Positions 1 to 33,587 of a stretch of DNA of 33,587 nt are shown here, piece after piece. Below the pieces are notes generated by a model. The model was not told where the DNA came from. It saw only the letters and a program-made list of their open reading frames with translations, and searched no databases. The position numbers were made by a program, and so were the translations under genes. The DNA lies in NCBI GenBank assembly GCA_015491235.1, contig WFWG01000037.1, forward strand, positions 1 to 33,587, read 5' to 3'. The stretch comes from Ardenticatenaceae bacterium. GTDB taxonomy: Bacteria; Chloroflexota; Anaerolineae; Ardenticatenales; Ardenticatenaceae. How positions within the stretch are numbered: position 1 is the stretch's first letter; each line of letters starts with the position of its first letter.

Positions 1-35
1 CCCCACGCCCCTCGGCAGGGGGTTCCCCCCTGCAC

Positions 36-135
36 CCCCGGAATGAGGTGGTGCGGCGCCGCACACGTTCATGCGCGTGCCTCTGAGGTCTCCGAAGGAG
101 TACGCGACCTCATGCCATTTCCACGCCCAATTGGT
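36..135 (+). repeat. Left copy of a ~100-bp inverted repeat
   Basis: This 100-nt block is nearly identical to the reverse complement of 33423-33521, at roughly 92 percent by eye. Both copies share a GTGCGGCGCCGCAC palindrome, a CTCCGAAGGAG mini-hairpin, the phrase GACCTCATGCCATTTCCACG, and an AATTGGT end. The two copies differ by a few substitutions and a 1-nt indel. No transposase lies beside either copy, so this looks like a non-autonomous dispersed repeat rather than an insertion sequence end. Confidence 0.8.
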
Positions 136-341
136 GTAAGTTTGCCCCTGTTTCGGGGCGAGCATTTGGCGGGTGTTTTTCGCTCTCCTCTCCGGGTGGT
201 ATAATCAGAGTGCTTCACGGGTCGGACGTTCAACGAAGCGCGCGGATAGCCGATGTGGAGGCCAACCGCTTGCCAGTTGGCCGAAGGGGCGTCGCACATT
301 GGAAGATTCTGTTGAAGAACTCTAAAATTGAGGGCCGCAAA

Positions 342-380
342 TGAAGCCTCCCGGAGGTTCAAAACCTCCGGGAGGCTTCA
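342..380. repeat. Perfect 18-bp inverted repeat (hairpin)
   Basis: The arms at 342-359 and 363-380 are exact reverse complements separated by a 3-nt loop (CAA), with the core CCTCCCGGAGG. No T-run follows on either strand, so it is not a typical intrinsic terminator. It is more likely a dispersed palindromic element or the structural core of a small RNA. Confidence 0.75.
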
Positions 381-469
381 ATCGCGCCGAAATAGGGACA
401 GAGCCCCCATAAAAGCCTTGTTTTTGGGTGGCATTCCCCACTCGATGGGGGTTTTTCAACAGGACCATT

Positions 470-553
470 GGAAGTGCGACGCACCTTGACGCCTCTGCTG
501 GAATTCCAGAACAGTGCCTTGGCACCGCACAAAAATAAATCCGTGGTGAGAAA
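470..553 (-). repeat. Composite dispersed repeat, copy A
   Basis: This copy holds half of the GTGCGACGCAC palindrome (474-484), then GACGCCTC and GGAATTCCAG spacers, a GTGCC-TT-GGCAC hairpin near 515-527, and the block AATCCGTGGTGAGAAA (538-553). The same modules in the opposite orientation form 26508-26641, and part of them recurs at 32962-33052. It lies directly upstream of the YihY-family gene and may carry part of its 5' untranslated region. Confidence 0.65.
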
Positions 554-564
554 CGAGTGTCGGC

Positions 565-1422
565 ATGAGCAGGACAGGGCGAATCATCTGGCAGGCGTTC
601 GCCGCCTGGCGAGCACACCGGGCGCCGCGCATGGCGGCCGCCCTGGCTTACTACACGCTTTTCTCCTTCACGCCCTTGTTGGTCGTCGTAACGGCTTTGG
701 TGGGTTGGGTCATAGGCCAGGAGACGGCTCAGGCAGAGGTGCTGGCGTTTTTCGAGCGGTGGTTGAGCCCCCGTGAGGCGGCCTTTGCCCGTACGGCGCT
801 GGAGGAAGCCCTGGGTTCGGACAGTGTCTCCGCTGGTCTTGTGGGCTTTGCCCTGCTCCTTTACGCTGCCTCGAATGTGATGAATTATTTGCGGGAGACG
901 ATGAATCTGATTTGGGGTGTTGTCGAGCGCCCTGGTCACTCCCTCGTGCACTTTGTCTCAGACCGGCTGGTGGCTTTGTTGGCCGTCGTCGGAATTGGGG
1001 CCCTGTTGCTCACTTCGGTGGTTGCCAGTGCCACGATTGCGGCCCTTGATCGGTTTACCCGTGCCTTTCTGCCCGGCGGAGCGCTTGTCTGGCACGCAAC
1101 GAACGTTTTCGTCATCTTCAGCTTGGCGTGTTTTGCCCTGGCGGTGGTGTACCGCGTGTTGCCCAACACCCGAGTTCAGTGGCGAGCGGCGTGGTTTGGG
1201 GCTGTAATCAGTGCCGTGTTGCTGGCTGTGGGCCAGACGCTGTTCGCCCTTTACCTGCGCGTGGCCGCTATCGAATCTGTGTACGGGGCGGCCGGCTCAC
1301 TTGTGGTATTCATGTTGTGGGTCTACTACTCGGGCCAAATTATCCTCTTCGGCGCAGAGTGCAGTCGTGCCTTCCAGGCTTCTTCTCACCTTGGAAATCA
1401 AAACGCGGAAAGGGGGGGCTGA
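565..1422 (+). CDS. YihY/virulence factor BrkB family membrane protein
   Basis: This 285-residue integral membrane protein belongs to the YihY (BrkB) family. The family was once mis-named RNase BN, and its molecular function is still unsettled. It shows the usual architecture: a short basic N-terminus ([31 protein letters not shown]) split here as the family hallmark [16 protein letters not shown], then about six hydrophobic segments. The late segment [19 protein letters not shown], with the following ILFGAE, is typical of the family. The length is normal. The start at 565 is the first ATG before this conserved N-terminus and has only a weak ribosome site. The TGA overlaps the ATG of the following nucleoside phosphorylase (TGATG), so the two are probably translationally coupled. 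There is no evident functional link between them. Confidence 0.9.
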
Positions 1423-2762
1423 TGCGCGCCGTGGATATTATTGCCAAGAAACGGGACGGCCACGTCCTCACAGAAGAGGAGATTCGCTGGTTCGTGCAGG
1501 GCTACGTGCGCGGCGAGATACCCGACTATCAGGCTGCGGCCTGGTGCATGGCGGTCTTCTTCCGCGGCATGACGCCTGAAGAGACGGCCGTGCTCACCGA
1601 CGTCATGGCCCGCAGCGGAGAGGTGCTCGACCTGCACCACATGGCGCCGCGCGTGGTGGACAAGCACTCCTCCGGCGGCGTGGGGGACAAAACGACCCTC
1701 GTGGTGGGGCCGCTGGTGGCGAGTACCGGCTTGCCCGTGGCCAAGATGAGCGGCCGGGGGCTGGGCTTCACAGGCGGAACGCTTGACAAGCTGGAGAGCA
1801 TTCCCGGCTTCCGAGTCGAACTGACTCGCGAAGAATTCATGCGTCAAGTGGCCGAAGTCGGCCTGGTGGTGGCGGCCCAAACGGCCGAACTGGTGCCAGC
1901 CGACCGCCAGCTTTACGCCCTGCGGGATGCCACCGCCACGGTCGAGAGCCTGCCCCTGATTGCCAGCAGCATCATGTCCAAGAAGCTGGCTGGCGGTGCC
2001 GATGCCATTGTGCTCGACGTAAAAGTGGGCAACGGCGCTTTTATGCGCACGCTGGAAGAGGCCCGCGCGCTGGCCGAACTCATGGTGGACATTGGCCGAC
2101 ACCACGGGCGGGAGGTCACGGCGCTGCTCAGTGACATGAACCAGCCGCTCGGGTGGGCAGTGGGCAACGCGCTGGAGGTAAAAGAGGCCATCCAAACGTT
2201 GCACGGTGAAGGGCCACCTGACTTCACAGAGCACTGCTTGACCGTTGCCGCCCACATGCTCTACCTGGGGGACAAGGCCCCCTCCCTTGAGGCGGCCTCT
2301 CACTTGGCCCGTCAACAGCTTGGCTCTGGTGCCGCGTGGGCGAAGTTCAAGGAGATGGTCGCCTGGCAAGGGGGGGAAATCGAAGCGGTCGAGCACCCGG
2401 AGGAACGGCTGCCCCGCGCTCGCCTGGTCGAGCCGTTGCCGGCCCCTCGAAGCGGATATGTGGCCGAGATTGTGGCCCGTGAGGTGGGCCTGGCCGTCGT
2501 CCTGCTGGGAGGGGGGCGCGAGAAGAAAGGAGACCCCATTGACCCTGCGGTGGGCGTGGTGGTTCACAAGAAAGTGGGGGACGCTGTTGAAGCGGGCGAG
2601 CCGGTGATGACCATTCACGCGAATGACGCCGACCGGTTGAAGGCCGTCCTCGCGCGGTTGGCAGCGGCCGTCACCGTTCAGGAAGCGCCGGTCGAACCGT
2701 TGCCGCTCTTTTATCGCGTGATCAGCACACGGGACAAGCAACAGCGCGAGGCAGAACCGTGA
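1422..2762 (+). CDS. pdp: Pyrimidine-nucleoside phosphorylase
   Basis: This 446-residue cytoplasmic enzyme performs the reversible phosphorolysis of uridine, thymidine or deoxyuridine to the base and (deoxy)ribose-1-phosphate in pyrimidine salvage. The phosphate-binding motif [10 protein letters not shown] is at residues 81-90. The family signature [17 protein letters not shown] is at about 110-126. The C-terminal alpha/beta domain contains [16 protein letters not shown]. Length and order match the dimeric PyNP/thymidine phosphorylase family. The reading frame is open upstream of 1422, but [13 protein letters not shown] is the family N-terminus. A purine-rich AAAGGGGGG ribosome site precedes the ATG, which overlaps the stop of the upstream gene. 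Sequence alone does not separate PyNP from strict thymidine phosphorylase (DeoA); PyNP is favoured by length and motifs. Confidence 0.95.
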
Positions 2763-2796
2763 GCCCCGCGCTGTTGCCTGTCTGTTCCGTGGAAAT

Positions 2797-4065
2797 TCAA
2801 GGGGTTCGGCATCCCCAAGGAATGTCATCACACGAGATAGCCGGGGGATGGAAGACGACAATGGGCAGGTAGTATCCCCACGTTACCGGTGGCCCGCCGA
2901 TAACAGGCGTGGCTGTGGGCGTTGCTGTTGACGGCGGCGGGGTGGGGGTAGCCGTTGCGGTTGGTGGTGCGGCTGTTTCCGTCGGTGTGGGCGTGGGCGT
3001 GTGGGTAGCATCGCCGTTTGGCCCGCCGGGTGTGGGCGACGCTGTGGCCGTTGGTGGGACGGGTGTCGCCGTTGTAGTGGGTGGAACGGGCGTCGCTGTC
3101 GCCGTGGGCGGAACCGGCGTCGCTGTGGCTGTCGCCGTAGGTGGAACGGGCGTCGCTGTCGCCGCCGCCGTGGGCGGAATGGGCGTCGCTGTTGCCGTTG
3201 CCGTGGCCGGCACGGTGGGGGTGGGCGTCAGGCCGGGGAACTCACACGGCTCCGGCCACGTCAGTGACTCGATGTCGTAAAAGTCTGGGGAATCGTAGTC
3301 TTTGATTTCCAAAATCTGACCGGTGTTCACGTCCAGCATGGCGATCAAGACTTTGCCCACGTTGTGGAAGGTGGCCATGAGCACGCCGTCGCGGCGGAAC
3401 TCCAGCCCCTCGATTGCACTTGGGAGGTCTGGGAAGGACGGCCCGGCCTGGACCATGCCGCCAGGCGTCCAGGAGTAGAGCTGCTTCCGCACGGCCATCC
3501 ACAGCGTAGCCCCGTCGGGTGTCCAAGCGATAGCCTCTACATCGAGCGTGCTGGAGGCCATGAGCGTAGCTTCAGCCGTGGTCGGGTCAATTCGCAAGAT
3601 GCCACGCCGTGCCGGGTCTCCCTCGGCGGCGAACCCCCACAGGGTGCCGTCGGCGCGGAACGCCAGGGAGGCCACTTCGTAGAAAGGTGTGTTGTCCATG
3701 TCGTGGATCACGTCTACGAGCGTGATGTCACCGGTTGACGTGTCCACACTGTAGAGCTTGCTCGGCTCCCGGCCGTCCATGCCACCGCTGGCAACGAGTT
3801 CAAGGGTGGACGGGTTGAAGTCGAGCCCTTCCAGGTCTACCTTCTCGTGGAGTGGTCCCAAGGGAGCCACAACGCCCGTTGTAAGGTCTACAGTAATCAA
3901 CTGGGAATCTCGCAGGTGCTCATCATGGACGGCATAGAGAACACATTGGGGAGGAGACGAGGCAAACAAGGGTACACGCAACCACGGAAGAAGGAATGAG
4001 CCAACGGTGAGAAGGAGAACAACCATGATTACAAGTGAACGAAAGCTTGTTTTCCGAATCCACAT
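2797..4065 (-). CDS. Secreted beta-propeller-like protein with Pro-Thr-Ala linker
   Basis: This 422-residue exported protein has an N-terminal signal segment (about residues 8-35, LVIMVVLLLTVGSFLLPWL). Residues ~40-270 carry repeated propeller-like blades: LYAVHDEHL, LYSVDTSTGDITLV, LRIDPTTAEATLM, LDVNTGQILEI, with DG and TG turns as in DUF4394/WD40-type repeats. A linker of about 110 residues made of PTATATP-type repeats follows. The C-terminus contains GYYLPIVVF and two cysteines. Such linkers and a YLP[IL]-type terminal motif are common in Chloroflexota surface proteins. The start at 4065 is chosen because AAGGAG stands just upstream; a TTG 36 nt earlier is less likely. The biochemical function is unknown and it probably sits on or outside the cell surface. 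Confidence 0.75.
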   Translation of the reverse strand: MWIRKTSFRSLVIMVVLLLTVGSFLLPWLRVPLFASSPPQCVLYAVHDEHLRDSQLITVDLTTGVVAPLGPLHEKVDLEGLDFNPSTLELVASGGMDGREPSKLYSVDTSTGDITLVDVIHDMDNTPFYEVASLAFRADGTLWGFAAEGDPARRGILRIDPTTAEATLMASSTLDVEAIAWTPDGATLWMAVRKQLYSWTPGGMVQAGPSFPDLPSAIEGLEFRRDGVLMATFHNVGKVLIAMLDVNTGQILEIKDYDSPDFYDIESLTWPEPCEFPGLTPTPTVPATATATATPIPPTAAATATPVPPTATATATPVPPTATATPVPPTTTATPVPPTATASPTPGGPNGDATHTPTPTPTETAAPPTATATPTPPPSTATPTATPVIGGPPVTWGYYLPIVVFHPPAISCDDIPWGCRTP

Positions 4066-4350
4066 AAGGCTCCTTGCTCCTCTCTGTTTTAAAAGAAACA
4101 ACTTTAAGTCACTGCACTGTATACCACAGAGGTCGGCCGAGGCTGGGCAGCCGGCTCGCTACTTGTTGTCGTGTAGTCGGAGTTCATAACGGCTGACAGG
4201 GCTCAGATCATTCGTTTTTTTCATCTTAACAAAAGAAGCTAGGAATAGCATTAGAACGAGCTAGCAATTAGACAGGGAGTTTCTACAGGGGCGTGACGTT
4301 TACCTTGGACTTGTCTTGTGGAGAGGATTCCGAGGAAGTAAGGGGCAAAT
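4066..4350. other. AT-richer intergenic spacer between two secreted-protein genes
   Basis: This spacer separates two minus-strand genes. Reading on the minus strand, a TATACA-like -10 (near 4119-4124) precedes the propeller gene but has no good -35. A T-rich run (TTTTTTT at about 4214-4220) occurs with no clear stem. The base composition is visibly lower in GC than the surroundings. No RNA gene or small protein could be supported. Confidence 0.4.
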
Positions 4351-5442
4351 TCAGCGCACAACGGTGGTAGGTGCAGGCAGTTTTGTGCCCGCTTCCGCCA
4401 CGGAGAAAGTCCACGTCAGGCGGGTCCCGTTGACCGTCAAGGTGACGGTGTAAGTGGCTCCTGGCTCGAGAGGCGCACGCGGAATGATCACGACGGCGTC
4501 GCGACTGTTGAGCAAATTGCGCCCCCAACTTTGGAAAGCAGGATCTGGATGGTTGTATGTGGTTTCGTCAAAGACACAGTGAGGGAGTTCTGTAGTCCCT
4601 TGCGTGAAGGAGGAGGCTGTTACACGAGGCGTTGTACTGCCATTCCCAAATTGCACGATGATGGGCAATCCCGTGGGCGCTGTGTAGCCCGGGCAACTGC
4701 TTAGCGGGTCGGGGAACTCGTTTCCTGGGAAGGTGGTGAGGTGAACGGTGGCTCCGTCGCCCGGCCACATCACTGGGAACGAAATGGTATCCGGGACAGT
4801 GGAGCGCCCCCGCAGTACGTCCAGCGTGGCCCCGAAGTGGCGAACGCCGACAGCCTCACGGTAGATCCCGAAACCCGTTTCTCGAAGGGCTGGGTCCAGA
4901 ATCCCCAAGGCGTGGAAGGGACCTTGCATCCACATGTCAATGGCCTCTTCCACCCCCATGTTGATGTTCGAAGAGACCAGAACGTTTCCAGAACGAGCAG
5001 CGTCGCGCCCCTCCGGAGTGAACCAAGGGTTCGTTGGATCTTCGTCATGGCCAATGTAATCGTTCTTCACCATGTAGCGGGCGTGTTTGGCGGCCCCATC
5101 GCTCCAAGCCGCGTTCAGTGCCAGAGGCGGCAGGGAAGCTAAAGCCCGCATTGAATTGATATACGTCAGCCAGTCAGGTTCTTCAATGGGCACACCGGTA
5201 ACAGAGGAGAACGGGGAGGCGTTGTTGGTGATTATACTCAGATAAATGCGGTATTTTTCTTGGTCTTGAGCGCGTGCTGTGGAGGCGTTCCAATTTGCGA
5301 GGAGAAGGCTGACAAGCAAAAAAAGCGCAACAAGAGGGAGGTGCAGCGAACAGAAGAAACGCCATTTGTTGGCCTTTGGGTTGAAATGTTGCTGTGATGT
5401 CCGGCACATAAGGACAGATTGTTGGTGACCACTCAGGAACAT
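4351..5442 (-). CDS. Secreted CAP-domain (SCP-like) protein
   Basis: This protein of up to 363 residues has a hydrophobic export segment at about residues 30-55 (LHLPLVALFLLVSLLLANW). A YRIYLSIITNN stretch follows, and then a CAP domain at about residues 88-210. Family marks are the helix YINSMRALASLPPLALN, the histidine in AAKHARYMVKN, a second site GHDEDPTNPWFT, and WMQGPFHALGILDPALRETGFG, which is the usual 'W..S..H...L..P....G.G' region. The last ~100 residues look like a beta-sandwich, with GATYTVTLTVNGTRLTWTFSV as a typical strand pattern. Bacterial CAP proteins are extracellular, but their activity is mostly unknown. Neither ATG (5442 or 5409) has a good ribosome site, so the N-terminus is uncertain. 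Confidence 0.85.
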   Translation of the reverse strand: MFLSGHQQSVLMCRTSQQHFNPKANKWRFFCSLHLPLVALFLLVSLLLANWNASTARAQDQEKYRIYLSIITNNASPFSSVTGVPIEEPDWLTYINSMRALASLPPLALNAAWSDGAAKHARYMVKNDYIGHDEDPTNPWFTPEGRDAARSGNVLVSSNINMGVEEAIDMWMQGPFHALGILDPALRETGFGIYREAVGVRHFGATLDVLRGRSTVPDTISFPVMWPGDGATVHLTTFPGNEFPDPLSSCPGYTAPTGLPIIVQFGNGSTTPRVTASSFTQGTTELPHCVFDETTYNHPDPAFQSWGRNLLNSRDAVVIIPRAPLEPGATYTVTLTVNGTRLTWTFSVAEAGTKLPAPTTVVR

Positions 5443-5597
5443 TTGGGCACGAATTTTTCAAATAACCACTTCGTACTGTATCACATCACTTGAAGGAGCT
5501 CAATCGTGCTTTCCGGTATAATGAAAGGGCCAAACAGGGCGGGACTGGAGTACCACGGCTGTGGAAGAGGGGGTTGGGTGTTGGTGGGAGCAAACCT

Positions 5598-5625
5598 TTG
5601 CGGGGTTTCTGAGGTGGGCTATAAT
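5598..5625 (+). promoter_or_regulatory. Sigma-70-type promoter for the S41 protease-smpB operon
   Basis: TTGCGG (5598-5603), a 16-bp spacer and a perfect TATAAT (5620-5625) stand about 40 nt before the ATG at 5665. A second TATAAT at 5517-5522 lacks a good -35 box. Confidence 0.6.
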
Positions 5626-5664
5626 GTGCAGCACGACGATTTCAACTGGCCGAGGGAATGGAAC

Positions 5665-6888
5665 ATGGAACGATTAGCCCGTCTTGTCACTGTAGCTCTC
5701 CTGATGCTCTTTTTTACCACTATGGCGTTCCTGGCTGGCTTTGTTGCTCACGCCTACGTGGCTGTGGCTGGTAATCCGCTGCCACTGGCCAAGGGGAAGG
5801 CAGGAGCAAGCAATCCTCTGCGCCCCGACAACTTTGACGTGTTTTGGGAAGCGTGGGACATCTTGAAGGAAGAGTTTTATGGCCCTTTGCCTCAAGGGAA
5901 GGAAGTTACGTATGCGGCCATCCGCGGTGTGCTGGCTGCCTTAGACGACCCCAATACGATTCTCGTCGAGCCGACCGACCGGGAACTCGAAGAGGACCAG
6001 TTCCGAGGCGAGTTCGGTGGCATTGGGGCATACGTGACAATGAACGACCAAGGACAACTTGTCATCGTCTCGCCCATTGATGGAACGCCAGCGGCCAGAG
6101 CCGGCTTACAGCCGGACGACATCATCCTGGAGGTGGACGGCCAACCCATCGCTGGCATGGACTTAAACGAGGCCGTGGCTCTCATCCGTGGTCCTGTGGG
6201 TACAGAGGTCACCCTGACGATTCTCAGGCCCGGACAAGATGAGCCGTTCACCATTACGCTGGTTCGGGAGCGCATTCCTACTCCCACAGTCGAGTACCGC
6301 ATGATTGAGAATACCGACATCGGCTACGTGCGCCTGAGCTTCTTCAGCGAGCGCACCCCTGGTGAGCTTGACAAGGCGCTCGACGAACTCAAACAGGCTG
6401 GCGCTCGGCAGTTGATTCTCGACTTGCGCAATAATCCCGGTGGCCTTTTGGACTCGTCCATTGAGGTGGCCAGTGATTTTCTGTCGCCGGGAACGGTGGT
6501 CGCTTACCAGCAGTTCAAGGACGGGTCGCGCGAGACGCATGTGGCCCGACGGGGTGGAAAGGCTCTGGAAATGCCCCTGGTCGTGTTGGTCAACGACGGG
6601 AGTGCGAGTGCCAGTGAGATCGTGGCCGGCGCCATTCAGGATCACGAGCGCGGCATCCTGGTGGGCCGACAGACATTTGGCAAAGGCACGGTGCAGGTGG
6701 CATATGAGTTGAGCGACGGCGCGAGTCTTCACGTAACTGTGGCCCACTGGTTGACGCCCAGCGGCCGTGACCTGAGTGAGGAAGGTCTGGTGCCGGACAT
6801 CTGGGTGGACTTGGAGGAGGAGGACGTCTTGTTCGTGGACGACGCTCAGTTGCGCCGGGCCATTGAATACCTGCAAAAGGGAGAGTAA
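5665..6888 (+). CDS. S41 family C-terminal processing peptidase (first of two)
   Basis: This 407-residue membrane-anchored serine protease is of the CtpA/Prc type and cleaves proteins near their C-termini outside the membrane. It has one N-terminal hydrophobic anchor (about residues 5-30, LVTVALLMLFFTTMAFLAGF). A PDZ domain lies at ~115-205 (GEFGGIGAYV ... PAARAGLQPDDIILEVDG), followed by the S41 catalytic domain. The Ser/Lys dyad is intact: Ser315 in GSASASEIVAG and Lys340 in FGKGTVQ, 25 residues apart as in the family. The ATG at 5665 was chosen because GAGGGA stands ~8 nt upstream and the anchor begins there, although the frame is open further upstream. Its stop lies 3 nt before the next S41 gene, so the two form an operon. 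Confidence 0.92.
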   Translation: MERLARLVTVALLMLFFTTMAFLAGFVAHAYVAVAGNPLPLAKGKAGASNPLRPDNFDVFWEAWDILKEEFYGPLPQGKEVTYAAIRGVLAALDDPNTILVEPTDRELEEDQFRGEFGGIGAYVTMNDQGQLVIVSPIDGTPAARAGLQPDDIILEVDGQPIAGMDLNEAVALIRGPVGTEVTLTILRPGQDEPFTITLVRERIPTPTVEYRMIENTDIGYVRLSFFSERTPGELDKALDELKQAGARQLILDLRNNPGGLLDSSIEVASDFLSPGTVVAYQQFKDGSRETHVARRGGKALEMPLVVLVNDGSASASEIVAGAIQDHERGILVGRQTFGKGTVQVAYELSDGASLHVTVAHWLTPSGRDLSEEGLVPDIWVDLEEEDVLFVDDAQLRRAIEYLQKGE

Positions 6889-6891
6889 ACG

Positions 6892-8148
6892 GTGACACCG
6901 TCCCGAAGTTCGACATGCCTGTTTCAGGTCTTGTTGGTTGTCTTGCTGGTGGGCCTGCTGATGATTGGCGGGTTCGGCGCTGGATGGGCCAGTTACAACC
7001 AGGTCTTTGACCTTATCGGGGTGGCACCGCCCGCACGGGTCCCCGAGGATAAGCGGGACGACGTGGACCTGACAATTTTCTGGGAGGCTGTCCAGATCCT
7101 TCACAAAAACTATTATGGTGATCCGCCACAAGGGCGAGACCTCACATACGCCGCCATCCGTGGCGTGTTACGAGTCCTCGACGACCCGTTCACGTCTTTT
7201 GTGGAGCCCGAGTTGGCCCGCATCTTCGAGGAAGACATGCAAGGAGAATTCGAGGGCATCGGCGCCACGGTCCGCATGAACGAGGAGGGCGAGTTGGTCA
7301 TTGTGGCCCCCATTGAAGGCAGCCCGGCAGAAGCAGCCGGCTTGCGCCCCGGAGACATCGTTCTCGAGGTTGACGGGAGGCGCATCAAGGGGATGACCTT
7401 GCTGGAAGCGGTCTCGCTGATTCGTGGCCCGAAGGGGACACCAGTGCGCCTGAAAATTCTGCGGGCTGGACAGGAACCGTTCGAGGTCGAAATTGTGCGT
7501 GCTCGCATTGAGATTCCCACTGTCTCGGCTCGCATCATCCAAGAGCCAGGAAAGCCCAAGTTGGGCTACCTCAAGTTGAACGAGTTCAACGCCCTCGCTA
7601 CCCGCCAGGTCAGGGAAGAGTTGCAGGCCTTCCGCGATCAAGGTGTTGAGGGGCTTGTTTTTGACTTGCGCAACAACCCAGGGGGCTTGCTCAGCACGTC
7701 TATCGAAGTGGCGAGCCAGTTCATTGAGGAAGGCCAGGTGGTGTTGATCGAACGAGGAAAGGAAGGTGAGGAAATTCATCGTGCGAGGGGAAAGGGCTTG
7801 TGGCTGGACAAGCCGCTCGTTGTGCTGATAAATGAAGGGACGGCCAGCGCGAGTGAAATCGTGGCAGGTGCAATCCAGGATCACCAGCGGGGCGTGCTGG
7901 TCGGCACGACCACCTTTGGCAAGGGCAGCGTGCAGAGCCCGCGCACCCTTAGCGACGGGTCTAGCCTGCGGGTTACCATTGCCCACTGGTTCACGCCCAA
8001 CGGGCGCCAGATTCACAACCAGGGAATTTCACCGGACATAGTGGTCGAACTGGCACCGGGCGATGGACAGGTTGAACGTGACCCACAGCTTGAGCGGGCT
8101 ATTGAAGTGTTGATCGAGCAGATCACTCGCGGGGGAGGCCGGGAATGA
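6892..8148 (+). CDS. S41 family C-terminal processing peptidase (second of two)
   Basis: This 418-residue paralogue of the preceding protease has the same layout. An N-terminal membrane anchor lies at residues ~8-30 (LFQVLLVVLLVGLLMIGGFGAG), a PDZ domain at ~118-207 (PAEAAGLRPGDIVLEVDG), and then the S41 catalytic core. Ser319 in GTASASEIVAG and Lys344 in FGKGSVQ form the predicted dyad. The start is a GTG at 6892 with AAGGGAGAG just upstream. The stop overlaps the smpB ATG (ATGA). The pair is clearly a tandem duplication, with conserved blocks such as TYAAIRGVL and AGAIQDH in both, but it has diverged strongly elsewhere. The two copies may have different substrates or act as a pair. Confidence 0.92.
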   Translation: MTPSRSSTCLFQVLLVVLLVGLLMIGGFGAGWASYNQVFDLIGVAPPARVPEDKRDDVDLTIFWEAVQILHKNYYGDPPQGRDLTYAAIRGVLRVLDDPFTSFVEPELARIFEEDMQGEFEGIGATVRMNEEGELVIVAPIEGSPAEAAGLRPGDIVLEVDGRRIKGMTLLEAVSLIRGPKGTPVRLKILRAGQEPFEVEIVRARIEIPTVSARIIQEPGKPKLGYLKLNEFNALATRQVREELQAFRDQGVEGLVFDLRNNPGGLLSTSIEVASQFIEEGQVVLIERGKEGEEIHRARGKGLWLDKPLVVLINEGTASASEIVAGAIQDHQRGVLVGTTTFGKGSVQSPRTLSDGSSLRVTIAHWFTPNGRQIHNQGISPDIVVELAPGDGQVERDPQLERAIEVLIEQITRGGGRE

Positions 8149-8606
8149 GCCAGGACGAAAAGACCATCGCCGTCAACCGCAAAGCGCGCCATGACTACGA
8201 GATTGGCGAGACGTATGAAGCCGGTCTCGTGTTGACCGGTCCGGAGATTAAGTCCATTCGGGCCGGTCGGGTCAATCTGCGGGACAGCTACGTGGTTATC
8301 AAGGACGGTGAGGCGTGGGTCTACAACATGCACATTTCGCCGTACAAACACGCTGGTACCCACGAGCCGCTGGACCCCAAGCGCCCTCGCAAACTCCTGC
8401 TGCACAAGCACGAGATTGGACGGCTGGCCGGAAAGGTGGCGGCGAAGGGGGTGACTATTATCCCGCTGCGCTTGTACCTCAAGCGGAACCTCGCCAAACT
8501 CGAAATCGCCGTGGCGCGCGGCAAGAAGAAGTATGACAAGCGCGCCGCCCTGGCAGAACGCGAAGCCCGCCGCCAGATTGAGCGGGCACTCAAGACACTG
8601 AGATAA
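8145..8606 (+). CDS. smpB: SsrA-binding protein SmpB
   Basis: This 153-residue cytoplasmic protein binds tmRNA and delivers it to stalled ribosomes for trans-translation. It has the full family signature: AVNRKARHDYEIGETYEAGLVLTG at the start (the KARHDYEI core is typical), EIKSIRAGRVNLRDSY, the HISPYKHA segment, then PRKLLLHKHEI and LRLYLKRNLAKLEIAVARGKK. The basic C-terminal tail (KKKYDKRAALAEREARRQIER) is the part that enters the mRNA path. Length is normal. The ATG overlaps the preceding protease stop by 4 nt. A tmRNA gene was not found in this window. Confidence 0.96.
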   Translation: MSQDEKTIAVNRKARHDYEIGETYEAGLVLTGPEIKSIRAGRVNLRDSYVVIKDGEAWVYNMHISPYKHAGTHEPLDPKRPRKLLLHKHEIGRLAGKVAAKGVTIIPLRLYLKRNLAKLEIAVARGKKKYDKRAALAEREARRQIERALKTLR

Positions 8607-8616
8607 GGCCCCCGGT

Positions 8617-8862
8617 TTACTCGCGGAAGAACTCCACAATCTCCTCGCGTGCGCGTTTAGGAGCCAGCACTTCGATGTAGTTGATACGGTACCACGGGAA
8701 GTAGAATGTGACCGCTTCCCGTTCAAAGAGCGGGACTGGTTTGCCGTCTCGCCGACGCGGGTTGGTAAACACGATAGCGTTATCCGACGGGTCTGGCAAC
8801 TCTTCCATTTCAGCTAAAATTGGTTCTTCGCCGGCTACGTGAACGATAACCGTGTAGGCCAT
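8617..8862 (-). CDS. Small conserved-looking protein of unknown function
   Basis: This 81-residue acidic to neutral protein faces smpB with only 10 nt between the stops. It starts MAYTVIVHVAGEEPILAEME and ends with APKRAREEIVEFFRE. The middle VPLFEREAVTFYFPWYRINYIEVL resembles a small beta-barrel or strand-rich fold. There is no signal peptide, membrane segment or cysteine. GGAGGGG about 8 nt before the ATG at 8862 makes the start convincing, although the frame is open further upstream. I do not recognise the family. The final strand plus a charged helix is reminiscent of small RNA- or protein-binding modules, but this is only an impression. Confidence 0.7.
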   Translation of the reverse strand: MAYTVIVHVAGEEPILAEMEELPDPSDNAIVFTNPRRRDGKPVPLFEREAVTFYFPWYRINYIEVLAPKRAREEIVEFFRE

Positions 8863-8926
8863 CTGAACACCCCTCCGCTTTGTCAATTTCTGTGAGCAGT
8901 CGTGACTACGTGCGCGATCAGAATCA

Positions 8927-8950
8927 GGCCGACACATTTGGGTGTCGGCC
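8927..8950. repeat. 9-bp hairpin GGCCGACAC/GTGTCGGCC
   Basis: This is a perfect 9-bp stem with a 6-nt loop, just upstream of the small minus-strand gene starting at 8862. There is no T-run. It may be a leader hairpin or part of a repeat. Confidence 0.5.
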
Positions 8951-9008
8951 CACTACTCGACCACAGTGAATTTTGGGTAGCCGACAGGGAAAATTGTCTA
9001 TTACACCG

Positions 9009-9066
9009 AAAAAGTCTAACGATATTTCTTCCAATGGCGCGCAAAGCGTGCAATTGGAAGAAATAT
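9009..9066 (-). terminator. Large hairpin, possible second terminator of the signalling operon
   Basis: The arms ATATTTCTTCCAAT (9022-9035) and ATTGGAAGAAATAT (9053-9066) form a perfect 14-bp stem. An inner GCGCGC/GCGTGC stem has one G-U pair. Reading on the minus strand, a TTTTT run follows 8 nt after the stem; on the plus strand a TTTTT run follows 4 nt after it. It may act in both directions. Confidence 0.5.
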
Positions 9067-9085
9067 TCCATTTTTGGATAATAAA

Positions 9086-9122
9086 CGGCCACATAGATTT
9101 TTGGCGTAAATCTGCGTGGCCG
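9086..9122 (-). terminator. Intrinsic terminator of the kinase/J-VWA/cyclase operon
   Basis: The stem CGGCCAC/GTGGCCG plus AGATTT/AAATCT is separated by a 2x2 internal loop. It begins 4 nt past the stop codon at 9127 on the minus strand and is followed there by TTTATTAT. Position and shape fit a transcription terminator. Confidence 0.6.
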
Positions 9123-9126
9123 AGTA

Positions 9127-10122
9127 TTACTTTCCTTCCAAGAGCCTCATGCGCAGGAGTCCGAGGGAGATGATATCTCCAGGGCGGACAGGGATTGGTT
9201 CATAGGGCCGCAAGCGCTTATCGTTGACGTATGAGCCGTTGGTGCTGCCGAGGTCTTCCAGGTAAAGTTGTCCTTGATGTTCGAAGAGCCGCGCGTGGCG
9301 CCGTGACACGCCTGCCATTAGGCCACCAACTGGTTCCAAGTTCAGGAATCCCCCACCGGGCAAACCTGTGCTCCCGCGGCCGAACACCACCTCGCCTGTG
9401 TTGGGAACCCGAACGGTGGGACCGTATGGCAAAACCTGAAGAAGCCACTTTGCCTCCTCCTCTTGCCTGCTCCCCAAGAAGGTAACCGAAGCACCCACGT
9501 GGAGATCGTGCCCACATGTCTCGCAGAAGAGGGTGTTCGGCAGGTTGTTTGTCCCGCAGGCCGGACACTTGGTTTGCAGGGGGCCTGCAACGGACGAAAC
9601 TGACACGAAAGGAGGCGTTTCACGCACAAGCAGGTCCGGGTGGCGGAGGAGGTACACGTGCTGAACTTCACTCACGCCGCGCAACGGTTGGTGACCCAGA
9701 TCAACGAGGCTCGCTCCCGTTGGCAGGGAGCAGACTTTCAGCACACGCTCTGTCAACACAATTTCTCCGCCGCGACAGATGGAGAGGAGGCGAGCCGTGG
9801 TGTTGACGTCAGGCCCAAAGTAGTCATTGCCCATGCGGCGGGCTTGGCCGGCGTGAAGCACGACGCGCACCAGAAGCGGGCCAACTATTCCCCAATCCTC
9901 CTGTTGAATGCGCCGCTGAACTTCCACGCTGTACTCAAGCGCATCGCCGTCTTCAAAGATGGCAAAGATACCATCTCCCGTGTGCTTGACCATCACGCCA
10001 CCGTATTGCTCCAGAGCCTCCTGCAAAATGGTGTCGTGACGGTTCAGCACTTTCCACATTGAATCCGTATACTGTTCCCACAGCGGAGTCGAATTCTCGA
10101 TATCCGTGAATAGAAAGATCAT
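9127..10122 (-). CDS. Class III nucleotidyl cyclase-zinc ribbon-FHA fusion protein
   Basis: This 331-residue soluble protein starts directly with a class III adenylate/guanylate cyclase domain (residues ~1-165). All expected catalytic residues are present. Metal-binding Asp7 is in FTDIENST and Asp50 in KHTGDG. Adenine-selecting Lys46 and Asp100 (NDYFG) and the transition-state residues Asn107 and Arg111 (VNTTARL) are spaced as in known mycobacterial cyclases, so ATP is the likely substrate. A double-CxxC zinc ribbon (CPACG ... CETCG, ~185-205) follows. A C-terminal FHA domain (~237-325) carries FGRGSTG, SRRHARL and the phosphothreonine-binding motif LEDLGSTNGSYVN. It is the last gene of an operon with a kinase and a J-VWA protein, which suggests that phosphorylation by the kinase is read by the FHA domain. 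Confidence 0.9.
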   Translation of the reverse strand: MIFLFTDIENSTPLWEQYTDSMWKVLNRHDTILQEALEQYGGVMVKHTGDGIFAIFEDGDALEYSVEVQRRIQQEDWGIVGPLLVRVVLHAGQARRMGNDYFGPDVNTTARLLSICRGGEIVLTERVLKVCSLPTGASLVDLGHQPLRGVSEVQHVYLLRHPDLLVRETPPFVSVSSVAGPLQTKCPACGTNNLPNTLFCETCGHDLHVGASVTFLGSRQEEEAKWLLQVLPYGPTVRVPNTGEVVFGRGSTGLPGGGFLNLEPVGGLMAGVSRRHARLFEHQGQLYLEDLGSTNGSYVNDKRLRPYEPIPVRPGDIISLGLLRMRLLEGK

Positions 10123-10136
10123 TCCTCACACAGCTC

Positions 10137-11636
10137 CTATTGAGCTCCGTTCCAGTCAGGTGCTGGTAAGGAGAGTTGTCGGGTGCCGTATTTGATGCGC
10201 TTGCTCCCTTCCGAGGAAAGCGCGCCAGTCCGACGGAGGAGGGCCAATTCCCGCTTTGTGAGGGCGGCCAGGGTGGGTTCGCCAATCTCGAGAAATCGTG
10301 TGGCCAGGTGGGAAAGTTGAAGTTCTGCTTCCACACGGTTCCCCTTTTCCACCGCTTCCCAAGCGCGTTGCTGGAGGCGTAAGGCAGCTACACGTTCAGC
10401 CGCGCCAATAATCTCATCCGGGAATTCGAGTTCCTCCGCCTTGATGTCGCGTATCCCAACGACAAGGATTCTGGTTTGCGCAGTAAAAAGTTGCTTTTTC
10501 AGAAATTTCGTCTCCGCTGTAAGGTGCGCGGCAATAATAGCGCGCTGGTGGGCAGGTGGAGTGACACCAAACTCGATCAGGACCTGAACAGGCAGGCCCT
10601 TGAGCAACTGGCCCAGCTTAATGGACCCCTCGGCCGTCGGTGTCAGGCGCTGAAGGGCAGGCATGACCTGATGGACAGCCAGCAGTTCGGCGTGGGGTTG
10701 CAGGGCTATCGAGAGGCATGTTTCCTGCGTTACCGTTCGCCGCAGAGTCTCCAAGCGTTTCTCGAAGGCGGTGACGGCATCCTGAGGGTCGGCGATGTGC
10801 AATGTTTCGCCGTTAGAGCGCCGGGCCATCTCGTCGAGCAGGTGGTCGTTCCAGTCAGCGCCCAAGCCGAAGAGCGTCAGGCCAATTTGCTCGCGGGCAA
10901 TTTTCTCGGCCAATTCCAGGCACTGGGCCTCGTCTCCGTAGGTCTGTCCGTCTGTAAGGAAAATAATGTGCGTGACGACGCGCCGTGAGTGGCCGCGCAG
11001 AGCTTCCCGCAAGCCCACTTCCAGGCCGGACGAGATTTCTGTGCCGCCACTGGCCGTAATGCTGTTGATGGCGCTCAGGACCACTTCAGGTTGTCGGTAC
11101 GGGCCAGCCGGCAGGACGACTTGGGCCCTGTCGTTGAACGTAACAATGCCCAAGCGGTCCTGAGGGGTGAGCCGCTCGCTGATGAGGCGCACGGCTTTCT
11201 GAGCATGATAGAGGCGTTCGCCACGCATTGAACTGCTGCGGTCGAGCACCACGATGAGGTTGAGGGGCAGAGCAGGCGAAGATTGTGCTCCTGGCTCTGT
11301 CACTTCCAGCTCAACCAGCGCGTAGAGCCGCTGATGCCCCACACGGCGCCGCAACGTCCGGGGGCCTGGCTTCACAATCACCCGCAAGAGCCCGGCGTCG
11401 GGCGTTTGCTGCGCCAGCCAAGCGTCGTATTTAGCCCGCAATTTGGGGTCGCTCAGCACGTCGTACGCTTCGCGCAGGCGCACGAATTGCTGGTGAGCTT
11501 CTGGCGAGGGGTTGACGTCAGGGTGAAAAATGCGCGTGAGCAGGCGATACTGGGTGCGCAGGGTTTCTTCGTCCGCCGTGGGATCAACGCCCAGGCGGTC
11601 GTAGTAGTCCACCTCGAAGTGGTATTTTGAGCTCAT
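10137..11636 (-). CDS. J-domain-VWA fusion protein
   Basis: This 499-residue protein has an N-terminal J domain (residues ~9-75). It carries the Hsp70-stimulating HPD triad at 38-40 (RIFHPDVN) and the final LRAKYDAWL helix. A von Willebrand A domain at ~125-300 has an intact metal site: Asp132-x-Ser134-x-Ser136 in VVLDRSSSM, the threonine in SGGTEISSG, and the aspartate in IIFLTDGQT. The C-terminal ~180 residues resemble the beta-rich and helical tail found after VWA domains in bacterial Mg-chelatase/inter-alpha-inhibitor-like proteins. No signal peptide or membrane segment is seen, so it should be cytoplasmic. The start has AAGGAG ~10 nt upstream. It lies 18 nt after the kinase and 14 nt before the cyclase-FHA gene. 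The J-VWA fusion is unusual; it may bring DnaK to a metal-dependent protein assembly. Confidence 0.88.
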   Translation of the reverse strand: MSSKYHFEVDYYDRLGVDPTADEETLRTQYRLLTRIFHPDVNPSPEAHQQFVRLREAYDVLSDPKLRAKYDAWLAQQTPDAGLLRVIVKPGPRTLRRRVGHQRLYALVELEVTEPGAQSSPALPLNLIVVLDRSSSMRGERLYHAQKAVRLISERLTPQDRLGIVTFNDRAQVVLPAGPYRQPEVVLSAINSITASGGTEISSGLEVGLREALRGHSRRVVTHIIFLTDGQTYGDEAQCLELAEKIAREQIGLTLFGLGADWNDHLLDEMARRSNGETLHIADPQDAVTAFEKRLETLRRTVTQETCLSIALQPHAELLAVHQVMPALQRLTPTAEGSIKLGQLLKGLPVQVLIEFGVTPPAHQRAIIAAHLTAETKFLKKQLFTAQTRILVVGIRDIKAEELEFPDEIIGAAERVAALRLQQRAWEAVEKGNRVEAELQLSHLATRFLEIGEPTLAALTKRELALLRRTGALSSEGSKRIKYGTRQLSLPAPDWNGAQ

Positions 11637-11654
11637 GGTCTCATTACTCCTTCC

Positions 11655-13607
11655 TCATCGGTCCAGCCCTTCGGCTTGCAAAGCGTACACGTGATGGTCA
11701 AGGGAGCCGAAGTACACCTTCCCATGAGCCGTCCGGGGCGATCCTGGAATGGGTCCGCCCGTTCGGTATCGCCAGACGAGCTTGCCCCTTTTTGCGTCGA
11801 GGCAGTACATGTGCCCGTCTACGCTGCCGCAGTAGACGAATCCGTTTTCCACCCACGGTGAGGAGGTGACTTGGTGATCGGTTTTGTACTTCCAGACCAG
11901 TTCACCCCACTCAGCATTGAGGCAATAGATGTGTCCGTCCACCGAGCCAATGTAAACGTATTTCTCATATACAAAGGGTGACGAAACGATGCGGTCGGTC
12001 GTGCGAAAGCGCCAGATGACCCAGCCAGAGTTGACGTCAAAGGCGTATACCGTCCAGTCCATTGAGCCGCAGATTACTCGATCTTCGTAAACGCTGGGCG
12101 AAGAGATCACAGCGCCGTTTGTCCTGGCGCGCCAGCGCACTTCACCTGTTGCCAGGTCCAAGGCATAGACCAAGCCGTCCTCCGCGCCAATGTAGAGCAG
12201 GCGGTCGAAGAAGCAGGCCGACGAGCGCACGGGAGCGTGAGTGGCGTGGCGCCAGATCCCTGTGCCTCGCCGAGCGTCAATAGCGTAAATGTGACCGTCG
12301 TCGGACCCAATGAAGATAAAGTCTCCGTGTACGCGAGGAGAGGATCGGATCTTCCCCTTCGTTGCAAATGTCCACTCCAGCCGACCACTCGTCCGATTGA
12401 TGCCATACACGCGGTAATCTTCCGAACCGACGATCACAAGATGTTTCCAGGTTGTCGGAGTTCCGGGGATGCCCCCTTCGGTCGGGTATTTCCAGATGAA
12501 TTGGCCGGTGTTCGCGTCCAAACAGTACAGGTTATGATCGTAGCAGCCAATGTAGAGGCGATCCCCTTCAATGCACGGGGTGGAACGCACCTCCTCTTCA
12601 CACTTGAACGTCCAAACGGGCTCGATGCCACTTTGAGTATCCCGGGGAACGGCAGAGTGGCCTGGCTTGCGAAGCGTTGGCGGGGCACTGCCGTGAAGTC
12701 CGGCTGTGCGTTGAATCAGCCGCGTAATAGGCCGTGTGGGAGTGGCTTCCGCTTGTAAGGAGGGGAGGAGCGCTTCCAGCGCTTTGCGCAATTCGGCAGC
12801 ACTCTCCCAGCGCTCGTCGGGGTCCTCCGCCAGCGCCTTCATGATGACCTGTTCCAGTTCGGGCGGCACGGCCGGGTTGTAGTGGCGAATGGGGCGCGAG
12901 GCGAAGCTGAACGGTCGAAACTCCCGGGGGTCGGTGTTTGTCAACAGGTGGTGCAGCGTGGCCCCAAGGGCGTAGATGTCCACTTTAGGTGTGGCCATCC
13001 CCTCGTACTGCTCAGGGGAGGCATATCCTTCGGTGCCGACCATAGTAGCCCGTTCGGCTTCTTGAAAGTGCTTGGCAATTCCAAAGTCAACGAGTACAAG
13101 GCGACCGTCGGGGCGCAACATGATGTTACTGGGCTTCAGGTCCCGGAAGACAATAGGGGGCGTCTGGTTGTGGAGGTATTCCAACACGTCGCAGAGCTGA
13201 ATGCCCCAGTCTACGGCCTGGAGTGGCGTGATGGGCCTGGCGCGCTGGGCAATGTATTTGGCCAAGTCTTGTCCTTCCACATACTCGAGGACGACATAAT
13301 GGCGATCATTTTCGTTGAAGTAGTCGAAGATTTTGGGAATGGCCGGGTGGTTGAGGCTGGCGAGGATATTGGCCTCACGCTCAAAATTCTCCACCGCCTG
13401 GCGGCGGGCTGTCGGATCCACAAGTGCGTTGAACATCTCTTTGACGGCACAGCGCCGTGGGTGAGCCCGGAAGCGACGGTCGCGGGCACTGTAAACCGCC
13501 CCCATGCCGCCGATGCCCAAAATGCCCTCAATGACGTACCGGCCAGCCAGCACAGTGCCGGGCTCAAGCGTGCTGGGTGTGGACCTCGATACTGGTTGTG
13601 TTTTCAT
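11655..13607 (-). CDS. Ser/Thr protein kinase with C-terminal PQQ-like propeller
   Basis: This 650-residue protein carries a Hanks-type kinase domain (~24-290). It has a glycine loop GIGGMG (31-36), catalytic Lys56 in CAVKE, FRDLKPSN (Phe154-Arg155-Asp156 in place of HRD), DFG at 174-176, and the activation-loop end GTEGYASPEQ. A short linker leads to a PQQ-type beta-propeller (~335-650) built of repeats such as LYIGCYDHNLYCLDANTG and VYCGSVDGHMYCLDAKRG. Unlike most PknB-type kinases there is no membrane helix between the two, so the sensor is probably cytoplasmic. The ATG at 13607 (MKTQPVSRS) is preferred over an upstream in-frame start; it follows GCGGGG. It heads the three-gene operon and has its own promoter at 13657-13685. 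Confidence 0.92.
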   Translation of the reverse strand: MKTQPVSRSTPSTLEPGTVLAGRYVIEGILGIGGMGAVYSARDRRFRAHPRRCAVKEMFNALVDPTARRQAVENFEREANILASLNHPAIPKIFDYFNENDRHYVVLEYVEGQDLAKYIAQRARPITPLQAVDWGIQLCDVLEYLHNQTPPIVFRDLKPSNIMLRPDGRLVLVDFGIAKHFQEAERATMVGTEGYASPEQYEGMATPKVDIYALGATLHHLLTNTDPREFRPFSFASRPIRHYNPAVPPELEQVIMKALAEDPDERWESAAELRKALEALLPSLQAEATPTRPITRLIQRTAGLHGSAPPTLRKPGHSAVPRDTQSGIEPVWTFKCEEEVRSTPCIEGDRLYIGCYDHNLYCLDANTGQFIWKYPTEGGIPGTPTTWKHLVIVGSEDYRVYGINRTSGRLEWTFATKGKIRSSPRVHGDFIFIGSDDGHIYAIDARRGTGIWRHATHAPVRSSACFFDRLLYIGAEDGLVYALDLATGEVRWRARTNGAVISSPSVYEDRVICGSMDWTVYAFDVNSGWVIWRFRTTDRIVSSPFVYEKYVYIGSVDGHIYCLNAEWGELVWKYKTDHQVTSSPWVENGFVYCGSVDGHMYCLDAKRGKLVWRYRTGGPIPGSPRTAHGKVYFGSLDHHVYALQAEGLDR

Positions 13608-13656
13608 AAAGACCCCGCAGAATAGAACCCCAATTTGTCCTGTGAAAGTTGTATTT

Positions 13657-13685
13657 ATGGTACTTGAGAAATGTTTCCTTGTCAA
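13657..13685 (-). promoter_or_regulatory. Promoter of the kinase operon
   Basis: On the minus strand a consensus TTGACA (13685-13680) is followed by a 17-bp spacer and TACCAT (13662-13657), a 4/6 match to TATAAT. It lies about 50 nt before the kinase start and is divergent from the RNA promoter at 13737. Confidence 0.55.
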
Positions 13686-13736
13686 CGGATAGCCCGCTCG
13701 TAATGAAAGCGCTCATTCGGCTGCCTTTGGATGGCT

Positions 13737-13765
13737 TTGCCTCTCTTCTCGGAAGCGTGTATAAT
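13737..13765 (+). promoter_or_regulatory. Promoter for the putative structured RNA
   Basis: TTGCCT (13737-13742), a 17-bp spacer and a perfect TATAAT (13760-13765) predict a start near 13772. A second TATAAT (13769-13774) follows directly and could give an alternative start near 13781. Confidence 0.65.
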
Positions 13766-13771
13766 CAATAT

Positions 13772-14216
13772 AATCCGCGATAATGAACGGAGCCGACAAA
13801 TACAGCCGAACTGGTGGGAAGTCCCTGGAACGACGTGCGAACCGTGTGATCGTGCGCTTGCTTGGTCCGAAAATTGCCCGCTGCTGGGGAATCCTGGCGG
13901 TGTGCGGTGATCTAAGGGTGGTGTTGATAGCCGAAAGCCGGATAGCGGCGGAGTGAGCCCGCAAGTGCAACCGGAAAAGGAACGCGGAGTGAGTCCGGTT
14001 TGCTCAGCGGACCAAAGGGTTGAGAGCAGCCTTTTCATGTGGACTCTATGCTCACAGTCGGGTAACTGTGCGTCTCCTCCGGCAATTGGAGACCGGGGGG
14101 GCTGTACGTGCCCGGCATCCTGCCGGATATTCTGAAGCTTGTCCTTCCTGCCACAAGAGGCAACGTGCCCGTTCGGCGTATTTGTCGGCCGTGACCTGAG
14201 TGGTCACGGCCTTTTT
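13772..14216 (+). ncRNA. Unidentified ~445-nt structured RNA candidate
   Basis: This stretch has no credible protein gene but shows all the marks of an RNA gene: a strong promoter, an intrinsic terminator and long-range pairing. CCGACAAATACAGCCGAAC (13793-13811) pairs with GTTCGGCGTATTTGTCGG (14171-14188) over 18 bp with one bulged A, and G13792-C14189 adds a nineteenth pair. Several local hairpins lie inside: CACAGT/ACTGTG (~14053-14070), GTCTCC/GGAGAC (~14072-14093), CTTGT/ACAAG (~14139-14158), and an AACCGGA/TCCGGTT helix (~13969-14000). The phrase GCGGAGTGAG occurs twice (13948 and 13984 area). The conserved sequences of RNase P RNA, tmRNA, SRP RNA and cobalamin riboswitches are absent. 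It ends about 30 nt before recX, so it could also be a recX leader with an attenuator. Confidence 0.7.
14187..14216 (+). terminator. Intrinsic terminator of the structured RNA
   Basis: A perfect 10-bp stem GGCCGTGACC/GGTCACGGCC has loop TGAGT and is followed by TTTTT. Its first 3 nt (14187-14189) also belong to the closing helix of the RNA, so the two helices stack or compete. It lies just before the recX ribosome site. Confidence 0.85.
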
Positions 14217-14248
14217 GTGGCTGAGAGCTTCTGGACAGAGGTGCGCTT

Positions 14249-14920
14249 GTGAAGTGGGTGACGATTACCAGATTGGAAGTGGACCAGCGCAACCCCAACC
14301 GCGTGCGGGTGGAGTTTGACGGGGCGAAGGCCCTCAAGGTGCCCCTTTCCGTAGCCGCCGCGTTGCACGTCGGGCAGCGCCTTTCGGCCGACGAGTTGGC
14401 CCGCTTGCGGGAAGCAAGCACGGCGCAGCGGGCGCTCGACCTGGCCCTGCGCTACCTGGCGTATCGAAGCCGCTCGACCGCCGAGGTGGTGCGCTACTTG
14501 CGAGAAAAGGGCTTTCCTGAGCACACAGTCGAGCACGTGACGGCGTGGCTCACCGAGCGGGGCTGGCTGGACGATTTGGCATTTGCCCGCTGGTGGGTGG
14601 AGAACCGCACGGAACACCGCCCCCGCGGGCGCCTGATGCTGGCCGCCGAGCTGCGCCAGAAGGGCGTCCCCGACGCCTGCATTGAGGAGGCGCTGGCCGC
14701 GCTGCCAGACGACGAGGAGGAACTGGCGCGCCGGGCGGCGGAGCGCTTCGTGAGGCGCCTCGCCTCGGTGCGGGATCGAACAGTGTTCGTCCGACGGCTT
14801 TCGGCCCACCTGGCACGGCGTGGATTCAGTTGGGAAGTGGTTCGGAGCGTCGTTGAGGCTATGTGGGCTGAACACCAGGTGAACAATGGAGAGGCCAGAC
14901 GACATCGAGACATCCGTTGA
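14249..14920 (+). CDS. recX: Regulatory protein RecX
   Basis: This 223-residue cytoplasmic protein modulates RecA filaments. The family pattern of three-helix repeats is visible. [28 protein letters not shown] is split by the family as the first repeat (core RSRSTAEV). [24 protein letters not shown] follows with its diagnostic L-DD-FA core. [15 protein letters not shown] is next, and the last repeat is in [20 protein letters not shown]. The N-terminal ~45 residues form a small strand-rich region ([20 protein letters not shown]). The start is a GTG at 14249 with AGAGGTG upstream. The gene lies right after the RNA terminator and 17 nt before the rny start, so it may depend on read-through or on an unseen promoter. 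recA is not in the window. Confidence 0.9.
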
Positions 14921-14937
14921 ACGAGGAGGATTCGGAC

Positions 14938-16464
14938 ATGGATCCGTTGACGCTTGTTGTCATCGTGGGGGGACTTGTAGTCGGGCTGGTTATCGGCCTG
15001 ATCGTCGGGCGCCGTTATGGTCTCCAATCGGTGGAAGAACTCAGGCGGGAAGTCGAACTCAAGTTGAAGGAGGCGGAGGCCGAAGCCCAGCGCATTCGGC
15101 TGGCCGCAAAGGAGGAAGCCGTTCACCTGCGCGAGCGGGTGGAGGCCGACTTGCAGGAACAGCGTCGGGAGCTCCAGCGCCAGGAGCGCCACCTGCAACA
15201 GCGCCGCGAGAGCCTCGACCGACGTCAGGAACAACTCGAAAACCGCAGCCGCAACCTGGACAGGCGCGAGCAAGCCCTGGAGAAGCGCGAGCGTGAAATT
15301 GCGGCCCTGATCGCCAAACAGCAGGCCGAGTTGGAGCGCATTGCGGCGCTCTCCAAGGAAGAGGCGCGCAAGATGTTGCTCGAACAAGTGGAGCGAGAGG
15401 CCCGTCAGGACATGGCGCGCCTCATTCGCCAGGTGGAGGCCGAAGCGCGCGAGGTGGCCGACCAGCGGGCCCGCGAAATCATTGTTACGGCCATCCAGCG
15501 CCTGGCGACCGACGTGACCAACGACGTGGTGGTCTCCATGGTGGAGTTGCCCTCCGACGACATGAAGGGGCGCATCATTGGCCGGGGAGGGCGCAACATA
15601 CGGGCCATCGAGAATGCCACTGGCGTGGACATCGTGGTGGACGACACTCCGGAGGCCATTGTCATCAGCAGCTTCGACCCCGTGCGGCGTGAGATTGCGC
15701 GGCTGGCCCTGGAGAAGCTCATTGCCGATGGCCGCATCCACCCGGCCCGCATCGAGAAGGTCGTCCAGGAAACCCGCCAGGAAGTGGAGCGCATGATCCG
15801 TGAGTACGGCGAGCAAGCGGCCTACGAGGCCGGCGTGCGCGGCCTGCACCCAGACCTGATCCGCCTCCTGGGTCAGCTTAAGTTCCGCACCAGCTACGGG
15901 CAAAACCAGTGGCACCACGCCATCGAAGCGGCCCGCATTGCGGGCCTGCTGGCGGCTGAACTGGGCGCCAACGTGGACCTGGCGAAAAAGGCCGCGCTGC
16001 TCCACGACATCGGCAAGGCCGTGTCCCACGAAGTAGAAGGCCCTCACGCCCTCATCGGCGCTGAGATTGCCCGCCGCTGTGGTATGCACGAGATCGTGGT
16101 CAACGCCATTGCCAGCCATCACCACGAGGAGGAGCAGCGCAGTATCGAGGCCGTCATTGTAGAGGTGGCCGACGCCATCAGCGGCGCCCGGCCCGGAGCG
16201 CGCCGCGAGTCCTTGGAGAGCTATATCAAGCGCATCACGGCCTTGGAGGAGATTGCGCGGAGCTTTCCCGGTGTCGAGGAGGTCTACGCCATCCAGGCGG
16301 GCCGTGAGGTGCGCATCATCGTGAAGCCCGACGACGTGGACGACCTGGCGGCCATCGAGTTGAGCCGCAACATCGCGCGCAAAATCGAGGAGGGCCTGGA
16401 GTATCCCGGCCAAATCAAGGTCACGGTCATTCGCGAGACCCGTGCCGTGGATTACGCCAAATAG
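14938..16464 (+). CDS. rny: Ribonuclease Y
   Basis: This 508-residue membrane-anchored endoribonuclease starts bulk mRNA decay. It has a single N-terminal membrane helix (~4-26, [21 protein letters not shown]). A long charged coiled coil follows (~30-190, rich in E, R and Q). A KH RNA-binding domain lies at ~208-275 with [15 protein letters not shown]. The HD metal-dependent phosphohydrolase domain has His356-Asp357 in LLHDIGKA and further histidines in ASHHHEEE. The order and length are those of the family. The loop is GRGGRN where many homologues have GREGRN. The ATG at 14938 follows GAGGAGG by 8 nt, and an in-frame TTG 21 nt earlier is less likely. A palindromic repeat at 16542 probably terminates the transcript. 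Confidence 0.96.
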
Positions 16465-16541
16465 GTCAACACATTGGGGAGCGTCGGGTGCTCTTCAAAG
16501 AGATACACCTTTCCACCGCTCACTTCCGATAGCAAGATGCT

Positions 16542-16579
16542 AAGGTGCGACGCACTTTGGCAGTGCGTCGCACCTTTTT
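16542..16579 (+). terminator. GTGCGACGCAC palindrome serving as terminator after rny
   Basis: The arms AAGGTGCGACGCACT (16542-16556) and AGTGCGTCGCACCTT (16562-16576) are exact reverse complements with a 5-nt loop and a T-run (16575-16579). It sits between the convergent genes rny and FAH. The same palindrome is found at 26606-26641, at 29531-29567, and degraded at 474-484 and 32962-32996. It is therefore a dispersed repeat that may have been recruited as a terminator. Confidence 0.75.
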
Positions 16580-16635
16580 CTTTCCTTTCGTCATCCCCCA
16601 GCGCTTCCGTTGGGTTGGATTCTTGTAGTTCAAGT

Positions 16636-17676
16636 TTAGAGCCGAAAGGGGGTCTTGGTCTCAGGTTGTCCCACCGTGTTCGTCAGCGTGCCGATGCCCG
16701 TGACCTCCAACGTGACCTCGTCTCCAGGACGCAGCCAGCGGCCCACTTCCACGCCGCTGCACCCCGGCAGGGTGCCGGTGCCCAGCAGTTCGCCCGGGTA
16801 GAGGTTTTCGCCCCAGGAGGCGTAAGCCACCATCTCGCCGAGGCTGTGAACCGGGTTGGCGGTGGTGCCTTCGCCCCACACTTCTCCGTTGACCCGCACG
16901 ACGCCGCGCAATTGCTCGAAGCGGGGGAGAATTTCGTCGGCAGTCACCACGTCAGGTCCCAAGGCATTGGCGAAGTTCTTGGCCTTGACAACCGGGCCAA
17001 AGACGCTCTGGGCAAATTCGCGGGCCTGCATGTCGCGGGCGCTGAAGTCGTTGAGCACGACGAAGCCGCCAATGGCCCGTTCCCCCTCCTCCGGCGTGAA
17101 GTTGCGCCCCCCGGTGGCGACAATGACGCCAATCTCCAGTTCGTAGTCCAGGGCGCGCGAATAGGACGGCCAGGGGACCTCCTCGCCGTCCCCGTAGAAG
17201 TTGAGGTGGTTTCCCATGTAGTAGATGGGCACCTGGTAGAACATTGGCTTTGGGCGGAGCTTGGGGAAGGGGCGTTTGGCCACCCGCTCGTAGAGGCGCA
17301 CGACGCGGCTCAGCTTCGGCATGAAGCGCTCCACGAGGCCACGCGCCGCGTCAACCATGTGCTGCTCCCAGAGGGAGCAGTCCCGGAACGAGCGGGGGGC
17401 AAAGGGCAACAAGGGCGTGGGATCGAACGTGGCGCTCAGGTCGAGTTCCTGTTCGCGAACCCACGCCAGCAACGCCTCGGCCTGCTCACGCGCTTCTTGA
17501 CCGGCAGCAAGAAAAGCGACCACGTCGTCGGCTGTCCTGGAGAGCCCTTCCAGCACGCGCCCTTCCCGCTCCTGAAATGCTTGGAGGGCGGGCACCAGGG
17601 GAACCCACGTGCCATCGTCCCAGGCGATGAGTGTAAACCCCGAACCGTCCTGCAAGCGTGCTCGCCGCAAGCGCAT
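16636..17676 (-). CDS. Fumarylacetoacetate hydrolase family protein
   Basis: This 346-residue enzyme has an N-terminal cap (~1-95) and a C-terminal FAH catalytic domain. Metal-ligand motifs include DYELEIGVIV (Glu179, Glu181) and the family phrase VLNDFSARDMQ (Asn209-Asp210, Arg214-Asp215), followed by KAKNFANALGP and a GTGTLPGCSG turn. Members hydrolyse C-C bonds of diketo acids or decarboxylate/isomerise dicarboxylic acids; the substrate here cannot be assigned. The longer 2-oxo-hept-4-ene-dioate/2-keto-3-deoxy-arabinonate-type subgroup is possible. The start at 17676 follows GGGGGAGAG and lies 17 nt after the cyclase stop, and the frame is open upstream. It is the last gene of a fumC-cyclase-FAH operon, which points to degradation of an aromatic or sugar acid with fumarate as an end product. 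Confidence 0.88.
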   Translation of the reverse strand: MRLRRARLQDGSGFTLIAWDDGTWVPLVPALQAFQEREGRVLEGLSRTADDVVAFLAAGQEAREQAEALLAWVREQELDLSATFDPTPLLPFAPRSFRDCSLWEQHMVDAARGLVERFMPKLSRVVRLYERVAKRPFPKLRPKPMFYQVPIYYMGNHLNFYGDGEEVPWPSYSRALDYELEIGVIVATGGRNFTPEEGERAIGGFVVLNDFSARDMQAREFAQSVFGPVVKAKNFANALGPDVVTADEILPRFEQLRGVVRVNGEVWGEGTTANPVHSLGEMVAYASWGENLYPGELLGTGTLPGCSGVEVGRWLRPGDEVTLEVTGIGTLTNTVGQPETKTPFRL

Positions 17677-17693
17677 AGGCTCTCCCCCTGCGG

Positions 17694-18461
17694 TTATGTT
17701 TCGTCTTCCAGGATGGCAACCACTCGCGCTGGCCCCGCGCTGCCCCCTTTGATTTTCAGCGGGAAACAGGCCACCTTGAACCCGAAGGGGGGCAATTGAT
17801 CCAAGTTCACCAGCCGTTCGATTTGGGCGTAAGGGAGGTCCACCTGGTGCGCTGCCCAGAAGATGCCCGGCTGTTGTTTCTTGAGCGCCTCCTGGGCCTG
17901 CATGGTGAGCGGCGCGTCCCACCCCCAGGCGTCAATGCCCATCACGCGGATGCCCTGTTCGTAGAGCCAGCGGGTGGCCTCGGCCGTGACGCCCGGCCCG
18001 CGGAAAATGTAATCGGGTTGGTCGTAGAATTGGTCGCGCCCGGTGCGCACCAGCACAATGTCCAACGGCTTGAGGGTGTACTGAATGCGTTCCAACTCCT
18101 GCTGAATGTCCTCCACCGTGACGGCGTCGCCGTCGGCCTTGTGGGTCATGTCCAGCACCACGCCGTCGCTGAAAAACCATTCGAGGGGCAACTCGTCAAT
18201 GGTGGCGGCCCGCTGGCCCTGGATCACGCTGTTGTAGTGCCAGGGCGCGTCCACGTGGGTGGTGTTGTGCGTCCCCAAGAAGGTAATTTCCTCGATGGCC
18301 CACCCCTCGCCGTTGCGCAGCAATTCGGGTGGCACGCCCAGCAGTTGTTGGATCTGGGCGGCACCGGCCTGGTGGTCGTGGTAGACAATTTCGGTGCGCA
18401 TGTAGGGAGGAACGTCCGGCGGGCTGCTCTCGATCGTGGCCGAGAGGTCAATGAAGCGCAT
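17694..18461 (-). CDS. Cyclase family protein (kynurenine formamidase-like hydrolase)
   Basis: This 255-residue metal-dependent hydrolase of the cyclase/KynB superfamily has a metal-binding motif GTHNTTHVDAPWHY at residues 63-76 (His65, His69, Asp71, His75). Further family elements are IDLSATI at the N-terminus, VLVRTGRDQFYDQPDY, and MGIDAWGWDAP. The length is ordinary. KynB itself hydrolyses N-formylkynurenine, but many relatives act on other amides or lactones, so the substrate is unknown. The ribosome site GGAGGGAG precedes the ATG at 18461. It stands between fumC (19 nt) and the FAH gene (17 nt). With FAH it may form two consecutive hydrolytic steps of one catabolic route. Confidence 0.87.
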   Translation of the reverse strand: MRFIDLSATIESSPPDVPPYMRTEIVYHDHQAGAAQIQQLLGVPPELLRNGEGWAIEEITFLGTHNTTHVDAPWHYNSVIQGQRAATIDELPLEWFFSDGVVLDMTHKADGDAVTVEDIQQELERIQYTLKPLDIVLVRTGRDQFYDQPDYIFRGPGVTAEATRWLYEQGIRVMGIDAWGWDAPLTMQAQEALKKQQPGIFWAAHQVDLPYAQIERLVNLDQLPPFGFKVACFPLKIKGGSAGPARVVAILEDET

Positions 18462-18480
18462 GGTGTGCTCCCTCCTCGCT

Positions 18481-19881
<1,401 letters not shown>

Positions 19882-19962
19882 TGTTCCCTCCTTCTCCGTT
19901 TTTGGTGCGAAGCGTCGTCGTGGGGCGTGCAGGTACTAAGGGGAGACATACCCGACATTGCC

Positions 19963-19991
19963 AGTATACGCCATCCGGGGCTGATTGACAA
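19963..19991 (-). promoter_or_regulatory. Promoter of the fumC operon
   Basis: On the minus strand TTGTCA (19991-19986), a 17-bp spacer and TATACT (19968-19963) stand about 80 nt before the fumC ATG. The rest of 19882-20130 shows only a GGGCCA/TGGCCC hairpin near 20040. Confidence 0.65.
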
Positions 19992-20130
19992 TTGAAGGGT
20001 GTCACATGGCTGGCAGGCATCCTTCACCCACCGCGCCCACGGGCCAACCGGTGGCCCGCTGTGTTGTCCGGAGACGCGAAAGGCCGGGCGCCCCATCTTC
20101 CCGCGCACAACGGCGTTCTGGGGTAGCCCG

Positions 20131-20919
20131 TTAACGGCGTTCCATGTCCAGCAGGAAGAAGCGCCCCCAGCGGAGAAAGGGTCGGTGGGCGCTCACCCGC
20201 CGCTCCAGGCCACTCAGGGCGGCCACGGCGACGGGAGGAACGCGGCGCAGGGTGTGAGGTGGCCGCAGCACGCCTAAAGCTTCGGCGCGGCGAAGCCGAA
20301 AGTAGGGGGCGAAAAATTGCTCGAAAGCCTCGTCCGGAAGGTAGAGGAAGTGCTCGACCGGCTGGCCTCCCACCGTGAAGGTCCGCCGGGACGACCGGCC
20401 AACCTGGCGGGCGGCTACCCACCGGCCGTGCCGGATCAACCCCAACCACTCCCACAAACTGAGGCGGTTCAACATGTGGAGAATCGCGCGCCCGCCGGGC
20501 TTGAGCAGGCGTGCCGCGTTGGCGGCAAAGGCAGCCATGTTGGGGGGGCTCAGGGTGTTCAAGCTGGCGAAAGCCGAGATGAGGCCGTCGAACGTGCGGG
20601 GGCGCCAGGTGGTCAGGTCGGCGGCGTCCATGACGAGCACCCGCACGCGGGCGGAAAGCCCGGCCCGGGCGGCTTTGGCTTGAAGTTGGAGCACCATGCC
20701 GGGAGAAACGTCTACCCCGGTCACGCGCAGGCCCTGTTGGGCGAGAAAAAGCGCGTCAATGCCGGTACCGCACCCCACGTCAAGCACGTGTTGGCCGGGT
20801 TGAAAGGCGTCCAGGTAGCGCTTCCAGAGCCGGTGGCGCATCCACTGATCGCCGGCCATGATGCGGTCGTAGGTGGGAGCTACCGCGTCGTAGGCGCGGC
20901 GGACGCTGGATGTGTTCAT
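20131..20919 (-). CDS. Class I SAM-dependent methyltransferase
   Basis: This 262-residue methyltransferase has the SAM-binding motif I VLDVGCGTG at residues 45-53, the acidic end of strand 2 in VTGVDVSPGM, motif II/III VLVMDAADLTTW, and the post-motif LLKPGGRAILHMLN. Typical UbiE/Methyltransf_11-type N-terminus: VRRAYDAVAPTYDRI. The C-terminal ~80 residues are basic and give no clue to the substrate. The ATG overlaps the stop of the flavin reductase-like gene by 4 nt (ATGA), so they are cotranslated. It is the last gene of the radical SAM/methyltransferase cluster. Confidence 0.9.
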   Translation of the reverse strand: MNTSSVRRAYDAVAPTYDRIMAGDQWMRHRLWKRYLDAFQPGQHVLDVGCGTGIDALFLAQQGLRVTGVDVSPGMVLQLQAKAARAGLSARVRVLVMDAADLTTWRPRTFDGLISAFASLNTLSPPNMAAFAANAARLLKPGGRAILHMLNRLSLWEWLGLIRHGRWVAARQVGRSSRRTFTVGGQPVEHFLYLPDEAFEQFFAPYFRLRRAEALGVLRPPHTLRRVPPVAVAALSGLERRVSAHRPFLRWGRFFLLDMERR

Positions 20920-21479
20920 TCGAATTCCTCCGCTATGTCTCTCAAGCCGCTGTCCAGGTGGTGAAGGCGGGGAGCCTGGCCGCGGAACACCTCATGAGTG
21001 ACCTCTCCGACGAAGAAGGTGTGGTCGCCTGTCTCCACGGCCCGGACAACTCGGCACTCCAGAACACCCAGCGCGTCTGCCAGCCGGGGGGCGTCCACAG
21101 TTTGCGCCTCCTCCTTGGCCAGCCCGGTGGCCGCGAACTTGTCCACCTGGCGACCAGAGGTACGGCCGCAGAAGAAGATCACCTCCTCCCAAGTGACGGG
21201 CACAAAGTTGACCACAAAGACCCCCGATGCGCGGACCAACTCTGTCCCGTACCCAGAGCGGTTGAGCGCCAGGCCGTACAGTTTGGGGGAGAGGGAGAGG
21301 GGAATGTGCCAGTCCACCGGCCAGACGTTCTCCTGCTCCTGGAAGCGAGTGGTGACGAGCACCACCTGCCGGGGCACGCAGTAGGCCACGCGCACGAATT
21401 CCGGGGCAGGGTTCTCCCCGCGGACGCGCACGAGCCGACGTCCCACGACCTGCAGCCATTTCCACACGTTACCGGACAT
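20916..21479 (-). CDS. Flavin reductase-like / FMN-binding split-barrel protein
   Basis: This 187-residue protein is of the flavin reductase-like split beta-barrel family. The pattern PRQVVLVTTRFQEQENVWPVDWHIPLSLSPKLYGLALNRSGYGTELVR is recognisable at its parts (VVLVTTR; PLSLSPKLYGLAL), followed by GVFVVNFVPVTWEE and GDHTFFVGEVTHEVF. Such proteins bind FMN and either reduce free flavin for a partner enzyme or carry out the reduction themselves. The ATG at 21479 has GGGAGT upstream; the frame continues upstream through a repeat (21500-21590) but this is unlikely to be translated. It is coupled by ATGA to the methyltransferase gene, which suggests a joint role in the cluster. Confidence 0.85.
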   Translation of the reverse strand: MSGNVWKWLQVVGRRLVRVRGENPAPEFVRVAYCVPRQVVLVTTRFQEQENVWPVDWHIPLSLSPKLYGLALNRSGYGTELVRASGVFVVNFVPVTWEEVIFFCGRTSGRQVDKFAATGLAKEEAQTVDAPRLADALGVLECRVVRAVETGDHTFFVGEVTHEVFRGQAPRLHHLDSGLRDIAEEFE

Positions 21480-21499
21480 TCCGAACTCCCTTTCGGTGT

Positions 21500-21590
21500 G
21501 GTGCGGCGCCGCCATCCCACTCACCCAAAATGAGGGAAACGAAAATTGGGCGTGCAGGGGCGGCGAAGCCGCACGCCACAATCTTTTTCA
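21500..21590 (-). repeat. Hairpin plus GGCGCC element, copy 1
   Basis: 21500-21530 is the reverse complement of a 30-nt core that recurs at 32775-32804 with about two mismatches, and is partly present at the right edge (33573-33587). The core combines TTTGGGTG with GATGGCGGCGCCGCACC. Next to it lies an imperfect hairpin centred on GCGGCGAAGCCGC (about 21558-21572), followed by CTTTTT. It stands between two minus-strand genes. Confidence 0.65.
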
Positions 21591-21629
21591 TACAGCGGCG
21601 CCGCATTGGTATACCTACACTCCTGTCGC

Positions 21630-23114
21630 TCAGAACCCGCTCGTCTCGGGCCGCTGGTAGGGCGCCAGGCGGTACACCAGCTCCAGCTCCAGCGGCAACG
21701 TGTAGACCCGCAAGTGATACCGCCAGGCGCTGAGGGCCCGCAGCAGCCAGCGCCGCACGCCGCGCCACCGGGGGTCCGTGCTGGTGGGATAGTAGGCGTG
21801 CAGCACGCGCTCGAAGTCGCGAATCCGGCGCCGCAGGGGATCGCGCACCCAGGGAATGTGGGCGCTGCGCCGTTGGGCGAACTCCTGCCACGCGGGGCTG
21901 ACCCACTCCTCCAGCGTCTCGGGGAACCGAAAGCCGCTGGCCTTGGCCTGCTCGTAGAGTTCACCCGCCAGGGGAACGGGGGTGTACAGGTAGAGCACGA
22001 TCTCTGTGGCCGGATTGACGCGCTTCACCCGGCGAATCAGCTCCATCGTCTGGCGGGCGTCGGCCTCGGGGTCGGGCGGGTTGCCGAGGACGAAGGACAT
22101 CTCCGGAACGATGCCGTACTGCCGCATCTTGGCCGCAATTTCCAGCGTCTTCTCGACCGAAGCTTTTCCGCCCTTGTTCATGCGCCTCAGCGTCTCGTTG
22201 GAGCCCGATTCGGCGCCCAGGAAGACCATGCACAGCCCGCTCTCCCGCATAAGCTGCCAGGTGCGCTCCGAGAACATGAGCAGCGTGTCAATGCGGGCCT
22301 CGCCCCACCAGCGGATGCCCAGGGGGCGAACGCGCTCGGCGAACTCGGCCACGCGCGCCTCGCTCACGAAGAAGTTGTTGTCGTAGAACTCCACCGCGTT
22401 GACGCCCCACTCGCGCACCATGCGCTCCACCACGGCGGCCACCCGCGCGGCCGACTGGGCCAGCCAGCGCCCGTTCACCATGTTGACCACGGCGCAGAAG
22501 TTGCAGAAGAAGGGGCAGCCGTAGCTGGAGTGGTGGGCCATAGTGCGGGTGCCCATGAAGGTGGGCCGGATGTAGCGCTCGACGGCCACGCGGTGATACG
22601 GGAAATCGGGCAGGCGGTCCGGGTGGGGAATGGGAGCAAGCGGATTTGCCGCCGGTTGGCCGTCGCGGGCGCAGGCCAGGCCGGGCAGGCCGATGGGGTC
22701 GTCGCCGGCCGCCAGGGCATCCAGCAGCGCCCGGAAGACCACTTCCCCGTGGCCCCGCACCACGAAGTCCACGTAGTCGGCCCGCAAGCACACGTCGTAG
22801 TGCTGGGTGGGAAAATAACCGCCCCACACGATGGTGAGGTCCGGGTGACGGGCTTTCAGGGCCCGACACGTGGGCACCGCGTCGTTCAGTTGGGGGCCGG
22901 GCATCACTGTGACGCCCAGCACCTGCGCTCCCGTCTCGCGGATGGCGTGGTCCAGAGCCGTCAGGGGATCAGGCTCCAGGTTGCCGTCCACAATCACGTA
23001 GTCGTGCCGGCCCTCGAGCAGCGCCCCCAACGCCAGCAGCGACATGGGCAGCACCGGCTTGCGGCCGGCCGAGCTGGGCGGGTTGTAGAGCACCACGGCA
23101 GTCCTCTTCCTCAT
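21630..23114 (-). CDS. B12-binding-like radical SAM protein (type A, copy 1)
   Basis: This 494-residue protein has an N-terminal Rossmann-like domain of the cobalamin-binding type (~5-145), with WGGYFPTQH and VRGHGEVVFRAL in the conserved positions. The radical SAM domain (~190-410) binds its 4Fe-4S cluster through Cys200, Cys204 and Cys207 in GCPFFCNFC. LGAESGSNETLRRMNKG and the FVLGNPPDPEAD turn are typical of the family. A basic amphipathic C-terminal tail (~420-494) is shared with relatives that act on lipids or pigments. The N-terminus VVLYNPPSSAG resembles that of the protein at 28555-30012. No DxHxxG motif is seen, so cobalamin binding, if any, would be base-off without that histidine. 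The ATG overlaps the double methyltransferase gene by 4 nt. The substrate is unknown. Confidence 0.87.
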   Translation of the reverse strand: MRKRTAVVLYNPPSSAGRKPVLPMSLLALGALLEGRHDYVIVDGNLEPDPLTALDHAIRETGAQVLGVTVMPGPQLNDAVPTCRALKARHPDLTIVWGGYFPTQHYDVCLRADYVDFVVRGHGEVVFRALLDALAAGDDPIGLPGLACARDGQPAANPLAPIPHPDRLPDFPYHRVAVERYIRPTFMGTRTMAHHSSYGCPFFCNFCAVVNMVNGRWLAQSAARVAAVVERMVREWGVNAVEFYDNNFFVSEARVAEFAERVRPLGIRWWGEARIDTLLMFSERTWQLMRESGLCMVFLGAESGSNETLRRMNKGGKASVEKTLEIAAKMRQYGIVPEMSFVLGNPPDPEADARQTMELIRRVKRVNPATEIVLYLYTPVPLAGELYEQAKASGFRFPETLEEWVSPAWQEFAQRRSAHIPWVRDPLRRRIRDFERVLHAYYPTSTDPRWRGVRRWLLRALSAWRYHLRVYTLPLELELVYRLAPYQRPETSGF

Positions 23115-24820
23115 GGGATAGCCAACTCCTCCTCGTAGCGCATCACTCGGTAAACAACCAACGTTTCGCCCGCCAGGCGGCGCTCGGCCACGGGGCGCAC
23201 GGTGAAGCCGTGGCGCCGCAGGGCGCGCAGGCCCTCCAGGTAAACCCCGGCTGTCGAGAGCACCAGGAGCGCCCACCCGCCCGCTGCCAGGTGGCCGTCG
23301 AGGCCGGCCGCAAAGCGCTCCAGCACGTCGGGGCTGCGCCAGGCGTGTTCCCACCAATCACGCGGTTGGCCCCGGAAGTAGGGCGGGTTGAACAGAATCA
23401 CGTCGAACGGCTCCCCCCTGACGGGCGCAAAGAGGTCGCCCTGCCGCACGGCCACACGGTCGGCCACCCCGTTGAGGGCCGCGTTCTGGCGCGCGCAGCG
23501 CACCGCTTCCGGGTTGATGTCCACCGCGACCACGTGTGCCGCCCACCGCGCGGCCACCAGCGCGCCGATGCCCGTGCCGGTGCCCATGTCCAGCACCCGG
23601 CTGCCGGGGGGCACCAGGCGCGGCGAGAGGGCCTGAGCCAGCAGTTCCCCGGACGAAAAGAGTTTGGGGTTGAACACGTCCGGCAGCACGTGAAGGCGAA
23701 GACCGGCCACCGTCTCCCAGGTGGGGCGTCGGTGGCGGTGGCGTTGGGCCAGCCGGAAACGGAGCCGCAAGGCCAGGCGCACCAGGAGGTCCCGCGCGGA
23801 CGGCGGCCAGCCGGTGAACCGCCCGACGATGAGGGGAAAGCCGGCCGGGTCGCGCCCCGCGCGCCGCCGGTAGCGCCAGCGGCGCACGTGGTGCCGCCAG
23901 ACCGGAACCGGCCAGTGGAACGTCCAGGCCAGGCCGACCAGCCGGGACAGGCGCGCCAGCGAAGCCGGCGCCACAAAGCCCCGGCCCGGAAAGGGGGGAA
24001 GCTCGACGCCGTACCGCGCGGCGAGTGTGGCCGCTTGCTCCTCCCGCATTTGGGCGCCGCTGGCCGCGTCGAAGTAGAAGGGCGAGTCCATGATGACCAC
24101 GGCGCCACCGGGCCGAAGGGCACGCACGGCTTCCAGCAGGGCCGCCGTCTCGTTCACGGCGTAGTGAAACGCCCCGTTGAACACCACCACGTCGGCCCAG
24201 CCGTCGGCGACGGGCAGGGCGTGAAAGTCGGCCTGGACGGCCTCGAAGGGGGCCTCGTAGTGGATGGCCGCGCCCAGCCCGTCGAAGGGGTCCGTTTGCA
24301 GGTCCACGGCTACCACGCGGTGGCCCCGGCCGGCGAGGCGGGCGGCCAGCCAGCCGTTTCCGGCGCCGGCGTCCACCACGTGGAGTGGCCCGTCCCGTTG
24401 CCGCTCCAGGGGGGCCAGCACGCGCGCGATCAGGGTGCGGTAGCTGGCGGCCCTGATGGCCCACTCGGCGCTGTGCCGGCCGGTCAGGTCGCGGAAGGGG
24501 AGGGCGCGGTAGTAGGCGGGGTCGTGGCTGCCCCGCCCCTCGGCCCGCCGGATGGCCTCGTAGGCGTGCAGGAAAGGGCGGAACCACTCGGCCCGTTCGG
24601 GCAACACCAGGCGCCAGATGCCCTCCTCCCGGCGGTAGGTGGCCCCGTCGGCCGGGCAGATGAGGGTGTCCGCCCCCGCTGGGCGGAGCGGGGCGGTGCA
24701 GCGCGGGCAGGCGAAGGGATGTGCCGTCCCTTCAGCCTTGGTTACGTTTTGGGAAGATTGGGGAGCCCTGACCGGTCGCCAAAACTCGTCAGGGCTGCCG
24801 GCGCGAAAAGTAGACACCAT
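23111..24820 (-). CDS. Double methyltransferase with N-terminal zinc ribbon
   Basis: This 569-residue fusion starts with a Trm112-like zinc ribbon (~35-75; CPRC ... CPAD, the last cysteine replaced by aspartate). A first class I methyltransferase domain follows, with motif I VVDAGAGNGWL at ~148-158 and VVVFNGAFHYAVNET. A second methyltransferase domain has VLDMGTGTGIGALVAA at ~408 and an FNPPYFRG motif at ~477. NPPY marks enzymes that methylate a planar amine nitrogen (HemK/PrmC, N6-adenine and related types). The N-terminal half thus looks like a small-molecule methyltransferase and the C-terminal half like an amino-methyltransferase. The stop overlaps the next radical SAM gene. The 24820 ATG follows GGGAG closely. 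It is divergent from the DUF4058 gene. Confidence 0.85.
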   Translation of the reverse strand: MVSTFRAGSPDEFWRPVRAPQSSQNVTKAEGTAHPFACPRCTAPLRPAGADTLICPADGATYRREEGIWRLVLPERAEWFRPFLHAYEAIRRAEGRGSHDPAYYRALPFRDLTGRHSAEWAIRAASYRTLIARVLAPLERQRDGPLHVVDAGAGNGWLAARLAGRGHRVVAVDLQTDPFDGLGAAIHYEAPFEAVQADFHALPVADGWADVVVFNGAFHYAVNETAALLEAVRALRPGGAVVIMDSPFYFDAASGAQMREEQAATLAARYGVELPPFPGRGFVAPASLARLSRLVGLAWTFHWPVPVWRHHVRRWRYRRRAGRDPAGFPLIVGRFTGWPPSARDLLVRLALRLRFRLAQRHRHRRPTWETVAGLRLHVLPDVFNPKLFSSGELLAQALSPRLVPPGSRVLDMGTGTGIGALVAARWAAHVVAVDINPEAVRCARQNAALNGVADRVAVRQGDLFAPVRGEPFDVILFNPPYFRGQPRDWWEHAWRSPDVLERFAAGLDGHLAAGGWALLVLSTAGVYLEGLRALRRHGFTVRPVAERRLAGETLVVYRVMRYEEELAIP

Positions 24821-24828
24821 GCTCCCGT

Positions 24829-24857
24829 TTGGCCCTCCTGTGCGCCTGGTCTATAAT
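24829..24857 (+). promoter_or_regulatory. Promoter of the DUF4058 gene
   Basis: TTGGCC (24829-24834), a 17-bp spacer and a perfect TATAAT (24852-24857) predict a start about 13 nt before the ATG at 24877, with TAGGAGG in the very short leader. Confidence 0.65.
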
Positions 24858-24876
24858 CCTTGTTAGGAGGTTGACT

Positions 24877-25677
24877 ATGCCGTCACCGTTTCCGGGCATG
24901 GACCCGTACCTGGAAGACAAAAGCATCTGGCCAGGCTTCCACCACCGCTTGGCCGACGAAATCGCCGACCGCCTGAACGCCCTCATTGGCCCCAAGTATT
25001 ACGCCGACGTGGACGTTCACACGGTTTTCGAGGAAATCAGCATTGCTGTGCCGCGCGTCACCTACCCTGACGTGGGCGTTTTCGAGAAGGGGCCCGCCGA
25101 GCCCCACCAGGCGTCTCCCTCCGCTGTGCAGGTGTCGCCCGCGCCCGTACAGCGGGTGGTAACGGTGGGGCAAACCAAACTGCGGGCCGTGCGCGTTTAC
25201 CTGACGGAAACCGATGAACTGGTCACCTCCATCGAAATCCTCTCCCCGTACAACAAGCGCCCCGGCGACGGCCTGGAGTCCTACCGCCGAAAGCGGGCGC
25301 AGTTGCTCCTTTCCGCCGTTCATCTCGTCGAAATTGACTTGCTGCGCGGCGGTGAGCGGCCGGGCCGCGAGGTTCAGGAGCCCCCTCTCGAAGCAGAATA
25401 CATTTTGCTCGTCAACCGTGCTCGCCCCGACAAGCCAGAGCGCATCTCCGAAATCTGGCCGGTGGCCTTGAACGAGCCGCTTCCTCCGCTGCCGGTTCCC
25501 CTGTTGCCTCCTGATCCCGACGCGGTGCTGGACTTGAACGCCGCCGTGCGGGCGATTTACGCGCGCGCTGGCTATGAGTGGCGCATTGACTACGGGCGCC
25601 CAGTGCCGCCCCCGGACCTGCGCCCCGAAATGGCCCGCTGGGTGGAGGAACGCCTGCGCACCGACGAGGAGGCGTAA
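24877..25677 (+). CDS. DUF4058 family protein
   Basis: This 266-residue protein begins with MPSPFPGMDPYLE, the hallmark of DUF4058. Other family features are WPGFHHRLADEIADRLN, YYADVDVHTVFEE, the block IEILSPYNKRPGDG followed by SYRRKR, and HLVEIDLLRGGERP. DUF4058 has no proven role. The order 'EILSP.NK...G...Y..KR' recalls the active-site region of Uma2/PD-(D/E)xK nuclease-fold proteins, but this is my inference. The perfect TTAGGAGG ribosome site fixes the start; an upstream ATG in frame is rejected. It is the only plus-strand gene inside the radical SAM cluster, and its 3' end overlaps the convergent methyltransferase by 88 nt. It may be an unrelated insertion. Confidence 0.92.
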   Translation: MPSPFPGMDPYLEDKSIWPGFHHRLADEIADRLNALIGPKYYADVDVHTVFEEISIAVPRVTYPDVGVFEKGPAEPHQASPSAVQVSPAPVQRVVTVGQTKLRAVRVYLTETDELVTSIEILSPYNKRPGDGLESYRRKRAQLLLSAVHLVEIDLLRGGERPGREVQEPPLEAEYILLVNRARPDKPERISEIWPVALNEPLPPLPVPLLPPDPDAVLDLNAAVRAIYARAGYEWRIDYGRPVPPPDLRPEMARWVEERLRTDEEA

Positions 25678-26477
25678 TCCCTCACCCGCTCGAAGGCAAT
25701 CAGGTAGTGATCGCCCAGCCACGCGCCCCAGCGCCCCAGGTACTTCTCCCACCGTGCCAAGGCCTCGAACAGGCGCGGCCAGCGCTCCACGAGGTGGCCC
25801 AGGTAGGATGGGGGCAGCAGCACGCCAATGCCCACGCTCTTCAGGTGGCGGAAGTGGGGCCGGAACTCCCGCCGCAACCGCCATGGCGTGGGATACCAGA
25901 CCCGCACCGTGCCCCCCTTGCCCACGTGAGCCTCGACACCACCGCGCCAGCGGCGGAAGGCCGCGCGCACCTGCCCGTGGGCCAGGTGCCAGGCAATTTC
26001 CCACGGGCAGAGTGGCCCCATCACCACGAAGACCGCCTTGCCGCCGGGCCGCACCCACAGCGCCAGCGCCTCGGCCAGGGGGCGCCGCTCGGGGAGGCAG
26101 TTGAGGACGCCGAAGTTGGCGAACACCAGGTCGAATTTCTCCTCCCACCGGGGGAGGAAGGTCCCCTCTCCCCGGCTGGCGTCGAACTGGGCGAAGGCGA
26201 CCCGGCCGGTGACACCGGCCACCACCGCCTTCTGCCGGGCCACTTCCAGCATGGCGGGGGCCGCGTCTGTAGCCACGACTCGCGCCCCGTGCCGGGCCAG
26301 CCACACCGCGTCCTCGCCCGTGCCGCACCCCAGCTCCAGCACGGTGTCGCCGGGGCGCACCAGGGGGGCCAGCTCTGCCCACACGGCCCCCCGCAGCCAG
26401 CGACCCAGGCGGGTGTGGGTGAAGGTCTCATCGTATCCCTCTGCCACCGTGTCAAAGGAACACATTACGTGAGGCAC
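25590..26477 (-). CDS. Class I SAM-dependent methyltransferase
   Basis: This protein has up to 295 residues. The N-terminus FDTVAEGYDETF is typical of UbiE-like methyltransferases. Motif I VLELGCGTG is at residues 46-54, followed by VVATDAAPAMLEVAR, FDLVFANFGVLNCLP, and WVRPGGKAVFVVMG. The C-terminal ~130 residues are basic and tryptophan-rich (ARWEKYLGRWGAWLGDHYL). The last ~30 residues (after IAFERVRDY) run into the opposite-strand 3' end of the DUF4058 gene and look non-conserved, an 88-nt convergent overlap. The GTG at 26477 is taken here; an ATG at 26465 (MCSFDTVAEG) is equally possible, since neither has a good ribosome site. It is separated from the radical SAM gene upstream by a composite repeat. 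Confidence 0.87.
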   Translation of the reverse strand: MPHVMCSFDTVAEGYDETFTHTRLGRWLRGAVWAELAPLVRPGDTVLELGCGTGEDAVWLARHGARVVATDAAPAMLEVARQKAVVAGVTGRVAFAQFDASRGEGTFLPRWEEKFDLVFANFGVLNCLPERRPLAEALALWVRPGGKAVFVVMGPLCPWEIAWHLAHGQVRAAFRRWRGGVEAHVGKGGTVRVWYPTPWRLRREFRPHFRHLKSVGIGVLLPPSYLGHLVERWPRLFEALARWEKYLGRWGAWLGDHYLIAFERVRDYASSSVRRRSSTQRAISGRRSGGGTGRP

Positions 26478-26507
26478 CGTCCTGCCAACCCAGGGTTTTC
26501 CGGTTTT

Positions 26508-26641
26508 CGGATTTCACAGATTTCACGGATTGAAGGAATTTCCTTTTAGCACACGGTGCCGAGGCACCGTGCTGGAATTCGGCAGGAGGCGTGTAAGGAG
26601 GCGTTAAGGTGCGACGCACTTTCGAAAGTGCGTCGCACCTT
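26508..26641 (-). repeat. Composite dispersed repeat, copy B (most complete)
   Basis: Three modules stand in a row. Block R (26508-26530) is a 23-nt sequence with ATTTCACAGATTTCACGG that recurs exactly, inverted, at 33020-33042. Block Q is a hairpin around 26554-26575 (CACGGTGCC-GAG-GCACCGTG type). Block P (26606-26641) is a perfect 36-nt palindrome. Copy A at 470-553 has P, Q and part of R; copy C at 32962-33052 has P and R. It lies between two minus-strand genes and P may terminate the upstream operon. Confidence 0.75.
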
Positions 26642-26708
26642 TTGTGTCTCCGATCTTTCCACTTTGGTCCACTTCGACGATGTATGGCATGGACGCCTTC
26701 TCTGCTGG

Positions 26709-28133
26709 TTAGTTGTCCGAGTTGTTGCTGGCGGTTTCTTTGACATTTCTTGTCACCCACATCCCCAACCGTCCCACTTTGGCGTTCACGAACGCCTTCG
26801 CCATCCGCAAGTAATCTTGCGGGGAGCCGTTGTGGCCCTGGCGTAGCTTGTGCAGGGTCACCTCCCCCACCATCCACCGGGTGGCGAAGCGGTAGAAGCG
26901 ACGGGAGCGACGTCCCGCCACCGTCAGGTCACGGTCGGAGCCCTCTTCCCACGGCTTGAGGGGAATGATGCGGTCGGCCACCAGGTCGTAGTAGGGGGTG
27001 CCCTTGATGGGGTAGGCCACGGTGGTCAGAAACACGTCCGGGTTGGCGGCCTTCAGGTGCTCCACCGTGGCCTCGATGTCCTCCCACTCCTCCCCCTCGT
27101 AGCCCAGCATGATGAACATGCCCGCCTCGATGCCGTGCTTCTGTAACAGGTGCACCATCTCCCGCACCCGGGCCGCGTTCGTGCGGCGCTGCATGGCGTC
27201 CAGCACGCGCTGGGAACCGCTCTCCGAGCCGATCCACAGCCGGAAGCAGCCCATTTCGGCCAGGGTGCGGATAACCTCCTCGTCCAGCCGGTCCTCGCGG
27301 GAGATGGTCTCGAAGGGCACCCGGATGCCCCGCCGTTTGAGTTCGTCGGCGTAGGCGAAGAACCAGCGGCGGTGAATGGTGAAGACGTCGTCGGCGTACC
27401 AGACCATGTCCGGCCGGTAGGTCTCCAGAATCAACTCCAGCTCGTCGGCCACGTTTTGGGGGGAACGGCGGCGGTGGGTGTAGCCGAAGACGGCGTGGCT
27501 GCACCAGGTGCAGGTGTAGGGGCAGCCACGGGCGGTGATCAGCGAGACGGAGCCCACGCCGTGGTGCTGGCGCCAGACGCGCACGTACTCGCCGATGTCA
27601 ATGGCCTCGCGGTCGGGGAAGGGCTGCGCGTCCAGGTCCTGGATGTAGGGGCGAGGCTCGGTGCGCACGAGTTGGCCGTCCTCCTCGCGGTAGACGATGC
27701 CCCGAATGTGAGCCATGTTCCGTGGGCCGTGGCGCGCCAGGTGGGGCAGCAATTCTTCCAGCGTCAGTTCCCCTTCACCCACTACCACCACGTCGGCGCC
27801 GCGCGCCAGGTACTCCTCGGCGTAGTTGGCGGGCTCCGGTCCGCCCAGCACCACGGTGCAGCCCTGGCCCTTGCAAAAGCGGGCCATCTCCAGCACGTTC
27901 CGGCGGGTCATCAGCGTGCCGTAGATGCCCACCACGGGCGGTCGCTCCCGCGCGACGAAGCGGCGGAAGTCCTCACGGCGGCGAAAGGTGGTGTCGAAGA
28001 CCCCCACGTCGAAGCCTCTGGCTTTCAGGTGGGCTGAAATGTAGAGGAGGCCCAGCGGCGGGTAGGGCTTCATCACCGCCTGCTCGTGGGGGTCCTCGTT
28101 CAAGTAGTAGCTGTGAGCCAGCAAGATGTCCAT
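26709..28133 (-). CDS. B12-binding-like radical SAM protein (type B, copy 1)
   Basis: This 474-residue protein has an N-terminal B12-binding-like domain (~1-140; VVLGGPEPANYAEEYL and VVVVGEGELTLEELL). A radical SAM domain has Cys204, Cys208 and Cys211 in RGCPYTCTWCSHAVFG, then GSESGSQRVLDAMQR and MLGYEGEEWEDIEAT. The C-terminal tail ends in a basic segment and NNSDN. The N-terminus DILLAHSYYLNEDP followed by PYPPLGLLY is clearly related to that of the protein at 30005-31588 (type B). It follows the PPOX-like gene with a 3-nt gap, so they are cotranscribed. Members of this group include enzymes that methylate unactivated carbons, close rings or oxidise pigments and lipids; the reaction here is not deducible. 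Confidence 0.88.
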   Translation of the reverse strand: MDILLAHSYYLNEDPHEQAVMKPYPPLGLLYISAHLKARGFDVGVFDTTFRRREDFRRFVARERPPVVGIYGTLMTRRNVLEMARFCKGQGCTVVLGGPEPANYAEEYLARGADVVVVGEGELTLEELLPHLARHGPRNMAHIRGIVYREEDGQLVRTEPRPYIQDLDAQPFPDREAIDIGEYVRVWRQHHGVGSVSLITARGCPYTCTWCSHAVFGYTHRRRSPQNVADELELILETYRPDMVWYADDVFTIHRRWFFAYADELKRRGIRVPFETISREDRLDEEVIRTLAEMGCFRLWIGSESGSQRVLDAMQRRTNAARVREMVHLLQKHGIEAGMFIMLGYEGEEWEDIEATVEHLKAANPDVFLTTVAYPIKGTPYYDLVADRIIPLKPWEEGSDRDLTVAGRRSRRFYRFATRWMVGEVTLHKLRQGHNGSPQDYLRMAKAFVNAKVGRLGMWVTRNVKETASNNSDN

Positions 28134-28136
28134 CGC

Positions 28137-28538
28137 TCACCCGAAGACCGACACGTGCTCCGGCAGAATCTTGTAAATCACCCGCACCTCGCCCGGCCGG
28201 CGCCACGGGTAGCGATCCAGGCCCCGGTATTTCTTGGCCAGCCGGTCAATGTGCTCGTCGGCGCCCTCCTCGGTGATTTCCACCACGCGCCCGCGGATCT
28301 GCACGTAGCGGTAGGGGTTCTCGGGGTCGGAGACTTCGATGGCCACGCGCGGGTCGCGGCGCATGTTGCGGTCCTTCTGGCGGCCGCGGGCACTGTTCAC
28401 CAGCACGTGGGTGCCGTCGAAGTCAATCCAGACCGGCGTTACCTGGGGACTGCCGTCGGGCATCAGCGTGGCCAGGTGGCCGAAGGCGCGCTTCTCGAAC
28501 GAGAACAGGTCCAGGTGGGATTCGGGAATGGGCGTCAT
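28137..28538 (-). CDS. PPOX-class F420-dependent-type oxidoreductase
   Basis: This 133-residue split beta-barrel flavoprotein-like protein is of the pyridoxamine 5'-phosphate oxidase superfamily, in the F420-dependent subgroup. Family elements are FGHLATLMPDGSPQVTPVWIDFDG (core LATLMPDGSPQVTPVW), VLVNSARGRQKDRNMRRDPRVAIEV, and YVQIRGRVVEIT. The length is typical for this small subgroup. Members bind FMN or the deazaflavin F420 and transfer hydride. Cofactor choice cannot be told from sequence alone. Start at 28538 has GAGGAGG just upstream. It sits between two radical SAM genes (gaps 3 and 16 nt) and is therefore probably a redox partner or tailoring enzyme of the pathway. Confidence 0.88.
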   Translation of the reverse strand: MTPIPESHLDLFSFEKRAFGHLATLMPDGSPQVTPVWIDFDGTHVLVNSARGRQKDRNMRRDPRVAIEVSDPENPYRYVQIRGRVVEITEEGADEHIDRLAKKYRGLDRYPWRRPGEVRVIYKILPEHVSVFG

Positions 28539-28554
28539 GGTTCTCCTCCTCGTT

Positions 28555-30012
28555 TTATGAGAGTTTGGGCAACGGCTTCAGGCGTTCCACGATGACTTTC
28601 TCCACCGGCGCGCGGTAGAAATTCCGCCCGCAGCGCCAGCGGGCAATGACCTGGAGGGGACGCCGCCACCACCGTTCCGGCCCCCAGGCGAAGCGGTTGT
28701 AGAACTTGAAACGCTCCACGAGTTCGTACTTCTCGCGGCTCACCCACGGGCCAGCCGAGCCGATGAAGTCGAACTCGGCCCACTCCTCCAGCGTCTGGGG
28801 CAGGCGATACCCGTTGCGCACCACTTCCTCGGTGATGCGCGAGCCGGGGTAGGGCTTGTAGTAGAAAATGGGCGTCTCGAACCGGGGGCTCATGGCCCGC
28901 AGGCGCTTCACCATCTCCAGCGTGGCCCACACGCTCTCCTCACTCTCGCCTGGAAAGCCCACGATGAAGGGGAAGATGGCTCCCAAGTTGTGGCGCACGC
29001 ACTTCTCGGCGCAGTCCAACACCTGTTCCAGGGTGATGTCCTTGGTCATCCAGTTCAGCATCTCCTGGGAGCCGGACTCCACGCCGATGATCACCTGCCG
29101 CAGGCCGGCGCGTGCGCACAGGGCGAAGACCTCGTCGGGCAGGCGGGCGCCCTGGTCGGCCCGCATGGTGGCCGTCCAGGTGAACGTCAGTCCCCGGCGC
29201 AGGAACTCCTCGGCGATGGCTACCACCCGCTTCCGGTGGGTGAAGAAGGTCTCGTCCTGAAAGGCCAGGTCCTCGAACCGGTAGCGGCGCCACAGGTGCT
29301 CGACCTCTTCCCCCACCCGCTCCGGCGCCAGGGCCACCCAGCGGCGCTTGTAGACGAAGGGGTCGGCGCAGAAGGCGCAACGGTAGTGGCAGCCGGTGGA
29401 GGAGACGTAGTCGAGCTGGCGCTGCTTCTTGCGCCGGAAGTAGCGCTCGACGGGAATCAGCGCGTAGTTGGCCGGGGGCAGGGCGTTCATGTCGGTCAGG
29501 GGGCGAGGCGGATTGAGCACGCCACCGCTTGAAGGTGCGACGCACTTCCGAAGTGCGTCGCACCTTCTTTCTGCGTACGCGCACCCGGCCACGCCTTCGA
29601 GAGACGCGCCGGCGGCCAGGCGCTCCACAAGCTCGGCAAACGTGACCTCCCCATGGCCCTGGACCGTCACGTCAACGGCGGGTTCCTCCAGCGTCTCCAG
29701 GGGGAAGAGGGAGGGGTGCCAGCCGCCCCAGACCACCGGCAGGTGGGGGTAGCGCGCCTTGGCAGCCCGTGACACCCGCAGGGCGTCCCGGATGGGCGCC
29801 CCGGTCAGCACGGTGACGCCCAGGCAGAGGGCACCGTCTGCCTCGGCCAGCACGGCCTTCACGGGGTCCCGCTCCAACCGGCCATCCACAATGCGCACCT
29901 CGTACCGGCGCGGGTCCAGGGCCGAGCCCACGGCCAGCAGGGCCAGGGGCATGGTGTAGAAGACGGCCTGTGGGTTGTAGAGCACGATCTTGTGGCGCTT
30001 CATGTCAAGCAT
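28555..30012 (-). CDS. B12-binding-like radical SAM protein (type A, copy 2)
   Basis: This 485-residue protein has an N-terminal B12-binding-like domain (KIVLYNPQAVFY, WGGWHPSLFPLET, VQGHGEVTFAELV). A radical SAM domain has Cys208, Cys212 and Cys215 in TGCHYRCAFC, then IGVESGSQEMLNWM and IVGFPGESEESV, and the usual basic C-terminal tail. It is closest to the protein at 21630-23114. A GTGCGACGCAC palindrome (29531-29567) lies in frame and encodes residues ~149-161 (RRCDALRKCVAPS) in the linker between the two domains, where the paralogues have a short DGQ-like turn. The start at 30012 is chosen because GGAGGG stands ~12 nt upstream. It overlaps the preceding gene's stop by 8 nt; an ATG at 30003 is the alternative. 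Confidence 0.87.
   Translation of the reverse strand: MLDMKRHKIVLYNPQAVFYTMPLALLAVGSALDPRRYEVRIVDGRLERDPVKAVLAEADGALCLGVTVLTGAPIRDALRVSRAAKARYPHLPVVWGGWHPSLFPLETLEEPAVDVTVQGHGEVTFAELVERLAAGASLEGVAGCAYAERRCDALRKCVAPSSGGVLNPPRPLTDMNALPPANYALIPVERYFRRKKQRQLDYVSSTGCHYRCAFCADPFVYKRRWVALAPERVGEEVEHLWRRYRFEDLAFQDETFFTHRKRVVAIAEEFLRRGLTFTWTATMRADQGARLPDEVFALCARAGLRQVIIGVESGSQEMLNWMTKDITLEQVLDCAEKCVRHNLGAIFPFIVGFPGESEESVWATLEMVKRLRAMSPRFETPIFYYKPYPGSRITEEVVRNGYRLPQTLEEWAEFDFIGSAGPWVSREKYELVERFKFYNRFAWGPERWWRRPLQVIARWRCGRNFYRAPVEKVIVERLKPLPKLS
29531..29567. repeat. GTGCGACGCAC palindrome inside a coding region
   Basis: Arms 29531-29547 and 29551-29567 are exact reverse complements (18-bp stem if 29548 pairs with 29550). 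The same arm sequence is found at 16542-16576 and 26606-26641. The palindrome is read in frame within the radical SAM gene 28555-30012, adding Arg- and Cys-containing residues. Confidence 0.85.
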
Positions 30013-31588
30013 CTGGGCGTTCAGCCCTCCTGAGATTGGCCGCCTCCGGGAGGCTGGGCTGTGGACTGGGCGTCGCGGCCGCCTCCGGGCTGAGCTCCAC
30101 GGGCAGCGGGTCAATGCCCCGGTGGGGGACCTTTTCCAGCCGGTCGAGGCGGTAGCGCTCCCAGGGCAGGGTGACGGCGTAATAGAGCGCGGCCGCCGCG
30201 CGGCGCAGGTGGTGCCGCGTGATCTGCCGGGGGCGGCGCGCCAGCACCATCAGCTCCCGCCACGCCTTCCGGACCCGAAACTCCCTGTGCAGCACGCGGT
30301 GAAGTTGGCGGTAGAAGGCCGTGGTGTAGGGACCCTTGTAGAGCATGGCTAGGTCGTTGGAGTCCAGCCAGTTCTGCTTGACGCCAAGCTGGTCCTTCAC
30401 CCGCTCGTAGAACTTGGTGCCGGGCAACGGGTACGAGACGGACATGCCGATGTCGTCGGGCTGGCACTCCCGCACCATTTTGAGGGTGAGTTCGATGTCG
30501 GCCCGCGTCTCGCCGGGGTAGCCGAACTGGAGGAAGAAGCCCACCCGAATGCCCGCGTCGTGCAGGCGGCGCGTGGCCTCGTAAATTTGCTCCACCCGGA
30601 TGCCCTTTTCCATGGCGTCCAGAATTTTCTGCGAGCCGGACTCGGCGCCGATCCAGACGATCTGGCAGCCCGCCCGCTTCAGGGCCTCAATGTCCCCGTC
30701 GCGCAGCAGCAGGTCGGCGCGGCTCAAGCACTTGAAGGGCACGCTGGCGCCTTCCGCCTCCACCAGCGCGGCAAAGCGTTGCAACCAGCCTGGTTTCAGG
30801 CCCATGATGTCGTCGGCGAACCAGATGTGGTCCGGGCGGTACGTCTCCTTGAGCCACTTGAGTTCGGCCACCACGTTTTCGGGGCTGCGCACGGTGTAGC
30901 GCTGGCCCCAGATGGGCTTGGCGCACCAGTTGCAGTGGTAGGGGCAGCCGCGCGTGGTGACCATGTTCATGGAGAAGTAGCCGTGGCGTGCCTGCCAGAT
31001 GCGCCGGTAGCGCTCCACGTCCACCAGGTCCCAGGCGGGGAAGGGGAGGGCGTCCAGGTCCCGGATGATGGGACGGGGCGGCGTGCGGCGCACGGTCTCT
31101 CCTTCCAGCCAGGCCAGCCCCAGGATGTCGTTCGGCGCGGTGGGGCCGCGGCCGGCCAGGTGGTCCACCAGCTCGCCCAGCGTGACCTCGCCCTCGCCCA
31201 CGATGACGAAGTGGGCGCCAGCCCGCAGGTAGATGTCGGGGTGGTCGCTGGCGTCGGAGCCGGCCACGATGACCGTGCAGCCCCGCTCGCGGGCCGTGCG
31301 GATCATCGTGAGGGCCGCCTGGCGCATGCGCAGCAGGCACATCTTGCTCAAGTAGTTGAAGTTGTCCTCGTAGAGCACGGCTAGCCGGGGGCGCTCCCTG
31401 TCCAGGGTCGCGGCCCACTCCTGCTCCGACTGGGCCAGCATGGCGTCGAAGAGGGCCACGTCGTAACCCCGCTGCCGCAAATAAGCGGCCGCGTACAGGG
31501 TCCCAAGGGGTGGGTAGGGCTGCATGGCCTCCCACAGCTTGGGATCGAACCGCAGGTAGTAGGATTGTCCCAACAGAATGTCGCTCAT
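30005..31588 (-). CDS. B12-binding-like radical SAM protein (type B, copy 2)
   Basis: This 527-residue protein has an N-terminal B12-binding-like domain (~1-150; GSDASDHPDIYLRAGA and VIVGEGEVTLGELV). A radical SAM domain has Cys215, Cys219 and Cys222 in RGCPYHCNWCAKPIWG, then IGAESGSQKILDAMEKG and FGYPGETRADIELT. An extra Pro/Ala-rich C-terminal tail (~495-527) is absent from the other copies. Its start DILLGQSYYLRFDP with PYPPLGTLY marks it as type B, like the protein at 26709-28133. The ATG at 31588 overlaps the stop of the nucleotidyltransferase-like gene by 4 nt; the frame is open upstream but is not used. The stop overlaps the next radical SAM start. Confidence 0.88.
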   Translation of the reverse strand: MSDILLGQSYYLRFDPKLWEAMQPYPPLGTLYAAAYLRQRGYDVALFDAMLAQSEQEWAATLDRERPRLAVLYEDNFNYLSKMCLLRMRQAALTMIRTARERGCTVIVAGSDASDHPDIYLRAGAHFVIVGEGEVTLGELVDHLAGRGPTAPNDILGLAWLEGETVRRTPPRPIIRDLDALPFPAWDLVDVERYRRIWQARHGYFSMNMVTTRGCPYHCNWCAKPIWGQRYTVRSPENVVAELKWLKETYRPDHIWFADDIMGLKPGWLQRFAALVEAEGASVPFKCLSRADLLLRDGDIEALKRAGCQIVWIGAESGSQKILDAMEKGIRVEQIYEATRRLHDAGIRVGFFLQFGYPGETRADIELTLKMVRECQPDDIGMSVSYPLPGTKFYERVKDQLGVKQNWLDSNDLAMLYKGPYTTAFYRQLHRVLHREFRVRKAWRELMVLARRPRQITRHHLRRAAAALYYAVTLPWERYRLDRLEKVPHRGIDPLPVELSPEAAATPSPQPSLPEAANLRRAERPDA

Positions 31589-32508
31589 TCCAACCCCAGC
31601 CTCGTCAGGCGTTGTCGGTAAGCGCGCAGCGTGCGCCGTCCGTAGCCGTCGAAGTGGCCCTTGCACCAGTCGGGCGCGAAGGCCGCTTCTGGGTTGCCGT
31701 TGGCCTGAGCGCGGAATTTGCGCACCTTGCGGTTCATCTCCCACTCCTCCAGCCAGCAGCCGGGAGAAGTGCGGAGCAGCCGTTCGGCCACCTGGCTCGG
31801 GAGAAGCCCCCAGGGGCTGTTCGTTTTCTCGTTGGGCGGAGATGCAGGCGGTGGGCCATCGGCGTTGGGCAAAAAGACGCTCGTCCACCTATTGATTGTA
31901 CGCAGGCGGCGGTAGACGGCCATTCCCGTCAGGGGCACCATTTGGGTGAGTTCGTGGGCCGTGAACAGGTTGCGGTCGGGAATGGCGAGGGCGCGCGTGG
32001 AAAGGAAGTAGTTGGGACAGAGTTCCACCCCGTGCCGCCGAACGAGCCGCACCAAGCCGATGACGAAGGCCCGGCAGATCCACAGGCGGCCTGGCTCGGT
32101 GACGACGAGGTAGTCAATGTCGGCTCCTGGCTCCACGTTGTTCACGGCCAGCGCGCCGGTGACCGCCACCATGCGCACAAAGGGAAGGCGACCTATCAAG
32201 TGGCCGTACCGAACAGCGTGGGGCCACAACTGACGGGCTACCTCCTCTCGTTCCCGGCGCAGGTGAACCAGGTGTTCGCGATCCCGGAAGGAGACGTATC
32301 CGTCAGTGCGTGTCAAAAAGGGCACCAGGCTCTCGGACGACAGCGCCTTCCAGACAATTGTCGGAGGGGCCCGTTGCCCGATCAGGTAGCGGTGGAGTTC
32401 AGGGAGACGCAGGGGATAATCGAACACGTCGGCATAGGCCACAGTTTGAAGGATGGCCTGTTCAAGTGGACGGAGCACCGCAGCGTTCATGGGCAACTTG
32501 AATACCAT
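31585..32508 (-). CDS. Nucleotidyltransferase-fold protein with N-terminal winged-helix-like region
   Basis: This 307-residue protein has a first part (~8-105) resembling a winged-helix domain (AILQTVAYADVFDYPLRLPELHRYL). A DNA polymerase beta-type nucleotidyltransferase core follows. The glycine loop is GALAVNN (118-124, where GSxA is usual) and the metal-binding pair Asp130-x-Asp132 is in GADIDYLVV. A third acidic residue is not obvious, but LCPNYFLSTRAL fits the usual next strand. It lacks a good ribosome site at both possible ATGs (32508 and 32490). It is the first gene of the radical SAM cluster, coupled by ATGA to the next gene. It may be a sugar- or small-molecule nucleotidyltransferase or an enzyme-like regulator. 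Confidence 0.72.
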   Translation of the reverse strand: MVFKLPMNAAVLRPLEQAILQTVAYADVFDYPLRLPELHRYLIGQRAPPTIVWKALSSESLVPFLTRTDGYVSFRDREHLVHLRREREEVARQLWPHAVRYGHLIGRLPFVRMVAVTGALAVNNVEPGADIDYLVVTEPGRLWICRAFVIGLVRLVRRHGVELCPNYFLSTRALAIPDRNLFTAHELTQMVPLTGMAVYRRLRTINRWTSVFLPNADGPPPASPPNEKTNSPWGLLPSQVAERLLRTSPGCWLEEWEMNRKVRKFRAQANGNPEAAFAPDWCKGHFDGYGRRTLRAYRQRLTRLGLE

Positions 32509-32599
32509 TTCGGAGGAGGGTCCCTCGGCACCCCCACTCCAAACTCCTCCTGTACGTCAACTCAAGGTCCTTCAGGATAGAGCGAACTTGCCATTCTAA

Positions 32600-32844
32600 T
32601 ACCAATTGCTTTCTCGAACACCTTGTTTCAATCCTGGTGTCCCCCTGAAACGTGGGACGACGGCGTGCCATGCCAGCGGCTTGAGCCGAGATACGGCTCG
32701 GCGCCGCCGTAAGAGAAGAAATTGTGGAGAACTGGGGCGGCGAAGCCGCCCCAGTTCTCCACAATTTTTCCCTCTTTGGGTGGGCGGGATGGCGGCGCCG
32801 CACCCCTTCTGTGAGCAGGCGACGTTACCGAACGCAAATTGGTA
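32600..32844. repeat. MITE-like element with short inverted ends
   Basis: TACCAATTGC (32600-32609) and GCAAATTGGTA (32834-32844) are near-perfect inverted ends, 1 nt apart in length. Inside are a GAGCCG/CGGCTC hairpin (~32682-32700), a perfect 23-bp hairpin (32719-32767) and the GGCGCC core (32775-32804). AATTGGT also ends the ~100-bp repeats near the window edges. No target-site duplication was confirmed, so a MITE is only a possibility. Confidence 0.4.
32719..32767. repeat. Perfect 23-bp hairpin plus GGCGCC element, copy 2
   Basis: Arms 32719-32741 and 32745-32767 are exact reverse complements with loop GAA, and the core is GGGGCGGC/GCCGCCCC. A T-run follows on the plus strand. The GGCGCC core (32775-32804) stands directly to the right, in the same order as at the right window edge. 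Confidence 0.8.
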
Positions 32845-32961
32845 CTATCTATTCGCGCAATTGGCATAGCTGAGGAAAAAACGAGGCTACAGCCATAACG
32901 AGCGATCATAGCGTCAGCCGTCAGGGATGAACGAGAGCCGCGTTCGCGCAGGATAAGGGGC

Positions 32962-33052
32962 AAGGTGCAGCGCACCTGGCAGATGCGTCGCACCTTCACT
33001 GCGCGCCAAAATCCCTTTCATCCGTGAAATCTGTGAAATCCGTGGTGAGAAA
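32962..33052 (+). repeat. Composite dispersed repeat, copy C
   Basis: A degraded version of palindrome P (32962-32996, AAGGTGC ... GCACCTT arms) is followed by block R (33020-33042, exact inverted copy of 26508-26530) and CGTGGTGAGAAAA, which also occurs near 541-553. Block Q is missing. It stops about 35 nt before the tRNA promoter. Confidence 0.65.
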
Positions 33053-33086
33053 ACCAGAATCCGCCAGGATACGCGCGCACAAAAAA

Positions 33087-33115
33087 TTGACAGAGAAATC
33101 GTCTTGTGGTATAGT
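33087..33115 (+). promoter_or_regulatory. Promoter of the tRNA-Cys gene
   Basis: A consensus TTGACA (33087-33092), a 17-bp spacer and TATAGT (33110-33115) stand 10 nt before the mature tRNA 5' end. Confidence 0.85.
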
Positions 33116-33125
33116 AAAAATGCCA

Positions 33126-33197
<72 letters not shown>

Positions 33198-33201
33198 CTC
33201 A

Positions 33202-33226
33202 GGCCCGCCAGCAAGCGGGCCTTTTT
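33202..33226 (+). terminator. Intrinsic terminator of tRNA-Cys
   Basis: A 7-bp stem GGCCCGC/GCGGGCC with loop CAGCAA is followed by TTTTT, starting 5 nt after the tRNA. Confidence 0.88.
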
Positions 33227-33422
33227 GCTTACACAGCGAATTCCAGGCCCACAGTGCCCCTTTCGCTATGGATGTCTCCACCGGGGAGCCCGTGCAGGCT
33301 CTCCGGCCAATGCAGGCCCTTCCTCGCCGGCCAAGTTCGCGTTTGTTGTTCCTCCAGCCCTGCACTACAATACTCTCCAGTACATTACCTGAACCGGCCC
33401 GGCCAAACGCGCACAACGTGAT
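33227..33422. other. Intergenic stretch without recognised gene
   Basis: Only a short imperfect hairpin (GGGGAGCC/GGCTCTCC, about 33275-33300) and some CCGGCC-rich sequence are visible. No open frame here resembles a real gene. Confidence 0.4.
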
Positions 33423-33521
33423 ACCAATTGGGCGTGGAAATGGCATGAGGTCACGTGCTCCTTCGGAGACCCGGAGGCGAGCGCATGAACATGTGCGGCG
33501 CCGCACCACCTCATTCCGGGG
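33423..33521 (-). repeat. Right copy of the ~100-bp inverted repeat
   Basis: This is the reverse complement of 36-135, with roughly 92 percent identity by eye. It contains GTGCGGCGCCGCAC and ends at ACCAATT. See the left copy; the two stand in opposite orientation about 33.3 kb apart. Confidence 0.8.
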
Positions 33522-33541
33522 GGCGTGGGGGGTGTCCCCCT

Positions 33542-33587
33542 GGGGCGCAGCGTTGGCTGCGCCCCTCCACCCTTTTGGGTGGGCGGG
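33542..33587 (+). repeat. Hairpin plus GGCGCC element, copy 3 (cut by window edge)
   Basis: A perfect 10-bp stem GGGGCGCAGC/GCTGCGCCCC with loop GTTG is followed by CTCCACCC and TTTTGGGTGGGCGGG (33573-33587), where the window stops. It has the same order as at 32719-32804, but the stem sequence is different. Confidence 0.65.

Follow-up and report, generated by a model that had tools for sequence, protein, structure and literature searches.

A candidate ArnAB-type phospho-switch operon in Chloroflexota, with a cyclase-fused FHA reader in an Ardenticatenaceae bacterium

The window analyzed here, a 33,587-nucleotide stretch of DNA from an Ardenticatenaceae bacterium (GenBank assembly GCA_015491235.1, contig WFWG01000037.1), holds on its minus strand three adjoining ORFs encoding a kinase-PQQ protein, then a J-vWA protein, and then a cyclase-zinc ribbon-FHA protein; 18 bp separate the first two and 14 bp the last two. 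We propose that these proteins belong to a bacterial phospho-switch of the ArnA-ArnB type, an assignment that is well supported. What is new here is an invariant C-terminal T-R-x-L motif in the vWA protein, which is eroded in a clade of stand-alone paralogues that keep the fold. The features are as follows.

11655..13607, minus strand: kinase-PQQ, a Ser/Thr kinase with an 8-repeat PQQ/BamB-type beta-propeller
10137..11636, minus strand: J-vWA, ArnB-type, with a J domain, a split beta-sandwich around the vWA/MIDAS domain, and a C-terminal helix bundle
10173..10184, minus strand: T485-R-x-L488 motif near the J-vWA C-terminus, positioned from codon numbering; predicted phospho-threonine for the FHA domain
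9127..10122, minus strand: cyclase-zinc ribbon-FHA reader, ArnA-type, with the cyclase added on the N side
8990..9125, no strand assigned: dispersed repeat of 136 bp with a palindromic core, between the FHA and S80 genes
8617..8862, minus strand: S80, a conserved beta-barrel protein of about 80 residues without a Pfam or NCBIfam family

The original prediction had placed three fused proteins lacking membrane segments at this locus, and the ORFs, Pfam matches, and Kyte-Doolittle profiles confirm this, the best 19-residue means being 1.04, 1.11, and 1.23. It had also called the trio an operon; the three genes do adjoin, but both the fourth gene, S80, and the absence of a PP2C gene here were overlooked, and so were the PP2C of relatives, the ArnA/ArnB kinship, and the candidate phospho-site. 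S80 lies 264 bp beyond the FHA gene. The dispersed repeat, which gave 39 match rows at about 21 genomic places, accounts for 136 bp of this spacer, and in a second genome of the genus (G001, locus L024) the corresponding gap is only about 40 bp. The flanking genes are housekeeping-like: smpB and a pair of S41 peptidases lie at one end, recX and rny at the other.

The wider setting of the trio comes from a bacterial genome scan with the J-vWA protein, which gave 80 loci, almost all in Chloroflexota and including two contigs of G001 (L023 and L024) counted as separate loci. Of these, 61 were scored as J plus vWA, and this 61/19 split is off by at least one because the J domain that L029 does encode lacks a standard start codon. 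Neighbors were counted in loci with enough flank, rows with short flanks being left out. Upstream of J-vWA lie a kinase-PQQ gene (45/45) and a PP2C gene (44/45, by Pfam), and downstream lie an FHA gene and S80 (55/56 each), an OmpR-type regulator (38/46), and an Hsp20 gene (18/46; the last two by Pfam). This gene association is not due to chance. Median gaps are 14 bp for kinase-PP2C, 2 bp for PP2C-vWA, 19 bp for FHA-S80, and 2 bp for S80-regulator, with ORF starts set mechanically. The widespread Anaerolineae unit therefore consists of kinase-PQQ, PP2C, J-vWA, zinc ribbon-FHA, and S80, often with an OmpR regulator and sometimes with Hsp20, and from these counts and spacings we take its ordinary form to be a six-gene operon whose reader has no cyclase. 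A form without the J domain, in the order kinase-PQQ, PP2C, vWA, FHA, S80, occurs in 7 of 20 other Chloroflexota regions, and one more has the J domain.

Closer to the window, the best J-vWA match reaches an E value of 1e-50 or better in 22 of 41 near relatives. The system is not universally conserved: a full J-vWA is absent from G002 (same genus, 86% complete) and G003 (same family, 83% complete), both of which are incomplete genomes, and this absence counts against the proposed switch. Three genomes of the same family or order (G004, G005, and G006) encode kinase-PQQ, J-vWA, zinc ribbon-FHA, and S80 without PP2C, regulator, or cyclase, so that the operon of the window's order has neither PP2C nor regulator. 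The window's genome has one PP2C_2 match, outside the operon. The lack of an operon PP2C in the window's genus is a point against the proposed switch. At one locus, L082, an apparent natural J-vWA-FHA fusion was rejected, the two frames being joined by a run of N.

The kinship with ArnA-ArnB rests on both the scaffold and the reader. A profile of vWA proteins without the J domain (A2, 16 rows), run against PDB sequences, found ArnB as its best match (8s05_A, E 2.6e-22), and that match spans the vWA domain, the beta-sandwich, and the helix bundle, while the remaining 12 matches at 1e-12 cover the vWA domain or slightly more. The AF2 model of J-vWA (pLDDT 92.2, pTM 0.89) aligns over residues 82-491 with 8s05_B (Z 31.2, rmsd 4.1, 372 aligned) and over residues 82-489 with ArnE (5a8j, Z 26.6). 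The single higher score belongs to 4fx5 (Z 37.4 over residues 81-491), an unstudied vWA protein from the actinobacterium Catenulispora, which shares the tripartite fold with J-vWA, as do the stand-alone Chloroflexota paralogues. The FHA part of the reader matches 8s05_C (7.9e-9) and ArnA (5a8i, 1.3e-7). Both systems thus pair a zinc finger/ribbon-FHA reader with an adjoining vWA protein composed of a split beta-sandwich, a MIDAS, and a C-terminal bundle. The ArnA-ArnB pair is known as an archaeal (Sulfolobus) motility switch in which the ArnB bundle is phosphorylated by ArnC and ArnD and bound by the FHA domain of ArnA, with the ArnA zinc finger making a loose contact with ArnB ahead of phosphorylation (PMC6509490, PMC12852372). 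The authors also noted the ArnB fold in bacteria, in proteins mostly not tied to multi-phosphorylation (PMC6509490, PMC12852372). The bacterial system differs in that kinase-PQQ, and in relatives PP2C, is encoded in the same operon, the scaffold carries a J domain, the operon includes S80, and the reader in the window's genus bears a cyclase. Moreover, the archaeal phosphatase is PP2A, whereas that in the operons of Chloroflexota relatives is PP2C. Because the host is bacterial, a role in the archaellum is not expected.

The candidate phospho-mark of the scaffold is the T485-R-x-L488 motif. Aligned rows from outside the stand-alone clade number 142, some genomes entering twice; 140 of them have T, 137 have R (4 have K), and 139 have L. 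The rows deviating at T or L are L082 (a masked run), L087 (a contig end), and L183 (one paralogue), and the T of L082 is a chance alignment, since its tail is masked. An earlier count of T in 96/96 had taken in the masked L082, so that the 142-row counts are cleaner. Clustering at 70% identity reduced 152 sequences to 81 clusters, and the aligned residue is T in 67/67 clusters that have a same-strand FHA gene no more than 2.5 kb away, in 8/9 near a kinase or PP2C gene only, and in 2/5 near neither. T was scored here by the aligned column alone; the pattern T[RK].L was dropped because an internal helix (ATRLL) also matches it. In the stand-alone clade L488 is replaced by T in 10/10 and T485 is altered in 8/10, the two members that retain T having lost L. 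These paralogues form a single clade with support of 100/100 (7 of the 10 rows entered the tree). Three of them (L167, L168, and L169) have kinase/PP2C-type genes or other vWA genes as neighbors, and a fourth (L164) adjoins a divergent FHA-kinase gene. As the erosion amounts to one evolutionary event, it is suggestive but no proof.

ArnB offers a further comparison. Read as letters in the profile alignment, its bundle stretch contains T-R-T-V, T-R-R-M, and, twice, T-T-R-R-I, and by published numbering it holds T322, T335, T343/T344, and T353/T354. In the ArnB study, T322, T335, and T353 are reported ArnC sites and T343 is not phosphorylated, T353A/T354A weakens early ArnA binding, and no single Thr is essential, binding being redundant over several (PMC12852372). 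ArnB thus has several Thr sites, none singly essential, and J-vWA has one invariant T-R-x-L, a difference that speaks against a close parallel. Since the reported ArnB sites sit in such stretches, T-R-x-hydrophobic seems to be a shared phospho-motif. We put forward as a strong prediction, and one more likely than not to hold, that Thr485 is the phospho-mark and the FHA ligand.

A competing explanation, which we regard as unlikely though it deserves weight, is that T-R-x-L has a structural role, clasping bundle and vWA domain together, and that the FHA domain reads other phosphothreonines, arising from kinase autophosphorylation or lying at several bundle sites. T, R, and L could indeed be structural, because T485 lies at the end of the confidently predicted last helix of the model (residues 475-486, block pLDDT 90). 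In ArnB, moreover, binding is redundant over several Thr, and the interface between bundle and vWA domain buries T371-T375 (PMC12852372). However, the stand-alone clade keeps the bundle core (G432, L441, G452, E453, L456, A457, and K479, each 10/10) while losing L488 and mostly T485, and the motif is retained in two families (f55 and f73) in which the remainder of the bundle is remodeled. A mark on Thr485 remains our preferred reading.

The other parts of the J-vWA scaffold are intact. Pfam assigns DnaJ (3.9e-19) and VWA (3.8e-22), with the J domain at residues 10-71, the vWA/MIDAS domain at 126-282, and the helix bundle at 407-486. The MIDAS residues (D132/S134/S136/T199/D229) are all present, and among aligned homologues that have a J domain, 94-97% retain its HPD (H38, P39, D40). 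The J domain suggests that J-vWA may recruit DnaK, and the Hsp20 neighbors suggest a possible role in proteostasis; together these are the sole basis of a chaperone link.

The kinase-PQQ protein is matched by Pkinase (5.5e-42) and PQQ_2/beta-propeller (1.3e-54). Its kinase domain (residues ~24-268, without a TM segment) has DFG and a catalytic loop in which FRD replaces HRD, as in 72/81 homologues, and its propeller (residues ~330-650) has eight repeats located at residues 351-631. The "PQQ" label of the original prediction stands for the propeller, although a PQQ cofactor is not implied. Kinase plus C-terminal PQQ repeats is also the architecture of AfsK-type kinases, and the AfsK model NF053615 matches at 4.2e-66, but at 224 bits the protein falls far under the curated equivalog cut-off of 1300 bits.

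The S80 protein has five invariant residues in 54 members (H8, P56, E64, F78, and R80), none of which members matches Pfam or NCBIfam (E 0.01), and PDB sequences gave no match at E 1. Its model is a five-stranded barrel (pLDDT 86.9) with weak LSm/Sm look-alikes: the best Foldseek E is 0.047, and VIA Z reaches 8.2, the rows at 6-7 being mostly LSm/Sm. S80 matches occur in 60/201 sampled Chloroflexota genomes; the gene also adjoins kinase-PQQ alone (L120 and L121), and a more distant form lies outside the operon.

The reader of the window's genus adds an enzyme to this arrangement. It comprises a class III cyclase (residues 1-160; Guanylate_cyc 1.9e-10), a zinc ribbon (185-204; Zn_Ribbon_1 4e-05, under the curated cut-off, with all four Cys in CxxC-CxxC), and an FHA domain (~219-330; 2.4e-16). 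As originally predicted, all six cyclase catalytic residues and the FHA motifs SRRH and STNGSYVN can be read from the sequence, and the six (D7, K46, D50, D100, N107, and R111) are also present in G001. We take these to be the two metal Asp, the Lys/Asp base pair, and the Asn/Arg transition-state pair of class III enzymes. The Lys/Asp pair suggests ATP as the substrate. The catalytic domain is shared with Ma1120 (4wp9, E 3.9e-18), whose matched chains (171-210 residues) consist of the cyclase region alone, without a zinc ribbon or FHA domain. The nearest relatives of the cyclase in the class are domains within proteins of ~1000 residues, with identity up to 47%, and the window's own genome has nine cNMP-binding places and, counting the present one, seven places with a class III cyclase. 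A lack of co-occurrence in relatives would have refuted the original prediction; kinase, J-vWA, and FHA do co-occur, but the cyclase does not join them, the full-length fusion being found in 2/41 relatives and, across the class, in 2/396 genomes, which both belong to the window's genus. The cyclase is outside the conserved system. In searches of open-access literature we found no cyclase-FHA fusion and no bacterial kinase-PP2C-vWA-FHA operon of this type.

It is conceivable, if doubtful, that the cyclase is a passenger, the reader acting as in relatives and the cyclase being constitutive or otherwise regulated. Relatives do function without it, and the full fusion is confined to two genomes. 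Against this, the six catalytic residues are kept in both, and dN/dS between the window and G001 is 0.078 for the cyclase, not above the 0.097 of the FHA domain (S80, 0.041; kinase-PQQ, 0.093; the compared J-vWA part, 0.155), values that are rough because dS is 1.3-2.3, near saturation. The low value indicates purifying selection on a cyclase that is kept rather than decaying. We still propose, though with less than even confidence, that docking governs the cyclase in the window's genus.

Kinase, PP2C phosphatase, vWA, and FHA parts also occur together in PpkA/PppA/Fha, the threonine phosphorylation pathway of type VI secretion, but there the vWA domain sits on the kinase, and we know of no ArnB-type bundle in it. 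It is improbable that the operon serves stress, conflict, or secretion as a kinase-phosphatase-vWA(-FHA) module of the TerY-P or type VI secretion type. In favor of this, one such system links genes for a kinase, a PP2C, and a vWA protein (PMC7159879), and many of the PADLOC kinase models are matched by the kinase domain. Against it, the other three proteins have no PADLOC match, the bundle architecture follows ArnB, and the annotated flanks (smpB, the S41 peptidases, recX, and rny) include no secretion genes. A defense system was likewise considered and rejected, as PADLOC matches the kinase alone.

Relatives and the ArnA-ArnB precedent together suggest a phospho-relay that would run from kinase to vWA to FHA protein. 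In our hypothetical mechanism, the kinase, which is cytoplasmic and probably uses its propeller to sense a ligand or partner, would phosphorylate T485-R-x-L488 on J-vWA. Through its zinc ribbon the reader would grip the scaffold loosely, and phosphorylation of Thr485 would then allow tight docking by the FHA domain. The same-operon PP2C of most relatives would reset the switch and their same-operon OmpR regulator may carry the output, while the J domain would let the scaffold recruit DnaK. Since the reader of the window's genus carries a cyclase, docking there would either gather cyclase domains on the scaffold or keep them apart, and would turn phosphorylation into a cAMP-type signal. We favor this reading as a whole, in which the kinase marks Thr485, FHA docks, PP2C erases, and docking controls the cyclase in the window's genus. 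More tentative still than control of the cyclase is a generalization in which Chloroflexota would possess a modular switch with a T-R-x-L mark and an exchangeable output, mostly the OmpR regulator and, in the window's genus, the reader-fused cyclase.

Reader, scaffold, and kinase, and in relatives the phosphatase, are united in one operon across Chloroflexota, and the motif provides a concrete, testable residue. If the proposed mechanism is true, Ser/Thr phosphorylation would be wired directly to a cyclic nucleotide in the window's genus, and the operon would offer a simple bacterial model for FHA-vWA complex switching, with the cyclase fusion as a ready enzymatic read-out.

The following features lie in or near the operon in the window and in G001, a genome of the same genus that also carries the cyclase fusion:

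window 8990-9125, an intergenic repeat of 136 bp with a palindromic core
window 5506-8145, two tandem S41/PDZ peptidase genes, adjoining smpB
G001, locus L226, 6378-9002, a second, large cyclase-domain gene

The repeat gave 39 match rows at ~21 genomic places in a search of its own genome, and looks like a REP/MITE-type family. The peptidase tandem and smpB neighbour the operon in G001 too, where the second cyclase-domain gene lies ~4.4 kb downstream of it.

The tails of stand-alone ArnB-fold vWA paralogues (loci L164-L166, L170, L171, L195, and L197), whose genomes each hold several vWA copies, contain K-T-V-R-L-S/T-D, positioned C-terminal to the place of the T-R-x-L motif of J-vWA. Distant homologues of S80, the ~80-residue beta-barrel protein of the operon, have an acidic tail ending in D-F/L-L-R-R-V/I-R (L126-L128, L132, and L133), and their genes lie away from the operon, not adjoining it.

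In the kinase-PQQ family, FRD replaces the HRD motif in 72 of 81 homologues. At two loci, L120 and L121, S80 directly follows kinase-PQQ and no vWA or FHA gene was detected, and this pairing hints at a possible role for S80 alongside the kinase.

Follow-up and report, generated by a model that had tools for sequence, protein, structure and literature searches.

RecX restrains the DNA-repair protein RecA, and to our knowledge the control of its level has been described in few bacteria. In transcription attenuators, which include trp-type systems, the T-box and ON riboswitches such as the pbuE adenine riboswitch, the antiterminator and the terminator are mutually exclusive. The attenuators predicted by Naville and Gautheret (2010; PMC2965389) are fast-evolving; recX and the Chloroflexi are absent from that paper. 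In E. coli, a terminator lies after recA, and 5-10% read-through past it yields recX (Pages et al. 2003, as cited in PMC6662834). Searches of open-access full texts returned no leader RNA, riboswitch or attenuator for recX.

The E. coli read-through arrangement is the closest known to the recX leader described here. In both cases an intrinsic terminator is present, and the low recX expression by read-through described for E. coli would also apply here. Unlike in E. coli, the terminator is preceded by a structured leader of 200-700 nt, whose closing helix (P1) either pairs with the terminator or lies directly against it, and the recX of the window, which is not linked to recA, is preceded by a promoter of its own. 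The pairing of an upstream arm with the 5' arm of the terminator, seen in many relatives, is shared with the trp-type, T-box and ON-riboswitch attenuators. On the other hand, the present leaders showed no signature of a leader peptide, a T-box or a known aptamer, the loop of 200-570 nt differs by genus, and the overlap in the window is only 3 nt. A rapidly changing putative sensing part before a premature terminator is also a property of the attenuators of Naville and Gautheret (PMC2965389).

The probable recX leader of the window

The window is the whole stretch of DNA analysed, 33,587 nucleotides of an Ardenticatenaceae bacterium (Chloroflexota), and makes up an entire contig. The recX gene (14249-14920, plus strand; 14249-14917 identified as RecX by Pfam RecX_HTH1/2/3) begins about 33 nt past an intrinsic terminator, and all the parts that precede it are on the same strand. 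A sigma-70-type promoter (13737-13765) is formed by the -35 element TTGCCT at 13737-13742, a 17-nt spacer and the -10 element TATAAT at 13760-13765 (-10 word TGTATAAT). The position of this promoter places the transcription start at about 13772, and the resulting leader RNA would extend to the terminator (13772-14216, ~445 nt). The leader is closed by P1, in which GCCGACAAATAC-a-GCCGAAC (13792-13811; 5' arm) pairs with GTTCGGC-GTATTTGTCGGC (14171-14189; 3' arm) in 19 bp with a single bulged A. The terminator, GGCCGTGACC-TGAGT-GGTCACGGCC-TTTTT, occupies 14187-14216 and has its outer GGC (14187-14189, 3 nt) in common with P1. A sequence-only reading of the stretch had proposed the promoter, the helix, the terminator and the sharing of 3 nt, and all of them were recovered exactly at these positions.

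The score of P1 is 47, whereas the maximum among 1000 shuffles is 34.5, and none of them reaches the observed value; the helix is beyond chance. The 447-nt RNA folds with a minimum free energy of -196.2 kcal/mol (z -4.08), and 0 of 100 shuffles are equally low. Several hairpins are predicted in the interior (13836-14165), as had been anticipated, but their sequence is not kept even between two congeners. The ORFs of the leader have no Pfam match above the cut-off, which agrees with the earlier view that the element contains no plausible protein; with regard to trp-type leaders, the interior that bears these ORFs is unalignable with the congeners.

No family of Rfam 15 was matched by the element at the gathering score of the covariance models, and at E<=10 nothing meaningful was retrieved (Bacillaceae-1, 15.7 bits, E 3.1). 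The recX leaders of the relatives are likewise devoid of Rfam family matches. RNase P RNA, tmRNA, 6S RNA and SRP RNA, which resemble the element in size range or closing helix, were rejected as identities: none is matched at the locus and each is encoded elsewhere in the same genome (RNase P RNA, RF00010, at G000:C154:374-845; tmRNA at G000:C337:4256-4603; 6S RNA at G000:C379:111-295; SRP RNA at G000:C72:107-205). The exclusion of RNase P RNA, tmRNA and SRP RNA, previously based on missing hallmark sequences, is confirmed by these covariance-model matches, and the Infernal/Rfam search left the element without a known family. The RNase P RNA of this genome is divergent, since its ~470 nt match RF00010 at only 64 bits (gathering score 100). 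Besides its 6S RNA, the genome has a further 6S-like match at G000:C356:32947-33128, which stays below the threshold (37 bits).

Conservation in the congeners

Two congeneric genomes, one Ardenticatenaceae MAG and one Ardenticatenia MAG (G001 and G002), were compared. The order promoter, P1, terminator and recX is repeated in both, with the promoter TTGTCA-17-TATAAT at the same position as in the window. The P1 arms and the terminator are conserved; GCCGACAARTAC of the 5' arm is kept in both congeners and CGGCGTATTTGTCGGCCGTG of the 3' arm is the same in all three genomes. Between G001 and G002, the identity is 0.83 in the first 90 nt, 0.81 at the 3' end, 0.83 in the upstream flank and 0.77 in recX, whereas the interior has 0.62 compared with 0.63 for shuffled sequence. 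The identity of the window interior to the congeners is 0.59-0.63, against 0.62 for shuffled sequence. The sequence between the leader ends is unalignable, even from congener to congener. The element is conserved outside its own genome by its ends, kept in two other genomes, and by its architecture in the class. A DNA search with the whole leader matched the congeners at the 3' end only, besides short chance-like matches, and no further copy of the element was found in its own genome. A short-pattern search with the P1 3' arm (2 mismatches) was uninformative, as it matched 149 of 150 genomes.

The gene upstream of the element in the window differs from that in the congeners, while recX is constant downstream. 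In all three genomes recA is located away from recX, and the element was not seen in the ~300 nt downstream of recA; the element therefore tracks recX and not recA. The loci downstream of recA in the three congeneric genomes (L159, L160 and L161) have in common a promoter-like block that is almost identical, TTTGCGGACTCCCCCCRTTTGTGATACAATCCACAATYGC. It is placed between recA and a nuoA-like gene and is followed by another fast-changing leader ahead of the nuoA-like gene. Directly upstream of the leader promoter, both congeners have an imperfect repeat, GCGACAAATGTAAC...CGACGAATGTCGC (L007 ~695-735 and L008 ~1105-1145), which is a possible repressor operator and is absent from the window.

The recX leaders across Anaerolineae

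The recX loci were drawn from 30 relatives and 80 GTDB contigs. In many Anaerolineae recX is placed 3' of recA, with a noncoding gap of 265-755 nt between them, and in many relatives of the class a noncoding stretch of 200-700 nt with a terminator at its end is found ahead of recX. A terminator precedes recX in most relatives. The recX leaders fold with a mean z of -2.32, in comparison with -0.92 for recX coding sequences (27 loci each). In Roseiflexus and some others the recA-recX gap is 6-100 nt. It is 85-87 nt in two family members of Ardenticatena type, L042 and L044, the latter with the terminator alone, which indicates that the leader is not essential. Promoter-like sites were not enriched on the sense strand over all loci (27 vs 22 loci); nevertheless, TGTATAAT is conserved within alignable groups. 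Upstream of recX in L091, a palindromic insert, GTAGGACAAGCTYAAGCTTGTCCTAC, occurs twice, once before and once within the leader, so the leader interior tolerates insertions.

The long-range pairing was evaluated at the loci with a detected terminator. The 5' half of the terminator plus 22 nt was compared with the region 130-620 nt upstream, and the best ungapped helix was scored against 200 dinucleotide shuffles. In the first set (62 loci), the mean z was 1.39, with p<=0.05 at 16 and p<=0.01 at 10 loci; most single relatives are individually non-significant for P1. In an independent set of one other family, fetched later, the mean z over 36 loci was 2.14 +- 0.41, with 10 loci at p<=0.01, and the reversed-zone control gave a z of -0.01. 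The counts of both sets include related loci, from one genus or, for a few loci of the validation set, perhaps from genomes that also supplied GTDB contigs, and are thus not all independent events. The terminator was undetected at 23 of the 60 validation loci. In the GTDB contigs, the recX terminators have a z of 1.36 +- 0.25, whereas 121 other terminators of the same contigs have 0.16 +- 0.12. The long-range complement thus belongs to recX leaders and not to terminators in general.

Across genera, an upstream arm is complementary either to the terminator 5' arm or to the sequence just before it, and the loop between the P1 arms, 200-570 nt, varies by genus. The arms differ by clade while the pairing is kept (GCCACAGCTATC/GATAGCTGTGGC, TGGCCATAGTTATCTTT/AAAGATAGCTGTGGCCA, AACCATGGTTGCG/CGCAACCGTGGTT and GGAGATCATGGCTTTGAAGAC/GTCATCGAAGCCGTGGTCTCC), a form of the covariation that the sequence-only reading had called for. 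Among the three congeneric genomes, P1 shows a single pair-preserving one-sided change and zero double changes. The absence of covarying pairs, which would have spoken against the closing helix, is thus true of double changes in the genus, whereas between genera the arms differ with their pairing preserved. The alignment of the group L064/L108/L133/L154 is too poor for covariation. A third hairpin before P1, a candidate anti-antiterminator, looked convincing on inspection of several loci and of Brevefilum; it was rejected, as it does not hold up over the clades (Fisher p 0.28).

The Brevefilum leader is alignable (15 sequences, mean identity 67%) and starts at TGTATAAT. Its P1 is 97.8% paired (n=15), compared with at most 54% when the partner is slid by 1-3 columns. 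Double changes occur at 2 pairs, and the covariation score is reached by 0 of 500 shuffles. The P1 3' arm is at the same time the terminator 5' arm, so the two helices are mutually exclusive, and the preference of RNAalifold for the terminator over P1 in this alignment is the expected outcome. The leaders of genus g193 have the promoter word TGTATAAT again and a P1 of up to 21 bp. The Brevefilum leader contains a conserved core, whose covariance model convincingly matches Brevefilum only, with nothing convincing in the window or in other families. A sequence core common to Brevefilum and the window was accordingly rejected, and common descent of all the leaders is not demonstrated by sequence. 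Weak matches to this core upstream of recX in other families (L085 2602-2661, E 0.3; L110 2587-2637, E 3.8) are possibly remote kin or chance.

Predicted competition between P1 and the terminator

Pair probabilities computed for the full RNA place P1 and the terminator at ~0.16/0.84 in L249 and L092, 0.37/0.62 in L088 and ~1/0 in L051. In the Brevefilum member L180 (0/1) the terminator wins outright in the equilibrium fold. These models predict that the two helices compete at near-equal energy in several relatives. For the window and the two congeners, the larger part of P1 is predicted to coexist with the terminator, and the competition affects the outer 3-4 GC pairs only. For the 3 outer pairs of the window, the probabilities are 0.09-0.24 for P1 and 0.76-0.91 for the terminator. 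With an overlap of 3 nt and helices that coexist, a switch in the window would be weak.

Discussion

The stretch before recX is a real, structured RNA leader of a type seen across Anaerolineae. On balance, it is probable that the element serves recX as its 5' leader, with its own promoter where recX is unlinked from recA, and that it acts as a transcription attenuator. RNA polymerase would start at about 13772 and produce the ~445-nt leader closed by P1. The intrinsic terminator 33 nt ahead of recX would then allow recX expression through read-through alone. Where P1 is clear, its 3' arm doubles in most relatives as the 5' arm of the terminator, and P1 would be the antiterminator: its formation would turn recX on and formation of the terminator would turn it off. 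In the window genus, the 3-4 GC pairs of the overlap form the base of the terminator stem, beside the U-tract. If P1 holds these pairs, the base is parted from the U-tract and the terminator should fail; otherwise, both helices would stack and transcription would stop. As in attenuators, an intrinsic terminator is located in the leader with no downstream promoter in the ~33 nt before recX. The overlap of the alternative helix with the terminator is complete in relatives and only 3 bp long in the window. The idea that a switch between closing helix and terminator controls recX is supported by the relatives with complete overlap, but the coupling would be weak in the window, where 3 GC pairs compete. 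Since the outer helix touches or overlaps the terminator, the amount of recX is probably set by the leader.

The element had originally been taken as a structured RNA gene of ~445 nt. Its structure, promoter, terminator and lack of a known family stand, whereas the free-standing status does not agree with ends that travel with recX. A noncoding RNA gene lying before recX by accident, with P1 closing the mature RNA and the terminator ending it, would explain the own promoter and terminator, the strong folding of the window RNA and the fact that P1 and terminator can form together in the window. It is nevertheless unlikely: the interior is unalignable between congeners whose flanks are 77-83% identical, the element stays with recX despite changes of the upstream gene, P1 excludes the terminator in relatives, and the 33 nt downstream are too short for a promoter of recX itself. 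A mobile or repeat element, with terminal inverted repeats that mimic P1, is scarcely credible. A long inverted repeat does flank variable DNA, and palindromic insertions are known in the relative L091; however, the position before recX is constant in many genera with promoter and terminator adjoining, P1 shows pair-preserving changes, the DNA search of its own genome gave no further copy, and no target duplications were seen for the element.

Alternatively, a passive terminator behind a largely unconstrained leader could hold recX at a low level through a fixed share of read-through, as between recA and recX in E. coli (5-10%), in which case P1 would merely tune the level or protect the RNA. 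The terminator ahead of recX in most relatives, the short-gap relative with a terminator alone and the hypervariable interior are all compatible with this explanation. Yet a purely passive leader needs no P1 complementarity, which here is recX-specific and kept by differing sequences, and the explanation is regarded as unlikely. It is very improbable that the element is a riboswitch whose ligand-binding core is conserved. The layout of P1 and terminator is similar to that of ON-type transcriptional riboswitches and Brevefilum has a conserved core, but this core is not found in other families, the window genus has no conserved interior and no Rfam match was obtained. A single metabolite aptamer for the whole class is also unlikely because the interior differs between genera; a fixed read-through set-point, or an attenuator dependent on folding or elongation rate or on a protein, is more likely. 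In the window itself, a simple read-through set-point may operate.

Conclusions

Tentatively, the Anaerolineae may share a class-wide recX RNA switch, in which a long-range antiterminator helix is under selection while each genus evolves its sensing part anew. If this is true, these bacteria control RecX, the antagonist of RecA, by termination. The recX leaders would be a case of a conserved switch helix with an unconserved sensor sequence, a combination that escapes Rfam and other homology tools. If attenuator-like and conserved, such a leader would mean that recombination is under termination control in a large, mostly uncultured class.
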